A stretch of 64,000 nt of DNA from Crocinitomicaceae bacterium. Lineage in GTDB: Bacteria; Bacteroidota; Bacteroidia; Flavobacteriales_D; Crocinitomicaceae. The DNA is taken from assembly GCA_028689775.1 (NCBI GenBank), contig JAQVCM010000012.1, positions 62,001-126,000 on the forward strand, written 5' to 3'. The notes beneath the pieces are model-generated. The model was not told where the DNA came from and searched no databases. It saw only the letters and a list, made by a program, of their open reading frames with translations. A program made the position numbers and the translations under genes. Within the stretch, counting starts at the first letter, position 1. Each line of letters starts with the position of its first letter. This document shows, piece by piece, positions 1 to 64,000 of the stretch.

Positions 1-20
1 TTGGTAAAACATGCTGAAAA

Positions 21-55
21 TTAGCAAACAACTATTTTGATTGAACATTTGCTAA
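21..55 (-). terminator. Possible terminator hairpin of the helicase gene
   Basis: Inverted repeat TTAGCAAA (21-28) / TTTGCTAA (48-55) lies just past the stop of the minus-strand helicase gene. On the minus strand the right arm is followed by a short T stretch (AATTTT). The loop is 19 nt and the T tract is short, so this is a weak call. Confidence 0.35.
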
Positions 56-68
56 AAAAGAAGCGATA

Positions 69-1370
69 TTATCTACAAAGTGTGATTTTTACACTGATTT
101 TTTTGATTTTAGTTCGATATAAATCACTTTTGATTTTGTTGTATCGTTTGTTTTGAATTGCCACATAACTGTAACTATCAAAAACATCGATGATGCCAAT
201 ATCTTTCACGTCGCAGTGCATGTCTTTCATAAAGAAGCCTGCAATATCCATTTTACGGATTTTTTCTTTTCTTCCTCCGCTGATGTAAAGCGTTGTCCAA
301 CCTGTATCTTTAAAGTCACCAATTTCTAAGGGAACTTTCTCACGATTGATTTTTAATTCTTTGCTATACGATGGAAGTGGTTCTTCTGCTGAATGAATCA
401 AGAAAACTTTTCCGTCTTTTTGCATGCGAGCAGTACGACCATTTCTGTGGGTAAAATCTTCCATGGTGTGCGGAAATTGATAATGCACGACATAACTGAT
501 GTCTGGAATATCCAATCCGCGAGCTGCTAAATCGGTGCAAACTAAAATGTTTTCAGTTCCGTTTTTAAATTTTATCAAGGCGCGTTCACGTTCCGGTTGA
601 TCCATTCCGCCGTGAAAAAGTACGTTGCTTTTTCCGTATTCGGATAAGTGCTGTGAAATGCGTTCGGTTGCTTCTCGGTGTGTACAGAAAATCAAGGTTG
701 GACCTGGTTTTAAAGTTGCCAAAAACGAAACCAAAGCAAAAAGTTTGTCGTGACCAATTGCTTCCACACTTCCGTAAGTAATATCTGGTTTTTCCTCGTT
801 TAAAAAATCGCTCGTGCTGAATTTCATATCTGAGAAAATCTCCGGCAATTGATCAATCTTGGTTGCTGAAACCAATTGAATCGATTTCAGAAGTCCGCCG
901 TATTTGTAAATTTCGTTGATTTCTTTCAAGAATCCCATTTCCAAAGTCTTGTCGTACTCATCGATAATCCAATGTGTAAAACCATCCAGACCTTTTGTCT
1001 CTCTTCGGAAGTGGTCCAAAATACGACCTGGAGTTGCCACAATAACTTGCGGATTTTGCTCCAATTGTTGCGCTTCGTTTTTGGTAGAGTGACCACCGTA
1101 ACACAAAGCCATTTTGCGATTGGATTTCAATGAAGTCCAGTTCTTAGCCGCTTGTTGTGCCAATTCTCTCGTTGGACAAATGATTAAAACTTGATCGGTA
1201 TCGTTGGTTGCATCGAGGATGTTCAACAATTTAATTTGGTATGCTAATGTCTTCCCACTTCCTGTATTTGATAACAAAATTGAATAAGGGTTCTGGTCTT
1301 TAAAATAAGACGCTTGCATCTCGGTAGGCTTTTCGAAGCCTGCATTCTGAAAATAAATATCGTAATTCAC
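69..1370 (-). CDS. DEAD-box RNA helicase with DbpA-type RNA-binding C-terminus
   Basis: ATP-dependent RNA helicase, probably acting in ribosome assembly. In the 433-residue product the Q-motif (GFEKPTEMQ) is at about 10-19, Walker A SNTGSGKT at 34-41, PTREL near 66-70, TPGR near 113, motif II is DEYD (137-140) instead of DEAD, then SAT, CTDLAARGLD and HRNGRTAR. The last ~75 residues (TLYISGGRKEKIR, DIGIIDVFDSYSYV) resemble the DbpA RNA-binding domain (PF03880), which in E. coli DbpA binds 23S rRNA hairpin 92. I chose the GTG at 1370 because family similarity starts at NYDIYFQNAGF and a -7-like box lies 4 bp upstream. An ATG at 1523 would add 51 residues unlike the family. The gene is divergent from rmuC. 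Family assignment is firm, the exact rRNA target is inference. Confidence 0.9.
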   Translation of the reverse strand: MNYDIYFQNAGFEKPTEMQASYFKDQNPYSILLSNTGSGKTLAYQIKLLNILDATNDTDQVLIICPTRELAQQAAKNWTSLKSNRKMALCYGGHSTKNEAQQLEQNPQVIVATPGRILDHFRRETKGLDGFTHWIIDEYDKTLEMGFLKEINEIYKYGGLLKSIQLVSATKIDQLPEIFSDMKFSTSDFLNEEKPDITYGSVEAIGHDKLFALVSFLATLKPGPTLIFCTHREATERISQHLSEYGKSNVLFHGGMDQPERERALIKFKNGTENILVCTDLAARGLDIPDISYVVHYQFPHTMEDFTHRNGRTARMQKDGKVFLIHSAEEPLPSYSKELKINREKVPLEIGDFKDTGWTTLYISGGRKEKIRKMDIAGFFMKDMHCDVKDIGIIDVFDSYSYVAIQNKRYNKIKSDLYRTKIKKISVKITLCR

Positions 1371-1374
1371 GCTG

Positions 1375-1382
1375 CAAAGGTC
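1375..1382 (-). promoter_or_regulatory. -7-like box GACCTTTG before the helicase GTG start
   Basis: GACCTTTG matches the Bacteroidota -7 consensus TAnnTTTG except for the first base. It ends 4 bp before the GTG at 1370, which would put transcription start at or next to the start codon. It supports the shorter gene model. Confidence 0.45.
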
Positions 1383-1546
1383 GGAATTTCTATGGATAAA
1401 TGCGTGTTTTCGTATGAGATAATTGAGATTGGAAATAAATCCTGAGAAGCAATACCAAAAGCGGTCTTGCATCGTTGAATTGAAAAGGATATATTTGACT
1501 TCCGCAGAACATTTATACTTCATTTTTATCCATAAATAGCACTTCC

Positions 1547-2911
1547 ATGATCGAAATACTCTTAGTTGTATTAATTGCTTTGGTTCTCATAAACATCTAT
1601 CTCGTACTGACAAAAAAGTCGGATTCCGATTTCAAGAATCAATTCAAAGAGATTGAAAAAGCAATGATTCAATTTGATGCAACTTTGTATCGAACGGAAA
1701 AATTAATTGGTGATGAATTTCAGCGAAATAGATCTGAAAATAACGAGGTTTCAAAAACAAATCGTGAGGAATTGGTGCGGAATTTAAAATCATTTGAAGT
1801 TAATTTTACAGAGAATATCAAGCAATTGAATGATTTACTTCGCCAAAAATTCATGGATTTTGCGCAACAGCAAACAGAGATCAATAAACAGACAATCGAA
1901 AATGTCAAGGAAGTCAAAAGTTCAGTTGAAAATCAGCTGAAATCCATTCGAGATGACAATACCAAGCAACTGGATGAAATGCGCAAAACGGTGGATGAGA
2001 AATTGCAAAAGACCTTGAATGACCGACTCAGCCAATCTTTTGAAACCGTTGGAAAACAATTGCAAGCTGTTCAAGAAGGTTTGGGAGAAATGAAAACCCT
2101 TGCAAATGATGTTGGAGGATTGAAAAAAGTATTGAGCAATGTCAAATTGCGCGGTGGAATAGGAGAGATTCAACTAGAAATGTTGTTGGAACAAATTCTT
2201 GCGCCAGAGCAATACGAAGCCAATGTAAAAACGAAATCCAACAGTTCGGATGCAGTTGAGTTTGCCGTAAAACTTCCTGGAAAAGACGATCACGGAAATC
2301 ACGTTTGGCTGCCAATTGATGCGAAGTTCCCCAAAGATATATACGAGCAATTGCAAGAAGCGTACGATGAAGGCGAAGCAACTAAAATCGCTTTGGCACA
2401 GAAAAATTTGGATCAAACCATTAAGAAAATGGCGAAAGACATTCACGATAAATACATCGATCCGCCCAATACAACTGATTTTGGAATTATGTTCTTGCCC
2501 TTTGAAGGAATCTATGCAGAAGTGGTTCGCAAAGCTTCTCTTTTGGAAGATTTGCAACGAAACTATAAAATCATCGTCACGGGTCCAACTACACTTGCAG
2601 CGATTTTAAACAGTTTGCAAATGGGATTCAAAACCTTGGCAATTCAAAAACGCAGCAGCGAAGTTTGGCAAGTGCTCGGCGCAGTCAAAAAAGAGTTCGA
2701 AAATTTTGGAGGTTTGATGGACAAAGCGCAGAAGAACATTCGGACTGGTTTGAATCAACTTGATGATGTGATGGGAATTCGAACAAGAGCCATTCAGCGG
2801 AAATTGAAAGGAGTTGAAGCGTTGACGGACGAAGATAGCAAGAAGTTATTGCCCGAGGTTTTGGATGTGAATTTGTTGTTGGATGAAGAGGAATTGGATT
2901 CTGGGAAATAA
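1547..2911 (+). CDS. rmuC: DNA recombination protein RmuC
   Basis: RmuC-family protein of 454 residues (PF02646), thought to limit inversions at short inverted repeats; the family has a restriction-endonuclease-like fold. Residues ~1-22 form one N-terminal membrane anchor (IEILLVVLIALVLINIYLVL), residues ~30-190 are charged and heptad-like, consistent with a long coiled coil, and ~195-420 is the conserved core, including LRGGIGEIQLEMLLEQIL, WLPIDAKFP and GPTTLAAILNSLQMGF. Length is normal. It starts 24 bp from the upstream limit of the divergent helicase frame. A weak hairpin (TATCGC/GCGATA, 2923-2939) follows the stop. Biochemical role in this organism is inferred from the family. Confidence 0.95.
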   Translation: MIEILLVVLIALVLINIYLVLTKKSDSDFKNQFKEIEKAMIQFDATLYRTEKLIGDEFQRNRSENNEVSKTNREELVRNLKSFEVNFTENIKQLNDLLRQKFMDFAQQQTEINKQTIENVKEVKSSVENQLKSIRDDNTKQLDEMRKTVDEKLQKTLNDRLSQSFETVGKQLQAVQEGLGEMKTLANDVGGLKKVLSNVKLRGGIGEIQLEMLLEQILAPEQYEANVKTKSNSSDAVEFAVKLPGKDDHGNHVWLPIDAKFPKDIYEQLQEAYDEGEATKIALAQKNLDQTIKKMAKDIHDKYIDPPNTTDFGIMFLPFEGIYAEVVRKASLLEDLQRNYKIIVTGPTTLAAILNSLQMGFKTLAIQKRSSEVWQVLGAVKKEFENFGGLMDKAQKNIRTGLNQLDDVMGIRTRAIQRKLKGVEALTDEDSKKLLPEVLDVNLLLDEEELDSGK

Positions 2912-2971
2912 ATAATATTCGATATCGCGATTAGCGATAAATTGACTTAATTGTTTGTTGTTTAGATACAT

Positions 2972-3534
2972 CTATAAAAGAGAATGGAGGTAATTGGCTG
3001 AATTTACCAATCCGTTTTTTCGTAAATTATCTAATACTTCGTACTCGTCAAGATCTGGATTTCTCCGATTTAAAACTAATTTTCTAAAGGCCTCAATGGC
3101 TTTCGCGTGATTTAAATCTATAATATCAGCAATAAAGTCGTCAGCAGATTTTGCAATTAACCCAAAAGTTGATAAATAATCCTCAGGAAAATCTTTTAAA
3201 TTATTGGTTACAATAATATTTGCATTAATTTTAATTGCCGCTGCTAGTACATGACAATCATTTTCATCAGGCAATGATAATCCGGCAATCAAGGCTCGTA
3301 ATTTTCAACTAAAGCATCTGGAAAAGCTAGGTTTGCAAGATTTGATCTTTTTTTAATTTCGGACTTTGGTATGCCTTTTCTTCTCATAACATCTTCCCAT
3401 TCATAAAAAATATGGCTACTCCATTTTGGAGTAAACATTTCAAAATGAGCAAACCAAAATAGTAAATCTCGGATTTCAATAGGATAAATCACGTTGGTGT
3501 CAAGGACACAAGTAAATCGAACACTATGAATCAT
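2972..3534 (-). pseudogene. PIN-domain toxin gene split by a one-base frameshift
   Basis: VapC-like PIN-domain ribonuclease toxin in two overlapping frames. The 5' frame (3534-3289, 81 codons) begins MIHSVRFTCVLDTNVIYP, with the first PIN acidic residue in LDTN. The 3' frame (3292-2972, 106 codons) holds LPDENDCHVLAAAI and IIVTNNLKDFP, the second half of the same domain. They meet at GAG CCT TGA / TTG ATT GCC; adding one T would give E-P-L-I and one open frame of 187 residues, the normal size for this family. The gene overlaps the upstream antitoxin by 11 bp. It could be a recently inactivated toxin, a sequencing error, or re-initiation at the TTG; the sequence alone cannot separate these. 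Confidence 0.8.
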
Positions 3535-3979
3535 AAAGGCCTAATTCTTCGTCTGACTTCATCATGTTCATGAGAAATTTTTCTTGTTCCAATTTAGTGT
3601 CACGCTTAAAATTTATCACATCTTCAAATTTAACCCTGCGATGTCGACCAACTAAAGTAAAAGGAATTTTACCATTCTCAAGTAATTTTACGAAATGAGG
3701 TCTTGAGCATCCCAATACTTCTGCAGCTGCTTGGGTTGTCATTTCAGTAGCAATAGGAACTACAGAGATTGGTTGTCCTTCACTTGTAGCTTTTAATATT
3801 TTGGCTAAAAGTTTAAGCGCTTTTAAAGGGATTTTAATTTTTTCTTGTGTTTCTTCAATTTCAATTTCAGGATTCACCGAATGTAGTTCTTCTATAGTAG
3901 CGATCAATGCAGTATAGGATTTCATCGCTGCAATCTGTTCCTTTTTAGAAGGTTTTTTAAGATCAATTAAGTATTCCAT
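3524..3979 (-). CDS. HTH (excisionase-type) antitoxin of a PIN toxin pair
   Basis: DNA-binding partner of the PIN toxin, 151 residues. Residues ~85-135 (TTQAAAEVLGCSRPHFVKLL, then IPFTLVGRHRRVKFEDVINF) are a MerR/excisionase-like helix-turn-helix (PF12728 type), as seen in antitoxins encoded upstream of PIN-domain proteins. The N-terminal ~80 residues (EIEIEETQEKIKIPLKALKLLAKIL) are helical and charged. The stop overlaps the toxin start by 11 bp, so the two are probably translationally coupled. A TATATTTG box and three ATAAACGA half-sites lie just upstream, which suggests autoregulation. Toxin neutralisation would have to be by the N- or C-terminal tail, which I cannot assign. Confidence 0.85.
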   Translation of the reverse strand: MEYLIDLKKPSKKEQIAAMKSYTALIATIEELHSVNPEIEIEETQEKIKIPLKALKLLAKILKATSEGQPISVVPIATEMTTQAAAEVLGCSRPHFVKLLENGKIPFTLVGRHRRVKFEDVINFKRDTKLEQEKFLMNMMKSDEELGLYDS

Positions 3980-3987
3980 CTTTTAAA

Positions 3988-4026
3988 TCGTTTATTGTAT
4001 ATGCAAATATAAACGAAATAAACGAA
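3988..4026 (-). promoter_or_regulatory. Promoter and putative three-half-site operator of the PIN TA operon
   Basis: On the minus strand TATATTTG (4011-4004) matches the -7 consensus TAnnTTTG exactly and lies 24 bp before the antitoxin ATG. Around it are three copies of one half-site: ATAAACGAA at 4009-4017, ATAAACGAA immediately after at 4018-4026, and the inverted TCGTTTATT at 3988-3996. One half-site overlaps the -7 box. The layout fits repression by the adjacent HTH antitoxin. Confidence 0.6.
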
Positions 4027-4058
4027 ACACTGTTAATTGCTATGTGATTTTTTTGTTT

Positions 4059-4086
4059 GTAAGGGTACGATTAATCGCGCCTTGAT
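4059..4086. repeat. Degenerate copy of the dispersed palindromic repeat
   Basis: Contains ATTAATCGCGCCT (4070-4082), an exact 13-base match to the palindrome at 50938-50967. The left arm (GTAAGGGTA) is decayed relative to GTAGAGGCGC. It lies between the TA promoter and the 3' end of the M1 peptidase gene. Confidence 0.5.
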
Positions 4087-4096
4087 TTTTCAAATA

Positions 4097-6403
4097 TTAT
4101 TTCCTACTCTTCTCCAACTCCTCAACCCTTTTCTGTCGCTGCATTGGGTTTTCATTCGTTTTTTGCTGATTAAATAATTGAAAACGAGTTGGCTGAACAA
4201 CAGCTGGCCAAGAATTATTGTCTAAGTCACAATCTGCTGTTTCTAAATATGGATCTAAACGGAAAGAAATCACTTTTTGATTAAAAATAAATACTTTCGA
4301 AAGGGTAACATCATCCATTTTCCAGATTTCAGCAGGAATATAAATGTCTTGAAACGTTCCATCTTCAAATTTAGCCTGAATAATAATTGGTGAAACCAAG
4401 CCACCAAGGTTGCTAAACGTGATTTCGTAAAATTGTTTATTGCTATTTAACAATGCTTTATCTTCTTCGCTTAATCTTTCTTGTACTTTTTCATATTCAG
4501 CTTTGTCCAATGCATCCACTTTCCGTGGGTCACTTTTTGCGTAAAAATCATCAATTTTTGAATCAGCTTCGTTGAATGTTTTTTCAATTCCTTTCTGATT
4601 GCGCATGTTACTAATGTAATTTTCTTGAACGTACGGATTGTAATTTTCTAATTCTTTTTCAAGCGCAGGATTTTGCGTGTTTAATTCGAAGTTTTTGACA
4701 CCATCCAAGGAAATATCTACAAATTCAGTCGTATAAAACCAACCTCTCCAAAACCAATCTAAATCAACTGCAGATGCATCTTCCATCGTTCGGAAAAAGT
4801 CTGCTGGAGTTGGGTGTTTGAATTTCCATCGTTCACAATAGATTTTGAAAGCGTGGTCAAACAAATCGCGGCCCATGATGGTTTCTCGCAAAATGTTTAA
4901 TGCCGTTGCGGGTTTTCCGTAAGCGTTGTTACCGAATTGAAAAATCGATTCAGAATTGGTCATAATCGGCGAAATAAACTTCGGATCACCACGCATGTAA
5001 TCGGTAATTAAATGTGCTGGACCGCGTCTAGAAGGATAATTGCGTTCCCACTCTTGTTCGGTAACATATTGCATAAAAGTGTTCAAACCTTCATCCATCC
5101 ACGACCATTGTCGTTCATCCGAATTGATAATCATCGGAAAAAAATTGTGACCAACTTCGTGGATGATCACGCCCCACATTCCGTATTTTGTTTCTTTTGA
5201 ATAGGTTCCGTCTTCTGCTGGTCTTCCGCCGTTGAAACTAATCATCGGATATTCCATTCCAATTTGCTTGGAGTGAACGGAAATTGCAACTGGATATGGA
5301 TAATCAATCGTATGTTTTGAATAGACTTTTAAGGTATGCGCAACCAATTTAGTGGAATATTGTTCCCATAGTGGATTTCCTTCCTTTGGATAATAAGACA
5401 TTGCCAAAATGGATTTTCCACCAATTGTAATTCCCATTGCGTCCCAAATGAATTTACGGGAAGTAGCAAAGGCAAAATCCCGAACGTTTGTGGCTTTAAA
5501 AATCCAAGTTTTGGTCTTTTTCGCTTTGTTTTTTTCTGCTTCTTCCGCTTCCGCCTGATTGACAATCATTACTGGTTCGGTCGCATTAAGCGCTTGTTTC
5601 AATCGACTGCGTTGCTTCTCTGTCAAAACAGCATTCGCATTTTGCAATTCTCCTGTTGCACCAACAATGTGATCTTCTGGAACGGTAATGCTTACGTGGT
5701 AATCTCCGAAAGGCAAGGTAAATTCTCCACGTCCTAAAAACTGTTTATTCTGCCATCCTTCAACGTCGTTGTAAACACACATTCTAGGGAAGAATTGTGC
5801 AATGGTGTACAAGTAATTATCTTCTTTCGGAAAATATTCCATTCCAGATCTTCCGCCAATGAAATCACGGTTATTGACATTGTACCACCATTTTATTTTA
5901 AAAGAAATGCTTTGTTTTGGTCCCAAAGGTTTTTCAGGATCAATTCGCATCATGGTTTTGTTGATGTAATATTTCAAATTCTGACCTGAAGTATTCTGAA
6001 CCAATTCCACTTTAAATCCTCCATCAAACTCAAAAAGTTTTCGTTTTACATCATTCAAACTTCTAAAATCTTCCATTTTATCAACAGAAATCATGCGAGC
6101 ATCTGAATTTCCTTCAAATAAATTTTGATCTAACTGCAACCATAAATACTCCAAATGATCTGGCGAATTGTTGGTGTATGTAATGGTTTCTTCTCCATAG
6201 ATGCGTTGCTTTTCATCATCCAGAGTGATTTGAATTTTATAATCTGCTTTTTGCTGGTAGTAATTGTGTCCTGGACCACCAGAAGCATTGCGGTACTCGT
6301 TTGGAGTTGGAAGTTCAATGTCTAATTGCGCAAATTTTGTCTGTCCAAAAGCAGTAATTGCTGTTAGTATCAATACACTTAGTAATAATTGGGTTTTAAA
6401 CAT
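4097..6403 (-). CDS. Secreted M1-family (aminopeptidase N-like) metallopeptidase
   Basis: Zinc metallopeptidase of about 768 residues. An N-terminal signal peptide (FKTQLLLSVLILTAITAFGQ) is followed by the M1 N-terminal beta domain. The gluzincin site is IIHEVGHNFF with the third zinc ligand in WMDEGLNTF; the substrate-binding motif that is GAMEN in aminopeptidase N reads GMEYP here, so exopeptidase activity is not assured. The C-terminal third (after ~residue 560) has DAS/acid-rich segments without a visible sorting domain, so it is probably periplasmic or outer-membrane-associated. The start is the ATG at 6403; an in-frame TTG three codons upstream would overlap the preceding gene. That gene ends 1 bp upstream, so the two form an operon. 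Confidence 0.93.
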   Translation of the reverse strand: MFKTQLLLSVLILTAITAFGQTKFAQLDIELPTPNEYRNASGGPGHNYYQQKADYKIQITLDDEKQRIYGEETITYTNNSPDHLEYLWLQLDQNLFEGNSDARMISVDKMEDFRSLNDVKRKLFEFDGGFKVELVQNTSGQNLKYYINKTMMRIDPEKPLGPKQSISFKIKWWYNVNNRDFIGGRSGMEYFPKEDNYLYTIAQFFPRMCVYNDVEGWQNKQFLGRGEFTLPFGDYHVSITVPEDHIVGATGELQNANAVLTEKQRSRLKQALNATEPVMIVNQAEAEEAEKNKAKKTKTWIFKATNVRDFAFATSRKFIWDAMGITIGGKSILAMSYYPKEGNPLWEQYSTKLVAHTLKVYSKHTIDYPYPVAISVHSKQIGMEYPMISFNGGRPAEDGTYSKETKYGMWGVIIHEVGHNFFPMIINSDERQWSWMDEGLNTFMQYVTEQEWERNYPSRRGPAHLITDYMRGDPKFISPIMTNSESIFQFGNNAYGKPATALNILRETIMGRDLFDHAFKIYCERWKFKHPTPADFFRTMEDASAVDLDWFWRGWFYTTEFVDISLDGVKNFELNTQNPALEKELENYNPYVQENYISNMRNQKGIEKTFNEADSKIDDFYAKSDPRKVDALDKAEYEKVQERLSEEDKALLNSNKQFYEITFSNLGGLVSPIIIQAKFEDGTFQDIYIPAEIWKMDDVTLSKVFIFNQKVISFRLDPYLETADCDLDNNSWPAVVQPTRFQLFNQQKTNENPMQRQKRVEELEKSRK

Positions 6404-6404
6404 G

Positions 6405-6917
6405 TTAGTCAATTTTTAAAATCGATGATGGACGATTTGGTAGGAATACGGCTGTGAATTTCTTGCGTTTTTTAATGAAGGTCATTTTATTTTGCTGATC
6501 GGGAAATTGTTCCATCAAACAAGCAAACTTGATATTCAAAGCTGAAAAGGGTTCAACGTGGTGAGCTACCAAATAGATTTGAATCAATCCTGTTGACATC
6601 ACCTGAAATCCGATGGATTCGAAACGAAAAGGAATGGAGTCTTTTGCATCTGAAACGCTGAAGTTTTTTAGAATTTCTTGTTCAACGATTTTAATGGTCA
6701 AACTATCTTTCTCCAAATACTCCAAACTCTTTTTGATTTTCTGAGCTTTTAAGAGAATGTTCTCAAAATCATGTTCAGACAAAATGACGGTTGTTTCCAA
6801 GGTTTTATTGGTTTCGTTGTAACTCATTTCAGCAAAACCGAAATAATAATCATGTGAAAAACCAAGCAAACTACTGGAGCAAAAAACAAGGGAGAGCAAG
6901 AAAATTTTAAACTTCAT
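6405..6917 (-). CDS. DUF6702-like secreted protein
   Basis: Small protein (170 residues) with signal peptide (MKFKIFLLSLVFCSSSLLGF) followed by SHDYYFGFAEMSYNETNKTLETTV, the pattern of the DUF6702 family that is often found directly upstream of M1 peptidases in Bacteroidota. No catalytic motif or sorting domain is visible. The stop is 1 bp from the ATG of the M1 peptidase, indicating one transcript and probable translational coupling. A near-consensus -7 box TAACTTTA lies at 6936-6943 on this strand. Function unknown; a chaperone or accessory role for the peptidase is inference only. Confidence 0.75.
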   Translation of the reverse strand: MKFKIFLLSLVFCSSSLLGFSHDYYFGFAEMSYNETNKTLETTVILSEHDFENILLKAQKIKKSLEYLEKDSLTIKIVEQEILKNFSVSDAKDSIPFRFESIGFQVMSTGLIQIYLVAHHVEPFSALNIKFACLMEQFPDQQNKMTFIKKRKKFTAVFLPNRPSSILKID

Positions 6918-6935
6918 TTCTAATTTTAAAAACCT

Positions 6936-6943
6936 AAAGTTAA
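6936..6943 (-). promoter_or_regulatory. Candidate -7 box TAACTTTA for the DUF6702/M1 operon
   Basis: TAACTTTA differs from TAnnTTTG only in the last base and lies 18 bp before the DUF6702 ATG. No clear -33 element was found. Confidence 0.35.
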
Positions 6944-7023
6944 AAAATGGAAATGAATCTAAGAGACAATTTCTCTTTTAAATTTAAAAAGTAGGGATAT
7001 CCGTTTTAAAACGTCAAACTCAA

Positions 7024-8181
7024 TTATTTACTCACAACAGCACCAACACACAGTTTCATACGAATAATGCGCTGTGCAGATTCATCAACTTGTGCTTTGA
7101 ATGCTGCATTTGAACGGTATTTTTTCAGTATGTCAGCAAACGCTTTATCTGCATTAACTGGCATTAAAACAAGGTCGTTTCCTGCTTCAACGGCTTTCAT
7201 ATCACATTGTGGAACAGCAGTAACGCCGCCCATGTTCATGGCGTCGGTCACGATCAAACCTTTAAAGCCCATTTCTTTACGAAGTAAATCGGTCACGATC
7301 ACTGAAGAAAGTGTTGCTGGTAAACCTTTGGTGTCGTATTTCGCGTTGTTTGCAACTGCTAAGTGACCAATCATGATGGATAAAACGCCATCTTCGATTA
7401 ATTTTGGGTAGTTCTTAATTTCTTTCAATTCACCGTCAATCATTTGAAGTGATTTATGCGTATCGCCAGAAACCAATCCGTGTCCTGGAAAATGTTTTGC
7501 AGTTGCGATGATTCCGTTTTTCTGAGTTTCCATGATAAAGGCATTCGACCAAGGAATGATGTTTGCCGGAACTGCGCCAAAACTTCTGAAACCAACAGTT
7601 TTGTTTGGTGACATGTCTACAACAGGAGCAAAGTTATAATTGATTCCAATTGCTTTTAAGTTCATTGAAATGGTATCAGCACAAGCGATTACCTCCGCAA
7701 CAGTTTTCAATTCATTTGCTTTTTTAACAGGCGTCGAACCGATGATTTTACGATTCACCAAACTTGGTTCCGCATCCGCAGCATATAAGAATGGAACGTT
7801 TCCGATGGAATCGTTCATTGCATTGAAGTTTGAAATCCAAGAAGTAAAGCCTTCTTTGGTTCCATTCAACATCAACAATCCACCAATTTTCCGCGCGCGA
7901 ATTAATTTGGTAATTGTTTCTTCCGTTTGACCCAAACGCCCAATTGCTGGCATTAAAAGTTGAGCTACAATGGCTGTGTCATCCAAACTTTTGAAAATTG
8001 CTTGAACATCTTGATCCAGTTGTTTGTTGTCTGTTAGAAAGTCAGAAAGCACGTACGCTTCTTTCACGGTTGGAAGAACTACTGCTGGTTTTTTCTTTGT
8101 TTCTATTTGTTTTTCAGGAGCTTGTGCGCAAGAATTGAACAAGATTACAAGAGAACTTATGGTAAGAAGATGTTTAATCAT
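7024..8181 (-). CDS. Glycoside hydrolase family 3 lipoprotein (NagZ-like)
   Basis: Predicted beta-N-acetylhexosaminidase, probably acting on peptidoglycan fragments. From the ATG at 8181 (about 385 residues) a signal ends in a lipobox-like LFNSC, so it is likely a lipoprotein. The GH3 core includes IGGLLMLNG, AKHFPGHGLVSGDTH (the NagZ-type KHFPGHG loop with its Asp-x-His acid/base dyad) and GLIVTDAMNMGGV, carrying the Asp nucleophile. It is a single-domain NagZ-type protein without the fused beta-lactamase domain common in Bacteroidota GH3 proteins. A start at 8217 would add 12 residues before the lipoprotein signal and is less likely. TACCTTTG lies 33 bp upstream. Confidence 0.92.
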   Translation of the reverse strand: MIKHLLTISSLVILFNSCAQAPEKQIETKKKPAVVLPTVKEAYVLSDFLTDNKQLDQDVQAIFKSLDDTAIVAQLLMPAIGRLGQTEETITKLIRARKIGGLLMLNGTKEGFTSWISNFNAMNDSIGNVPFLYAADAEPSLVNRKIIGSTPVKKANELKTVAEVIACADTISMNLKAIGINYNFAPVVDMSPNKTVGFRSFGAVPANIIPWSNAFIMETQKNGIIATAKHFPGHGLVSGDTHKSLQMIDGELKEIKNYPKLIEDGVLSIMIGHLAVANNAKYDTKGLPATLSSVIVTDLLRKEMGFKGLIVTDAMNMGGVTAVPQCDMKAVEAGNDLVLMPVNADKAFADILKKYRSNAAFKAQVDESAQRIIRMKLCVGAVVSK

Positions 8182-8214
8182 GGTGTTTATAAGATGATGT
8201 TGAACAAGAAGCAA

Positions 8215-8222
8215 CAAAGGTA
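8215..8222 (-). promoter_or_regulatory. -7 box TACCTTTG of the GH3 gene
   Basis: Exact match to TAnnTTTG on the minus strand, 33 bp before the GH3 ATG at 8181, in the 229-bp divergent gap to the barrel gene at 8411. Confidence 0.5.
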
Positions 8223-8410
8223 ATTTCTTTTTTCAAAATCAGTCGTTTTTTATTGATTTTGAAGCCAATTTAGTCAACACTTTGCGGTGATTATTGTTCC
8301 GTTTTCGCGTTCACTTTTAAATTATTTGTGCGGTAGATTAGGCAATTGAGAATTTAAGAGTAAATTAGCACAACTGACTAAAATATTATTGCATTCACAA
8401 ATACTACTAA

Positions 8411-9238
8411 ATGATTCGATTTTACTTCACTTTTCTTTCTCTTTTGACTTGTCTTTTTGTTCAGTCTCAAGGCTGGCAACCTGCAGGTTCACGTTCGATG
8501 TCGATGGCAAATAGTACGGTTGCTTTGGCAGATGTTTGGAGTTATCACCACAATCCTGCTGGACTTGCTTTCGTAAAAAAAACAGCTGCTGGATTGAGTT
8601 ATGAAAACCGATTTTTACTCAAAGAATTACAAACCCAAGCCCTTGTTGTTGCGCAACCTTTAAAAGTTGGAGTTCTTTCTGCTGGTGCTCAAATGTATGG
8701 ACATCGTGCGTACAAAACCACACGAGTAGGTTTGGGATACAGCATGTTGTTGGGCGAAAATATTTCAGCAGGTGTTCAATTGAATTACCAAGGAATTCGA
8801 ATCGATCAGTACGGCTCAAAAGGAACAGTAACTGCGGAAGCTGGATTTTTGGCGAAAATAAATTCAAAAGTAAGTTTGGGTTTTAGTGTAATGAACCTCG
8901 GAATGGCCAAATTAACTGAATTTGAAGACGATCGTTTTTCCACTTTCATGCGTTTGGGTTTAAATTATCAAATCTCTAAAAAAGTAATCATTTTGGCGGA
9001 GGTTGATAAATCGATTGAAACCAAGTTGCGTGCGAAAGCCGGAATGGAATATGAATTATTAGATCGATTTTTCTTGCGCATGGGAGTTGCGAGCAATCCA
9101 ACAGAAATTACATTTGGATTTGGCTATGAATTTAAAAATCGCTTAAAATTAGACTTGGGAAGCGCGTGGCATCAGCATTTGGGTTGGTCGCCACATTTTG
9201 GTTTGACGTATGAGTTTTTAAACAAGAAGCATGATTAA
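8411..9238 (+). CDS. PorV/FadL-like outer-membrane beta-barrel protein
   Basis: 275-residue protein with signal peptide ending near LFVQSQG, then SMSMANSTVALADVWSYHHNPAGLAF, the N-terminal pattern of PorV/PorQ-like and FadL-related barrels in Bacteroidota. The rest is alternating amphipathic strands with Gly/aromatic turns, ending in a strand (GLTYEFLNKKHD). It overlaps the next gene by 8 bp, so the pair is translationally coupled. A function in T9SS, where PorV and PorQ act, is possible, but no feature separates it from other small barrels. I would call it an uncharacterised barrel. Confidence 0.75.
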   Translation: MIRFYFTFLSLLTCLFVQSQGWQPAGSRSMSMANSTVALADVWSYHHNPAGLAFVKKTAAGLSYENRFLLKELQTQALVVAQPLKVGVLSAGAQMYGHRAYKTTRVGLGYSMLLGENISAGVQLNYQGIRIDQYGSKGTVTAEAGFLAKINSKVSLGFSVMNLGMAKLTEFEDDRFSTFMRLGLNYQISKKVIILAEVDKSIETKLRAKAGMEYELLDRFFLRMGVASNPTEITFGFGYEFKNRLKLDLGSAWHQHLGWSPHFGLTYEFLNKKHD

Positions 9239-11303
9239 ACGTCTAAAAATAGCTGTACTTTTTTTGCTTTCACCGTTGTTTGTTGAAGCTCAAAATCAAT
9301 CCGAATTGATTCAAAATCGCATTGAATATATTTCAGAACAATTGGAGGTGGAAGAGATTGACATGACAGATGTCGTTCAGCAATTGACCTATTATTTAGA
9401 AAGACCCTTGAACTTGAATTCTGCTACGATCGATCAATTGCGAAGTATTCAATTGCTAACGGATATTCAAATCAACAACCTCTTGCTTCACCGAAAGCAA
9501 TTTGGGAAACTGATTAGCATTTATGAACTCCAATCTTTGAAGTTTTGGGACATGGAAACCATTGAATTGGTTTTGCCATTTGTTCGGGTAAGCGACCGAT
9601 TGGATCAGTTAAATGTGAGTTTGAAAGAAGCACTAAAATACGGTAAATTTGAAGCCTATCTGCGATATCAAACCTTGGCTGAACCAAAGGCAGGTTATGC
9701 CAAAGTATCAGATTCCATCAAGAAATTGAGTAGTAAATACTATTATGGAAATGCGGATAAATATTACACCCGCTTGCGCTACAGTTACCGAACCAATCTG
9801 AGTGTTGGAATCACGGCTGAAAAAGATCCTGGAGAACAGTTTTTCAAAGGTGCTCAGAAAAATGGTTTTGACTTTTATTCAGCACATGCTTATTATAAAG
9901 GAGGAAAGTATGTGAAAGCAGTTGCCTTGGGAGATTACCAAATTCAAATCGGTCAAGGATTGAATTTATGGTCGGGTTACGGTTTTGGAAAAACGGCAGA
10001 TGTTACCAACATCAAGAAAAATGCACAGTCGTTGAAGCCGTATACTTCCGTGGATGAAAATCGATTTTTCCGTGGAGCAGCAGTTGATTTGGGTTACAAA
10101 AATTGGGGATTGACACTTTTTGGTTCTCACAAACGTACCGATGCTTCGGTAGTTGCTGATTCATTATACGAAGAACTGGAATACGTTTCCAGCATCAACA
10201 TCACTGGTTTTCACAGAACGACAACCGAGATTGCAAAACGAAAAAACTTACGGGAAACCATTGCTGGAGGAAACTTGCGCTACGAAAAACGGAATTTTAG
10301 TTTGGGCGCTGCTGCAGTTTATCAAGGATATGATCGTGCTTATAATAAGGCTGTTTTACCATACAATCAATTCGATTTTAGAGCCAAATCTACGACTAGC
10401 ATCAGCGCAGATTACAGTTATGTTTGGCGAAACGTGAATTTATTTGGAGAAGCTTCTCACGCTGGATATGGTGTTGAGACTGCTTTTTTACAAGGTTTGA
10501 TTATTTCGCTCGATTCGAGAGCTTCTTTCAGTGTTTTGTACCGTAATTATTCTCGCGGTTATCAAACATTCTACAACAATGCGTTCTCGGATGGAAGCAA
10601 AGCGCAAAACGAATCAGGAATATATATCGGTTTGAAAATGAAATTAAGTGATGCTTGGAGTCTAAATGCCTATTACGATGTTTATCAGCAACCGTGGTTG
10701 AAATACGGAGTGAACGCGCCATCGGCAGGATCTGAGTTTTTAATTCAACCGAGTTACCGTCCAAGCCGAAAAATGGAAGTTTACGGACGTTTTAGAATGC
10801 GAATTCGTCAGAAAAACAGTCGAAATAACGACGGAACAATTTTGGAATTGGAGGAGGTGTTGCAACGAAATTACCGCATCAATTTCGCTTATCAAGTTTC
10901 TGAGGCCATTCAATTGAAAACACGTTTGGAATACGTGACAATTGATCGTCCAAGCAGCGCGTCCGAACAGGGAATGCTTTTCACGCAAGATATCATCATC
11001 AAACCAAAAAGTAGCCCTTTTGATTTCGCTTTGCGATATGCATTATTCGATACCGATTCATACGATTCAAGATTGTATACTTTTGAAACCAATGCCTTGT
11101 ACGTGTATTCCATTCCAGCGTATTATTATCAAGGAAGTCGCGCGTATGCGATGGTTCGCTATACTTTCTTACGAAAATTTGATTTGTGGGTGCGATACGG
11201 AACGTTCATTTACAGCAACCGAAAAGATTTAGGTTCTGGATCTGAAAAGATTTCAGGGAATCGAAAATCGGATATTACGGTTCAGTTGAGAGTGAAGTTT
11301 TAA
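9231..11303 (+). CDS. Secreted helix-hairpin-helix domain protein with barrel-like C-terminus
   Basis: 690 residues. Signal peptide (IAVLFLLSPLFVEAQ), then at ~50-115 a ComEA-like helix-hairpin-helix region (LNSATIDQLRSIQLLTDIQI, followed by a second LISIYELQSLKFWDMETIEL unit). From about residue 125 on the sequence is rich in alternating Tyr/Phe/Leu strands (YSYRTNLSVGITAEKDPGEQ, FSLGAAAVYQGY) and ends with ITVQLRVKF, typical of an outer-membrane barrel. The HhH-plus-barrel combination recurs in Bacteroidota and remains uncharacterised. The 8-bp overlap with the upstream small barrel suggests they work together. DNA uptake by analogy with ComEA is speculation. Confidence 0.75.
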   Translation: MIKRLKIAVLFLLSPLFVEAQNQSELIQNRIEYISEQLEVEEIDMTDVVQQLTYYLERPLNLNSATIDQLRSIQLLTDIQINNLLLHRKQFGKLISIYELQSLKFWDMETIELVLPFVRVSDRLDQLNVSLKEALKYGKFEAYLRYQTLAEPKAGYAKVSDSIKKLSSKYYYGNADKYYTRLRYSYRTNLSVGITAEKDPGEQFFKGAQKNGFDFYSAHAYYKGGKYVKAVALGDYQIQIGQGLNLWSGYGFGKTADVTNIKKNAQSLKPYTSVDENRFFRGAAVDLGYKNWGLTLFGSHKRTDASVVADSLYEELEYVSSINITGFHRTTTEIAKRKNLRETIAGGNLRYEKRNFSLGAAAVYQGYDRAYNKAVLPYNQFDFRAKSTTSISADYSYVWRNVNLFGEASHAGYGVETAFLQGLIISLDSRASFSVLYRNYSRGYQTFYNNAFSDGSKAQNESGIYIGLKMKLSDAWSLNAYYDVYQQPWLKYGVNAPSAGSEFLIQPSYRPSRKMEVYGRFRMRIRQKNSRNNDGTILELEEVLQRNYRINFAYQVSEAIQLKTRLEYVTIDRPSSASEQGMLFTQDIIIKPKSSPFDFALRYALFDTDSYDSRLYTFETNALYVYSIPAYYYQGSRAYAMVRYTFLRKFDLWVRYGTFIYSNRKDLGSGSEKISGNRKSDITVQLRVKF

Positions 11304-11414
11304 GCTAATTGTTATTGAAATCCCCATTTACTTCCCAAAGCAGTTTAGATTAGTGAAAATACTTGAGATTTCGATTATTTAAATTCATAATATTATGTCT
11401 TCGGGATTGGTGTG

Positions 11415-11466
11415 GTTTTGTATTTTGTAGAGGCGCAATGCATTGCGCCTCTACAAAATACAAAAC
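11415..11466. repeat. 52-bp perfect palindrome, dispersed repeat family
   Basis: The 26-base left arm (11415-11440) is the exact reverse complement of the right arm (11441-11466). The core GTAGAGGCGCAATG and the T-rich flank TTTTGTATTT recur in the copy at 50938 (TTTTATATTTC on its right arm). Related degenerate copies are at 4059 and 40672. All lie between genes. Confidence 0.85.
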
Positions 11467-11634
11467 AAATAATTCTCTTCCGCTGCAAGTGTTCTTGTCT
11501 CATACATAGCGCTGGAAATTGACCTATTTCACGTTGTAAACATACTTTACATAGTTAATCTTTCCACTATAAATCACAGTAGATTATTTAATCTAACATA
11601 CTGTTTTAGTTTGATATATCAATGTATTTTGCAT

Positions 11635-11679
11635 GATAATCTAAAGTAGCACTTTAATTTAACAGGATAATCTAAAGTA
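11635..11679. repeat. 14-bp direct repeat GATAATCTAAAGTA
   Basis: GATAATCTAAAGTA at 11635-11648 and again at 11666-11679 (31-bp period), with the related AGATTA/TAATCT dyad 40 bp upstream. No adjacent gene start explains it as an operator. Confidence 0.5.
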
Positions 11680-11835
11680 TGTCCTTTGTTTTTGTTTGAA
11701 TTTGAAACATTTCGAGCGCTAAGAATTAGATTGATTCGAGTGCAGAGATGCCGGTTGCTTGGAGTGCCTCAGCTACCGGTATTCGACATCTTATAATTTT
11801 TACTGCTAGGCTCTGGAGGATTGAAGAAAAGAGAA

Positions 11836-13563
11836 CTATTCAACCTTGTAAACATTCTTTCGACTTCCATTGTCCGTTTTGTAAATTACGACCGAAGGAA
11901 TTTTCCCATCGTTCTCATATTCATACGAAATTTGAGTCTCCAATTTAGAATCACTAAACTTTTTGATGCTCGTTATGCGGTATAAATCGTCGTAGGTATA
12001 GTATCTAATTCGACGATCGTTATCGTAAAAGTATTCGGTGACTTGTCCTTGGTTATTGGTCAAAGCTTGCGCAGCATGCATTGGGTGTTTTGATGATTTA
12101 ATTCCAATTACATGCAGTTTATCATCCAAAACCAAACAACGCCAACCATTGCAATATTCATTTCCACTTATGAAACTGATTGTTATGTGTTCTCTCGATA
12201 CTTCTTTAAAAGCATCCATTCTAAAAGTGTACTGGTAATCTTTGTTGTAGAAATAAAATTCTTGATTGAATTCAGCTTCAAGACTTTTGCTGTTTGAGTT
12301 TTGATTGTTGTAATTATCATAGTCAACAATCTGTTGCTGAATGTTTTCTTGATTTTGAGCTTTTCCATTTTTGTAATAATAGAATTGAAGTTCGTCAAGT
12401 TCTTTTTTTGTATTTACAGAAGCGATACTTTTCAGGTTTCCATTTTCGAAATAACTGTAGATTTTTTGAGAATGATTTTTATCACCGACATTTAAAATAG
12501 TGTTCAAAATTAGTTTTCCCGATTCGTCAAATTCATATCTTTCTGTTCGATAGAGTTTATCATCTTGTTGATACAATTCGATTTCTAAGTTATTTATTTT
12601 CGATGTTGAATCAATGAAATCCAATGTGCTTGGATCTTGACCAAACTTTTTTACCTTTTCTTCGATTTCTGCAAGCAGCGGATTTACCTTGGAATCGTTT
12701 TTAAAATTCCCATAAAAGGATTTATAGTAGGGCAGAAGGTTGGAGAATGTTTTCAGTTCATCGTAATTTAGATAAACCTGAAATGCTTGTCCGCGAAAAT
12801 TTTTACTGGATTCACTGTATGCATCAAAAACGATAATTGCGCCTGCGAAATACGGAATCAATTTTGCCTCTTCGATTTTTAAGCGCGACAAAAATCCATC
12901 AAAATGATTTCTTGGAATGCTATCTTCTAATTTGTTTAATTCAATCTTTTTTGTACTGATTGCATACAATCGATTCAGTTTATCAAGCACTATTTTCGGA
13001 AAAACGGTGGCGTAATTACTTAAATACGGATTAAATCTCTCTACTTTCTCCGTTTTTAAATCGACGTGATAATAGCGTTGAATGGAAAATGTCTCCGGTC
13101 TATTTCTGTTTGAATAATTGAAGACCTCAAAATCATAGTTGAATGAAAAGATGGCTTGATTATTCAAAATACTCACAAGCTTTATTTCAAGGTTTTGAAA
13201 CTTTGGATTTTCATATTCGATTTCTTCGCCATTATCGCTAAAAATCTGATTGTTTCGGTTGATCTTTTCTAACAATTCATTGAAAACAATTTGAAAATAG
13301 AGTTTGTCCGTAATGTTTTGAACTGCTACATTCTGGATTTTTTCAAACAAGGCGTCTGAGAAATTTTCGTGATTCAAATGATCTTGGTAAAATTCTAATT
13401 CGCCCGAAATGTAATCCATTTTATTTTCCTTTTTGATCACCCTTGTGGAAACAGAACTGTAAACTGTATTGGTGAATACATCTGTCAATTGAGCGTTCAA
13501 ATCCAAATTTATCCAGAGGAAAAGCAAGAGAATTGGAAGTTTTTTTATGTTTTGTATTTTCAT
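11836..13563 (-). CDS. Secreted protein with YD-repeat-like C-terminus, function unknown
   Basis: About 575 residues from the ATG at 13563, which gives a clean signal peptide (KLPILLLFLWINLDLNAQ); the in-frame start two codons upstream is TTG. The first ~320 residues show no domain I recognise. Residues ~320-570 contain text-like repeats (YEFDESGKLILNTIL, YSYFENGNLKSIA, YFYDNDRRIRYYTYDDLYRI) that resemble RHS/YD or MORN_2 units. It lies 30 bp downstream of the much larger MORN_2-type gene on the same strand, probably in one operon. No sorting domain is seen, so periplasmic or outer-membrane location is most likely. Lineage-specific and uncharacterised. Confidence 0.7.
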   Translation of the reverse strand: MKIQNIKKLPILLLFLWINLDLNAQLTDVFTNTVYSSVSTRVIKKENKMDYISGELEFYQDHLNHENFSDALFEKIQNVAVQNITDKLYFQIVFNELLEKINRNNQIFSDNGEEIEYENPKFQNLEIKLVSILNNQAIFSFNYDFEVFNYSNRNRPETFSIQRYYHVDLKTEKVERFNPYLSNYATVFPKIVLDKLNRLYAISTKKIELNKLEDSIPRNHFDGFLSRLKIEEAKLIPYFAGAIIVFDAYSESSKNFRGQAFQVYLNYDELKTFSNLLPYYKSFYGNFKNDSKVNPLLAEIEEKVKKFGQDPSTLDFIDSTSKINNLEIELYQQDDKLYRTERYEFDESGKLILNTILNVGDKNHSQKIYSYFENGNLKSIASVNTKKELDELQFYYYKNGKAQNQENIQQQIVDYDNYNNQNSNSKSLEAEFNQEFYFYNKDYQYTFRMDAFKEVSREHITISFISGNEYCNGWRCLVLDDKLHVIGIKSSKHPMHAAQALTNNQGQVTEYFYDNDRRIRYYTYDDLYRITSIKKFSDSKLETQISYEYENDGKIPSVVIYKTDNGSRKNVYKVE

Positions 13564-13593
13564 AATCAATTTTGTTTGAAAGTCAATTTAGAA

Positions 13594-16500
13594 TTATTTC
13601 TCCACGAAAAAGTTGATTTTTAAAACCTTTTCATCTTCCAAGTAAGTTGAAGTAAGTCGTAAAAGTTTTCTATCTTCTAATTTCTTAATCAAGATTTTTA
13701 ATTCAATCGTTGCACTGCCTTTTTCGAGGTCTTGCGTAAAAACTCCATCTTTTAAAATCCCATCAAATGAAAGTTGACCTGCTACCCAATTGTCGCCAGC
13801 GATGATTAAATCACTTGTTCCGACGAGATAACCCAGAAGATTATGTTTGCTTGTCAGATTATCAGTTACTATTTCATTGATCAACTTGATGTCTGCCTTT
13901 TGAATAACGATTCCATTAAAGTTTTCCTTTTCGTTGCTCGTTACTGGTAAATCAGCCCAACTGATGTATTGTTGTTGAAAGGACAATTGATTGATAACCG
14001 GTTTTCCGGTGGCATTGCTGATTTTTATAAAATCTTGAATGAGTCCAGTTGAAAGACATTCGTTTTGTGAATTTGCAAAAGTCAGGTTCAGTTTTCCATC
14101 TCGAAGTTCTATTTCCTTGGCGTCGAAATATGCTTTGAATGGCTTTCCGTCGAGCTTGGTTAGCGGATTTTTCTCCAAACTAATGGCAATTCTTTTGAGA
14201 TCCAAAGTCGCATACGCTAATTTTCCGCGTGAAACCGTGAATCGGGATTCGATACTATTCCAATAACCTGAAGTGTTGCAAGGTGTTAGATTTACTTTTA
14301 GGTTTTTGTTGGATGAGGTGTAAAAAGAAAATTCTCTGGCAGGCAACAATTTCATACTAGAAAAACCATCCGTCATACCCTGAAAGTTAATGAAGAATAT
14401 TTTATCGAAGTTAAAACTGTCAACTGGCTGAATGTATTTTGGAATTGCATTTTTGATGTCTTTATAAGAAGTGAAAAAGCTTGCAAGTTGCGCAAAACCG
14501 AGTTTAGAATTTGATAAAGTTTTGTCGTAGCAAGCACATTCTTCCTCATTTTCTGGATCGATGATCAATTCTCCGGATTTAAAATCTTCTTGTTTAAGCA
14601 TTTTTCCTTCGTCGTCGTACGTCAACCAAATACCGTCTTTTTTCCCTGCTTTGAAAGCTCCAGAAAGCAGTAAGATTCCTTTTTCATTGTATCTTTTATA
14701 AACTCCTTCTTGCTTTTCTTTTCCATCCGTCTCGGTATAGAAATTGAGTTGACCATTTTCATAATAGGTTTCTCGAATGCCTGTATTCAAAGTGAAATTG
14801 ATTTTTCGCAGGTCTTTCAGTTGATTCGATTTTTCAAAATAGTTTTTGATAATTCGAATGCTATCTGGCGATGAAAAAGTCTCAGTACTGTAAAACACAC
14901 TTCCGTCATTTTTAAAGTTGAAATAGTTTTTGTTGATTTCATCCGAAATTCGTTTTACCATTCCATTTTCATAAAATTCTTTGGTGTAAACTGGATTCTT
15001 TTTCTCGTACGTTCGTTCTTCATTCCGATTTCCATTCAAATGATAGGTAGTGGAGGAAATAAGTTCTTCGTTTTCGCCGTATACCTTTCTTTCCATCGGA
15101 ATGCCGTAATTTTTCTTGCGAACCATTAAACCGATTTTCTTGCCATTTTTAAAGTTTGCATAGAAAATGGTGTCGCTTGAAACTGCATCAGAAATCAACC
15201 ATTTTCCCTCGGGCAAATCATTCGAAAATTGAAGGTCTAGAAATGGTTTTCCGTTGGAATAGTTCAAAATGTAGTTTCCATTTTTGACTGAATCGGTGAA
15301 AAAAGGATGCTTTCCCCAACTTGGATTGACTTGTTGCGCAATTGCACGAGCAGTTTGGTTGGTCGTTTCGTCTTCTTCAATTACGTTGTTTGAAATGACT
15401 TGTAGTAATTCTTTTTGCGCTGTGAAATTGGCGGTAACGGGCTTTCCTGACGCATCGTAAAAATAAATTTTTCGAAGTTGCCCCGTCGAGTAAAATGCAA
15501 AACCGTATTGATAACTGCTTGCAAATTGGATACTCATTATTTCCCCGTTCGGATGGAGTGCGAGTTGCATCAAATCTTTGACTGATAGACTCGACATTTC
15601 CTCGTTTCCGTAGGTTTTTGAAACCAAATTATTTCCCAAACCATCACCATAATAAGCGCTGATTAAATGCCCATCTTTATCAAAATTCTTATTCCAACCG
15701 ATGATTTGATTGCCCGATTTGGACGATTGATAATAGTATTCACGTTGCAAAGTTCCGTCTTCGTAATAATTGAAATATTTCCCGCTTAGCGAATCGTTCA
15801 CAAAATTGCGCTCTTCTTTCAAATTTCCATTTGGGTAAAATTCTTTGTGTAATCCTTGTCGTAAACCATTTACATAAGGTGTTTCAGAAATTAAAACGCC
15901 ATTTTTCCATCCCTTTTGCAAGCCGTGACTCACGCTTTTCGAAATGCCATTTTCAACTTGAATGACAAAAGTTACTTCACTGGTTTTATTTCCTTGATTG
16001 TCCCAATAAATTTCCTTTCCAACTTTTAAACCTTTGTCGTAATCTACTTGATGCGTTTGAATTCCGTTTTGGTTAAACCATTGCCAAGTTCCTTGTCGCT
16101 GATAGTTTTTCCAATTTTCAATGCGTTCGATGAAACCATTTCGATTATAATAAACGTTTTCGCCATCGTAGACATTTTTCAAAACTTGATCATCGACTTT
16201 TATTTCTTGATAATATTTACCACGTTTTTCAACCTTACCATCGGTCTGATAAAAGATAAAACTTCCAAATCGAAGGTTGTCTTTGTAATTCTCTTTCGAT
16301 TTTAAAAGATATTGCGGTTGAACATAAAACTCCGTAACCAAACCTTCTAGTTTCCCCAGCTTGTAATTTGCTTCTTTTTGCAGAAGTCCGTTGTAGTAAT
16401 ACGTGCAAGTTCCATCCAAGACGGACCGAGTAACATCTCTTTGAATCTCTTTTTTTATTTCTATTTTATTCGGAGAAAGATTTCTTTCCTTCTTCACTTG

Positions 16501-17055
16501 TACTTCTTCAACTCGAATGATCACATAATTCTCATCTCTCGTCAGTTGACCTTTGGAATCGTACGCTTGAAATTTTCCTGTTTTCAATTCACCTTCCAAA
16601 GTTCCTCTTTCTTTGATTTTTCCGTCGTTGTAGAAATATTGATACGGTCCAACTTTCAAATTCTTCTTGAACGTGATTTCAGAAATCAAGATTCCATTGG
16701 AGAATTTTTGTTGTTTTCCATCCAAAAGAGATTTTTGTTCCGTCGGAAAATAGCTGTATTTTTCAATACTTTGAATTTTTCCAGAATAGTCGTAAGTTGT
16801 TTTCGTTCCATCCAATTTCCCTTTTTTATACTGTTCCATCAGCACCAATCCCGCTTGATTGTTAAAAACTCGTCGAGCGCCGTGTTTCTCACCTTTTTTA
16901 AGCTGATACGTTTCAACAACAACTCCTTGCGTGTTTTTGATCGTCACTTTATTTTTAACAATAAGCGTATCATTAAAAGCATTTAATTTCCCTGGATTTG
17001 CGAGAAGGATTGCCGAAAAGAAAAAGGGAATCAGCAGTAAAATAAATTTTTTCAT
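13594..17055 (-). CDS. Large secreted MORN_2 / YwqK-like repeat protein
   Basis: 1153 residues with signal peptide (KKFILLLIPFFFSAILLANP). From about residue 35 to 840 it is built of MORN_2-type units (PF07661; for example GEKHGARRVFNN, GKLDGTKTTYDYSGK, GLRQGLHKEFYPNGNLKEE, GKKDGIWLTYDDEGK), the repeat of the so-called YwqK family. After ECACYDKTLSNSK (~855) the C-terminal ~300 residues form a different domain with no family I recognise and no sorting signature. It is much longer than usual YwqK-like proteins (~100-400 residues). Next gene downstream starts 30 bp away. Often labelled 'antitoxin' in databases, but no toxin-like partner is visible here and I do not infer that role. Confidence 0.8.
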   Translation of the reverse strand: MKKFILLLIPFFFSAILLANPGKLNAFNDTLIVKNKVTIKNTQGVVVETYQLKKGEKHGARRVFNNQAGLVLMEQYKKGKLDGTKTTYDYSGKIQSIEKYSYFPTEQKSLLDGKQQKFSNGILISEITFKKNLKVGPYQYFYNDGKIKERGTLEGELKTGKFQAYDSKGQLTRDENYVIIRVEEVQVKKERNLSPNKIEIKKEIQRDVTRSVLDGTCTYYYNGLLQKEANYKLGKLEGLVTEFYVQPQYLLKSKENYKDNLRFGSFIFYQTDGKVEKRGKYYQEIKVDDQVLKNVYDGENVYYNRNGFIERIENWKNYQRQGTWQWFNQNGIQTHQVDYDKGLKVGKEIYWDNQGNKTSEVTFVIQVENGISKSVSHGLQKGWKNGVLISETPYVNGLRQGLHKEFYPNGNLKEERNFVNDSLSGKYFNYYEDGTLQREYYYQSSKSGNQIIGWNKNFDKDGHLISAYYGDGLGNNLVSKTYGNEEMSSLSVKDLMQLALHPNGEIMSIQFASSYQYGFAFYSTGQLRKIYFYDASGKPVTANFTAQKELLQVISNNVIEEDETTNQTARAIAQQVNPSWGKHPFFTDSVKNGNYILNYSNGKPFLDLQFSNDLPEGKWLISDAVSSDTIFYANFKNGKKIGLMVRKKNYGIPMERKVYGENEELISSTTYHLNGNRNEERTYEKKNPVYTKEFYENGMVKRISDEINKNYFNFKNDGSVFYSTETFSSPDSIRIIKNYFEKSNQLKDLRKINFTLNTGIRETYYENGQLNFYTETDGKEKQEGVYKRYNEKGILLLSGAFKAGKKDGIWLTYDDEGKMLKQEDFKSGELIIDPENEEECACYDKTLSNSKLGFAQLASFFTSYKDIKNAIPKYIQPVDSFNFDKIFFINFQGMTDGFSSMKLLPAREFSFYTSSNKNLKVNLTPCNTSGYWNSIESRFTVSRGKLAYATLDLKRIAISLEKNPLTKLDGKPFKAYFDAKEIELRDGKLNLTFANSQNECLSTGLIQDFIKISNATGKPVINQLSFQQQYISWADLPVTSNEKENFNGIVIQKADIKLINEIVTDNLTSKHNLLGYLVGTSDLIIAGDNWVAGQLSFDGILKDGVFTQDLEKGSATIELKILIKKLEDRKLLRLTSTYLEDEKVLKINFFVEK

Positions 17056-17142
17056 AATTGTAATTGATGCTTTTTATTTAAAGCTAGATTGAGTTTTGAT
17101 TGATACTTTTTAGATAATTCGAAGCAAAAAACTGCATTAATC

Positions 17143-17487
17143 TCAATTCCCTTTCAACGCAATCAACTTGCTTTTGATCGCTTCCAGTCGCTCAATCACT
17201 TCGTGGTGATCGGTTTGTGAAATTTCAGCTGGTTTCTCAGCAACTTTTTGTTTCAAACTCTTTTTAGCACCTTCCAAAGTAAAGCCTTCCACTTTCACCA
17301 ATTGATAAATCCGTTGAATGGTCAATACATCTTTTGGCGTAAACAAACGGTTTCCTTTGGCATTGATTTTTGGTTTGATCTGATCAAATTCCTTGTGCCA
17401 AAATCGAATTAACGAAGCATTTACCTCAAACATTTCCGAGACTTCTCCGATGGTATAATATGCTTTGGTTAATGACTTTTCATCCAT
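17143..17487 (-). CDS. MerR-family transcriptional regulator
   Basis: 114 residues with a MerR-type winged helix at the N-terminus: YYTIGEVSEMFEVNASLIRF, WHKEFDQIKPKINAKGNRLF, then TPKDVLTIQRIYQLVKVEGF and the expected GAKKSLKQK. The C-terminal ~35 residues (HHEVIERLEAIKSKLIALKGN) form a short dimerisation helix. No effector-binding domain or metal-binding cysteines are present. It is 87 bp upstream of the MORN_2 gene on the same strand, so it might be co-transcribed or control it, but no operator was found. This short form is widespread in Bacteroidota. Confidence 0.9.
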   Translation of the reverse strand: MDEKSLTKAYYTIGEVSEMFEVNASLIRFWHKEFDQIKPKINAKGNRLFTPKDVLTIQRIYQLVKVEGFTLEGAKKSLKQKVAEKPAEISQTDHHEVIERLEAIKSKLIALKGN

Positions 17488-17604
17488 TTTATATCCAATT
17501 ATCCGTATTGAAATGTGAAAATAAGGATATTTATTTTGAGTTGCTCTATTATTGCTGGTTTTATTTCAGGTTAATTGAATAATTGTTGTATTTTAGTATT
17601 CAAT

Positions 17605-20226
17605 ATGCCAATATTTAAATCAACCTTCAGCTCATTTTTCGTTTTCATCGCCGCGATTTTTGCTGCAACTTCTATCCGTGCACAAATAAATGTGATTGAT
17701 GCCGCTGATTCCAATTCATTTCCAACTAATTATCTCGTTAACGACTTGGGTTCAATTTCTGAATTCAATTTTGAAACGAGATTAGGAATCGATTTAGAAG
17801 TAATGAATTACAGCGATTTATTGCATGTGTTGCGCTACAAAAAATTAGAGATTGGCATCGCTATTCCGGATGAACTTCTCATCCGAATCAATCGTTATCT
17901 CAAGCAGCAAGGGATTTATAACAATGAAATCAATCCATTTTTGGAATGGGAAATTGATGTTGAAGCTACGTTTTATCATCCAGCAACTGGAAGCATTAAA
18001 AAAATCGATGCTTTTTATACAAGAGATTATCATCAAAATCTTCAAACAGATGATTGGGATGAACTAAACACAGAATTCCCGTTCCGCGTTCGATTCGCAC
18101 CACCTTTGAATGGAGAATGGGAAACCACGATTTCTATTCGAATTAAGAATGAAAAAATAGCGACTTATTCTTCAAGTGTTTTATGTTTCCAAGTCATTGA
18201 AAGTAATGATCCTGGTTATGTGACTGTTTTTGAGAACAATCGAAATTTGAAACAAGGTGATAAAATGATCTATCCAGTTGGAACCAATTTTCCTGCTGAT
18301 TTCCCTTGTGTAGCTTGGTTTGGTGCTTGTTATGCGGAAATTCCGGGTGACTCTGTGCGAAGAGTAGATCATAAAACTCGTTTAGACACCATTTATTATG
18401 GACATAATTTACATACGGATTCTACCACCGAAAAAGCATCGAATGTACATGCATGGAATACCTATTTAAACACACTTTCAGAATATTTTCAAAGCGGAGG
18501 AAAGTACATTCGCACGCTGCAAATGGCATGGTCAACTTTGATTGAGTTTGAAGAAAAAGGGAATTATTACAAGCGACTTCATTACGCTTGGGAACAAGAT
18601 AAAATTTTGGACAGCTTGGAAAAATACGATGTTTTGATGATTTTCAACATGTTGGAACAAGCGCCGCATACAAAATATGCACACAATAGCACCACCGAAT
18701 GGGATTGGGATTACGATACGTATGATGTGAATGGGCAATTTGTTACGGATCCTTGGGTATACGACAAAAAACGGTATTGCTACAACGACAAACCCCAAGG
18801 ACAAAAGAAAGCTGACGAGTCATTTACAAATGAAAGTGATTTGATGTATCACAAACAACGAACTCGCTACTACGTTGCACGTTATGGATATTCCACCAAG
18901 ATCATGGAATTCGAACTTTTAAGCGAACCGTTTCACGTGAGTAAACAATCCGATGTTACGGATACTTTAGGGAATGTGACAGTACAAGAATACAATGCGT
19001 ATGAAGATGGTAATGTGGTTAAAGACGCTATAAATAATTACCACAAAGTATTGTCTGAATACATGAAAGATTCTTTAGACGTAAACCAATTGGTTGGAAT
19101 TGATATGGGGCACGGTAATTCCTTAGACTTGAAATCGATAAAACTTCCAAAAATTGATGTTGCGGGTGTGAATTTATACTACAAAGGACCTCGTGATTTA
19201 TATGATAAAGGAAGGCCACTCATTGTAAATGCATTATGGGCATCTCGAGGTAGTAAAATACCCATTTTATTTTCAGAAGGAGGACTTGATGAAGACTATA
19301 ATGGATGCTCTGATCGCACACAAATACCTGTTGACTTGATGACCTTTCCATTTGCCAGTGTTGGCGGATATTTGACGTGGGCAGGTTGGCGAAAAGAATT
19401 AGAAGGACATTTGTGGCCAGCAATAATTCGGGCCGAAAACCACATGAATGGACCTGATGTGATTAGTACCTTGAGTGAAGGTGGTGGAGAATGGTGGCAT
19501 GATATGCAAGATGCTGAGAAAATCAATGAATATACGGTTGAACAACAGTACTACGTTTCTCAAAATCAAAATAGAGCAGTTGGATATGTCAAAAATAGGA
19601 CCTATAATATAGCAACGCAGCATCTACCCTCAGATACTTGTTTTGTTTTTGACGCCATTTACAATGATGTTCAACAAACTTCATGGGATGATGTAAAAAA
19701 AAAGGATCGATTGCGTATAGAACATTTAAAAAAGAAAACAGAATATCGGGTTCATTGGTATTCGTCCTATTCCATTCAAAACAATGGTTATATTAAATCA
19801 GATTGTATCGAAACCGATAAAAAAAATGGGATTTGGGGATTTGTTTTAGAATATCCAGAATTGGGAGAGTCTGTAGCTGGAAATACTAATTTACCAATTT
19901 ATTGGTACGTTATAGAAGAAGGCTGTTCAAATGGTTTGGCACAACAAGCAACACAAGAGAAAGAAGATGAATTGACTACTTTACTGACAATTGATGTTTA
20001 TGAAAATGAAGTAATCACAGTTTATCCAAATCCTTTTGAAACCAGTTTCACGGTTAATAGTTTAACCAGTGATCATTTATTAATTCAAACGTTAGACGGT
20101 AAGTTTATTGGCTCTTTTACAATCGAACCAGGGGAAAATCGAATCTCTTTGCCTTTTGTGCAAAAAGGAGTGTATATCTGCAAACTTCAAGGTCAATTAT
20201 TTACGTTTAAACTCTTGAAATTATGA
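17605..20226 (+). CDS. T9SS-secreted DUF5060 / GH-like surface protein
   Basis: About 873 residues. Signal peptide FFVFIAAIFAATSIRAQ; residues ~95-200 match the DUF5060 Ig-like domain that precedes glycosidase barrels (INPFLEWEIDVEATFYHP, FRVRFAPPLNGEWETT). A (beta/alpha)8-like domain follows, with candidate clan GH-A acid/base in FELLSEPFHV and nucleophile in ILFSEGGLDED. The last ~75 residues are a T9SS type A sorting domain (VITVYPNPFETSF ... KGVYICKL). The start is the ATG at 17605, since the upstream in-frame TTG would bury the signal. Its stop overlaps the next gene's ATG (ATGA), so it is coupled to the first barrel gene. Substrate unknown; the catalytic residues are my reading, not proven. 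Confidence 0.8.
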   Translation: MPIFKSTFSSFFVFIAAIFAATSIRAQINVIDAADSNSFPTNYLVNDLGSISEFNFETRLGIDLEVMNYSDLLHVLRYKKLEIGIAIPDELLIRINRYLKQQGIYNNEINPFLEWEIDVEATFYHPATGSIKKIDAFYTRDYHQNLQTDDWDELNTEFPFRVRFAPPLNGEWETTISIRIKNEKIATYSSSVLCFQVIESNDPGYVTVFENNRNLKQGDKMIYPVGTNFPADFPCVAWFGACYAEIPGDSVRRVDHKTRLDTIYYGHNLHTDSTTEKASNVHAWNTYLNTLSEYFQSGGKYIRTLQMAWSTLIEFEEKGNYYKRLHYAWEQDKILDSLEKYDVLMIFNMLEQAPHTKYAHNSTTEWDWDYDTYDVNGQFVTDPWVYDKKRYCYNDKPQGQKKADESFTNESDLMYHKQRTRYYVARYGYSTKIMEFELLSEPFHVSKQSDVTDTLGNVTVQEYNAYEDGNVVKDAINNYHKVLSEYMKDSLDVNQLVGIDMGHGNSLDLKSIKLPKIDVAGVNLYYKGPRDLYDKGRPLIVNALWASRGSKIPILFSEGGLDEDYNGCSDRTQIPVDLMTFPFASVGGYLTWAGWRKELEGHLWPAIIRAENHMNGPDVISTLSEGGGEWWHDMQDAEKINEYTVEQQYYVSQNQNRAVGYVKNRTYNIATQHLPSDTCFVFDAIYNDVQQTSWDDVKKKDRLRIEHLKKKTEYRVHWYSSYSIQNNGYIKSDCIETDKKNGIWGFVLEYPELGESVAGNTNLPIYWYVIEEGCSNGLAQQATQEKEDELTTLLTIDVYENEVITVYPNPFETSFTVNSLTSDHLLIQTLDGKFIGSFTIEPGENRISLPFVQKGVYICKLQGQLFTFKLLKL

Positions 20227-21008
20227 AAAACAATCTATTAATATCTTGTTTGTTCTTGATTAATAATCTATTTGTTTTCGCTCAAAAAGAAATACAACCA
20301 GAAATCGGGTTTTCCGGAAATGGTTCTTTTTTTGGAAATTATGTTTTTAAAGATTACAATAACGTATCAGGAGCGATGCATCGGAAACTTTATTATTCTA
20401 GACACATGTATTTGGGTTTTAACACAAGGATTGGTGGACGAATTAAATATCAAAATATGAGTTTTTTATTTTCAGGAACCTATCATAAAGTTAATAGTCG
20501 AGATGATATTTACAGTGGTTTTATTTTTTCTTCAGACTTGTTAGGAATAGACACAGAATTAAGATTATTTGAAAAAAGTGCATTTAGATTATTTTTTAAT
20601 TTACAACTTATGTCCGAAGTCTATTCTAAATATAAGAATGGCTATCTTGAATTAGAAGAATATGTACCCGTAAAAAAATATTATTTCTACCCTACGTCTT
20701 CGAACTCAACAGGAACTGTCCGAACAAACATTTACAGAGGAACACCTTTTTTAAGTAACGTTTTAATTGGTTGTAATTTACAACTCATAGAATCTATGAG
20801 TTTGAATGTGTCTGCTGGATATGGATTAAAGGTATTAAGAACTCAAGAAGCAACTTTGTTATTTGATAAAAGTGTATCACTCTCAGAACCTAAATCTATA
20901 ATATTGGAAAAACAACCATATTTTGTTACTTTTCACATGTTTAATGTACAAGTTGGGTTGAATTATGTTTTTTCAATGAAGAAAAGGTCTAAAACGGAAC
21001 ATTTATGA
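20223..21008 (+). CDS. Tandem outer-membrane protein paralogue 1
   Basis: 261 residues. Signal peptide ends at LFVFAQ, followed by KEIQPEIGFSGNGSFFGNY; the first two words recur in all five paralogues. Body composed of short amphipathic strands (MYLGFNTRIGGRIKYQNMSF, NVQVGLNYVFSMKK), consistent with an ~8-10-strand barrel. The ATG overlaps the stop of the T9SS glycosidase-like gene, and its own stop overlaps the ATG of the 33-codon tail at 21005. No named family is recognised. It resembles copy 4 in its EISFSGNG-type N-terminus and differs clearly from copies 2, 3 and 5. It is the likely ancestral partner of the upstream surface enzyme. Confidence 0.85.
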   Translation: MKNNLLISCLFLINNLFVFAQKEIQPEIGFSGNGSFFGNYVFKDYNNVSGAMHRKLYYSRHMYLGFNTRIGGRIKYQNMSFLFSGTYHKVNSRDDIYSGFIFSSDLLGIDTELRLFEKSAFRLFFNLQLMSEVYSKYKNGYLELEEYVPVKKYYFYPTSSNSTGTVRTNIYRGTPFLSNVLIGCNLQLIESMSLNVSAGYGLKVLRTQEATLLFDKSVSLSEPKSIILEKQPYFVTFHMFNVQVGLNYVFSMKKRSKTEHL

Positions 21009-21106
21009 GTAAAAGTTTAGCAATCTCTCTTTCGGAAATATTAAAAGGAATCTACATCTGTAAGTTAAAAAATCAAATATTTATCACTAAACTCATCCGA
21101 TTATGA
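21005..21106 (+). other. Tail 1: intact 33-codon frame homologous to a T9SS sorting-domain end
   Basis: Open frame of 33 codons, ATGA-overlapped at both ends with the barrel genes. It contains ISLSEILKGIYICKL and ends KLIRL-stop; the T9SS gene at 17605 ends ISLPFVQKGVYICKL ... KLLKL-stop. About 15 of 29 aligned residues are identical. Either a remnant of a duplicated gene end or a short coupled peptide that passes ribosomes to copy 2. Confidence 0.8.
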
Positions 21107-21864
21107 AACGAATTATTTCATTTCTTATTTTTTTTAATTGCATTTCAATTTTCGCTCAGAGAGAAATTCAGCCAGAATTTGGTGCTTTAATTTATACATC
21201 TAGAGAAAGATATTACAATACGAAATACACGCATGACTATTCAAATTATAAGAAGGTTTGGACAAATAACTATCCCTATGGCTTTAAACTCAAATTTGGA
21301 CCACGATTTTTAAGTACTAATAAAAGTGTATCTGTCAATTTACAGTATCAATTTCTTAAAATTAATGATAGCGGGTACTTTGGAAACCCGATAGCATTAA
21401 AATCAAATTTACTGGGTGTCGGTGCTGATTTGAGATTGTTTGAGCAAAAAAGAGTGCGCTTATTTTTTCAAGTTGCATTACTCACAGAGATACAAAGTAA
21501 TTACATAGATGCTTTTCTGAGTTCGGGATCTTATAGCCCTACAGATTTTCCACCTCAGCACTTTTTTGGCGATTATGTTCACACAAATATTTATAGAGGA
21601 ACTCCATTTGTTGGTAATCTTTCATTGGGTTGCAACGTGAAAATTTTACATGGATTGAATTTAAACCTTTCTTTTGGTTACGGCATGAGAATGATAAAAT
21701 GTCAACGCGCAGAATTGACTTTTATCAAAGATCAGTCATTTCAGGTTCAAACAAAAATTAAGAATGTTTATGATGAATATTCCGTTCCTTTTCACATGCT
21801 CGATTTTCAAGCTGGTTTAAGTTATACATTTTCAATGAAGAAAAAATCTAAAGCGGAAGAATGA
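21103..21864 (+). CDS. Tandem outer-membrane protein paralogue 2
   Basis: 253 residues with signal peptide (ISFLIFFNCISIFAQ) and mature start REIQPEFGALIYTS. Strand-rich body with conserved blocks KFGPRFLSTNKSVSVNLQYQ, LLGVGADLRLFEQKRVRLFF, TNIYRGTPFVGNLSLGCNVK and the C-terminal strand HMLDFQAGLSYTFSMKKKSK. From about residue 60 to the end it is almost identical to copy 3, while residues 25-55 differ, the pattern expected if the exposed N-terminal part diverges. The start overlaps the stop of tail 1. No named family; outer-membrane location is inferred from signal and strand pattern. Confidence 0.85.
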   Translation: MKRIISFLIFFNCISIFAQREIQPEFGALIYTSRERYYNTKYTHDYSNYKKVWTNNYPYGFKLKFGPRFLSTNKSVSVNLQYQFLKINDSGYFGNPIALKSNLLGVGADLRLFEQKRVRLFFQVALLTEIQSNYIDAFLSSGSYSPTDFPPQHFFGDYVHTNIYRGTPFVGNLSLGCNVKILHGLNLNLSFGYGMRMIKCQRAELTFIKDQSFQVQTKIKNVYDEYSVPFHMLDFQAGLSYTFSMKKKSKAEE

Positions 21865-21965
21865 TGAGAAGTAGTCTAGCAATCTCTCTTTCAAAAATGT
21901 CAAAATGAATTTATGTTTTAAGCCTTAAAAATCAATTATTTATCACTAAATTCATCCGATTATGA
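21864..21965 (+). pseudogene. Tail 2: decayed sorting-domain remnant with in-frame TGA
   Basis: 102 bp. Reads MRSSLAISLSKMSK-stop, then IYVLSLKNQLFITKFIRL-stop. The TGA (21906-21908) stands where tail 1 has GGA (Gly). No indels relative to the other tails. Confidence 0.75.
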
Positions 21966-22723
21966 AACGTATAATTCCCTTTCTTGTAATTTTTAATTGC
22001 ATTTCAATTTTCGCTCAGAGAGAAATTCAGCCAGAATTTGCTGCTTTAATTTATACCTCTAGGCAAGAATTTTACACTGGCAAAACCACGTGGGAAAACC
22101 CAAACGATAAATTAGTATCGTGTTTTGACATATTCTATGGCTTTAAACTCAAATTTGGACCACGATTTTTAAGTACTAATAAAAGTGTATCTGTCAACTT
22201 ACAGTATCAATTTCTTCAACATAATAATAAGGGGTACTTTGGAAACCCGATTGTATTAAAATCAAATTTATTGGGTATTGGCGCTGATTTGAGATTGTTT
22301 GAGCAAAAAAGAGTACGCTTATTTTTTCAAGTTGCTTTTCTAACAGAGATACAAAGTAATTACATAGATGATTTTCTGCGTTCGGGATCTTATAGCCCTA
22401 CAGATTTTCCACCTCAGCAATTTTTTGGTGATTATGTTCACACAAATATTTATAGAGGAACTCCATTTGTTGGTAATCTTTCATTGGGTTGCAACGTGAA
22501 AATTTTAAGTGGATTGAATTTAAACCTTTCTTTTGGTTACGGCATGCGGATCATAAAATGTCAACGCGCAGAATTGACTTTTATCAAAGATCAGACATTT
22601 CAGGTTCAAACAAAAATTAAGAATATTAATGATGAATATTTCGTTCCTTTCCACATGCTCGATTTTGAAGCTGGTTTAAGTTATACATTTTCAATGAATA
22701 AAAAATCTAAAGCGGAAGAATGA
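21962..22723 (+). CDS. Tandem outer-membrane protein paralogue 3
   Basis: 253 residues, nearly identical to copy 2 over the last ~190 residues (same blocks around LSTNKSVSVNLQYQFL and GTPFVGNLSLGCNVK), with a divergent segment at ~25-55 (TGKTTWENPNDKLVS). Signal peptide PFLVIFNCISIFAQ is shared with copies 4 and 5 rather than copy 2, which indicates recombination between copies. Final strand HMLDFEAGLSYTFSMNKKSK. Followed directly by tail 3. Expected to be an outer-membrane barrel; no ligand or partner can be read from the sequence. Confidence 0.85.
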   Translation: MKRIIPFLVIFNCISIFAQREIQPEFAALIYTSRQEFYTGKTTWENPNDKLVSCFDIFYGFKLKFGPRFLSTNKSVSVNLQYQFLQHNNKGYFGNPIVLKSNLLGIGADLRLFEQKRVRLFFQVAFLTEIQSNYIDDFLRSGSYSPTDFPPQQFFGDYVHTNIYRGTPFVGNLSLGCNVKILSGLNLNLSFGYGMRIIKCQRAELTFIKDQTFQVQTKIKNINDEYFVPFHMLDFEAGLSYTFSMNKKSKAEE

Positions 22724-22824
22724 TGAGAAGTAGTTTAGCAATCTTTCTTTCAGAAATGTCAAAATAAATTTATGTTTTAAGCCTTAAAAATCAATTGTTT
22801 ATCACTAAACTCATCCGATTATGA
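22723..22824 (+). pseudogene. Tail 3: decayed sorting-domain remnant with in-frame TAA
   Basis: 102 bp. Reads MRSSLAIFLSEMSK-stop then IYVLSLKNQLFITKLIRL-stop. Differs from tail 2 by only a few substitutions; the internal stop is TAA instead of TGA at the same codon. Confidence 0.75.
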
Positions 22825-23645
22825 AACGAATTATTCTCTTTCTTGTAATTTTTAATTGTATTTCAATTTTCGCTCAAAAAGAAATTCAACCAGAAATTAG
22901 TTTTTCAGGAAATGGCGCTGCTTTTGGATTTTATAATACCAATAAAGTACATGATTGGTCAGTTCAAGAAATTCATTCAAATCCTTACAATTCTGGTAAT
23001 GGCTATGTAGGATTTGTTTCCAAGATTGGGTCCCGTTTCATCTTTGGTAATAAAAGTTTTCTTGTTAGTTTACAATATCAATGGTTTAAGACAGGTGGTG
23101 AGAGTCAAAATCAAACCAAACTCACGTCCAATTTATTAGGATTAGGTACCGAAATACGATTTTTCGAAAAAAACAAGGTCAAATTATTATTAAATGTTCA
23201 ATTAATGTCGGAAGTGTATTCTGGATACAGAAATAATTATCTGCGAAAAAAAAGTTACCGTCCTATTAAACACTATCACGTATTACCACTTTCTAATTAT
23301 TCAGGAGAAAAGGTAAAAACCAATATTTATAAAGGAACACCTTTTATCGGTAATTTTTTGATTGGTTGCAATGTGAAAATTGTTAACGAACTAAGTTTTA
23401 ATTTTTCAGTTGGCTACGGACTGAGAGTGTTGAGAAGTCAATTAGCAAACTTGACATATATTTATGCTGTCTCTCTGACTGAACCTACAAAAGAAGAAAA
23501 CATCGACAAACCGTATCTTGTTCCTTTTTCACATGCTCGATTTTCAAGCTGGTTTAAGTTATACATTTTCAATGAAGAAAAAAACGAAATTGGATGGATT
23601 ATGAGTAAAAGTTTAGCAATCTTTCTTTCAGAAATGTCAAAATAA
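22821..23645 (+). CDS. Tandem outer-membrane protein paralogue 4, 3' frameshifted
   Basis: 274-residue frame with signal peptide LFLVIFNCISIFAQ and mature KEIQPEISFSGNGAAFGFY, closest to copy 1 in its N-terminal half. Near the end, the codons for VPFHMLDFQAGLSYTFSMKK are present in the DNA but shifted: copies 2, 3 and 5 have CCTTTTCACATG or CCTTTCCACATG, while this copy has CCTTTTTCACATG (T run 23525-23529). The reading therefore becomes SHARFSSWFKLYIFNEEKNE and runs on into tail 4, ending MSKSLAIFLSEMSK. Without the extra T it would stop at 23604. Loss of the last barrel strand, which usually carries the BAM signal, suggests a non-functional product. Confidence 0.8.
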   Translation: MKRIILFLVIFNCISIFAQKEIQPEISFSGNGAAFGFYNTNKVHDWSVQEIHSNPYNSGNGYVGFVSKIGSRFIFGNKSFLVSLQYQWFKTGGESQNQTKLTSNLLGLGTEIRFFEKNKVKLLLNVQLMSEVYSGYRNNYLRKKSYRPIKHYHVLPLSNYSGEKVKTNIYKGTPFIGNFLIGCNVKIVNELSFNFSVGYGLRVLRSQLANLTYIYAVSLTEPTKEENIDKPYLVPFSHARFSSWFKLYIFNEEKNEIGWIMSKSLAIFLSEMSK

Positions 23646-23702
23646 ATTTATGTTTTAAGCCTTAAAAATCAATTGTTTATCACTAAATTCATCCGATTAT
23701 GA
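23601..23702 (+). pseudogene. Tail 4: decayed sorting-domain remnant, fused to frameshifted copy 4
   Basis: 102 bp reading MSKSLAIFLSEMSK-stop (TAA 23643-23645) then IYVLSLKNQLFITKFIRL-stop. Its frame is the one entered by the shifted copy 4. Confidence 0.75.
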
Positions 23703-24460
23703 AACGTATAATTCCCTTTCTTGTAATTTTTAATTGCATTTCAATTTTCGCTCAGAGAGAAATTCAGCCAGAATTTGGTGCATTGCTTTATACATCCCAA
23801 AAAGGATATTATGACAGTAAAAAAACAAATCAAAATTCTAATAAAGAGCTCATTTTATCAAATAACTCATACTATGGGTTTAAAATCAATATTGGTAGTC
23901 GATTTATCCTTCGAAAAAAAAGTATTTCTTTAAATTTTCAATATCAATATCTTGAAAATAATGGTGCAGGTTTTAAAGGAAATCGCATTTCTTTAAAATC
24001 AAATCTTATTGGTATTGGTGGTTCGTTGCGCTTGTTAGAATTAAATAGAGTTCGATTATTTTTTCAAACAGCTTTTCTCACAGAAATTTCAACTAATTAC
24101 ATGAATAATTATCTCGTTAATAGATATTTTACACCAGCAGATTATCTGCCCTATCAGCTTGAAGATGGCTATGTTTTTACGAATCTATATAAAGGAACTC
24201 CATTGATTACAAATTTCTCAATTGGCTGTAATGTAAAAATTGTATCAGGTTTAAGTTTCGATGCCACATTTGGATATGGTATACGATTATTACGAAGTCA
24301 ACATGCAATACTTAATCCCAACTCTAATACTCCAAAAGGCCATGTACAAGTCCAAAGTATTAATTCTCCATACTTAGTACCTTTCCACATGCTCGATTTT
24401 CAAGCTGGTTTAAGTTATACATTTTCAATGAAGAAAAAAACGAAATTGGATGGATTATGA
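23699..24460 (+). CDS. Tandem outer-membrane protein paralogue 5
   Basis: 253 residues, intact. Signal peptide identical to copy 3; mature start REIQPEFGALLYTSQKGYY. The middle has diverged (NIGSRFILRKKSISLNFQYQ, GTPLITNFSIGCNVK), but the last ~100 bp are nearly identical to the frameshifted 3' end of copy 4, consistent with gene conversion. Final strand HMLDFQAGLSYTFSMKKKTK. It is the last member; the following 102-bp tail ends at ATGAAA of a missing sixth copy. Likely outer-membrane barrel; function unknown. Confidence 0.85.
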   Translation: MKRIIPFLVIFNCISIFAQREIQPEFGALLYTSQKGYYDSKKTNQNSNKELILSNNSYYGFKINIGSRFILRKKSISLNFQYQYLENNGAGFKGNRISLKSNLIGIGGSLRLLELNRVRLFFQTAFLTEISTNYMNNYLVNRYFTPADYLPYQLEDGYVFTNLYKGTPLITNFSIGCNVKIVSGLSFDATFGYGIRLLRSQHAILNPNSNTPKGHVQVQSINSPYLVPFHMLDFQAGLSYTFSMKKKTKLDGL

Positions 24461-24558
24461 GTAAAAGTTTAGCAATCTCTCTTTCGGAAATATTAAAAGG
24501 AATCTACATCTGTAAGTTTAAAAATCAAGTATTTATAACTAAGATAATTTGATTATGA
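24457..24558 (+). other. Tail 5: largely open sorting-domain tail ending the array
   Basis: Open for 31 codons (stop 24550-24552), containing ISLSEILKGIYICKF, more like tail 1 than tails 2-4. ATGA overlap with the stop of copy 5 is kept. The downstream ATG at 24555 opens only eight codons, so the next copy has been lost. Confidence 0.75.
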
Positions 24559-24651
24559 AATCGAAAAATCAAAAGTGTTAAACTGCGAAATCGTGTTTTC
24601 AGCATGCGAATATTCAGTTTCCTTTTGAAAAAATCGTATCTTTAATTCCAA

Positions 24652-24945
24652 ATGATTTCCAACGAGAAAAAACATACGCTCATTCATTTCCACGCTGCTT
24701 GGTGCAGTCCGTGTCAGACAATGGAACCAATTATCGATCGCATTGAAAAAGAATTTGAACGTCAACTTCAAATTCTGAAAGTAGATGTGGACGAATTGGA
24801 ACAATTTGCACAGTATTTTAAAGTTCAAAATGTTCCCACTTTTGTCTTGATTGAAGCTGAAAATATTCTTTGGAAACAAGCTGGAATACTCACTTTCGCT
24901 GAACTCAAAAAAGTAATTTCTGAGCACCTTTCTCGCAATTGTTGA
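24652..24945 (+). CDS. Thioredoxin-family protein
   Basis: 97-residue cytoplasmic thioredoxin fold. The redox site is HAAWCSPCQTMEP (CSPC instead of the usual CGPC), the cis-proline follows VQNVPTFVLI, and the last helix is AELKKVISEHL. No signal peptide, so it acts in the cytoplasm. TATCTTTA, one base off the -7 consensus, lies 7 bp upstream of the ATG. Short but complete compared with the usual ~105 residues. A long antisense frame covers the same DNA and is rejected. Substrate unknown; general disulfide reduction is the default. Confidence 0.9.
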   Translation: MISNEKKHTLIHFHAAWCSPCQTMEPIIDRIEKEFERQLQILKVDVDELEQFAQYFKVQNVPTFVLIEAENILWKQAGILTFAELKKVISEHLSRNC

Positions 24946-24977
24946 CAACTCTTTCCCTTCAGATATGGAAATTGTGA

Positions 24978-24985
24978 TATTTTTG
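24978..24985 (+). promoter_or_regulatory. -7 box TATTTTTG of the NlpC/P60 gene
   Basis: Exact TAnnTTTG match ending 8 bp before the ATG at 24994, so the 5' leader would be only a few nucleotides. Confidence 0.5.
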
Positions 24986-24993
24986 TAGCCAAG

Positions 24994-25590
24994 ATGTTAA
25001 AAATCCAATCGAAATATTTGTTTTTTCTGTTTTTCTGTTTTGCATTGTCTTTCACGACTTTCACGACTTTTGCGCAAGTTGCAACGAGCGAAGCACTTTT
25101 GTCTGTTCCAGATTTGAATGTAAATGATTCGTTGGTTGGAGAATCAGAATTCGTTGTTGCGCCTAATAGTCAGAAGGTGGATCAAATCATTGGCTACGCC
25201 AAAAAATATTTAGGAACACCTTATCGAAGTGCTGGAATGACACCTTCTGGATTTGATTGCTCAGGTTTTATTTTCTACGTTATGGGAAATTACGGAATGA
25301 GTCTAACACATTCCAGTTATGGCATGGCAGAGTATGGTAAAACGGTAAAATTATCCGAAATTCGTCCTGGAGATCTGATGTTCTTTAAAGGTTCTAACGT
25401 CAAAAGTAGTCGAATTGGTCACGTTGGAATGGTGGTTGAAGTAACTCCAGATGCGATCAAGTTCATTCACTCATCAACTTCTCGTGGTGTGATAATCGAT
25501 AATTTCAAATCGAGTAAATATTACGTACCGAGATATGTTACAACAAAACGCCTTGATTTTGGTGTTCCAGAAGAAGTGAAGGCAAAATAG
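24994..25590 (+). CDS. Secreted NlpC/P60 (C40) peptidoglycan peptidase
   Basis: 198 residues. Signal peptide (FFLFFCFALSFTTFTTFAQ) then an NlpC/P60 domain at ~65-185: LGTPYRSAGMTPSGFDCSGF holds the catalytic Cys (DCSG), RIGHVGMVVE the catalytic His and KFIHSSTSRG the third polar residue (His). The preceding ~35 residues are a linker without SH3 or LysM repeats. This single-domain type cleaves the D-Glu-to-diamino-acid bond in cell-wall peptides, in the periplasm. Separated from the thioredoxin gene by 48 bp, with its own -7 box. Confidence 0.93.
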   Translation: MLKIQSKYLFFLFFCFALSFTTFTTFAQVATSEALLSVPDLNVNDSLVGESEFVVAPNSQKVDQIIGYAKKYLGTPYRSAGMTPSGFDCSGFIFYVMGNYGMSLTHSSYGMAEYGKTVKLSEIRPGDLMFFKGSNVKSSRIGHVGMVVEVTPDAIKFIHSSTSRGVIIDNFKSSKYYVPRYVTTKRLDFGVPEEVKAK

Positions 25591-25721
25591 GGTTTTGCGA
25601 AATCAGCTTAAATTTTCACAATTATTTTTTTTGTTTTATCAAAACCGACAATCAATTTCAAAACCAATAATTATCCTTAAATTAGCTATTGAAAAAAAAC
25701 ATTCGTTTTAAAGCTAAATAT

Positions 25722-26285
25722 ATGTCCAAAATTCTGATTATCTCTTCCAGTGTTCGTACAAACCGAAACAGCCATCGCGTAGCACTTTATTTCCAAAACT
25801 ACTTAGCTGAAAATCACGCAGGAGAAGAAGTTGAAATTGTTGATTTGGATAAACTTAATTTCCCAATTTTTGAAGAGCGTTTAAGTTATCAGAAATCTCC
25901 TGCAAAAAAGACCTTGGAGTTTGCTGAGAAAATCGTTGCTTCTCAAGGTATAATCATCGTTACACCAGAATACAACGGCGGTTATCCGGCGAGTTTGAAA
26001 AATGCAATCGATTTATTACATCCAGAATGGAGAAGAAAGCCAATTGCGATCTCAACCGTTTCAAGCGGAGCTTTTGCAGGTTCGCAAGTTATTATTTCTC
26101 TTCAATTTGTACTTTGGAAAATACGCTCTTGGGTTGTTCCAGCGCAATTTCCAGTTCCGAATGTGGAAACAGCGTTTGACGAAAATGGAATTCCTACTGA
26201 TCAAAAAGGAACAGATAAAAGAGCTGAAAATTTTGTCGACGAATTACTTTGGTGCATGGAAGCGAATGAAAAAATGTCTAAATAA
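25722..26285 (+). CDS. NADPH-dependent FMN reductase family flavoprotein
   Basis: 187 residues from ATG 25722 (the upstream TTG at 25689 adds 11 residues and is unlikely). The flavodoxin-like fold starts [20 protein letters not shown] with the FMN phosphate loop, and [19 protein letters not shown] is the diagnostic second FMN loop of the azoreductase/chromate-reductase type. Probable cytosolic quinone or flavin reductase using NAD(P)H. The copper ATPase begins 11 bp downstream, so the two likely form an operon; a joint role in metal or oxidative stress is an inference. Confidence 0.9.
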
Positions 26286-26296
26286 GATTTATAATT

Positions 26297-28756
26297 ATGG
26301 AAAATAAAGAAAGTTCATCTGAAGATAAAAAACTAAGTTGCTGTTCTTCAGATTCTGAACCCAGCCTAAATGAAATAAAAACAGAAGATTCTTGTTGCGC
26401 TTCAAAGGCGGAACCAATAAAAGAAGATGTAAAACCCGAAGGATCTTGTTGTTCAACAAAACCAGAACCTGTAAAATCCTGTTGTGAAACCGTTGCGCCC
26501 AAGCCTGCAAACTTTTCGGGAAACGGAGTTTATTATTGTCCCATGCATTGCGAGGGCGATAAAACCTATTCCAAAATGGGCGATTGTCCGGTTTGTGGAA
26601 TGGATTTGGTGGAAGAACCAGCGGCGAATGTCAGAACAGAATATTATTGTCCGATGCATTGCGAAGGAGACAAAGTCTATGAGCAAGCAGGAAGTTGTCC
26701 TGTTTGTGGAATGGACTTGGTGGCCAATTTCGTAGAAACGGAAACGGTTGATACTTCGTACCTGAAAATGGTTCGAAAATTTAAAATTGCCGTTGGATTT
26801 ACAGTTCCGATTTTCATCATTGCCATGTCGGATATGATTCCGGGCAAACCTTTGCACGAACTTTTTAGCGCAATAGTCTGGAATTGGATTCAGTTTGCTT
26901 TATCAATTCCGGTGGTTTTTTATGCAACTTGGATGTTCTTTGAGCGTGCTTGGAAATCCATCGTGACTTGGAATTTAAACATGTTTACCTTGATTGGAAT
27001 TGGCGCTGGTGCTGCGTGGATTTTTAGCATTGTGGCCTTGCTGTTTCCAGATGTTTTTCCAGAACAATTTAAAATGCACGGAACAGTTCACGTTTATTTC
27101 GAAGCGGCATCTGTCATTCTGACTTTAGTTCTTCTGGGACAATTGTTAGAAGCGCGAGCACACGGAAAAACGAATACTGCACTCAAAGCTTTATTGAAAT
27201 TGGCGCCAAATACCGCTGTGAAAATCGTCAACGGAAAAGAAATTCAAGTTTCGATTCACGACATTCGGAAAAACGATTTACTGCGCGTTAAACCGGGAGA
27301 AAAAATTCCAGTTGATGGTGAAATCACCGAAGGAAATTCGTCCATTGATGAATCGATGTTGACGGGTGAACCCATTCCAGTGAGCAAACAAATTGGCGAT
27401 ACTGTAAACGCAGCAACGATTAACGGAAATCAGACATTCGTGATGCGTGCAGAACGAATTGGATCCGAAACCTTGTTTTCTCAAATCATCGACATGGTGA
27501 ATTCGGCGAGTCGTTCACGCGCTCCAATTCAGAAAGTAGCCGATAAAATTTCCGGATATTTTGTTCCTGTTGTAGTCGGAATTTCTTTACTTACCTTCAT
27601 GATGTGGATGATTTTCGGACCAGAACCACGCTACGTTTATGCATTCGTTAACGCAATTGCGGTCTTGATCATCGCTTGTCCGTGCGCTTTGGGCTTGGCT
27701 ACACCGATGTCGGTGATGGTTGGAATCGGAAAAGGTGCCCAGGAAGGAGTTTTGATCAAAAATGCCGAAGCTTTGGAAACCTTGAATAAAGTGGACGTGA
27801 TGATTGTCGATAAAACAGGAACCATCACCGAAGGGAAACCATCCGTTGAAAAAGTAGTTTCTGTAAATTCAAACCTTTCAGAATCGAATGTCATTCAAAA
27901 GATTGCTACGCTGAATCAAAACAGTGAACATCCTTTGGCGCAAGCGACTTTAAATTATGCGAAAGAACAACACCAGGAATATTTAATGTTGACAGATTTT
28001 GAGGCTGTTACCGGAAAAGGAGTACGAGGGAATGTGGATAAATCTCAACTTGCGTTGGGAAATGTGGCTTTGATGGAACTTGTCAATGCGCATATTTCGG
28101 CAGAATTGGCGAAGCAAGTAGAAGCAGAGCAACTTCAAGGAAAAACAGTTTCCTACTTGTCCGAAAATCAAGAGGTTATTGGTTATGTCGTAATTTCTGA
28201 TAAAATAAAAGCGACCAGTCAAAAAGCTATTCAACGCTTACAAAGTGAGGGAGTTCAAGTTTGGATGTTGACGGGCGATAATGCAAATACTGCAAAATAT
28301 GTTAGCGATTCTCTTGGCTTAGATGGATTCAAAGCTCAAATGCTTCCTGAAGATAAAATGAACGAAATCAAACGTTTGCAAGCGGAAGGACGAAAAGTTG
28401 CCATGGCGGGAGATGGAATCAACGATGCGCCTGCTTTGGCGCAAGCGAATGTTGGCATTGCGATGGGAACAGGAACAGATGTAGCAATCGAAAGTGCTCA
28501 AATTACCTTGTTGAATGGCGATTTAAACGGCTTGGTAAAAGCAACCAAATTGAGTCACTTGGTGATGGGAAATATCAAGCAAAACTTATTCTTCGCCTTA
28601 TTTTACAACGTCATTGGAATTCCTGTTGCCGCTGGATTATTGTATCCCGTTTTCGGACTTTTATTATCACCGATGATAGCCGCATTGGCGATGAGTTTCA
28701 GTTCGGTTTCGGTTATTGCCAATTCCTTGCGATTGAGGAGTTCTAAGATAAATTAA
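26297..28756 (+). CDS. Copper-type P1B ATPase with two HMBD modules and Cys-pair N-terminus
   Basis: 819-residue heavy-metal exporting P-type ATPase. Residues ~10-65 hold four evenly spaced Cys pairs ([24 protein letters not shown]) in acidic linkers. Two heavy-metal-binding HMBD modules follow ([11 protein letters not shown] ... CPVCGMDL, at ~75-105 and ~115-145). Catalytic core: [11 protein letters not shown] in the metal-binding membrane helix, [11 protein letters not shown] with the phosphorylated Asp, SEHPLAQA in the N-domain, [23 protein letters not shown] indicates Cu+ or Ag+ transport. No classical GMTCxxC HMA domain is present. It follows the FMN reductase by 11 bp and precedes cls by 17 bp. 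Confidence 0.95.
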
Positions 28757-28773
28757 TTTGTACTTTTAATCTG

Positions 28774-30234
28774 ATGAACTGGATTCTTTGGCTGGAAATA
28801 TTGTATGTCGTGCTAACGGTTTTTGTTTGCCTGTGGATTATTTATGAAACAGATACAACGACCAAAACCTTGGCATATCTTCTCTTGGCGATATTTGTTC
28901 CTATTTTAGGAACGGTTTTCTACTTCGCCTTTGGTGTCAATTACCGCAAGCGGAAAATCTACAGTAAAAAGTTGCATCAGAATTTGGAGATGTCAGCTCG
29001 GATTAAAAGACAAATTGTTCAGCATTCACTGGCTATGATTAATGGTGATTCTGAAATCGATGTGCAGGAAAAACAATTGATGTATTTGCTTCTGAACGAT
29101 ACACAAAGTCCTGTTTCGAACCGCAATGAAGTGAAAGTATTGCTGAATGGCGAAGAGAAGTTTCCAGAAGTGATTGCTGCTTTGAAAGCTGCTAAGAAGC
29201 ACATTCACATGGAATATTACATTTATGAAAACGATGAAATTGGAAGAGAAATCGAGGAAATTCTGATTCAAAAAGTCAAAGAAGGAGTAGAGGTCCGTTT
29301 CATTTACGATGATTTTGGAAGTCGCTCCATTCGTAAAAACATTGTCAAAAGATTGCTTGCGAATGGAGTTCAAGCTTTCCCTTTTATGAAAGTCTATTTC
29401 ATTCTTTTTGCCAACCAAGTCAATTATCGAAACCACCGCAAGATCATTGTAATTGATGGAATTACGGCTTTTGTTGGCGGAATTAACATCAGCGATCGTT
29501 ACATAAATAAAGAAGGAAATAAGGACAAATCGAAATATTGGAGAGACATGCATTTGCGCATCGATGGACCAAGTGTATACTATTTACAGCATGTTTTTCT
29601 GTGCGATTGGAATTTTTGCGCCAATGAAAAGATCGAACCCAATTTGAGTTTTTTCCCAAAAGAATGTCTTGTAAATAAATACGGAAATAAATGGGTTCAA
29701 ATCGCTGCCAGCGGACCAGATTCAACAACGCCAATTATTCTATATTCTTTGGTAAAAGCAATCAGTTTAGCCAAAAGAGAAGTGATCATTACCACGCCGT
29801 ATTTTATTCCTGGTGAAAGTTTAATTGAATCGATTGTCATTGCAGCATTGAGTGGAGTAGAAGTGCACATTTTGGTGCCAGCAAATTCAGACACGCTATT
29901 CGTCAATTCCGCTGCAAGATCTTATTATCGAGAATTATTGCGAGCTGGTGTTCGCATTTATGAATATCAAAAAGGCTTTGTACACACCAAAAGTATGGTG
30001 GTCGACGGAGAAATTGCAATTGTAGGAACTGCCAACATGGACATCCGAAGTTTTGATTTAAATTTTGAAGTCAACGCGATTGTGTATGATGCGGAAATCG
30101 CCAAACAAGTTCGAGATGCTTTTTTAGAAGATGTCGAAAATTCCAATGAAATTCAATTTGCAGCTTGGAAAAAACGACCTTTCTTGCGGAAATTATTAGA
30201 GAAAATTGCGAGATTGCTTTCGCCGATGTTGTAA
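28774..30234 (+). CDS. cls: Cardiolipin synthase (PLD type)
   Basis: 486 residues. Two N-terminal membrane helices (ILWLEILYVVLTVFVCLWII; TLAYLLLAIFVPILGTVFYF), then two phospholipase D HxKxxxxD motifs: NHRKIIVIDGITAFVGGIN (~225) and VHTKSMVVDGEIAIVGTANM (~405). Transfers a phosphatidyl group between phosphatidylglycerols to make cardiolipin in the inner membrane. Length and architecture match bacterial Cls. It begins 17 bp after the copper ATPase, so it may be co-transcribed. A stem AATTTGG/CCAAATT follows 17 bp after the stop. Confidence 0.95.
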   Translation: MNWILWLEILYVVLTVFVCLWIIYETDTTTKTLAYLLLAIFVPILGTVFYFAFGVNYRKRKIYSKKLHQNLEMSARIKRQIVQHSLAMINGDSEIDVQEKQLMYLLLNDTQSPVSNRNEVKVLLNGEEKFPEVIAALKAAKKHIHMEYYIYENDEIGREIEEILIQKVKEGVEVRFIYDDFGSRSIRKNIVKRLLANGVQAFPFMKVYFILFANQVNYRNHRKIIVIDGITAFVGGINISDRYINKEGNKDKSKYWRDMHLRIDGPSVYYLQHVFLCDWNFCANEKIEPNLSFFPKECLVNKYGNKWVQIAASGPDSTTPIILYSLVKAISLAKREVIITTPYFIPGESLIESIVIAALSGVEVHILVPANSDTLFVNSAARSYYRELLRAGVRIYEYQKGFVHTKSMVVDGEIAIVGTANMDIRSFDLNFEVNAIVYDAEIAKQVRDAFLEDVENSNEIQFAAWKKRPFLRKLLEKIARLLSPML

Positions 30235-30250
30235 AGTGTGAGAAAAGGTG

Positions 30251-30270
30251 AATTTGGCTTTAGCCAAATT
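30251..30270. repeat. Short palindrome after cls
   Basis: AATTTGGCTTTAGCCAAATT: nine-base arms around TT. It could act as a transcript-end hairpin for cls or be a small dispersed palindrome. No T tract follows immediately. Confidence 0.45.
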
Positions 30271-30319
30271 TATGATTCAGAATTAACACCAGAAATCCTT
30301 CCATTCAAACAAATCAAAT

Positions 30320-30327
30320 TATCTTCG
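30320..30327 (+). promoter_or_regulatory. Candidate -7 box TATCTTCG of pnuC
   Basis: TATCTTCG differs from TAnnTTTG by one base and lies 20 bp before the pnuC ATG. The identical octamer precedes the aminotransferase gene at 43881. Confidence 0.4.
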
Positions 30328-30347
30328 CATTCGATTAAAAAATACAC

Positions 30348-30953
30348 ATGAGCGAACTAATTGAAAACGTCTGGAAAGGAATATTGGAAACCAGTGTTTT
30401 AGAGGGATTTGCAGTTATTACTGGAATTATCTACGTCATTCTCGCAGCTAAAAGTAAAATTTCCTGTTGGATTTTTGCTTTGATGAGTTCTGCAGCTTAT
30501 GTTTACCTCTGCTTTTTCGCTAATTTATATTTGGAATCTGTTTTACAATTATTCTACTTCGTGATGGGAATTATCGGTTGGATTTTATGGAATCGACCCA
30601 AAGAAGAATTAACCGTTCGGACGTGGGGAATGAAATGGAATATCCTAAACATTGTTTTGAGCGGAATCGCAACGCTCGCATTAGGGTATTTCTTCAAAAT
30701 ATACACTTCACAAGCATATCCATATTTGGACGCGTTCATCTTTTCATTCTGTCTATCCGCAACATTCATGATCACCAAAAAAGTTCACGAAGGCTGGATT
30801 TACCTCATAATTATTGATGTTTTCTCCATTTATCTATACGGAGGAAGAGATTTGTATTTGTCATCCGTGTTGTATTTAATTTTCACAATCATTGCCGTAT
30901 TTGGTTGGTTGGAATGGTGGAAGATTTTTAAGGCTAAAAACGTTGAGTTTTAA
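30348..30953 (+). CDS. pnuC: Nicotinamide riboside transporter PnuC family
   Basis: 201 residues, seven hydrophobic segments, no signal peptide. The family's conserved features are visible: ITGIIYVILAAKSKISCWIF near the start, LQLFYFVMGIIGWILWNR in the middle (the YxxxxxxGWxxW pattern), and a final FGWLEWWKIF. PnuC proteins are facilitators for nicotinamide riboside (or thiamine in PnuT-like members) across the inner membrane. No TPP or NAD riboswitch was recognised in the 113 bp upstream, so substrate cannot be settled here. Convergent with the next gene. Confidence 0.9.
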   Translation: MSELIENVWKGILETSVLEGFAVITGIIYVILAAKSKISCWIFALMSSAAYVYLCFFANLYLESVLQLFYFVMGIIGWILWNRPKEELTVRTWGMKWNILNIVLSGIATLALGYFFKIYTSQAYPYLDAFIFSFCLSATFMITKKVHEGWIYLIIIDVFSIYLYGGRDLYLSSVLYLIFTIIAVFGWLEWWKIFKAKNVEF

Positions 30954-30960
30954 AAGAAAT

Positions 30961-30978
30961 ACAATCAATTTTGATTGT
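30961..30978 (-). terminator. Hairpin between convergent pnuC and 31012 gene
   Basis: ACAATCAA/TTGATTGT arms with a TT loop. On the minus strand it is followed by ATTTCTTTT, so it could terminate the minus-strand gene at 31012; on the plus strand an A tract follows. Modest support. Confidence 0.4.
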
Positions 30979-31011
30979 AAAAAAGAATGTAATTTGTTGA
31001 CTGTATTTTTG

Positions 31012-32118
31012 TCATTCAAAGTTCTTATATTCAAAAACAACTCTGGTTTCAGTCCATTTTCCCTTGTCTTTCCTACTAGAACAATAATTGAGAAGTCGAT
31101 TTTCAGAATCAAATACCTGGTAGTATTCAGAAATTAACTCCTCATTTAAATAACCCTGCGTCCAAAGAGGTTTATCATTTATTTTGACAATAGATTCTTT
31201 GATAGTTAACCCTTTTGTAGAAACTGTATCCGCTGAATAGGTAGTTCGCCAACTTGTTTTAATTAATGTATCTCCAATAATTTCATAATTATATCGATTC
31301 ACTTGTCGCTTTTTACCTTGATCTTGAATTACATCCTCAAGTAGTATTCGATTTAAAGAATCATACTCATATTTTCCAGAGCTATATTCCTTATTCAGGG
31401 ATTTTGTCATTATTATCAAAGCTTGACCTTGTTTGTTTCTTTGAATAACTGAGCTATATGTTAACTGTAATTTTACTTTAGTATTTGTCGTTTCGATCAA
31501 TGGAAAACTTTCAATATCTACCATATTATAATTATAAGTTTCTCCATATGAGTTTGATTCATACCTATAAATTGGCTCACTTGGAGTGGTATTTACTTGA
31601 CGAGTTTGTTTCATTTTAGGAAAATCATACATTCTATATCCTCTGCTAATTTGCGAATAGTTGTCATCATCGTAAAATGTACTGTCTAACTTTTGAAAGA
31701 TTAATATTCTTGCACTATCGTAAGTTTTAGAAGAAGAGAAGAATTGTCTGCCTAAAATATCTTCTTTTCTTAGATATTCGATTATTTGATGAGGATTTTT
31801 TGTTATTTTGGAAGTAATTGTTGTATCACCATTGTAAGTATATAAAGTTGTATCCCATTTTTCACGGAAGTAAGGTCCATTTACTACATAGCTGGTTTTT
31901 CGTCCTTTCTCATTATACGAAGTGTAAACTTCGGTCGTATCCATTCGTTTGTAGTCTACTGATATGGTATATGTTGGTAAATGTTTTGCGTTGTAAGTTA
32001 TTGAGTGAGTATGTGTTAATGAGTCGTTTACAAAGGTGTGTCGATGAGTGACTAACAAAGTATCCTGAGATAATACACGAATACTGAAAACACAAAATAA
32101 GATAATTAATGATTTCAT
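31012..32118 (-). CDS. Secreted YD-repeat-like protein of unknown function
   Basis: 368 residues with signal peptide (KSLIILFCVFSIRVLSQ). The body consists of beta-rich units such as YTSYNEKGRKTSYVVNG, YEYDSLNRILLEDVIQD and QVFDSENRLLNYCSSRK, which resemble isolated RHS/YD repeats (YDxxNR). No membrane segment, enzyme motif or sorting domain is visible. It shares this style with the gene at 11836-13563, without clear overall homology. AT-rich relative to its neighbours. Stands alone, convergent with pnuC and divergent from the ABC transporter. Function unknown. Confidence 0.7.
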   Translation of the reverse strand: MKSLIILFCVFSIRVLSQDTLLVTHRHTFVNDSLTHTHSITYNAKHLPTYTISVDYKRMDTTEVYTSYNEKGRKTSYVVNGPYFREKWDTTLYTYNGDTTITSKITKNPHQIIEYLRKEDILGRQFFSSSKTYDSARILIFQKLDSTFYDDDNYSQISRGYRMYDFPKMKQTRQVNTTPSEPIYRYESNSYGETYNYNMVDIESFPLIETTNTKVKLQLTYSSVIQRNKQGQALIIMTKSLNKEYSSGKYEYDSLNRILLEDVIQDQGKKRQVNRYNYEIIGDTLIKTSWRTTYSADTVSTKGLTIKESIVKINDKPLWTQGYLNEELISEYYQVFDSENRLLNYCSSRKDKGKWTETRVVFEYKNFE

Positions 32119-32284
32119 AAATTAAATATTAGGTGCAAATAAAAAATCAATTTTAAAGTTAAAGAAAATTTTCTCATCACGTTAAACTTGTAGATAATAT
32201 TCCTAATTATCTGAATATTTAAATTTCTACTTTGACCAAAACACCAATCCTCTGAAAAAAAACTTACTTTTAGAGCAAATTATA

Positions 32285-33199
32285 ATGGAAATGCTGAAAT
32301 TAGATTCAATATCCAAATCATTTTTTCAAAAACTAGCGTTAGACGATGTTTCGTTGTCGATCAACGAAGGCGAGATTTTTGGACTTTTAGGTCCAAACGG
32401 AGCGGGGAAAACAACCTTGATTCGGGTTATCAATCGCATCATCGAACAAGATAAAGGAACGATTCGTTTTAAAGGAGAATTGCTGAATGACAAACACTTA
32501 TCTCGCATCGGTTATTTGCCAGAAGAACGTGGATTGTACCGTACGATGCAAGTCTACGAACACATTTTGTTTTTGGGTCGTTTGCGCGGAATGTCGAAGG
32601 CAGATGTTCGTACCAATTACAACTATTGGGCAGAAAAATTTGGAATGGAGAATTGGGAGAAGAAACGAATCGAAGAACTTTCCAAAGGAATGGCGCAAAA
32701 GGTTCAGTTTGTTTCTACCGTTTTACATCAGCCGGATTTATTGATTTTAGACGAACCGTTTAGCGGATTTGACCCAATCAACATCGAATTGATTCAGCAA
32801 GAATTGATAGAGATGAAAGCAAAAGGTAAAACCATTTTGCTTTCCAGTCACAACATGAAAAGTGTAGAAGAAATCTGCGATCGTGTGGCGTTGATTCATC
32901 AATCGAAAAAAATCTTAGAAGGTAGCGTTTCTGCAATTCGTGACGAACGTAAAACAGGAAATTACGCCGTTCGCTTTCGCGGAAGTATGATTGCTTTTGT
33001 CAATGCTTTGTGGACCGGATTCGAGTTGATCGACAAAGAAATTTTGGGAGAAGATCGATTTGTTGCGCATGTGAAAATGCGTGGCGAAAACAATTTTCAA
33101 GATTTGTTGCAGACGCTATTAGGTCAAATTCAAATCGAAGCAGCTTGGGAAGTGTTGCCGAGTATGCAAGAAGTTTTTATTCAAGAAGTTAATCAATAA
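32285..33199 (+). CDS. ABC transporter ATP-binding protein (NatA-like)
   Basis: 304 residues. Walker A GPNGAGKTT (~37), Q-loop GYLPEERGLYR, signature LSKGMAQKVQ, Walker B LLILDEPFSGFDP, H-loop LLSSHNM. The C-terminal ~80 residues form the accessory domain of NatA/CcmA-like ATPases with fused DUF4162-type extension. It pairs with the permease that starts 1 bp after its stop. Family members export sodium, antibiotics or other small molecules; the substrate is unknown here. Confidence 0.93.
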   Translation: MEMLKLDSISKSFFQKLALDDVSLSINEGEIFGLLGPNGAGKTTLIRVINRIIEQDKGTIRFKGELLNDKHLSRIGYLPEERGLYRTMQVYEHILFLGRLRGMSKADVRTNYNYWAEKFGMENWEKKRIEELSKGMAQKVQFVSTVLHQPDLLILDEPFSGFDPINIELIQQELIEMKAKGKTILLSSHNMKSVEEICDRVALIHQSKKILEGSVSAIRDERKTGNYAVRFRGSMIAFVNALWTGFELIDKEILGEDRFVAHVKMRGENNFQDLLQTLLGQIQIEAAWEVLPSMQEVFIQEVNQ

Positions 33200-33200
33200 T

Positions 33201-34538
33201 ATGCAAAATACGTGGATTATATCAATGCGTGAGCTCAAGGAACGTCTTCGTTCTAATTCTTTTTGGGCCATGGCGATTATCGGACCAATCTTGGTTTTGG
33301 TGGTGACTTACTTACTTTTTGCCTTGGGCGGAAAACACAAAACACATTGGAATATCTTGGTGACAGATCCTTCAGGAATCATGCAGAATAAAATGATGGC
33401 ATCTGAAGACGCTTCGGTAAGCTATAGTTTTGCTGATAATTACCTCGAAATTGAGGAGTTTGCGAAAGGAAACCGCTTTCAGAAATTTGATGCGATGCTC
33501 GAAGTGAATGAAAAAGTATTTTCCAATAAAGTGGCTTTTTTATTCTACCGCGAAAAGCCGTCCACCAAAATGGAAACTAAAATTCAGTATCAATTCGAGA
33601 AACGCTTGGAGGAAATCATGGTTGGTCAGTTCACGGAATTATCTATCGCTGATTTCAGAAAAATCAAACAACCGATTCAAGTTGGATTTAGAAATGTGTA
33701 CGATCCCAAAGACGAAGCTTCGGATTTGAGCGGATGGGTTGGACTTTTCTTCGGAGGTGTTATTTTACTTTTCATCTTTCTATTCGGAATGACGATTTTG
33801 AGAAGTATCTCCAAAGAAAAATCAAATCGGATCGTCGAAGTATTGTTAGCAAGTGTAAAACCAAGACAATTGATGCTCGGTAAAATCACAGGAATTGGAT
33901 TGTCGGCGATCATTCAATTCATTTTATGGGTTGTTTTAATCGGTGTTGGACTTTATTTCATGCGAGCAAATTTATTTCCAGACCTGTTGGATGCTTCCAA
34001 AATGGATGTTGTACAAATGACTGAAGCGATGCGAAATCAGACTTTGCAGCAACAAATGATGTCGGCAAGAGAATACAATGATTTTGTAGATTTGGTATTT
34101 GAACGTATTAATTATGGCAGCATGCTGACGTATTTTGTGCTGTTTTTCATCGCAGGATATTTGTTTTACGGAACATTTTTCGCAGCCTTAGGCGCTGTTT
34201 CAGGTTCAGAAAGTGACGGACAACAGTTTGTAATTCCATTGATATTTTTATTAATTCTTGCTTTATACGGCGGCTATTATGCGATGGAAAATCCTGCTTC
34301 AGAATTGACCACTTGGTTTTCTTTCATACCGTTTACTGCTCCAGCCGTTTGCATGGTTAAATTATCACAAGGATATCCAGAAGGACAAGGATATTTGCTA
34401 ATCGTTTCCTTTTTTATTCTACTTTTAAGTTCTGTACTCGTCTTATCAATCGCAACGAGGTTGTATAAAAACGGGATCCTTCAATTCGGTCACCGATTGG
34501 GAATCCGACAATTGATAAAGTGGAGTAGCAAGAAATAA
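33201..34538 (+). CDS. ABC-2 type permease (NatB-like)
   Basis: 445 residues. One N-terminal membrane helix (FWAMAIIGPILVLVVTYLLF), a ~150-residue periplasmic domain, then five more helices between ~175 and 430 (LFFGGVILLFIFLFGMTILR; LSAIIQFILWVVLIGVGLYF; TYFVLFFIAGYLFYGTFFAA and others), the ABC2_membrane_3 layout (PF12698). The conserved cytosolic SKEKSNRIVEVLLASVKPRQ coupling segment is present. Encoded 1 bp after the ATPase, so the two make a single exporter. A Ppx/GppA gene follows 22 bp later. Confidence 0.93.
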   Translation: MQNTWIISMRELKERLRSNSFWAMAIIGPILVLVVTYLLFALGGKHKTHWNILVTDPSGIMQNKMMASEDASVSYSFADNYLEIEEFAKGNRFQKFDAMLEVNEKVFSNKVAFLFYREKPSTKMETKIQYQFEKRLEEIMVGQFTELSIADFRKIKQPIQVGFRNVYDPKDEASDLSGWVGLFFGGVILLFIFLFGMTILRSISKEKSNRIVEVLLASVKPRQLMLGKITGIGLSAIIQFILWVVLIGVGLYFMRANLFPDLLDASKMDVVQMTEAMRNQTLQQQMMSAREYNDFVDLVFERINYGSMLTYFVLFFIAGYLFYGTFFAALGAVSGSESDGQQFVIPLIFLLILALYGGYYAMENPASELTTWFSFIPFTAPAVCMVKLSQGYPEGQGYLLIVSFFILLLSSVLVLSIATRLYKNGILQFGHRLGIRQLIKWSSKK

Positions 34539-34560
34539 AATCTAGAGATATTTGCAAGCG

Positions 34561-35490
34561 ATGAAAGATTCTTCCTTCATAGAAAACAGTGAAAAAGCGC
34601 ATCGAGTGGGCGTTGTCGATATGGGAACGAATACGTTTTCCTTGCTCATTGCGGATGTTTATTCCGATAAATTTGAGACGATTTATTCTGAAAAAATTGG
34701 AGTTTCCATCGGAATGGGTGGAATCAACAAAGGATTTATTGCGATGCCAGCATTCCGAAGAGGCGTGAAGGCGATGATGAAATTCAAAGAAATTTGCGAT
34801 CAAAATGACGTTGTTGAAATTCGTGCAATCGCAACATCTGCCATCCGAGAAGCAATCAACGCGATGGATTTCACCAACGAGATCTTTTTCAAAACAACCA
34901 TCAATCCCAAAGTTATTTCTGGTAGTGAAGAAGCAGATTTAATTTACAACGGTGTTTTGTGGTCGCATAATTTCCCCGAAAGAGCTGTAATCATGGACAT
35001 CGGAGGCGGAAGTACAGAATTCATTTTTGCTACGGAAGCAGGAATTGAAGAAAAAGTGAGTCTCAACATTGGAATTTCGAGAATTTACCAAGAATTAAAA
35101 TTGGAAGATCCGTTGACTGAAAAAGATGTCCGAAAAATCGAAAAATGGCTAGACGATCGTTCCAATGGATTTTTTAAGGATAAACAATGCGATGTACTTG
35201 TTGGCGCTTCTGGTACCTTTGAAACGTTTCACGAAATGATCAATCACGAACATTTTTCGAGTAATTGTCAAGCGCAAGAAATGGACATGCAAGCCATTGC
35301 TTCGATCTTGGATTGGGTCATTCACTCAACTAAATTAGAACGAAATCACCATCCATACATCATCCCAATTCGCCGAAAAATGGCACCAATCGCCGCTGTG
35401 AAAACGCGTTGGATATTGAACCAACTTTTGGTAAAAAAAGTATTCGTATCGCCGTGCTCCATCAAAGAAGGGGTTTTGATTGTTAGATGA
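34561..35490 (+). CDS. Ppx/GppA phosphatase (exopolyphosphatase/pppGpp hydrolase)
   Basis: 309 residues from ATG 34561 (a TTG three codons upstream is ignored). ASKHA fold with VVDMGTNTFSLLIADVYSD (phosphate 1), IMDIGGGSTEFIFA (phosphate 2), EADLIYNGV with catalytic Glu upstream, and VGASGTFETFHEM. It is the short two-domain form, lacking the C-terminal HD-like domain of E. coli Ppx. Hydrolyses terminal phosphates of polyphosphate and possibly pppGpp; which one cannot be told from sequence. Begins 22 bp after the permease, likely same transcript. Confidence 0.92.
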   Translation: MKDSSFIENSEKAHRVGVVDMGTNTFSLLIADVYSDKFETIYSEKIGVSIGMGGINKGFIAMPAFRRGVKAMMKFKEICDQNDVVEIRAIATSAIREAINAMDFTNEIFFKTTINPKVISGSEEADLIYNGVLWSHNFPERAVIMDIGGGSTEFIFATEAGIEEKVSLNIGISRIYQELKLEDPLTEKDVRKIEKWLDDRSNGFFKDKQCDVLVGASGTFETFHEMINHEHFSSNCQAQEMDMQAIASILDWVIHSTKLERNHHPYIIPIRRKMAPIAAVKTRWILNQLLVKKVFVSPCSIKEGVLIVR

Positions 35491-35667
35491 AAATAGTGGT
35501 CAGTGAACTGTAGCCTTTCATAAAAGAGATCAACTCAAAAGCACTTGGTGCATCCACGATATCCACACCACGGCAAGCTGCCATCCAATACCTATCGGAT
35601 TACTCTGCAATCCAATATTAACGATTAAATCACTTTTTATCTACTTCTAATTCCCGTTATATTTCCT

Positions 35668-35675
35668 TAAATTTG
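35668..35675 (+). promoter_or_regulatory. -7 box TAAATTTG 3 bp before the bshC start
   Basis: Exact TAnnTTTG match; CCC then ATG follow at once. Transcription would start at or in the start codon, i.e. a leaderless mRNA. Confidence 0.5.
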
Positions 35676-35678
35676 CCC

Positions 35679-37268
35679 ATGCAAAAAAGAATCGTATCCA
35701 GAAAAGCGAGTGGTTTATTTTCAGACTTGTCGAATCAATTGACAAGCAGTCAGGAAATTTTTTCCGACTTAATCACTGCGCCATTTTCTTTGTCTGCTTT
35801 TGAAGATCAGATGCAACTGAAAGATCAACATTTTTCAGATTCAAAAAGATCGGTTTTGGCGGCGACTTTGCGACAACAATATTCAAGTTTTAAAAATACA
35901 GAATTGGTGTTGGAAAACATCTCTAAATTAGAGAATTCGAATGCTTATACCATCACGACAGGACACCAACTCAATGTATTTACGGGGCCAATTTATTTCA
36001 TATATAAGATTTTACACGTCATTCGTTTGGCAGAAATCCTGAAAGAGAAATACCCAAACAAAGAGTTTGTTCCCGTATTCTGGATGGCGTCTGAAGACCA
36101 CGATTTTAAGGAAATCAACCATACCAATTTGTTCAACAAAAAGATCAGTTGGAACGAGCCACAAGGCGGAGCAGTAGGAGATTATGATTTGAATAACTGG
36201 GATCTTTTAAAGGATGAGGTTTTTAATTTGTTCCAAAACCACTTGCATTCCGAAGTGTGGGAAACCTTGAAAGCATACAACGGAAAAAATTTATCAGAAG
36301 CAACAAAATCACTTGTTCACCATTTATTTGGAAATCAAGGTTTGGTGATTGTAGAGCCAAATTGTGTGGAATTGAAGCAAGAGTTTGCAGCAATCATGGC
36401 GCAAGAAGTCGAAACCAGTTTTGCTGAGAAAGCGGTTTTGAAAAGCAATCAAGTTTTGGAAGAACTGGGTTTTAAACCGCAAGTGTTCGCAAGACCGATT
36501 AATTTATTCTACCTTCAAAAAGGAAGTAGAGAACGTTTGATTCTCGAGAAGGATCTAATCAAAATTGCAAACTACGGAACGTTTAGCAAAGCTGAAATTC
36601 TAGAACAAATCAAACAAAATCCAGAGCTTTTTTCGCCGAACGTGGTGTTGAGACCAGTTTATCAAGAATGCATTTTACCAAACTTAGCCTACGTTGGTGG
36701 TGGTGGAGAAATGGCATATTGGTTACAGTTCAAGGGAGTTTTTGATGCTTGTAACATTCCGTTTCCGCTCATTCAAGTCCGAAATTCTTTGCAGTTGATT
36801 GATGCCAATACACAGCGGAAAATGGACCTGTTGGAAATTGAATTGGAAGACGTTTTCCAAGATTTAGACGTTTTGAAAAAAGAATACGTACTGAAACATT
36901 CGCAAGAAGTATTAGATTTTACTGCATTGGAGAAAGCAACAGCCGATTTGACAAAACAAGTTTCAACTCAAATCTCACACGTAAATGTACACTTGAATCA
37001 ATTTGAAGAAGCTGAAATCAAACGTTTAAATAAACAGATACAAACAATTCAAAATAAATTGATTAAGCATCAGAAAAGAAAGTTTGAGGATGCGATGCGA
37101 CAAATGGAGGATGTGCACGAAAACTTATTCCCAAAGAACGGTGTTCAAGAACGGAATCAAAACTTTTTGAACTTTTGTGGGAACGGTGAAGTGTTTTCTT
37201 TCCTCAAAACGATAAAAACTGTCATAGATCCATTGGAAAATGAGTTGATCATCTTGAATTTAGACTAG
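35679..37268 (+). CDS. bshC: Bacillithiol biosynthesis cysteine-adding enzyme BshC
   Basis: 529 residues. Contains the family's hallmark TGHQLNVFTGPIYFIYKI and FVPVFWMASEDHDFKEINH, plus ERLILEKD, PNVVLRPVYQECILPNLAYVGGGGE (catalytic core) and a C-terminal coiled coil (QTIQNKLIKHQKRKFEDAMR). BshC is the last step of bacillithiol synthesis, adding Cys to GlcN-malate; bacillithiol replaces glutathione in Firmicutes and many Bacteroidota. BshA and BshB are not in the window. The start is the ATG at 35679; the TTG two codons earlier is rejected. Confidence 0.96.
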   Translation: MQKRIVSRKASGLFSDLSNQLTSSQEIFSDLITAPFSLSAFEDQMQLKDQHFSDSKRSVLAATLRQQYSSFKNTELVLENISKLENSNAYTITTGHQLNVFTGPIYFIYKILHVIRLAEILKEKYPNKEFVPVFWMASEDHDFKEINHTNLFNKKISWNEPQGGAVGDYDLNNWDLLKDEVFNLFQNHLHSEVWETLKAYNGKNLSEATKSLVHHLFGNQGLVIVEPNCVELKQEFAAIMAQEVETSFAEKAVLKSNQVLEELGFKPQVFARPINLFYLQKGSRERLILEKDLIKIANYGTFSKAEILEQIKQNPELFSPNVVLRPVYQECILPNLAYVGGGGEMAYWLQFKGVFDACNIPFPLIQVRNSLQLIDANTQRKMDLLEIELEDVFQDLDVLKKEYVLKHSQEVLDFTALEKATADLTKQVSTQISHVNVHLNQFEEAEIKRLNKQIQTIQNKLIKHQKRKFEDAMRQMEDVHENLFPKNGVQERNQNFLNFCGNGEVFSFLKTIKTVIDPLENELIILNLD

Positions 37269-37349
37269 TTTTGCAACGGATTCAAATTTTCAAGATTTTT
37301 AAAAATATAAATCCATTTTAAGCGTTCGTTAAACGACATTGATTTTTAT

Positions 37350-39983
37350 ATGAGAATTTTTCTTGCCTTTTTAATTTTATTTTCTTCTGCTTCGCTTTTT
37401 GCTCAAAACAGTTTTGTGCACGGAACGTGTATCAGTAAAAACGGAAAAGGAATTGAAAACATTCGAATTCGAATTTCTTCCGATTCAATGCAAGTGTTTT
37501 TTACCGAATCCCAAGGAACTTTTAAAATTCAAATTCCATCTGAACAAGACCTAGAACTTACTTTTGACTACAACGATTTAAGAATTGTCAAAAAAGTAAA
37601 TGTCAAGCCAGATGAAAATAAGTTTCTAGGCGAAATCGTTTTTAATATTTTAATTGAAGAAAGCATCACGGTTCGTGCCAACGAAAAAGATGCCCTAACA
37701 CTTGCGCCACTTCAATTGGGCGGCGTCATTACGTCGGATGTTGGCAGAACATTGGCTTACACAACCGCAGCAAGTTCCAACAATGAATTGACTTCCAATT
37801 ACACCGTTCGCGGTGGTAATTACGATGAAAATTTAGTATATGTCAATGGTTTTCAAGTCAACAGACCTTTTTTAACCCGTTCCGGACAACAAGAAGGATT
37901 GAATTTTATCAATACCGCGTTGGTGAAAGAAATTCGTTTTAGCGCTGGAGGATTTGACTCAAATTATGGTGATAAATTGAGTTCCGTTCTCGACATCGAT
38001 TACCTAAAACCAGATTCTTTAAATGCTTCACTGATGGCGTCTTTGTTAGGCGTGGAGGCAAGTGTGATGCAAGAAGTAACGCCGAGATTGAATTATTTGT
38101 TTGGTGCAAGATACCGTGCCAATGGCTATTTGTTGAATTCTTTGCCAACAAAAGGGAATTATAATCCTGTTTTCTGGGACGTTCAATCTTTGATTAATTA
38201 CAACATTACCGAAAAGTTAGTTTGGAGTACTTTGGCACATTTTTCTTCCAACGATTACCGTTTTTCTCCACAAACAGCTGAAACCGATTTTGGAACGGTC
38301 AACGAAGCATATCGTTTGATGATTTATTTTGACGGACAAGAACAATCTCGTTTTCAGACTTTAACCGGAGGAACAGCACTCAAATGGGCAAAAAATAAGA
38401 AAACGCAATTGGATTTGTATGCCAGTGTTTTTAACACCGATGAACGAGAAAATTTCGACATTCAAGGACAATATTTCATCAACTTGTTGGAAACCAATCC
38501 GGGAAAAGAAAACTTTGGAGATTCCATCGGAACAACAGGAATTGGAACCTTTCTTAATCACGCCAGAAATGAATTGAAAGCAACGATTTACAATGTATAT
38601 CACAACGGATCTTACTCTTTTTCAGACATTGAAAAGTCTAAAACCAAAAACGATATTCTGTTAAAGCAACGCATCACGTGGGGTGCTAATTTTCAAGTAG
38701 ATCATTTTGTAGATAAACTAAGTGAATGGAAAATGGCTGATTCCGCGGGATTTAGTCTTCCGCAAATTCCTTCTTCGAATCAAATTCAATTGCAAGAAGT
38801 GATCAAAGGAAATCTAAAATTGAACACCCAACGCTACAGCGGTTATTTCCAATATAGCGTCGATAATAATACATACAAGGATAAATATCCGGTGACAGTT
38901 CGCAGAACATACGTGGACGAAAATGGAAAAAAATACCGCGGAGAATATACCGATACCTTGCCGAGATCAGTAAAGCGATTGGTTGCAAACATCGGTTTTA
39001 GAACAGGTTATACCGAAGTGAATGATGAGTTTTACATCACTCCACGTGCCTCCATCAACTTTCATCCAAGGTCTTTTTACTACAAAAACGGGCGCATTAT
39101 CCGTCGAAATACGATTCTGCGTTTGGCGACAGGGATGTATTATCAACCGCCATTTTATAGAGAATTGAGAACGTTCAGCGGAGCTTTAAACACCAATGTA
39201 AAATCTCAAAAATCAGTTCATTTAGTAGCTGGAGGAGAATTTAATTTCGACATGTGGGAACGCGATGTGCCTTTTAAATTCACTGCAGAAGCGTATTATA
39301 AGTATTTATGGGACGTGAATCCGTATGAGGTTGACAACGTTCGAACGCGCTATTATGCAAACAACGATGCGGTGGCGTATGCGTATGGAGTTGATTTGAA
39401 CATTCACGGTGAATTTGTTCCAGGAGTTCAATCTTTCTTCAAAGTCGGATTTTTATCCACCAAAGAAGACATCAAAAATGATTTCTACAAAGAGTATTTC
39501 AATGCGGCTGGCGAGAAAATCATTTTCGGTTACACCAACGACGAAACACCGGTCGATAGTACGACTATTTTTCCAGGATACATTCCAAGACCAACGGATC
39601 AATTGATGAATTTTGCGATTCTTTTTCAGGACAACATGCCAGGATTTGAGAGCTTAAGTGCGCAGCTCGGATTGCTGTTCGGAACGCGTTTGCCGTATGG
39701 ACCGCCAGATTTTGATAGATACAAAGACACCTTGCGCCAAAAATCCTATTTCAGAGTCGATTTAGGAATTTCTTACGACTTTTTACACGACAAGAAAATC
39801 GCACAACCACACGGAAAACGCTGGCTTACAGATGCCATTCTATCGTTCGAAGTTTTCAACTTGTTGGGTATAAACAACGTCCTTTCCAAACAATGGATTC
39901 AAGACGTATCTGGAAAGTATTATGCCATTCCGAATTATTTGACACAAAGAAGGTTTAACCTCAAGCTTACCTTGAGAATCTAG
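37350..39983 (+). CDS. TonB-dependent receptor
   Basis: 877 residues. Signal peptide FLAFLILFSSASLFAQ, then a carboxypeptidase-regulatory-like N-terminal domain (HGTCISKNGKGIENIRIRIS) at ~20-95, a plug domain at ~115-220 (NYTVRGGNYDENLVYVNGFQ; FSAGGFDSNYGDKLSSVLDI), and a 22-strand-type barrel to a C-terminal strand ending RRFNLKLTLRI, with terminal Ile rather than Phe. No SusD partner is adjacent, so it is not a SusCD pair; the substrate (siderophore, vitamin or other) is unknown. Stands alone after bshC. Confidence 0.92.
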   Translation: MRIFLAFLILFSSASLFAQNSFVHGTCISKNGKGIENIRIRISSDSMQVFFTESQGTFKIQIPSEQDLELTFDYNDLRIVKKVNVKPDENKFLGEIVFNILIEESITVRANEKDALTLAPLQLGGVITSDVGRTLAYTTAASSNNELTSNYTVRGGNYDENLVYVNGFQVNRPFLTRSGQQEGLNFINTALVKEIRFSAGGFDSNYGDKLSSVLDIDYLKPDSLNASLMASLLGVEASVMQEVTPRLNYLFGARYRANGYLLNSLPTKGNYNPVFWDVQSLINYNITEKLVWSTLAHFSSNDYRFSPQTAETDFGTVNEAYRLMIYFDGQEQSRFQTLTGGTALKWAKNKKTQLDLYASVFNTDERENFDIQGQYFINLLETNPGKENFGDSIGTTGIGTFLNHARNELKATIYNVYHNGSYSFSDIEKSKTKNDILLKQRITWGANFQVDHFVDKLSEWKMADSAGFSLPQIPSSNQIQLQEVIKGNLKLNTQRYSGYFQYSVDNNTYKDKYPVTVRRTYVDENGKKYRGEYTDTLPRSVKRLVANIGFRTGYTEVNDEFYITPRASINFHPRSFYYKNGRIIRRNTILRLATGMYYQPPFYRELRTFSGALNTNVKSQKSVHLVAGGEFNFDMWERDVPFKFTAEAYYKYLWDVNPYEVDNVRTRYYANNDAVAYAYGVDLNIHGEFVPGVQSFFKVGFLSTKEDIKNDFYKEYFNAAGEKIIFGYTNDETPVDSTTIFPGYIPRPTDQLMNFAILFQDNMPGFESLSAQLGLLFGTRLPYGPPDFDRYKDTLRQKSYFRVDLGISYDFLHDKKIAQPHGKRWLTDAILSFEVFNLLGINNVLSKQWIQDVSGKYYAIPNYLTQRRFNLKLTLRI

Positions 39984-40168
39984 TTTTCAGATATTTAGTT
40001 TACGTTTTTGGCTGCCTTTTCGGTCTACAGTTCCAATTTTTCTCCTGCAATTGCACGCATCACAAGCCTTTGAAAGAGCTTCTAAAGTCGCTTTTCAAAA
40101 GCAGTTCCTGCGGCATTTCAGTTCGACAAATTTCCACTTTCGCCCGGGCAGAAATTGCTTGCGGCACC

Positions 40169-40579
40169 TTAAACCTCTAAATTACTTTTCAATTCCGAAT
40201 CCACATAAATACTCCCTGATAATACTTTGTGAACAGGACATTTGGTTGCAATCAATAAGATTCGTTTCCGTTGTTCATCATCCAAATCTCCAATCAATTC
40301 AATTTTTCGATTAATCTGCGTCCTTCCGTTCACCGTATCAGGAATAATCTCCACATCCACATTAATCTCCTTCAAATCCCATTCTTTGCGATCGACATAC
40401 ATGCGAACAGTCGCAGAAGTGCAAGCAGCCAAAGCAGATATCAAGATTTCCATCGGATTCAATCCCAGGTTTTTGCCGCCAACAGCAACTGGTTCATCCG
40501 CAATCAATTTATTTCCGCTAGGAGATTCTATTTCAACTTTATAAAGCTCGGTTCCCATGTGGGATTTGATTTTGTCCAT
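40169..40579 (-). CDS. OsmC-family peroxiredoxin-like protein
   Basis: 136 residues, cytosolic. OsmC/Ohr fold with the two conserved cysteines in SALAACTSATVRMYVDRKEW and LLIATKCPVHKVLSG. Family members reduce organic hydroperoxides through these cysteines. YhfA/OsmC-type by length and by the GLNPMEILISALAACTS pattern. No MarR-type OhrR regulator is nearby. Divergent from the HigBA operon, with a degenerate palindromic repeat between them. Confidence 0.93.
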   Translation of the reverse strand: MDKIKSHMGTELYKVEIESPSGNKLIADEPVAVGGKNLGLNPMEILISALAACTSATVRMYVDRKEWDLKEINVDVEIIPDTVNGRTQINRKIELIGDLDDEQRKRILLIATKCPVHKVLSGSIYVDSELKSNLEV

Positions 40580-40671
40580 GATTTTATTTTATTTGAACTG
40601 TGTCGCATTTTTGTTGGATTAAATTTACTAAAAAAGAAGCACGTTTGACGGATAAAATGATTTTTTATTGT

Positions 40672-40702
40672 TGTAGAGAAGCAATGTACTGCGTATCTTA
40701 CA
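40672..40702. repeat. Degenerate copy of the dispersed palindromic repeat
   Basis: TGTAGAGAAGCAATGTACTG CGTATCTTACA pattern: an imperfect palindrome whose left arm aligns with TGTAGAGGCGCAATG of the 11415 copy. T-rich and A-rich flanks are also kept. Confidence 0.6.
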
Positions 40703-40749
40703 TTAAAAAATTAAATGTTCCCAAATAGGGAGCACTTGGAATAGTATAT

Positions 40750-40757
40750 TATCTTTG
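40750..40757 (+). promoter_or_regulatory. -7 box TATCTTTG of the HigBA operon
   Basis: Exact TAnnTTTG match, 8 bp before the higB ATG. An inverted repeat TCCC-AAATA-GGGA lies about 40 bp upstream (around 40699-40711) and could be an operator for HigA. Confidence 0.5.
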
Positions 40758-40765
40758 TAATCAGT

Positions 40766-41068
40766 ATGAATAACATCATCGTATTAAAAACACTCAGAGA
40801 GCATTGGGAAAAGTCAGGACGTGAAGATTCTGAGCAGGCACTGAAGTCTTGGTATAACGAAGTTAAACAAGCAGAATGGCAAAATCCGAATGAGTTGAAA
40901 AATCAATTTCGGAATGCAAGTATTGTTCGTAATAATAGAGCTGTGTTTCATATTTGTGGTAATAAGTATAGATTAGTTGTTAAAATTAATTACGAATCGC
41001 AGTGGATGTTCGTCCGATTTATCGGAACACATCAGGAATATGACAAAATGGATGTTACAACTATTTAA
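40766..41068 (+). CDS. higB: HigB-type toxin (mRNA interferase)
   Basis: 100 residues of the HigB_toxin family (PF09907): TLREHWEKSGREDSEQALKS, WYNEVKQAEWQNPNELKNQF and FHICGNKYRLVVKINYESQW, ending VRFIGTHQEYDKMD. The family cleaves mRNA in a ribosome-dependent way. The HigA-type antitoxin gene begins 12 bp downstream, the toxin-first order typical of higBA. All family motifs look intact. It directly precedes a DUF4197 remnant, so the module may have inserted there. Confidence 0.93.
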   Translation: MNNIIVLKTLREHWEKSGREDSEQALKSWYNEVKQAEWQNPNELKNQFRNASIVRNNRAVFHICGNKYRLVVKINYESQWMFVRFIGTHQEYDKMDVTTI

Positions 41069-41080
41069 AATAAAGAGATC

Positions 41081-41431
41081 ATGAAAATAAAACTCATAAA
41101 AACAGAAGACGATTACCAAAAAGCATTGACTAAAATGGAAACACTTTTTGATGTCACTCCAGATTCGAAAGATTTTGATGAAGCGGAGCTTTTGATTACT
41201 TTGATTTCACTTTATGAAGCGGAACATTATAAGATTGAAGCGCCAGATCCTATTGAAGCCATTAAATTTAGAATGGAACAAATGGAAATGAAACGAATTG
41301 ACATGGTGAAATTTTTTGGTTCAAGAGGAAAAGTTTCAGAAGTTCTAAACAGACAAAGAAACCTGACCTTGACGATGATTAAAAAACTGCACAAAGATTT
41401 TGGAATTCCTGCTGAATCTTTGATTGCTTAG
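41081..41431 (+). CDS. higA: HigA-type antitoxin
   Basis: 116 residues. The N-terminal ~60 residues are acidic (SKDFDEAELLITLISLYEAE), the expected toxin-neutralising part; residues ~65-115 form an Xre-like HTH (IKFRMEQMEMKRIDMVKFFG, then GKVSEVLNRQRNLTLTMIKK). This is the COG5499-type HigA, which binds HigB and represses its own operon. Starts 12 bp after higB. Complete. Confidence 0.93.
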   Translation: MKIKLIKTEDDYQKALTKMETLFDVTPDSKDFDEAELLITLISLYEAEHYKIEAPDPIEAIKFRMEQMEMKRIDMVKFFGSRGKVSEVLNRQRNLTLTMIKKLHKDFGIPAESLIA

Positions 41432-41527
41432 CATCGGTAAAATTGCAAATCTTGCTCTATTTTAAAACCTAGCACGATTTTGGATATTCCCAATCCAGAA
41501 TTCTAAAGACAAGCAACGTTTGATCCT

Positions 41528-41785
41528 TTGAAAGTGAAGTTTGAACCGATTATTAAAGTGGCAATCGAACAAGTAAAAGTTACTGCGTATTGGAATTCTT
41601 TAGTTACTTCTTACAATCGAATTCCTGGTGTAACCAAGCAGAATCCAGATATCGTAGATTATGTAAATTCAAAAGCGGTGAATGGTTTGATGATTTTAAT
41701 CAGTCAACAAGAAGCGAAGATTAGACAAGATCCAGCAGCGCAAGTAACAGATTTGTTGAAGAAAGTATTTGGAGGAAAGGGGTAG
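41528..41785 (+). pseudogene. 3' remnant of a DUF4197 gene
   Basis: About 85 codons matching the C-terminal third of DUF4197 proteins: KFEPIIKVAIEQVKV, DIVDYVNSKAVNGLMIL, QQEAKIRQDPAAQVTDLLKKVFG. Complete family members are ~220-250 residues with a signal peptide, absent here. The frame has no ATG at its start (only TTG 41528) and an in-frame TAA at 41504-41506; the 96 bp between higA and this frame shows no recognisable N-terminal part. Looks like a gene truncated by loss or replacement of its 5' end, with higBA now in its place. Expression is unlikely. Confidence 0.75.
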
Positions 41786-41845
41786 AATCTCCTCTTTTTT
41801 GAAGCATTGATTTTCTCAGAAATGGAGTGATTAAGAACACATTTG

Positions 41846-41877
41846 AAGGGTAGAGGTTTTCGCTTTTACCCTTTTTT
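41846..41877 (+). terminator. Intrinsic terminator before recQ
   Basis: AAGGGTA (41846-41852) / TACCCTT (41867-41873) stem followed by TTTT, on the plus strand after the DUF4197 remnant. Would stop higBA transcripts before the convergent recQ. Confidence 0.6.
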
Positions 41878-41897
41878 GGTATTTTGAAAAACCTCGA

Positions 41898-43790
41898 TTA
41901 ACTGCTTGGTTTTTTATAAAAAGGAGCTTCAAACACTACCCGTTCTTCTTCCAGCAACCACTGAATCGCTCTTAGAAGCTGGGTTTCTTGAATGTATTTC
42001 AAACTGAATTGAATTTCATCCAGCATTTTTGGTTCAGTGAGCAGGTTTTCTATTTGATGATTGACTTCATCCAAACTGTAATTTTCCTTTTTTAAAGACA
42101 GACAATAGTCGCATTTGCCACAGGGCTCAGATTCTTGACCAAAATAATGAATCAAGTATTGAGACCTGCAAACTGGCATCGTCAATAAGTTTTTCATTTC
42201 GTGCCAGCGATCTAAACTGGTTTTTTTGCGGGTGTGATAGATTTCTACATTCAGCGAAAAATTGGTGTCAGCAATACGTTCACGCAGGAAAGTCACCAAG
42301 GGTAAATCGGTTTTCCAACTGATGTCTAAAATTCCATTCTGTTCTAAGAATTTCAATTGATTGTCCAATTCCTTGGAGTTTATTTTCAGTCTTTTACAAA
42401 ATTCCACTTCATTAATTTGAAAATATTGATCAAAAATTCCGGAATAACTCCGCGATAAAAGTGTAATCAAATTAGAAACTTTTTCGTGACTGATTTGGAA
42501 ACTGTATAAAACCGTATTTCCAACCGCAAATTTCACTTTCGTAGGATGGAAAACACTTTCAGTAAATTGTATATTTCCATTTGATTCCAGAATTTTAAGT
42601 GCTTGATACGTTTCGAGTATGTTTAATTTGAAATGATCTGTAAACGTCTTAATGTCAATCGGAAATGTTTCTCCTTCTCCAGAACCAACTGCCAATCTGA
42701 GGTAATTACAAAGTGCAGCGTACGTGTTTTTGATCAGTGGAATCGGAGGAAACTGCGCTTCAACCAGTTTGTCTGTTTCTGCAATGTCTCGAAGTTCGTA
42801 AAAAACAAAAGTACGCGACTCCATTCCGTCTCTTCCAGCTCTTCCAGCTTCTTGAAAATAAGCTTCTGGGTTGTTTGGAAATTCATAATGTGCAACAAAG
42901 CGCACGTTGGGTTTATCGATTCCCATTCCGAAAGCATTCGTAGCAACCATGACGTGTAAATCGTCGTTGATCCAAGCTTTCATCATTTCAGAACGACTTT
43001 TAGAATCCATTCCGCCGTGATAAATTCCAACTCGATTTCCTTGACTGATGAGAAAATTTGCTACTTCCTTGACACTTTTTCTTCGTTGACAATAGATGAT
43101 TCCAGAAAGTCCATCAAATCGCTTTACCAGTTTTACGATTGAATCTACTTTGTTTGAAACTGGATAAACTTCATAACTGATATTGGGTCTTTGGAAAGCG
43201 CCTTCAAATAATTTTGGTTCTTTCAGTTCGAGCTGTTTTAGAATATCTTCTTTCACCGATTGAGTCGCAGTTGCAGTTAACGCAATGATTGGAACTTTGG
43301 GGTGAATGGCTCTCAAGTTGCTGATTTTACGGTATGGAGGTCTGAAATCGTGGCCCCATTCTGAGATGCAATGCGCTTCGTCGACTACAATCAAGCCAAC
43401 ATTCATTTGTTTGAATCGTTCAATAAAAAGTGTCGTTTGAATCCGCTCTGGAGATGTGTATAAAAAATCCAAGCCACCAAAACGAGCATTGTCCAAGGTT
43501 ATGTCAATTTCCCGATAGGTCATCGCACTGGTAATTGCTCTTGCCCGAATTCCGCGTCGATTCAGTTGTTCTACTTGATCTTCCATCAAAGCAATCAAGG
43601 GAGAAATGACAATACAAATTCCTTCTCGTGCCATACCAGGAACTTGAAAGCAGATGGATTTTCCACCGCCAGTAGGCAATAAGGCCAAAGTGTCGTTTCC
43701 ATAGATGACAGCGTCTACAATGTCTTCTTGTAAAGGACGGAATTGATCAAAACCCCAATATTTTTTAAGAATATTTCTACTCTGCTCCAA
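41898..43790 (-). CDS. recQ: ATP-dependent DNA helicase RecQ
   Basis: 630 residues. Helicase motifs: Walker A LLPTGGGKSICFQ (~40), DEAHCISEWGHDFRP (DEAH plus aromatic-rich loop), TATATQSV, MGIDKPNVRFVAHYEFP, QEAGRAGRDG. The RQC zinc site is CRSQYLIHYF ... EPCGKCDYC near 530-555. A C-terminal HRDC domain is not evident, as in many Bacteroidota RecQ2-type proteins. The only plausible start is TTG (43790): an in-frame TGA lies 24 bp upstream with no ATG between, and later ATGs would remove the Walker region. Role: unwinding in recombination repair and fork restart. Confidence 0.95.
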   Translation of the reverse strand: MEQSRNILKKYWGFDQFRPLQEDIVDAVIYGNDTLALLPTGGGKSICFQVPGMAREGICIVISPLIALMEDQVEQLNRRGIRARAITSAMTYREIDITLDNARFGGLDFLYTSPERIQTTLFIERFKQMNVGLIVVDEAHCISEWGHDFRPPYRKISNLRAIHPKVPIIALTATATQSVKEDILKQLELKEPKLFEGAFQRPNISYEVYPVSNKVDSIVKLVKRFDGLSGIIYCQRRKSVKEVANFLISQGNRVGIYHGGMDSKSRSEMMKAWINDDLHVMVATNAFGMGIDKPNVRFVAHYEFPNNPEAYFQEAGRAGRDGMESRTFVFYELRDIAETDKLVEAQFPPIPLIKNTYAALCNYLRLAVGSGEGETFPIDIKTFTDHFKLNILETYQALKILESNGNIQFTESVFHPTKVKFAVGNTVLYSFQISHEKVSNLITLLSRSYSGIFDQYFQINEVEFCKRLKINSKELDNQLKFLEQNGILDISWKTDLPLVTFLRERIADTNFSLNVEIYHTRKKTSLDRWHEMKNLLTMPVCRSQYLIHYFGQESEPCGKCDYCLSLKKENYSLDEVNHQIENLLTEPKMLDEIQFSLKYIQETQLLRAIQWLLEEERVVFEAPFYKKPSS

Positions 43791-43857
43791 TTTTTTGTTT
43801 GATTTTAAAGGTCAGTCAAATTTAACAAAATATTCAGATGATTGATTTTTTGTGCTA

Positions 43858-43888
43858 TTGATTAAGCAGAATAAAAATGGTATCTTCG
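43858..43888 (+). promoter_or_regulatory. Candidate promoter of the aminotransferase gene
   Basis: TTG (43858-43860), 20-bp spacer, TATCTTCG (43881-43888), one base off TAnnTTTG, 19 bp before the ATG. Confidence 0.45.
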
Positions 43889-43907
43889 CAACTTAGAAAT
43901 TTACAAT

Positions 43908-44975
43908 ATGATTAAAACAACCAATATTAAAGTTACACCTGCACAAACATCCAAACTTAGTCAGGTGGATTGGGAAAAACTTCCATTTGGAAGGGTTTTT
44001 TCTGATCACATGCTTGTAATGGAATACACCGATGGTGAATGGCAAGAAGCCGAAATTAAAGAATTTGGAGATCTTCCAATGCATCCAGCTGAATCAGCTA
44101 TCCATTACGGACAGTCGATTTTTGAAGGATTAAAAGCTAATAAAACTGCAGAAGGCGATATTTTACTTTTCAGACCTGAAATGAATGCAAGACGTTTTGC
44201 TGAATCAAGCAAACGTATGTGCATGCCTGTAATTCCAGAAGAAATGTTTGTGGAATGCGTTCGTAAATTGGTGGAAATTGATAGCAACTGGATCAATTCT
44301 GAACCAGGATTCTCTTTATACATTAGACCTTTCATGTACGCGATTGATCCGTACGTTGGAATTAGACCATCTGATTCTTACCGATTTGTGATCTTTACGT
44401 GTCCAGTGGGCGCATATTATTCTGAGCCAGTCAATGTGAAAATCGAAGAGTTTTACACCCGTGCTGCAGCAGGTGGTGTAGGAAGGGCAAAAGTTGCAGG
44501 AAATTATGGTTCATCCATGTTTCCAGCGAAAATTGGACAAGAACTAGGTTTTCACCAGTTACTTTGGACAGATGCAAAAACACATACCTTCATCGAAGAG
44601 TCTGGAACAATGAATATCATGTTGATGATTGACGGCGTTTTGATCACACCCTCTGAAGAAAGCGATACGATTTTGAGAGGAATAACCAAGCGAAGTGTCA
44701 TTGAATTAGCTGAATCTTGGGGAATTCCTGTTGAAGAGCGAAAAGTGAGTATTGCTGAATTGATTACTGCTATCAAAGACGGAAGTTTGACGGAAGTATT
44801 TGGTGCTGGAACTGCTGCAACCATTGCCCCAATTGCAAAAATTGGTTACCGCGATGAGATTTTGGAAATGCCTCCAGTCGAAGGTAGAGAATTCTCAAAT
44901 AGAGTTGTTGAAACGATGAATAACATCAAATCAGGTAAAGAACCAGATGTATTTGGTTGGACCTTGAAAGTTTAA
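43908..44975 (+). CDS. ilvE: Branched-chain amino acid aminotransferase
   Basis: 355 residues, fold type IV PLP enzyme of the larger (mitochondrial-like/BCAT2) subgroup. The Schiff-base lysine is in GRAKVAGNYGSSMFP, and IHYGQSIFEGLKANKT, FTCPVGAYYSEPV, EESGTMNIMLMIDG and FGAGTAATIAPI are the usual conserved blocks. Catalyses reversible transamination between Leu/Ile/Val and 2-oxoglutarate in the cytosol. Monocistronic: own promoter and a clear terminator at 44997. Confidence 0.96.
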   Translation: MIKTTNIKVTPAQTSKLSQVDWEKLPFGRVFSDHMLVMEYTDGEWQEAEIKEFGDLPMHPAESAIHYGQSIFEGLKANKTAEGDILLFRPEMNARRFAESSKRMCMPVIPEEMFVECVRKLVEIDSNWINSEPGFSLYIRPFMYAIDPYVGIRPSDSYRFVIFTCPVGAYYSEPVNVKIEEFYTRAAAGGVGRAKVAGNYGSSMFPAKIGQELGFHQLLWTDAKTHTFIEESGTMNIMLMIDGVLITPSEESDTILRGITKRSVIELAESWGIPVEERKVSIAELITAIKDGSLTEVFGAGTAATIAPIAKIGYRDEILEMPPVEGREFSNRVVETMNNIKSGKEPDVFGWTLKV

Positions 44976-44996
44976 AACCATTCAATATAAAATACA

Positions 44997-45030
44997 AAAG
45001 CGGTTGTCTGATGAAGATAGCCGCTTTTTT
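44997..45030 (+). terminator. Intrinsic terminator of ilvE
   Basis: AAAGCGG ... CCGCTTTTTT: stem AGCGG/CCGCT, extended by TGTC/GATA with one G-U pair, then a T6 run, starting 22 bp after the stop. Confidence 0.85.
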
Positions 45031-45117
45031 GTGTGTAAAACCTTTTCTCATAGATTTTAAGGATAAACTAAGTCAAGTCGCTAGAATTAACCAATGCGAT
45101 TTACAAGCATTTATTAC

Positions 45118-45153
45118 AAAAAAAATGCACAGCATCTATATACGATGCTGTGC
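45118..45153 (-). terminator. Strong intrinsic terminator of the T9SS gene at 45177
   Basis: Perfect 10-bp stem GCACAGCATC (45127-45136) / GATGCTGTGC (45144-45153) with a 7-nt loop. On the minus strand it is followed by ATTTTTTTT. It sits 24 bp after the stop. Confidence 0.9.
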
Positions 45154-45176
45154 TTCAAATTTAAAATATTTGATTA

Positions 45177-48100
45177 TTATTTCTTAATGAATTTTATATT
45201 TTGAATGTTCGTTCCTTGTGCATCATTCATATGAATTATATAAATACCATTCGTTAATTTACTTACATCTACAGTAAACTTATCTTTATTTAATGACCAA
45301 GTAGCAATTTGAGTACCTAAAGTTGAATAAACCGTTACTTCTACATTTTCGTTTAATTCAAAATCTATTTTGAAAGTCAATTCGCTGCTAGCAGGATTCG
45401 GATAAATAGAAATTGCATTTTTTTGCGATTTTGCTTGGTTCCCGTCATTTGCATCTTGATAAGACTTTGGACTCATATCTTCTAAGAAATGATATGATAA
45501 ATCTTGTGGTTGCGAAAAAGAATAAATGATTTCTGCTTGTTTTTTGAGCATCAGATCAGTTGTTGAATTGATTATCGAATTTAAACTGGCTAACAATTCG
45601 GCTGAATTAGTGTCATCTTTTAAAGCCTCTATTCCTTCTTGATGAATTGTATTTTTGATGGTCAACAATGCGACTTCATCTTGTGAAAGATCTGGGTTAT
45701 TTGCAATTACTTCACTCAAAGTATGATGTAAATTAAAGAGCTGATTTTCACATTTTAAAATTTTGTATTCTTCATCTTTGTTTTCACTTAGCAGTTCATT
45801 TAAAATGGAATAACCCTCTTCCAACGTGGTATCTGTTAGTAGGTATCGAATCAACTCATTGTTTTTTTCTGAGAGGACTCTTCCTCCATACGGATTTTTT
45901 TCTCCTCCTAATCTGTTAAATTTAAAGGGAGGTGATATAATAATTCCTCCATCAATAATTTTTGAAGGACATCCCATATCTGAATAAGCAACAGGTAAAT
46001 TATTAAACATACTTGGTTGTGCAACCATGTTAGAAGTATAAGAGTCGGGAACGTAATTATTTCCTGTTGTAAAAACATAATTAATTTCTTGACTTGCAGT
46101 ATTTAAAAAGAAATCATGATTTAAACTCGATGCTTCGCCAAGCAACGAAAATTTATTGTTTGCAGCATTCTTTCTGGCGAAATCAATACTTGCGGTACTT
46201 GTAAATCCTTGGTTATAATCAATTACTCCATCAATCACCGTTAAATCATTACTATAAATCGGAGAATTGAAAGTATTGCACTTCCATTGTAATCCAGACA
46301 TCATTCCGTGAATATCAACAGGAGTTTGATTGTTAGGATCTTTCGTTCTTCCGTTCGTCCCTTCGGATTGACCTCCGATTTTTAAATTACTAAAGGTGTT
46401 CTTATAAATTAAATTGTTTTCAATTCCTGAATTGGAAACTACAATTCCATAACTATTTGCGGATCCATTTGGAATAGCTGCATCATTAAATTCTTTGAAT
46501 GTATTTTCTTCAACTTGGTAGTTCGTTGAATATTCCATATAAATACCTGCAGATTGATTTATTATCGGATTTGATGTTGAGATTTCTTTTACTTCAAAAG
46601 TATTTCTTGTGATTTGGGGACTAGTTGAAAAAACAGTGACAATTCCAATAGCATTATTTTTAAAATCTGTTCTATCACATTTAAATGTTAACGTACTTAA
46701 TAAAGAGGTGACTGCAATACCATACGTAAGATCTTCAAACTTTCCTCGATCCAGCTGATTACAAGGATAAGTTAGATTCATACATCTAGGCTCAACCGTG
46801 AAGCTAGATCCTACAGCATAAATTCCGATGCCTCTTTTTTCAATTGAGAAAAGACCTGTAGTGGAATTGATAAAATCACAACCTAAAATAGATATACCTT
46901 TAACTGAAGTTAGTGTTATGTGATTTTCTAAATCTAAACTTGGATCATTCAACAATGAACTTGTTTGAAAGACACAGTTTTTGAAAAATGAGAGATTATT
47001 TACCGATTGACTATTATAATTTAAAAGTGAAATATCATTTTGATTATTTATAAATGATGAATTTGTCGCTTGAATGATTCCTCCTGCACCAGAATTATCA
47101 GCTGTAAAAATTACATTGTTACCGTTCACTACTTTGTTGTATCTTAATGCCACAACACCTTTGATTGCATTTGAAATGATGGAATTGTTCATAAAAACTC
47201 TTCCTTGATATGAATTTGCAGCTGTTCCTTGCGAATAAGTAGCTATCCCTCGTACTTCAACACCACGCCACATGGTGGATGAACACTCGTCGGCTGAGGT
47301 CAGAATTGTATTATTTAGAATTAATTTTCCTCCAAGATTTGTATTAGGGCCAAAAAGATAACCGTTTTCAACAATTATACGCGCATTTGGTGCAAACTTC
47401 AATGTTAAATTGTTTATTGTTAGAGTTTTGCCGGCCTTAACAACAATTGATTCCTTGATGTAAACTATACCATTTGTTACGTTGAAAGGAGGAGAAAAGT
47501 CACTCCAAGTTTCTGACACTGTAACATTGTAATTATTTGTTGAATAAACAACACCTCCAAGGGCACTGTAATCTTCGCCATCAATTTGGTCTTGCATTAG
47601 CCTAACTCGTTCGTTGGGATCGCACGTTGGAAATCGACAGGTTGCTGGATAAGTAACTAAACTTTGATAATTTGATAATGTTGGCGTTAACGTATTTGGA
47701 TTCGTGATTTTGTATAACTGGTTACTTGAAGGTATCAACAAAATACCATTCATTCCAGATTCAATTTGACTATCTGCAAAATCGGAATTCGTACTCAAAA
47801 CCAAACGACTTGCAATTGGGTTTGTTGCTGTTAAGTCAAACATATCCAAGGTACTCGGATATAAACTATGTGAATTGTGTGATAAATATATTTTAGAGCC
47901 ATCAGGAGATAATTCCGCACCTTTAATAGCAAGGTCGTCTGCTGTATTGTAAAACACTGTTTTTAAACTTCCAGGAAGTACACTACCTGTGCTTGAACTG
48001 AAATCTAAAGTAGCAAAACCAAGTTTTATAATGTCTTGTTGCGTAACCTTTCCGTTGACTGGAAATGCCAAGCGCAAGTCGCCGTTAGGCAAAGAAACCA

Positions 48101-48944
48101 GCTCTAATTCAGATTTATTCCAAGGATTACACTTATCGACGGAATTAAAATAAGAATATAAATCTAACGCGTTTTCGTAAACCAATTGATTGTTTTGAAT
48201 CTTTAATTTGTAAATACTGCTTTGATTTAAAACATAAATAAAACGTTTGTTTCCGCTCAGTACTTTTGAAACTGCTATCAGAGGGGAATTGCAATGGCCA
48301 CCTATACCACCTTCTCCAAATCCTGGAATAAGGTTTCTGAACAGAAGTTGTTCTATATTTGCTTGGTTTGGTCCATTGTAAATCTCATTAGACAAAACGT
48401 AAGACCCTGCCGTTACATTATCATTGGCATCATACGAAATAACAACTTTATCCCAAGAGGCAGAGTATCCATCTACGCTTCCTGGATTTCCAAATAACCG
48501 ATAGGTAGTTACTATGAAATAACTGTTTGATGTTTCACAATCTGGCGAAGGTATGATTGCCGTTTCTCCAAAACCGCCATCTGCCCATTCATTAGCTCCA
48601 TTGCCATAAGGGATACTAAGCATATGATTTGGAGCTTTGTTGGAAACATTTCCAAGTTTATTTCCTTTGCGATCGAAAATAAATCCATCTACAATGAAGA
48701 AAATGATCTTTCCGTTTTTATCTACTTGAATGTTTTGAGAGCCTTTTGCTTTCATTCCATTGTAACCGAAATAAGGGTCATTTGGATCATAGCCTGGTGG
48801 CTTGGGGAGGGAGTCGTACGCTAACCCAACTTCATTTAAATAGAAAGGAGTCAATATTTTTGTTCGATTTTGGGCAAGTAAATTGCTCCCGAACACCAAC
48901 ACAATACAGGTCAATGTTAAATAGTTAGTAATTGATTGTTTCAT
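45177..48944 (-). CDS. T9SS cargo protein with parallel beta-helix region
   Basis: 1255 residues. Signal peptide near 1-25 (LVFGSNLLAQ). Residues ~30-440 look propeller-like (repeated IIPSPDCETSNSYFIVTTYR, LVSLPNGDLRLAFPVNGKVT, LSPDGSKIYLSHNSHSLYPS). Residues ~470-960 carry right-handed parallel beta-helix style repeats (NNSIISNAIKGVVALRYN, NCVFQTSS, NSGIENNLIYKNTFSNLKIG). A ~170-residue helical linker precedes the type A sorting domain (ISIYPNPASSELTFKIDF ... KLTNGIYIIHMNDAQ). Surface-exposed or released through T9SS. It may bind or cleave polysaccharide, but I see no catalytic signature. Divergent by 43 bp from the next T9SS gene. Confidence 0.85.
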   Translation of the reverse strand: MKQSITNYLTLTCIVLVFGSNLLAQNRTKILTPFYLNEVGLAYDSLPKPPGYDPNDPYFGYNGMKAKGSQNIQVDKNGKIIFFIVDGFIFDRKGNKLGNVSNKAPNHMLSIPYGNGANEWADGGFGETAIIPSPDCETSNSYFIVTTYRLFGNPGSVDGYSASWDKVVISYDANDNVTAGSYVLSNEIYNGPNQANIEQLLFRNLIPGFGEGGIGGHCNSPLIAVSKVLSGNKRFIYVLNQSSIYKLKIQNNQLVYENALDLYSYFNSVDKCNPWNKSELELVSLPNGDLRLAFPVNGKVTQQDIIKLGFATLDFSSSTGSVLPGSLKTVFYNTADDLAIKGAELSPDGSKIYLSHNSHSLYPSTLDMFDLTATNPIASRLVLSTNSDFADSQIESGMNGILLIPSSNQLYKITNPNTLTPTLSNYQSLVTYPATCRFPTCDPNERVRLMQDQIDGEDYSALGGVVYSTNNYNVTVSETWSDFSPPFNVTNGIVYIKESIVVKAGKTLTINNLTLKFAPNARIIVENGYLFGPNTNLGGKLILNNTILTSADECSSTMWRGVEVRGIATYSQGTAANSYQGRVFMNNSIISNAIKGVVALRYNKVVNGNNVIFTADNSGAGGIIQATNSSFINNQNDISLLNYNSQSVNNLSFFKNCVFQTSSLLNDPSLDLENHITLTSVKGISILGCDFINSTTGLFSIEKRGIGIYAVGSSFTVEPRCMNLTYPCNQLDRGKFEDLTYGIAVTSLLSTLTFKCDRTDFKNNAIGIVTVFSTSPQITRNTFEVKEISTSNPIINQSAGIYMEYSTNYQVEENTFKEFNDAAIPNGSANSYGIVVSNSGIENNLIYKNTFSNLKIGGQSEGTNGRTKDPNNQTPVDIHGMMSGLQWKCNTFNSPIYSNDLTVIDGVIDYNQGFTSTASIDFARKNAANNKFSLLGEASSLNHDFFLNTASQEINYVFTTGNNYVPDSYTSNMVAQPSMFNNLPVAYSDMGCPSKIIDGGIIISPPFKFNRLGGEKNPYGGRVLSEKNNELIRYLLTDTTLEEGYSILNELLSENKDEEYKILKCENQLFNLHHTLSEVIANNPDLSQDEVALLTIKNTIHQEGIEALKDDTNSAELLASLNSIINSTTDLMLKKQAEIIYSFSQPQDLSYHFLEDMSPKSYQDANDGNQAKSQKNAISIYPNPASSELTFKIDFELNENVEVTVYSTLGTQIATWSLNKDKFTVDVSKLTNGIYIIHMNDAQGTNIQNIKFIKK

Positions 48945-48987
48945 AGTATAAATTATTTATATTTACGTTAAACTTATACTAAATATT

Positions 48988-50892
48988 TTGAATTTACAAA
49001 TAATTTTGAAAATATTATTTATTTACTTGACATTCACATTATCTTTTTGTATAGGACAAACAATTGTGCACCAAGATATTTTTAAAGGTGGTGTAACAGG
49101 TGACGGCTACAATCCAGGATTCTCTGGTGCCTCTGGAAATTTTAATGTATTTATCGAACCCGGAAGTACCATTAGAAGTGCATATTTATTTTCGACAGCG
49201 TATAATTCTCCACCTCCTAAAAAAATAATTTTTAATGGATTTGAAATTTATTTAAGCACTAATAACTCAATTAATAACATTGTGATGTTGAATTTCTCAA
49301 CTGCAAATGATGACAAAACAGAGACCATTATTACTGATGTAAAGCAATATATTAACTCTTCTCAAAATACATATAGTTTTACTCCTCCAATTCAGATATC
49401 ACCTCAAATAGGAGGTGGATATGCAGATTTTTATCTCTATATTACGTATGATAATCCTTCTTTACCAGCATTAAATACGATTGTTTTTAGCAATTATTTT
49501 GACATAACACCTTTACTTTTATATAATTTAACAAATTTCAATCCTATAAACTTAAGTAAACCAGTAGGACTTGCGATTGGGGCTGGTAGTTTTTGCAGTA
49601 GCAGTTATGATGGTAGTAATATAAAAGTTAATAATAATATTTTAGGTCTTTTAGGAGGAATAGAGTACAATAGTCCTATCAATTGCTCTGGTGTTTCAGG
49701 ATCTTTCTACTATGTTAACGAAACGCTTTACGGCTTAGGAAATGATACGCCCACAAACACCATGAGTGATTCCGATGCACTCGCAGATATCAGTTCTTAC
49801 ATTAACAATCCTTTAAACATAAACATATTATTTGATTACCAAGGAGTTGCATCTCGTTCAAATCCTGTTTTCCAACTTTTTCTAACCTATGTCTCCACCT
49901 GCGATCCTTTCGATGTCATCGTTACCCCAGACACTACAACCTGCTTCAATTCTCCTTTACAACTACACGCAATTGGAGGTTCACGCTACGAATGGCAACC
50001 TGCAACTGGTTTGAGTTGTGCCGATTGCCCAGATCCAATTGTCAGCACGGATAGTTCTCGGTTTTACACCGTTCGCATTTGGAACAACGATACCTGCTCG
50101 GTAGTTCGTTCGGTCAAAGTCAATGTAAACGAATTGCCTTCTTTTTCTAGTGTTCAATTCACGGCATCAGAATGTGGAGAATCTACAGGAACTTTAATTG
50201 CAAAATCCAATCAACCCGTTCAATTTTCCATCGATGGAAGTGTACCTAAAACTTCAGGTGTTTTTAATCAATTGAGTTCTGGCTTTCATACGGTCAGTAT
50301 TATAGATTCCAACGGTTGCAGTCGAGACAGTGTTATTTTTATTCCAGAAATTATTTCGGTGAATGCTTTGTTTGTAGCAAATCCGCCCAATGGTGGCGCG
50401 CCTTTGGCTGTGCAATTTACCAACCAAAGTACGAATGCTTCTAATTACGAATGGTTTGTGGATGGCGTTTCTCAAGGACCCAGTTTTTCCAATTATCTTT
50501 TTGATAGTACGGGAGTTTACACTACCACGCTCATCGCTTGGCAAAATAATCCAACGTGTGCCGATACGTTTACGGTTCACATTCACGTTTACGATTCGTT
50601 GATGGTGGAAGTCCCCAACGTTTTTACCCCAAATCAAGACGGCAACAACGATTTTTTTGGCATCACCACCAACATTCCTGTTTTCATAGATTTTCAAATT
50701 TTCAATCGCTGGGGAAATATCATCGTTTCGGGTCAAAACATTGCTTCTCAAACGGGAGTTTCTTTCACACCACTTTGGAACGGTGAAGATGCCACAGATG
50801 GAACTTATTTTTATCAAATAACAGTTCGCTCTCAAATTGTAGAACAAAATTTAGAAGTGAAAGCGGATGGGTTTGTGCATTTGGTGAAATAG
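48988..50892 (+). CDS. Gliding-motility-associated C-terminal (T9SS type B) protein with PKD-like domain
   Basis: About 634 residues. No ATG is available near the start: the frame opens at TTG 48988, and a second TTG at 49006 gives the more typical signal KILFIYLTFTLSFCIGQ. Residues ~20-310 form an unassigned beta-rich domain (GGVTGDGYNPGFSGASGNF). A Cys-flanked segment VTPDTTTCFNSPLQLHAIGG is typical of such adhesins, then a PKD-like domain at ~455-545 (PPNGGAPLAVQFTNQSTNAS). The C-terminal CHU_C domain reads PNVFTPNQDGNNDFFGI, FNRWGNIIVSG, WNGEDATDGTYFYQITV. Probably a surface adhesin or secreted protein. Confidence 0.85.
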   Translation: MNLQIILKILFIYLTFTLSFCIGQTIVHQDIFKGGVTGDGYNPGFSGASGNFNVFIEPGSTIRSAYLFSTAYNSPPPKKIIFNGFEIYLSTNNSINNIVMLNFSTANDDKTETIITDVKQYINSSQNTYSFTPPIQISPQIGGGYADFYLYITYDNPSLPALNTIVFSNYFDITPLLLYNLTNFNPINLSKPVGLAIGAGSFCSSSYDGSNIKVNNNILGLLGGIEYNSPINCSGVSGSFYYVNETLYGLGNDTPTNTMSDSDALADISSYINNPLNINILFDYQGVASRSNPVFQLFLTYVSTCDPFDVIVTPDTTTCFNSPLQLHAIGGSRYEWQPATGLSCADCPDPIVSTDSSRFYTVRIWNNDTCSVVRSVKVNVNELPSFSSVQFTASECGESTGTLIAKSNQPVQFSIDGSVPKTSGVFNQLSSGFHTVSIIDSNGCSRDSVIFIPEIISVNALFVANPPNGGAPLAVQFTNQSTNASNYEWFVDGVSQGPSFSNYLFDSTGVYTTTLIAWQNNPTCADTFTVHIHVYDSLMVEVPNVFTPNQDGNNDFFGITTNIPVFIDFQIFNRWGNIIVSGQNIASQTGVSFTPLWNGEDATDGTYFYQITVRSQIVEQNLEVKADGFVHLVK

Positions 50893-50937
50893 ATTTGGTT
50901 TTAGTTTCTTCAAGATTTTGGGATTTGAATTTTTATT

Positions 50938-50967
50938 CGTAGAGGCGCAATTAATCGCGCCTCTACG
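50938..50967. repeat. Dispersed palindromic repeat, second near-perfect copy
   Basis: CGTAGAGGCGC (50938-50948), 8-bp centre AATTAATC, GCGCCTCTACG (50957-50967), between two convergent genes. The AT-rich flanks also mirror each other (TTTTATT / AAATATAAAA) and resemble the copy at 11415. Confidence 0.8.
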
Positions 50968-51023
50968 AAATATAAAACGGTTATACGTTTACCGAAATCC
51001 ATTTCTCAATAAATCCATTTTTC

Positions 51024-54000
51024 TTATTTCTCCTTCAAAGCAACATCAATCTTATGCTTCTGCAACTCCTTAATTAATTCATACGAAGGATCGATTTTTA
51101 CATTTTTGGATGGCATCACCACTTTCATTTCTTCATCCCATTGGTCGTGAATGGTAAAACTCACGCCGCATCTGCCTGGATTTTCAGAGAACAATTTGGA
51201 TAAATCCGAGATCAACATCGGAGTTAATTCTGAATTGGAAACGTTGATGGAAATCCAATTTACTTTCTTTTCTTTTAAATCTTGAAGTCGATCGATGGAG
51301 TGAATCACAAATTCAGGATCTTTTCGGTGACGTGGAATTTCAAACTTTCCTTTCATCACAATGAATGTCCCACGGTTCATAAAGCGTTTGTAATTCAGGT
51401 AATTGTCTTTGAAAAGAAAAACGGTGTGCGAATTGGAATAATCTTCAAGCGTCATGCGACCGTACATGTCGTTGTGTTTGGTCATGCGTTCGTCGCACTC
51501 AGTTACAACAGCAGCAATCATCACTTCTTTGCCCATGTTTTCAACCGGTTTGGAAATCATTCCTACATCGCCGTTACAAAAAGAATCGATTTCCAATTTA
51601 AAATCATCGAGTGGGTGACCGGAAATGAAAATTCCAACGACTTCTTTTTCTTTGTTCAATTTATACATCGATGGCCATTCTTCCGCAGAAGGAATCATTG
51701 GTTCGGGCATTTCCGTGCCGGAAGCTTCTCCAAACATCGAAAATTGCGAAGAATTTTGATTTTCTTGGTAATTTGCACCAAAGCGAATGGCGTTTTCTAA
51801 GAACATTTTCCCAGAAGAATCTTCCTTGAAATATTGTGCTCGGTGAACATTTTTGAAAGAATCAAATCCACCTGAAAGTGCCAAACTTTCAAATACTTTT
51901 TTACTGCAAACTTTTAAATTAACTCTTTTGGTAAAATCAAAAATAGAAGCATAGTTTCCATTTTCTCTTCGCTCTTCGATGATGGCATCTACCGGAGCAC
52001 TTCCAATTCCTTTGATGGCACCCATTCCGAATCGAATCGCACCTTGTTTGTTTACCGTAAATAAATACGACGATTCATTCACATCTGGACCTAAAACTTC
52101 CAAGCCCATGCGTTTACATTCTTCCATGAAGAACGAAACTTGCTTGATGTCGTTCATGTTGTTACTCAACACAGAAGCCATGTATTCAGCCGGATAATTG
52201 GCTTTTAAGAATGCAGTTTGATACGCAATCCAAGCATAACACGTGGAGTGCGATTTATTAAAGGCGTACGATGCAAATGCTTGCCAGTCTTTCCAGATTT
52301 TCTCCAGTGCAGCTTTGTTGTGACCACGATCATTTCCTTGTTCTAAGAACTTTGGTTTCATCTCGTCGAGTAGGTAAATCAATTTCTTACCCATCGCTTT
52401 TCTCAAAGTATCTGCTTCACCCTTTGTAAAGCCAGCTAACTTCTGAGAAAGCAACATCACTTGCTCTTGATATACTGTAATTCCGTAGGTTTCGCCCAAA
52501 TATTCTTCGCAATCATCGATGTCGTAAACAATCGGTTCTTCACCGTGTTTTCGTTTAATGAAGGAAGGAATATACTCAATCGGACCGGGACGATACAAGG
52601 CATTCATGGCAATTAAATCGGCGAAAACCGTCGGCTTTAATTCACGCATGTATTTTTGCATTCCGGGAGATTCATATTGGAAAATACCAACTGTTTCTCC
52701 ACGCTGGAATAATTCGTACGTTTTGATATCGTCAATGTCAAAAGTGTCCGGATCTAAATCAATTCCGTAGTTTTCTTTTACGTTTCGAACGGCGTGTTTA
52801 ATAAGCGTCAGGGTTTTAAGACCTAAGAAGTCCATCTTTAGCAAACCAGCTTCTTCCGCAACGGAGTTGTCGTATTGCGTACAAAACATCTCCGAATCTT
52901 TCGCCAAAGCTACCGGAACATAATTGGTAATGTCGTCTGGAGTAATGATTACTCCACAGGCGTGAATCCCTGTATTTCGAACAGAACCTTCTAGTTTTAC
53001 TGCTTGTAAAATAACCTCTGCTGCTAAGTCACTTCCTTGAGAAACGCGCTTCAATTCGTTGGCAGCTTGAATGTCTTCGGTCTTGTTTTTCAACTTCTGA
53101 CTCAATTCTGCATCGTCCAAACTAAACAATTTCTTCAATGAAATATCGGGAACCAATTTCGACAAACGATCTGCTTCGTAAAGCGGTAAATCCATCGCTC
53201 TGGCCGTATCTCGAATCGAAGATTTGGCAGCCATCGTACCGTAAGTAATAATCTGAGCCACTTGATTGGAACCGTATTTATTAATTACCCATTCGATGAC
53301 ACGTCCACGACCTTCATCGTCAAAGTCAATATCAATATCAGGCATCGAAATACGATCTGGATTTAAGAAACGCTCAAAAAGTAAGTTGTACTTAATTGGA
53401 TCGACGTTGGTAATTTGAATGCAATAAGCCACCACCGAACCGGCAGCCGAACCACGTCCTGGTCCAACGGAAACGCCCATGTCTCGCGCTGCGTGACAAA
53501 AATCTTGTACAATCAAGAAATAACCTGGATAACCAGTTCTTTCAATCGTTGCCAATTCGAAATCAATGCGTTCTACCGTTTCAGTGTCGAGTTCATCTCC
53601 ATATCTAAATCTTGCACCTTTGTATGTTAAATGTCTTAGGTAATTGTTTTCACCACGTTTGCCTTTGTCCACTAAATCTTCTGGATCTTGAAATTCAGCT
53701 GGAATGTCAAACGCAGGAAGCAATACTTCGCGCGCAAGCGGATAATGTTCAATTTTACCAATAATCTCAGAGATGGACTCAATTGCTTCTGGTAAGTCAG
53801 CAAACAAATGTCGCATTTCATCTGCAGATTTGTAATAGTACTCTTCGTTTGGCAAAGCATATCTAAATCCTCGTCCACGGCCTTTTGGCGTAGAGATTAA
53901 TTCGTTGTCTCGAACACAAAGTAGAACGTCGTGTGAAACGGCATCTTTCTTATCAATGTAATACGTGTTGTTGGTCGCAACCAATTTCACGTCGTGTTTT

Positions 54001-55577
54001 TTTCCAAGGCGAATCAAAGCTTCGTTGACGCGATCTTCATCTTCTTGTTCGTGGCGCATCACTTCCAAATAAAAATCTTCGCCAAATTGTTCTTTCCACC
54101 AAATGATCGCATCTTCAGCTTGTTTTTCACCAACGTTCAACAGCAAACTGGAAACTTCACCGTACAAATTTCCAGAAAGAATGATTAAATCGCCTCTGTA
54201 TTGTTCAATCAGTTTTTTATCGATTCGAGGAACGTAGTACATTCCTTTCGTAAAGGCGATGGACGATAACTTGATCAGGTTTTCGTATCCTTTTTTATTT
54301 TTGGCTAAAATGACAACTTGTGCTCCGTTGTCTTTTTGAGTTTTATCAGTATGATCTACACAAACGTTGAATTCACAACCGATAATCGGAAGAATTTCAT
54401 TTCCTTCAAACGTTTCTCCTTTTTCTTCTGCTTCCTTTCGAAGTTTCTTAATTTCCTTGTTGTAACCACCAATCGCTTTTTCGAAGTGAAAAGCCGCCAT
54501 CATGTTTCCGGTATCGGTCAATGCGACTGCAGGTAAACCCAATTTTGCCGTTTTGTTCACCAAATCCTTGATGTTGATCGTGGATTGCAAAATGGAATAT
54601 TGCGTGTGGTTGTGCAAGTGCGCAAATGGAAGCGTACTTAAATATTCCAAGTCTTCTTTCTGAACAATTTTTTCTGGTTCTGCGGAAGTCTTTAACGCTT
54701 TACTGGCTTCTTTTAAGTTGGTGTGCTTTAATCCAACTGGCTGAATTTTACCAGGATATTTCGTTTTGAAATCATCAAAGTAAACTTGCTCTTTCTGTAA
54801 TTCAATGGTTGTAAAAACTTCGTTTCGAATCAACTCAAAGAAACAACGGGTAGTTGCTTCTACATCGGCTGTAGCATTGTGCGCTTCCGCAAATGGTTGT
54901 TCAAATAAAGCTTGGTGCAATTCTGAAAGCGTTGGAAATTTGTGTCTTCGCATCGCAGCAATAACATAATCTCTTTGATCAGCAGGAACATCTGTCCATT
55001 CATTTCCAATTTTACGAACTGCCAGTAAACCTTCATCTAAAGGAAAATCTTTAAAGTAAATGCTTTCAATTTCTTCTCTTCCGTCTTTCAGAATTGGTTT
55101 GTCGTAACGGTCTTTTTTTACTCTTCCATTATCGCCGTTTTTGTAGAACTCAATGAATGCGATTGTTCTTGCGGATACTTCTGTACAGGTATCCAACACA
55201 TCCATGGTCTGCAGATTGTTTTCCATCGATAAACGATGAAACTCAGAACCCATTACATTTTTATCAAATGAGATATTTTGACCAACAACAAATTTCGCTT
55301 TTCCGAGCGCTTCTTTAAACAAGTTGAGAACATCTTCCAAATTCTCACCCATTTCTGTTGCCAATTCCGTAGAAATTCCGTGTATCTTTTCTGCATCAAA
55401 CGGAATATCAAAACCTTCGGGACGGATGAGGTAATCTTTCGCCTCAACCAAGTCACCCATGTCATCATGGAGTTGCCAAGCAATTTGAATTACGCGAGGC
55501 CAATTGTCTGTATGTGTGTAATCTAAGTTCCAGTTTTTAGGAAGTCCGGTGGTCTCAGTATCAAATATAATGTACAT
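51024..55577 (-). CDS. dnaE: DNA polymerase III alpha subunit with fused exonuclease domain
   Basis: 1517 residues, replicative polymerase. Residues 1-~250 are a DEDDh 3'-5' exonuclease: FDTETTGLP (Exo I), GQNISFDKNVMG (Exo II), AHNATADVEAT (Exo III), i.e. a built-in proofreader in place of separate DnaQ, as known in Bacteroidota. Then PHP (~310, FAHLHNHTQYSIL), palm with GPGRGSAAGSVVAYCI and MPDIDIDFDDEGRG (catalytic Asp pair), fingers, and helix-hairpin-helix and OB domains up to ~1400. It ends with a PHP/tau-type C-terminal segment. The start ATG 55577 has a consensus -7 box 26 bp upstream. Confidence 0.97.
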   Translation of the reverse strand: MYIIFDTETTGLPKNWNLDYTHTDNWPRVIQIAWQLHDDMGDLVEAKDYLIRPEGFDIPFDAEKIHGISTELATEMGENLEDVLNLFKEALGKAKFVVGQNISFDKNVMGSEFHRLSMENNLQTMDVLDTCTEVSARTIAFIEFYKNGDNGRVKKDRYDKPILKDGREEIESIYFKDFPLDEGLLAVRKIGNEWTDVPADQRDYVIAAMRRHKFPTLSELHQALFEQPFAEAHNATADVEATTRCFFELIRNEVFTTIELQKEQVYFDDFKTKYPGKIQPVGLKHTNLKEASKALKTSAEPEKIVQKEDLEYLSTLPFAHLHNHTQYSILQSTINIKDLVNKTAKLGLPAVALTDTGNMMAAFHFEKAIGGYNKEIKKLRKEAEEKGETFEGNEILPIIGCEFNVCVDHTDKTQKDNGAQVVILAKNKKGYENLIKLSSIAFTKGMYYVPRIDKKLIEQYRGDLIILSGNLYGEVSSLLLNVGEKQAEDAIIWWKEQFGEDFYLEVMRHEQEDEDRVNEALIRLGKKHDVKLVATNNTYYIDKKDAVSHDVLLCVRDNELISTPKGRGRGFRYALPNEEYYYKSADEMRHLFADLPEAIESISEIIGKIEHYPLAREVLLPAFDIPAEFQDPEDLVDKGKRGENNYLRHLTYKGARFRYGDELDTETVERIDFELATIERTGYPGYFLIVQDFCHAARDMGVSVGPGRGSAAGSVVAYCIQITNVDPIKYNLLFERFLNPDRISMPDIDIDFDDEGRGRVIEWVINKYGSNQVAQIITYGTMAAKSSIRDTARAMDLPLYEADRLSKLVPDISLKKLFSLDDAELSQKLKNKTEDIQAANELKRVSQGSDLAAEVILQAVKLEGSVRNTGIHACGVIITPDDITNYVPVALAKDSEMFCTQYDNSVAEEAGLLKMDFLGLKTLTLIKHAVRNVKENYGIDLDPDTFDIDDIKTYELFQRGETVGIFQYESPGMQKYMRELKPTVFADLIAMNALYRPGPIEYIPSFIKRKHGEEPIVYDIDDCEEYLGETYGITVYQEQVMLLSQKLAGFTKGEADTLRKAMGKKLIYLLDEMKPKFLEQGNDRGHNKAALEKIWKDWQAFASYAFNKSHSTCYAWIAYQTAFLKANYPAEYMASVLSNNMNDIKQVSFFMEECKRMGLEVLGPDVNESSYLFTVNKQGAIRFGMGAIKGIGSAPVDAIIEERRENGNYASIFDFTKRVNLKVCSKKVFESLALSGGFDSFKNVHRAQYFKEDSSGKMFLENAIRFGANYQENQNSSQFSMFGEASGTEMPEPMIPSAEEWPSMYKLNKEKEVVGIFISGHPLDDFKLEIDSFCNGDVGMISKPVENMGKEVMIAAVVTECDERMTKHNDMYGRMTLEDYSNSHTVFLFKDNYLNYKRFMNRGTFIVMKGKFEIPRHRKDPEFVIHSIDRLQDLKEKKVNWISINVSNSELTPMLISDLSKLFSENPGRCGVSFTIHDQWDEEMKVVMPSKNVKIDPSYELIKELQKHKIDVALKEK

Positions 55578-55910
55578 GTGTGGATGGAAGAATGATGATT
55601 TTCAAAGATAGTAATATTTCAAAAATGAGGACTCAAAATCGTCAGACTGTTGAAAAGTTTATTGGATGTTTTGAATCGCCTAGCGGAATACTTTGTGTTG
55701 TTGAAATCCAACTGTATATACTTGCAACTTAAAAAAATCCACTATATTTGAAAACAAGAAAAATTCAGATAATAGTCATTTTTCGAATTTTTAAATCTCC
55801 GGAAACATATAATTAGAAGAAAATATATTTCAAAAATTAGACAAACTGAAAAAATTAAGCTGACAATTAAAATTTTGATCTATAGGATTATAGAAAATAA
55901 AACTTTGCAA
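55578..55910. other. Non-coding divergent region
   Basis: 333 bp, AT-rich. Holds the dnaE -7 box at 55603-55610. AAACTTTG (55900-55907), three bases before the ATG at 55911, may serve the plus-strand gene. Nothing else was recognised. Confidence 0.5.
55603..55610 (-). promoter_or_regulatory. -7 box TATCTTTG of dnaE
   Basis: Exact TAnnTTTG match on the minus strand, 25 bp before the dnaE ATG. A TTTTG sits 22-24 bp further upstream, slightly far for a -33 element. Confidence 0.5.
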
Positions 55911-57866
55911 ATGATTAAAACTGAATCCATAAAAAAACTGATTTATCAAAAAGTAGCCAACATGCTTAACGAAGTATTAGAAAAGCAAGGATACAAGTAT
56001 TCTAAATCAAAAGGTCTATTTATAAAGAAAGATGGAATATTTCATCAAATTATTCATTTATATCCGTCAAATTTTCCAATTCAATACATAGACGAAACCG
56101 AAGATCTTTTTTTATATTTTAAAGTTAGTGGAAAGATTGAGGTTCCAGACTATGAAAAATGGTATCATGAAAATGTAGAGAAACAATTGCAAAGTCTATA
56201 CAACACTTCATCCATTCAAGCACGAATACAACTTACGTTTGACGACTTCAAAGACGAAGATTTTTATGAACCATCAAAATCCAGAGTCTTTAAAAATGCC
56301 ATAACCGTTGCATTAGTTGATGAGAAAAATCACGAAAATGTTTTTGAAATTGAACAGTTTATTTCTAATAAACTTCCTGAAATCACCAAAAATTTAGAAG
56401 ATAAATCGAATATCACAAATTTGTTTGAATCCAAGGAACATCCCAATTCTTTAAGGCATTATTTACTTTTAGTGTATGGAGATGTTTCTGTTGAGTTGGT
56501 AAAAGAGTATTTTAAAAAAAATTATGCAGAGGAAGTATTAGAAATCGAAGAGAAACTTAAAGTCTCTGAAGCAGAAGCAAGTAATCACATAAAAGCTCTT
56601 CAGTTTTTAATTAACCTAGCAAAAAGATTGCTTGATATGGAATTTTTAAATCCGTTTTCAAGGAGTATTAAAATAGTATCAAGCTGTAATGAAAAATTTG
56701 ATTTTACAGAAAAATCAAAATACACAGAATCTTTAAGAATAGACGTTTCACAATTTGATATTCCTTCGCATCACGTTGATAAATTTGGAAATATTTTAAT
56801 CCTTACCGATAACTTATTAGAAACAAAAACAATAATTGTTTTGAACGAAAAAGGAGATATTCTTTTTGAAAAAGAAATACAGCCCCGAAAAGGATTTGAA
56901 CGATATGGATTTTTTAAAACTGGATTGATTGAATATACCAATGAATTTTTTGTTAATAATTTTATCATTAGAAACAATTCAGAACTAATTGAATTAGAGT
57001 TTCCTAAGGAAAAAAAGAAAAAACTTCAAAAATCAAACATCTACGATTTGGCTTATGATATCGAAAAAGAAAAGTACTTGATTCTCATAGAAAATCGTTT
57101 ATTAACTTATGACAAAAACGGTATTTTAGAAAATGAATTAATCCTTGAGGATAAAGAGTATAGAAGCCATTATGGTAGAATTATTCCTGAAAAACAATGG
57201 ATTATTACTCAGAAAAAAGACAAGGAATTATTTATTTTAAACTTCAACGGACAAGTTATCAATTCATTTGAATATTCAAAAGGAAATTTTTACCATGAAT
57301 TTTCAACTGAATTCAACTATTTGGTTTGCTTCTTCTATACTGTTAAATCTCAGTTGTTTAATTTAGAAAACAGAAAGAAGGAAACACTTTGGGCGCATCC
57401 TACTTACATAAAAGACTATAAGGAAATAATGTACAATGATACACATCACAATTTTGGAATGACAAAAGCAAAATTTTCGCCTGATAGTCAATATTTAGTG
57501 GGAGGAGCAGGTCACGGTAAATATGTAGCTTGGACTTTGCCAAAACTTGAAAGAAATGAACTGATTCCACCGATAGAATCTATTCTTTTTGAAAACTATC
57601 GAAGTGATGCTGAAATAGAAATAGTTCAGTTAGGAAAAGAAACATTTTTAAAAAATAGAAGAAATGGTATCACGGATATTTTCTTTTTAGAAAATGGAGA
57701 TTACTTTCTTACAGAGCACGACAGAGGGAAACATCTGCTATTGTGGAACAGAAATTTTGAGTTTGTCAAAAATTACAGTTGCAATGCAAAAACAGACCAA
57801 CATTCTACGACTTATTTTACAAAGAAGACCAAAGATGAAATTGTAGTTTACAAACTCGAAAATTAA
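55911..57866 (+). CDS. Unknown cytosolic protein, DUF4304-like N-terminus and propeller-like C-terminus
   Basis: 651 residues from ATG 55911 (an upstream TTG at 55875 is unlikely). No signal peptide. The N-terminal ~140 residues (MLNEVLEKQGYKYSKSKGLF, IKKDGIFHQIIHLYPSNF) recall DUF4304-type domains. A helical stretch (~145-260) follows, then four or more strand-rich units to the end (VDKFGNILILTDNLLETKTI, LTYDKNGILENELILEDKEY, AKFSPDSQYLVGGAGHGKYV, LENGDYFLTEHDRGKHLLLW), consistent with a WD-like beta-propeller. Very AT-rich compared with dnaE and secA, which may mark horizontal acquisition. Isolated gene; function unknown. Confidence 0.65.
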   Translation: MIKTESIKKLIYQKVANMLNEVLEKQGYKYSKSKGLFIKKDGIFHQIIHLYPSNFPIQYIDETEDLFLYFKVSGKIEVPDYEKWYHENVEKQLQSLYNTSSIQARIQLTFDDFKDEDFYEPSKSRVFKNAITVALVDEKNHENVFEIEQFISNKLPEITKNLEDKSNITNLFESKEHPNSLRHYLLLVYGDVSVELVKEYFKKNYAEEVLEIEEKLKVSEAEASNHIKALQFLINLAKRLLDMEFLNPFSRSIKIVSSCNEKFDFTEKSKYTESLRIDVSQFDIPSHHVDKFGNILILTDNLLETKTIIVLNEKGDILFEKEIQPRKGFERYGFFKTGLIEYTNEFFVNNFIIRNNSELIELEFPKEKKKKLQKSNIYDLAYDIEKEKYLILIENRLLTYDKNGILENELILEDKEYRSHYGRIIPEKQWIITQKKDKELFILNFNGQVINSFEYSKGNFYHEFSTEFNYLVCFFYTVKSQLFNLENRKKETLWAHPTYIKDYKEIMYNDTHHNFGMTKAKFSPDSQYLVGGAGHGKYVAWTLPKLERNELIPPIESILFENYRSDAEIEIVQLGKETFLKNRRNGITDIFFLENGDYFLTEHDRGKHLLLWNRNFEFVKNYSCNAKTDQHSTTYFTKKTKDEIVVYKLEN

Positions 57867-58105
57867 AAAATGAACCACTAATAACAGTCAGTTTTCAATC
57901 AGACAGGAAAAAATACCCACAATTCCAAGGATATAAGTTTAATGATCGGCAAGTATTGTAATTTTAAAATTTAGATAGAACTAACACCAGATAAAAACGA
58001 TAGGCAACAGACAAATTAGTTTGACACCCTTTCTAAATCCTTAATTGTATGTTGATACGATCAAATCTACTTGATTTTCAAGGTTCTGAAGCAGATGTAC
58101 ACATT

Positions 58106-58846
58106 TTATTCATGCACCAATTTCCCAGTCCCAGTAATTTTAACATCAATTAAACTCGGAGTTCCGCGGTACATCGTTTTTCCATTGGTCAAGATTTCTC
58201 CTCGCAAGGGAATGCCGTCCGCATTGACTTTAATGGTTCCTGCTGTTGAGTTGGAGGTATAGATTGAGTCTCGAACTACCAGACCTAATACATCGCAGTA
58301 GCCATTGCTTCGAGCGCGAATTTCGGCATATTCTGTTTTTCCAGTAAAGGTATAATCTCCCCAACCGTGAGAGATGTCTGCAAAAGTAAGCGGAGTATCT
58401 ATGTTTAATTTGACAGATCCTGCTCCATCTCTTATTAATAGAGAAAGATATCGAATTTCCATGGTTCCAATATTGGTCAAACTTTCGGTTCCTTCAAAGT
58501 GAATGTCATTGATTTCTGTGTAATGAATTTCAACAATAATCTTGGTGTTTAATTTTCGTAAAAAGTTGCATTTATTCTTGTTTTCTATCTTGATTCGATT
58601 TTCTTCAACGATTTCAAAATGAATAAAGTTCACCAGGTTTTCTCCTCCACGAATCACCAATTGATCGGTAGAATCTTGGATGAGCACATATTCAATGTGT
58701 TCCTTCAAAAGTAGTTTGTCGAAAGCAGGAAGTGCGATCGTTTTTGTTGTTTCTGAACCGATGCTTTTGAAGCAATTTCTTTGATCTGCCTTCTTGCAAG
58801 CAGAAATAGCAAAAACCAGGAAGATGACGAGCGAAACTCTCAGCAT
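58106..58846 (-). CDS. GIN-domain (DUF2807) lipoprotein
   Basis: About 246 residues. From the ATG at 58846 it begins LRVSLVIFLVFAISACKK, a lipoprotein signal with Cys in ISAC. The mature part matches the 'head GIN' fold (DUF2807): FDKLLLKEHIEYVLIQDSTD, IRGGENLVNFIHFEI, then repeated short beta-helix turns (IHFEGTESLTNIGTM; VKLNIDTPLTFADISHGWGD; YAEIRARSNGYCDVLGL). Function of the family is unknown; it is abundant in Bacteroidota envelopes. Starts 4 bp after the stop of the PagL-like gene, so one operon. A start at 58873 would overlap that gene and bury the signal. Confidence 0.85.
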   Translation of the reverse strand: MLRVSLVIFLVFAISACKKADQRNCFKSIGSETTKTIALPAFDKLLLKEHIEYVLIQDSTDQLVIRGGENLVNFIHFEIVEENRIKIENKNKCNFLRKLNTKIIVEIHYTEINDIHFEGTESLTNIGTMEIRYLSLLIRDGAGSVKLNIDTPLTFADISHGWGDYTFTGKTEYAEIRARSNGYCDVLGLVVRDSIYTSNSTAGTIKVNADGIPLRGEILTNGKTMYRGTPSLIDVKITGTGKLVHE

Positions 58847-58850
58847 GTTG

Positions 58851-59915
58851 TTAAAACGTATATCCAATTCCATATTCTGTATAATCTGCTTTTGCCCAAT
58901 GTGTTTTGAGACTCAAGTTAATTAATAAATGATCATTTACATGATAGCGCATTCCAACTCGGTGATACAGTTTGTCATCCGGATTGTATTTATCCAAGTA
59001 GTAAAAACCCATACCCGCAATGAACTCTAATTTATTGAGCGGCAACACATAGCCGGCATAAACTCCTGCTTGAAGAATGCTAAGTGGCGTTTTTGGAATA
59101 TGAGGTTTATAACCGTTGATACTGGTTTTGTAAAATACATCTAAAGCCAATTCTAATCCTGCTTTTTGAGTGAATTTTTTATTTCCAATGATAGAAAGCG
59201 CATATATAGGATAGTTTTTTCCTCCTGTTGGAAATATTTGTTTCACAGATAAGATTCCCAATGCTGAAAATTTCCATTTTCGCGCTTCAAATGTTTCTAA
59301 ATTCTCAATCTTTTCTTGTCGCTTAAAAGTGTAACCATACCCCAAACTGATGAAGGGTAAATTGAGACCCAGATTTGGAACGCGGGTGGAGGCGTTACTT
59401 GCATGCGAAATATCCAATCCGAGCAGGATGTGAGAACTTCCAATGTAATATCTATAACGGAGTCCGAGACAAATCAACGCATTAAGATGTGTGCTGATGG
59501 CAACATTTTTAGGATTTAATTCTTGATCAAAAACTTTGGTTAAATACGAAAGTCCAGCGCCCAGTCTACCCACCAATTCTTGTTTTTTTCCTTTCGCGAG
59601 CGGAAAATCAACAAAAGAATACAGTCCATACAAATTTCCTAATATTTCTTTGTTTCCAGTTGTGGATCCAAACAACGTAACTCCAAATTTGGGATAATTA
59701 TATGCTTTGTGATAGCTCCTTGTTCCGTTCGTTTGAACGAAATAAGTTATTTCTCCGCTAATTGCATGTTCTTTGGATAAATGTCCCATGATGCCGCGGT
59801 GTGCCATCAGGTAACCCAATTTTGGACTGGCCTCAATTCCCCATTCTCGCGTTTGCGAAAACGTGTTTTTACCTATTAATAAGAACGGTACCAGCAGGAC
59901 AATAACCAATTTCAT
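58851..59915 (-). CDS. Lipid A 3-O-deacylase (PagL-like) / acyloxyacyl hydrolase
   Basis: 354 residues; signal peptide VIVLLVPFLLIGKNTFSQ, then an eight-strand-type outer-membrane barrel. The PagL hallmark HxSN is present as LDISHASNASTRVPNLGLNL, with the catalytic His and Ser; LGYGYTF follows. PagL removes the 3-O acyl chain from lipid A in the outer membrane, altering immune detection and permeability. About 100 residues longer than Pseudomonas PagL, with the extension at the C-terminus (YHRVGMRYHVNDHLLINLSL) adding strands. Operon with the GIN lipoprotein. TATATTTG lies 4 bp upstream of ATG. Confidence 0.88.
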   Translation of the reverse strand: MKLVIVLLVPFLLIGKNTFSQTREWGIEASPKLGYLMAHRGIMGHLSKEHAISGEITYFVQTNGTRSYHKAYNYPKFGVTLFGSTTGNKEILGNLYGLYSFVDFPLAKGKKQELVGRLGAGLSYLTKVFDQELNPKNVAISTHLNALICLGLRYRYYIGSSHILLGLDISHASNASTRVPNLGLNLPFISLGYGYTFKRQEKIENLETFEARKWKFSALGILSVKQIFPTGGKNYPIYALSIIGNKKFTQKAGLELALDVFYKTSINGYKPHIPKTPLSILQAGVYAGYVLPLNKLEFIAGMGFYYLDKYNPDDKLYHRVGMRYHVNDHLLINLSLKTHWAKADYTEYGIGYTF

Positions 59916-59919
59916 GTTG

Positions 59920-59927
59920 CAAATATA
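59920..59927 (-). promoter_or_regulatory. -7 box TATATTTG 4 bp before the pagL-like start
   Basis: Exact TAnnTTTG match on the minus strand followed by CAAC-ATG. Predicts transcription start at or beside the start codon. Confidence 0.55.
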
Positions 59928-60149
59928 AATATATTCTCAAATTCGAATACAAGTCCTGATTTCTTTCATTTATTTAGATACCTAATTCTCCTTAAAAAGC
60001 ACAGAAAAAGTCATTCTGTCGTTTGTAATACTGTCAAAATGAACTCGTTTTTGAGTTCTGAAAAGACTTTTTGTCAGGATATGAAAAATGGAATAATTTC
60101 TGACAAGCAATAAAATGTAATTTTTATCCATATAGCTTCAAATTTTGAC

Positions 60150-60157
60150 TATTTTTG
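60150..60157 (+). promoter_or_regulatory. -7 box TATTTTTG of secA
   Basis: Exact TAnnTTTG match 24 bp before the secA ATG. No clear -33 TTG at the usual distance. Confidence 0.45.
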
Positions 60158-60181
60158 AGCTAATAATTTTAGACAAGCAAA

Positions 60182-63100
60182 ATGATTAATCAACTTTTAA
60201 AAAAGATTTTTGGGGATAAATCCTCACAAGATAGAAAAGAATACCAGCCGATTATCGATCAAACGAACCAGTTTTCAGAGAAATTGCGAAACATTTCTGA
60301 CAATGAGTTAAGATCTAAGACAACTGAATTTAAGTCTAAAATTAAAGCAGCTACAAAATCATTAGATGATCGTATTCTTGAATTAAGAGAAAAAGCAGAT
60401 GGAAATGAAATTTCTGTTTTGGATAAAGAAGATCTTTTTGATGAAATTGATAAATTGACCAAAGAAATTGATTCCGTTATTGAAGAGGTTTTGAAAGAAA
60501 TCTTACCAGAAGCATTCGCAGTTGTTAAAGAAACTTCTCGTCGCTGGGCTGAAAATGGAAAATTGGAAGTTACAGCACAAGATTTTGACCGTGTTTTAGC
60601 AACTAAAAAAGATGGAATTACCATCGATGGCGATACCGCAATTTGGCACAACGAATGGACAGCAGCCGGAACGCCAATCAAATGGAGCATGGTTCACTAC
60701 GATGTTCAGCTGATGGGTGGAGCGGTTTTGCACAGAGGAAATATTGCAGAGATGCAAACGGGTGAAGGTAAAACCTTGGTAGCAACGCTTCCAGTATACT
60801 TAAACGCACTTTCAGGAAAAGGAGTTCACTTGGTAACGGTGAATGATTACTTGGCAAAACGTGACTCCGAATGGATGGGTCCTTTGTACCAATTTCACGG
60901 ACTTACGGTAGAATGTTTGGACAATACAAGACCAAATTCACCAGAACGTAAACAAGCTTATTTAGCAGACATCACATTCGGAACCAACAACGAATTCGGT
61001 TTTGATTACTTGCGTGATAACATGGCAAGTAACATCGAAGATTTGGTTCAACAAAAACACCACTTCGCCATTGTCGATGAGGTCGATTCCGTTTTAATTG
61101 ATGATGCGAGAACGCCATTGATTATTTCTGGTCCAACTCCAAAAGGAGATGAACACGAATTTTACGAGTTGAAACCACGTATTGAGCGATTGGTAGCAGC
61201 ACAAAGAGCGTACATCAATCAAGCATTGGTTGACGCTAAAAAATTGTTGGGAAGCAACGCAGAAGTAATTGAAGTTAAAAAAGATGCAAAACACGCGATG
61301 GACGAAGGTTCAATCGCCCTGTTGAGAGCACACAGAGGTTTGCCAAAACACAAACCCTTGATTAAATTCCTTTCTGAACCAGGTATCAAAGCCTTGCTTC
61401 AGAAAACGGAAAATCACTACATGGCTGAACAAGGAAAGCACATGAAAGTGATTGATAAAGAACTTTTCTTTGTCATCGACGAAAAAAATAATACGATTGA
61501 ATTAACTGAAAAAGGAATTGACTTGGTTTCAGGAACTGAAGATCGTGATTTTTATATCATTCCAGATATCGGAACAGAAATCGCTACGCTTTCTAAACAA
61601 AATTTATCAGCTGATGAATTGTTAGAGAGAAAAGACGTGATTATCCGTGATTTCAGCGTTAAATCTGAACGAATTCACTCCATCAACCAATTGTTGAAAG
61701 CATACACACTTTTTGAAAAAGAAGTAGAATATGTAATTATGGACGGAAAAGTGAAAATCGTAGATGAGCAAACGGGTCGTATCATGGAAGGAAGAAGATA
61801 TTCTGACGGATTACACCAAGCGATTGAAGCAAAAGAAAATGTAGAAGTAGAAGCTGCAACACAAACGTATGCAACCATTACACTTCAAAACTACTTTAGA
61901 ATGTACCACAAATTATGTGGTATGACCGGAACAGCCGAAACGGAAGCAAAAGAATTCTGGGATATTTACAAATTGGATGTAGTTGTAATTCCAACCAACA
62001 GACCAATTTCTAGAAATGATGATAACGACATGGTTTTCCGTTCTGCAAGAGAGAAATTCTCAGCAGTAATCGACGAAATTCAAAAATTAGTGGAAGCTGG
62101 AAGACCAGTTTTAGTTGGTACAACAACCGTTGAGATTTCGGAATTTTTAAGTAGAATGCTTAAAATGAGAGGAATTACACACGAGGTATTGAATGCAAAA
62201 TACCACCAAAAAGAAGCTGAAATTGTTGCTGGTGCTGGTAAAGCTGGAGCAGTAACGATTGCAACCAACATGGCTGGTCGTGGAACGGATATCAAGTTAG
62301 GCGAAGGCGTGAAAGAAGCGGGTGGTTTGGCAATTTTAGGAACGGAAAGACATGATTCTAGACGTGTCGACAGACAGTTAAGAGGTCGTGCTGGTCGTCA
62401 AGGAGATCCAGGTTCATCTCAATTCTTCGTTTCTTTGGAAGATGATTTGATGCGTAAATTTGGTTCTGAAAGAATCGCTAAAATTATGGACCGTCTTGGA
62501 TTGAAAGAAGGAGAAGTGATTACACACTCCATGGTTTCTAAATCCATCGAAAGAGCACAACGCAAAGTAGAGGAGAACAACTTCGGAATGCGTAAGCGTT
62601 TGTTGGAATACGATGATGTGATGAACTTACAACGTAAAGCGATTTACAAAAAACGTAAGAACGCATTATTCGGAGACCGTTTGGGATTAGACATTGCAAA
62701 CATGTTCTACGATGTTGCAGATTCAATCGTATTCAACTTCCCAAATGCAAGCGATTACGAAACGTTTACCTTGGAAATGTACCGCGTATTGGGAATCGAA
62801 TCTCCGGTTACACAACCAGAATTTGCAACCTTGGACAAAGCTGAAATTTCATCTCGCGTTTACGATGCAGTGCAAGAACACTACAACCGTAAAAACGTGA
62901 AAATTTCTGAAAGAGCGTTCCCACAAGTGAAATTTGTAATGGAAACTCCTGGAAATACGTTCAAAAATATCGTATTCCCACTTTCTGACGGAAGAAAAGA
63001 AATGGAAATGGTTGTGAGCTTGGAAGAAGCATACAAATCAGAAGGAAAAGCGTTGACGAAAGCGTATGAGCGTAACATTACCTTGGCATTGATCGACGAT

Positions 63101-63532
63101 GAGTGGAAAGAACATTTACGTGAAATGGATGACTTGAGAACTTCAGTTCAACAAGCGGTTTACGAACAAAAAGATCCATTGATTGTTTACAAATTAGAGT
63201 CTTTCGAATTGTTTAAATCGATGTTGGGAAGATTGAATTTGGAAACGGTTGAAACACTTGTCAAAATGAATATTCCTGCATTGGAGGAAGAAATCAAAAG
63301 TACAAACAAGGAAGTAACCAGCCAAAACAGTTACGATCAAGCGCAATTGGGAAGAAGTACAAGCACTTCAACGCAAAGCAATTCTGGAGCAGATGGATAT
63401 CAAGAAGCAATTCAAAATTCGATGCCAGAACAACCGAAGCAAAAACCGGTGATTGCAGATCCAAAAATCAACAGAAATGACGCTTGCCCTTGTGGTAGCG
63501 GTAAAAAATACAAACAATGTCACGGTAAATAA
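60182..63532 (+). CDS. secA: Preprotein translocase ATPase SecA
   Basis: 1116 residues, motor of the Sec pathway at the inner membrane. Walker A MQTGEGKTLVATLP (~197), Walker B VDEVDSVLIDDARTPLIISG, preprotein cross-linking domain after it, GTAETEAKEFWDIY, MAGRGTDIKLGEG, RQLRGRAGRQGDPGSSQFFV, and a C-terminal zinc-binding SEC-C motif ACPCGSGKKYKQCHGK preceded by a Ser/Gln-rich linker. Longer than E. coli SecA (901), with inserts after the N-terminal helices and near ~350-430, as usual for Bacteroidota. All signal-peptide-bearing proteins in this window, including T9SS cargo, depend on it. Confidence 0.98.
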   Translation: MINQLLKKIFGDKSSQDRKEYQPIIDQTNQFSEKLRNISDNELRSKTTEFKSKIKAATKSLDDRILELREKADGNEISVLDKEDLFDEIDKLTKEIDSVIEEVLKEILPEAFAVVKETSRRWAENGKLEVTAQDFDRVLATKKDGITIDGDTAIWHNEWTAAGTPIKWSMVHYDVQLMGGAVLHRGNIAEMQTGEGKTLVATLPVYLNALSGKGVHLVTVNDYLAKRDSEWMGPLYQFHGLTVECLDNTRPNSPERKQAYLADITFGTNNEFGFDYLRDNMASNIEDLVQQKHHFAIVDEVDSVLIDDARTPLIISGPTPKGDEHEFYELKPRIERLVAAQRAYINQALVDAKKLLGSNAEVIEVKKDAKHAMDEGSIALLRAHRGLPKHKPLIKFLSEPGIKALLQKTENHYMAEQGKHMKVIDKELFFVIDEKNNTIELTEKGIDLVSGTEDRDFYIIPDIGTEIATLSKQNLSADELLERKDVIIRDFSVKSERIHSINQLLKAYTLFEKEVEYVIMDGKVKIVDEQTGRIMEGRRYSDGLHQAIEAKENVEVEAATQTYATITLQNYFRMYHKLCGMTGTAETEAKEFWDIYKLDVVVIPTNRPISRNDDNDMVFRSAREKFSAVIDEIQKLVEAGRPVLVGTTTVEISEFLSRMLKMRGITHEVLNAKYHQKEAEIVAGAGKAGAVTIATNMAGRGTDIKLGEGVKEAGGLAILGTERHDSRRVDRQLRGRAGRQGDPGSSQFFVSLEDDLMRKFGSERIAKIMDRLGLKEGEVITHSMVSKSIERAQRKVEENNFGMRKRLLEYDDVMNLQRKAIYKKRKNALFGDRLGLDIANMFYDVADSIVFNFPNASDYETFTLEMYRVLGIESPVTQPEFATLDKAEISSRVYDAVQEHYNRKNVKISERAFPQVKFVMETPGNTFKNIVFPLSDGRKEMEMVVSLEEAYKSEGKALTKAYERNITLALIDDEWKEHLREMDDLRTSVQQAVYEQKDPLIVYKLESFELFKSMLGRLNLETVETLVKMNIPALEEEIKSTNKEVTSQNSYDQAQLGRSTSTSTQSNSGADGYQEAIQNSMPEQPKQKPVIADPKINRNDACPCGSGKKYKQCHGK

Positions 63533-64000
63533 GCCGGGCGTGATGAATTATGAACGAAAGAAGGAGGTGGAATATCGGTTCAAATTATTTTGCGGTGCTG
63601 AGATGAATATCACTGCACTTTAAAATAGGATTTATTATTTATTGAATTTCAATTTGGAAGCTGAAACCAAAAAATTGAGATTCTAGTAAATCTTAGTTGA
63701 AGAGATTTTCGTCCTAGTTAGTGGATGGTTTTTGAGACGCGCTAAAAAGTGTGAACGATTGAGATAGCGATAGCTCATCGATATGAGTCACTTTTTAGAA
63801 GAATCAAAAATTCTGGAGTTTACGGAAGAAAATTCAATAACGAAGACTTGATTTTTTTTTGTTTCTTCTTTTTGATCAAGCAAAAAAAAGAAAGTAGAAT
63901 AATCTATGTTTCTGGGAGGATAATTTTTCTCGAAGCTTATCGTCGCGGGATATAATAATCCATAGAATACTCCTTTTTTCGGTTTAAGGAATTAGAAATT
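63533..64000. other. Non-coding region after secA
   Basis: 468 bp with no credible gene. Contains the inverted repeat at 63742-63798, and a T-rich/A-rich pair around ATCAAG (63856-63893) that could fold as a hairpin. No tRNA or known ncRNA was recognised. The downstream gene lies outside the window. Confidence 0.5.
63742..63798. repeat. 10-bp inverted repeat CTAAAAAGTG / CACTTTTTAG
   Basis: Perfect arms at 63742-63751 and 63789-63798 around 37 bp that itself contains TGAG/CTCA. Could be a small structured RNA, terminator, or dispersed palindrome. Confidence 0.5.

Follow-up and report, generated by a model that had tools for sequence, protein, structure and literature searches.

T9SS gene remnants between outer-membrane barrel genes in Crocinitomicaceae suggest a probable recombining cassette array

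The window analysed here is a stretch of 64,000 nucleotides from a Crocinitomicaceae bacterium. In it, a gene for a T9SS-exported protein heads a row of five outer-membrane (OM) barrel genes, each followed by a short spacer that is supported by sequence comparison as the fossil 3′ end of a T9SS gene. We read the locus, with moderate confidence, as a recombining cassette array, in which the T9SS gene and its overlapping barrel gene are the head and displaced cassettes of a 3′ fragment plus a barrel gene lie behind. The window holds an eroded form of this conserved-head, variable-cassette array.

Results

The head gene

The gene heading the array (17605..20226, forward strand) encodes 873 residues counted from ATG, or 883 from a TTG at 17575. 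Its DUF5060 match is just below the Pfam gathering score (E=2e-5, 25.2 bits versus 27.2), and its profile matches to the DUF5060 PDB entries 9gmj and 9gpc reach E~1e-19 (best 7e-20). The protein looks like a glycosidase. A Por_Secre_tail/TIGR04183 match marks a C-terminal sorting domain at residues 806-873 (20020..20226), where TIGR04183 scores 27.7 bits against a cut-off of 23, and by this domain the protein is a predicted type A substrate. In the Pfam scan, PF18962 is matched by every one of the 10 head proteins and long fragments examined.

Pfam scans of the window protein and of the relatives' head proteins and fragments gave no match to the MACPF domain. A PADLOC hit to PsyrA (E=0.0014) was weak and partial in coverage and is attributed to chance. 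The AlphaFold2 model of the protein was poor (pLDDT 47) and was set aside.

The barrel genes

All five barrel genes are on the forward strand. Barrel 1 (20223..21008; barrel HMM 1.5e-81) overlaps the T9SS stop codon via ATGA, and is followed by barrel 2 (21103..21864), barrel 3 (21962..22723), barrel 4 (22821..23645) and barrel 5 (23699..24460; barrel HMM 1.1e-81). By pairwise comparison, barrel 3 is 84% identical to barrel 2, with 14 of the 19 residues of extracellular loop 1 changed. Barrel 4 carries a +1 frameshift at ~23527, T5 for T4, that puts its last strand out of frame and runs it into spacer 4. The extra T could reflect a pseudogene, a T run that switches, or an error of sequencing.

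The barrel genes (20223-24460) have a G+C content of 30%, below the 36% of the T9SS gene and its surroundings. Elsewhere in the same genome stands a sixth, solitary member of the barrel family, without a T9SS tail (G000 C44 55322-56107; L027 8305-9117). A scan of the region gave no more promoter- and terminator-like sites than shuffled sequence does, and so lends no support to each cassette being transcribed on its own. No tandem repeats of note were found at the window locus.

An AlphaFold2 model built with 18 sequences gives barrel 2 a signal peptide and an eight-strand OM barrel (pLDDT 85, pTM 0.79). Compared with known folds it scores Z 13-15, the closest being NspA (14.9), OprF (13.8), OmpA (13.5) and OmpW (13.5). 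On the model, the barrels are of the OmpA/OmpX/OmpW/NspA fold class, with eight strands and a signal peptide, which is an assignment to fold only and not to family. None of the five window barrels matches a curated Pfam or NCBIfam barrel model at E<=1, including those for PorP/SprF, which is paired with type B substrates, and DUF3575 is weakly matched by one of 18 related barrels.

The barrel family was found only in 11 genomes, all of the window's own family, Crocinitomicaceae. A sample of 394 further genomes of the phylum contained no member, and neither did the order sample outside the family. The relatives came from genome searches; a single-protein scan of genome contigs with barrel 2 as the query gave none. 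The distribution is patchy even among congeners. The block of T9SS gene, barrel array and thioredoxin-like gene (17488..24993) lies between MerR-type and NlpC/P60-type genes, and in four congeners (G001-G004) it is missing and these flanking genes are ~66-80 bp apart. Hence, the block was either gained in the window lineage or lost in the congeners. The barrels have dN/dS of 0.21-0.52, which argues that they are kept functional.

The spacers

The five spacers have equal lengths of 98 bp from ATG to ATG, or 102 bp with both ATGA ends. They are found at 21005..21106, 21864..21965, 22723..22824, 23601..23702 and 24457..24558, all on the forward strand. The initial annotation had claimed that they align in frame with the end of the T9SS gene including the ATGA junction, and our alignment confirms it. 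The last 27 codons and the stop of the T9SS gene (20143..20226) are retained in all five, with 15, 11, 11, 10 and 13 identities of 27 in spacers 1-5, ungapped and read in the frame whose last codons run into the ATGA overlap.

The scores of 46-80 exceed the maxima of 34-40 in 100,000 residue shuffles and of 27 at ~186,000 random window positions (p <= 1e-5). Chance similarity was thus rejected, as no shuffle or random position beat the spacers. A tail HMM made from other tails, with the spacers excluded, detects the four barrel-preceding spacers at E = 6e-8 (spacer 1) to 7e-5.

Spacer 1 keeps a short frame intact from its ATG to the ATGA overlap. Spacers 2-4 are almost identical to one another and have a stop in frame after 'SK' (TGA in spacer 2, TAA in spacer 3), so none of the three is coding over its full length. 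Spacer 4 has a mosaic make-up, as its first 9 nt are as in spacers 1 and 5 and the remainder is spacer 3 except for one base. Spacer 5 closes the array, and a short remnant, ATGAAATCG...TAA, takes the place of a barrel after it.

The proposal that the spacers are relics of the tail end therefore stands on the 27-codon alignment, with the qualifications that spacers 2-4 hold stops, spacer 4 is mosaic and spacer 5 precedes no barrel. The source of the copies was less well judged. The tail of a G022 fragment, from another genus, matches the spacers about as well (13-15 of 27) as the resident tail does (10-15 of 27), and the spacers are not clearly derived, by these comparisons, from the gene directly upstream.

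Similarly, barrel 4 has its nearest relative in G022 barrel 2 of the other genus (53%) and is <=45% identical to the barrels of its own array, so local duplication alone, as first supposed, does not account for the array. Because barrel 4 and the spacers match G022 as well or better, the array probably holds foreign or old alleles that were later multiplied locally. Between the divergent units of the array, identity is mostly 70-100% at the joints, where the 3′ end of one barrel, the tail and the signal peptide of the next barrel meet, and mostly 35-70% in the barrel middles.

Intermediates in related genomes

The relatives include G010, G022 and G017, which appear to be Brumimicrobium aurantiacum N62, Flavobacteriia bacterium 40-80 and Crocinitomicaceae ACE_NR_BACT17, respectively. 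In the relatives, the barrels alternate with 5′-truncated copies of the T9SS gene, each ending at the C-terminus right before a barrel. These copies are ~520, 300-350, 125, 65-70, ~30-36 and 8 codons long. The shortest, FTFKIVKL before G022 barrel 3, was recognized by eye and is below significance in the tail profile. No tail was detected before G022 b4-b6, G059 C3 and G060 C78, which speaks against the cassette reading.

The initial annotation also suggested that copies of the full secreted protein once stood between the barrels. Longer copies do stand there in the relatives, but none of full length was found and the internal ones are always 5′-truncated. Nor is the duplicated unit just a tail plus a barrel, as the unit in the relatives consists of an anchor, a variable C-terminal region, the sorting domain and the barrel, of which the window holds an eroded form.

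A lone barrel with a tail and no such T9SS gene nearby occurs in G059 and G060, and the head gene of G062 is internally deleted. The barrel thus outlives the exported protein. A spacer next to a barrel gene in genomes lacking the T9SS neighbour had been named as evidence against a relic origin; it occurs in two genomes, yet the tail there is a recognisable sorting-domain remnant, which is to say a relic.

In L024 (Brumimicrobium aurantiacum; minus strand, ~3369-3310), the T9SS gene that comes first in the array opens ATGAAAAACACC...TGT T(CA)14 GG and continues near residue 167 of the protein in the window; from that ATG it is off frame with 14 repeats. The (CA)14 tract is possibly a phase-variation repeat, a deletion or an assembly joint. 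Directly 5′ of the T9SS gene, several relatives encode a surface-type protein whose end is coiled-coil-like (EELTLYLIEQQ; L022 3254-5281, L101 8850-9839, L106 8657-9700 and L061 4647-5477); it is absent in the window. A GNVGIGT motif that occurs in such surface proteins is, in G017, fused to the T9SS protein itself.

Anchor and variable cassette

The long fragments in G010 and G065 start at nearly one place with a conserved anchor of ~200 bp. Over the first ~180-225 nt they mostly share 92-98% identity with the head gene of their own genome (82% for G010_f298b). Beyond the anchor the identity drops to ~50%, except that one G065 fragment stays high to ~600 nt. The breakpoint is alike in the two genomes, ~180-225 nt into the anchor (max-chi2 p=0.0005).

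Over all cassettes, the amino-acid identity of the anchor is 0.90 within genomes versus 0.53 between them (p=0.0002). The corresponding values are 0.38 and 0.34 for the C-terminal variable region and 0.30 and 0.27 for the barrel, neither pair differing significantly. Part of the pattern may come from an intrinsically better conservation of the anchor, whose nucleotide identity between G010 and G065 is 65% versus 45% for the rest. These comparisons are non-independent and come from few cassettes, some assemblies are drafts, and the G010 array is broken at contig ends.

One cassette type is common to G010_f298c, G065a_f385 and G062_f298, which are alike in the C-terminal region, the CTD and the barrel and have genome-specific anchors. 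Moreover, the distances of CTD and barrel correlate (Mantel r=0.44, p=0.004), a modest p that assumes independent cassettes. Taken together, the conserved anchor, the variable rest, the common cassette type and the CTD-barrel correlation are marks of recombination via the anchor, with the rest exchanged. Two loci of G065 fit this picture. They share ~2.9 kb at 100%, including the whole T9SS gene; the identity stops inside barrel 1, whose copies differ in blocks (63-86%), and the downstream cassettes differ between the two loci.

Discussion

A life history of the array can be proposed from these findings. The head would be a full-length T9SS substrate, DUF5060/glycoside-hydrolase-like and with a type A sorting domain, whose stop codon is overlapped by a barrel gene. 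Each downstream cassette would be the 3′ part of another T9SS allele together with that allele's own eight-strand OM barrel. Homologous recombination would bring in new alleles, and the cassettes could be copied, deleted or swapped. The recombination sites may be the anchor at the fragment start in the relatives, and in the window the joint that runs from the 3′ end of a barrel through the tail to the following signal peptide.

An old T9SS part would then erode from its 5′ side, leaving the barrel and the last codons beside its translation start. The five 102-bp spacers would be a late stage of this erosion and would owe their number to unequal crossing-over. The old barrels may have been retained as still protective or still working. 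Since the anchor is gone from the window, the history of the window itself is read from the relatives.

Most likely, the barrel works as a partner to the exported protein's C-terminal part, for example in immunity-like self-protection or in surface docking. The glycosidase-like appearance of the exported protein speaks against immunity, and a toxin or immunity role is putative. In a further-reaching version, the array would be the T9SS counterpart of the polymorphic effector systems, where a downstream array supplies C-terminal region, sorting domain and cognate barrel together in a single exchangeable cassette and the old barrels give immunity to earlier alleles. We hold this version only tentatively. 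Exchange as in CDI is countered by the C-terminal regions of the cassettes, which are homologous and alignable at 23-66% identity (~35%), unlike the unrelated CDI toxin tips.

Another possible, though not favoured, reading is surface or antigenic variation, where the barrel is the business end as a phage receptor or an epitope for grazing or contact. The array would then be a reservoir of variants and the T9SS tails would be passengers that provide homology and the translation start region. In close barrel pairs, the extracellular loops are changed twice as often as the strands (38% versus 18.5%; OR 2.7, p=1e-11), and lone barrels without any T9SS tail exist. Also, the two copies of barrel 1 in G065 differ in loop blocks although their T9SS genes are identical.

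However, OM proteins commonly show such an excess of loop variation, and none of the barrels compared turned out to be a donor of the loop patches that vary. Passenger tails are also at odds with the covarying distances of sorting domain and barrel, and with the T9SS C-terminal part itself belonging to the cassette that varies in G010 and G065. The loop diversity suits a phage receptor or a varying antigen about as well as it suits a partner in immunity or docking.

An unlikely account is plain tandem duplication and decay, in which unequal crossing-over amplified one resident unit of tail and barrel and left the tails behind as neutral debris. It would explain the common upstream junction and length of the five spacers, the near identity of spacers 2-4 and the similarity of barrels 2 and 3. 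It fails to explain why barrel 4 is nearer to another genus than to its neighbours, why the spacers fit a foreign tail equally well and why the relatives carry anchor-plus-variable cassettes with genome-specific anchors. Selection on the spacers for a function, such as a coupling peptide or an RNA element that passes ribosomes from barrel to barrel, would fit their constant length, the retained downstream ATGA overlaps and the intact frame of spacer 1, but is very improbable with in-frame stops in spacers 2-4 and 0, 8, ~30, 65 or 300 codons at the same position in other genomes.

A recombining cassette array has partial precedents, although the initial annotation knew of no described case. Arrays of 3′ fragments and partner genes are known as the orphan cdiA-CT/cdiI modules of CDI/Rhs (PMC3150448) and for the T6SS (PMC5361080). 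For the T9SS, we found no description of arrays of this cassette kind in the open-licence literature.

As in the orphan CDI/Rhs arrays, 5′-truncated fragments stand behind a full-length exported gene, each with its own partner gene (PMC3150448). Also alike, an upstream anchor homologous to the head is followed by cassette-specific sequence related to other bacteria, here in G010 and G065, the anchor being lost in the window. The export is by T9SS instead of the two-partner or T6 export, the partner is a secreted OM barrel instead of a cytoplasmic immunity protein, and the C-terminal parts are homologous instead of unrelated toxins. Hence, the array is not filed as CDI or Rhs.

The orphan immunity gene arrays of the Vibrio cholerae T6SS, whose immunity function is established, are similar in genetic layout only, as old partner genes accumulate behind the current pair with the displaced effector 3′ end in between (PMC5361080). 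They differ in that export here is by T9SS, immunity is a conjecture and the window unit was afterwards multiplied in tandem.

Among the Bacteroidota, the Bacteroidales antimicrobial proteins BSAP-1 and BSAP-2 are secreted and encoded beside the gene for a resistant OM protein or O-antigen (PMC4999547). As at our locus, the exported protein has as its neighbour a gene whose product is a variant surface molecule; for BSAP-1 this is an OM protein that gives resistance by target replacement (PMC4999547). In contrast, the BSAPs have a MACPF domain, for which the T9SS protein here has no Pfam match, and no 3′-fragment arrays are described for them. Porphyromonas gingivalis, a T9SS-bearing member of the Bacteroidota, likewise diversifies its surface proteins through domain rearrangement and allelic exchange (PMC5266723). 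That exchange is between strains and genes, whereas here it would draw on 3′ cassettes that are arrayed behind the head together with a barrel gene.

The erosion stages from a fragment of ~520 codons to none would make the life history of such arrays reconstructable. They also raise the question whether a barrel recognises the C-terminus of the allele that it arrived with. If the cassette reading is true, a major secretion system of the Bacteroidota would own a cassette-swapping effector or surface system with an OM barrel as the partner.
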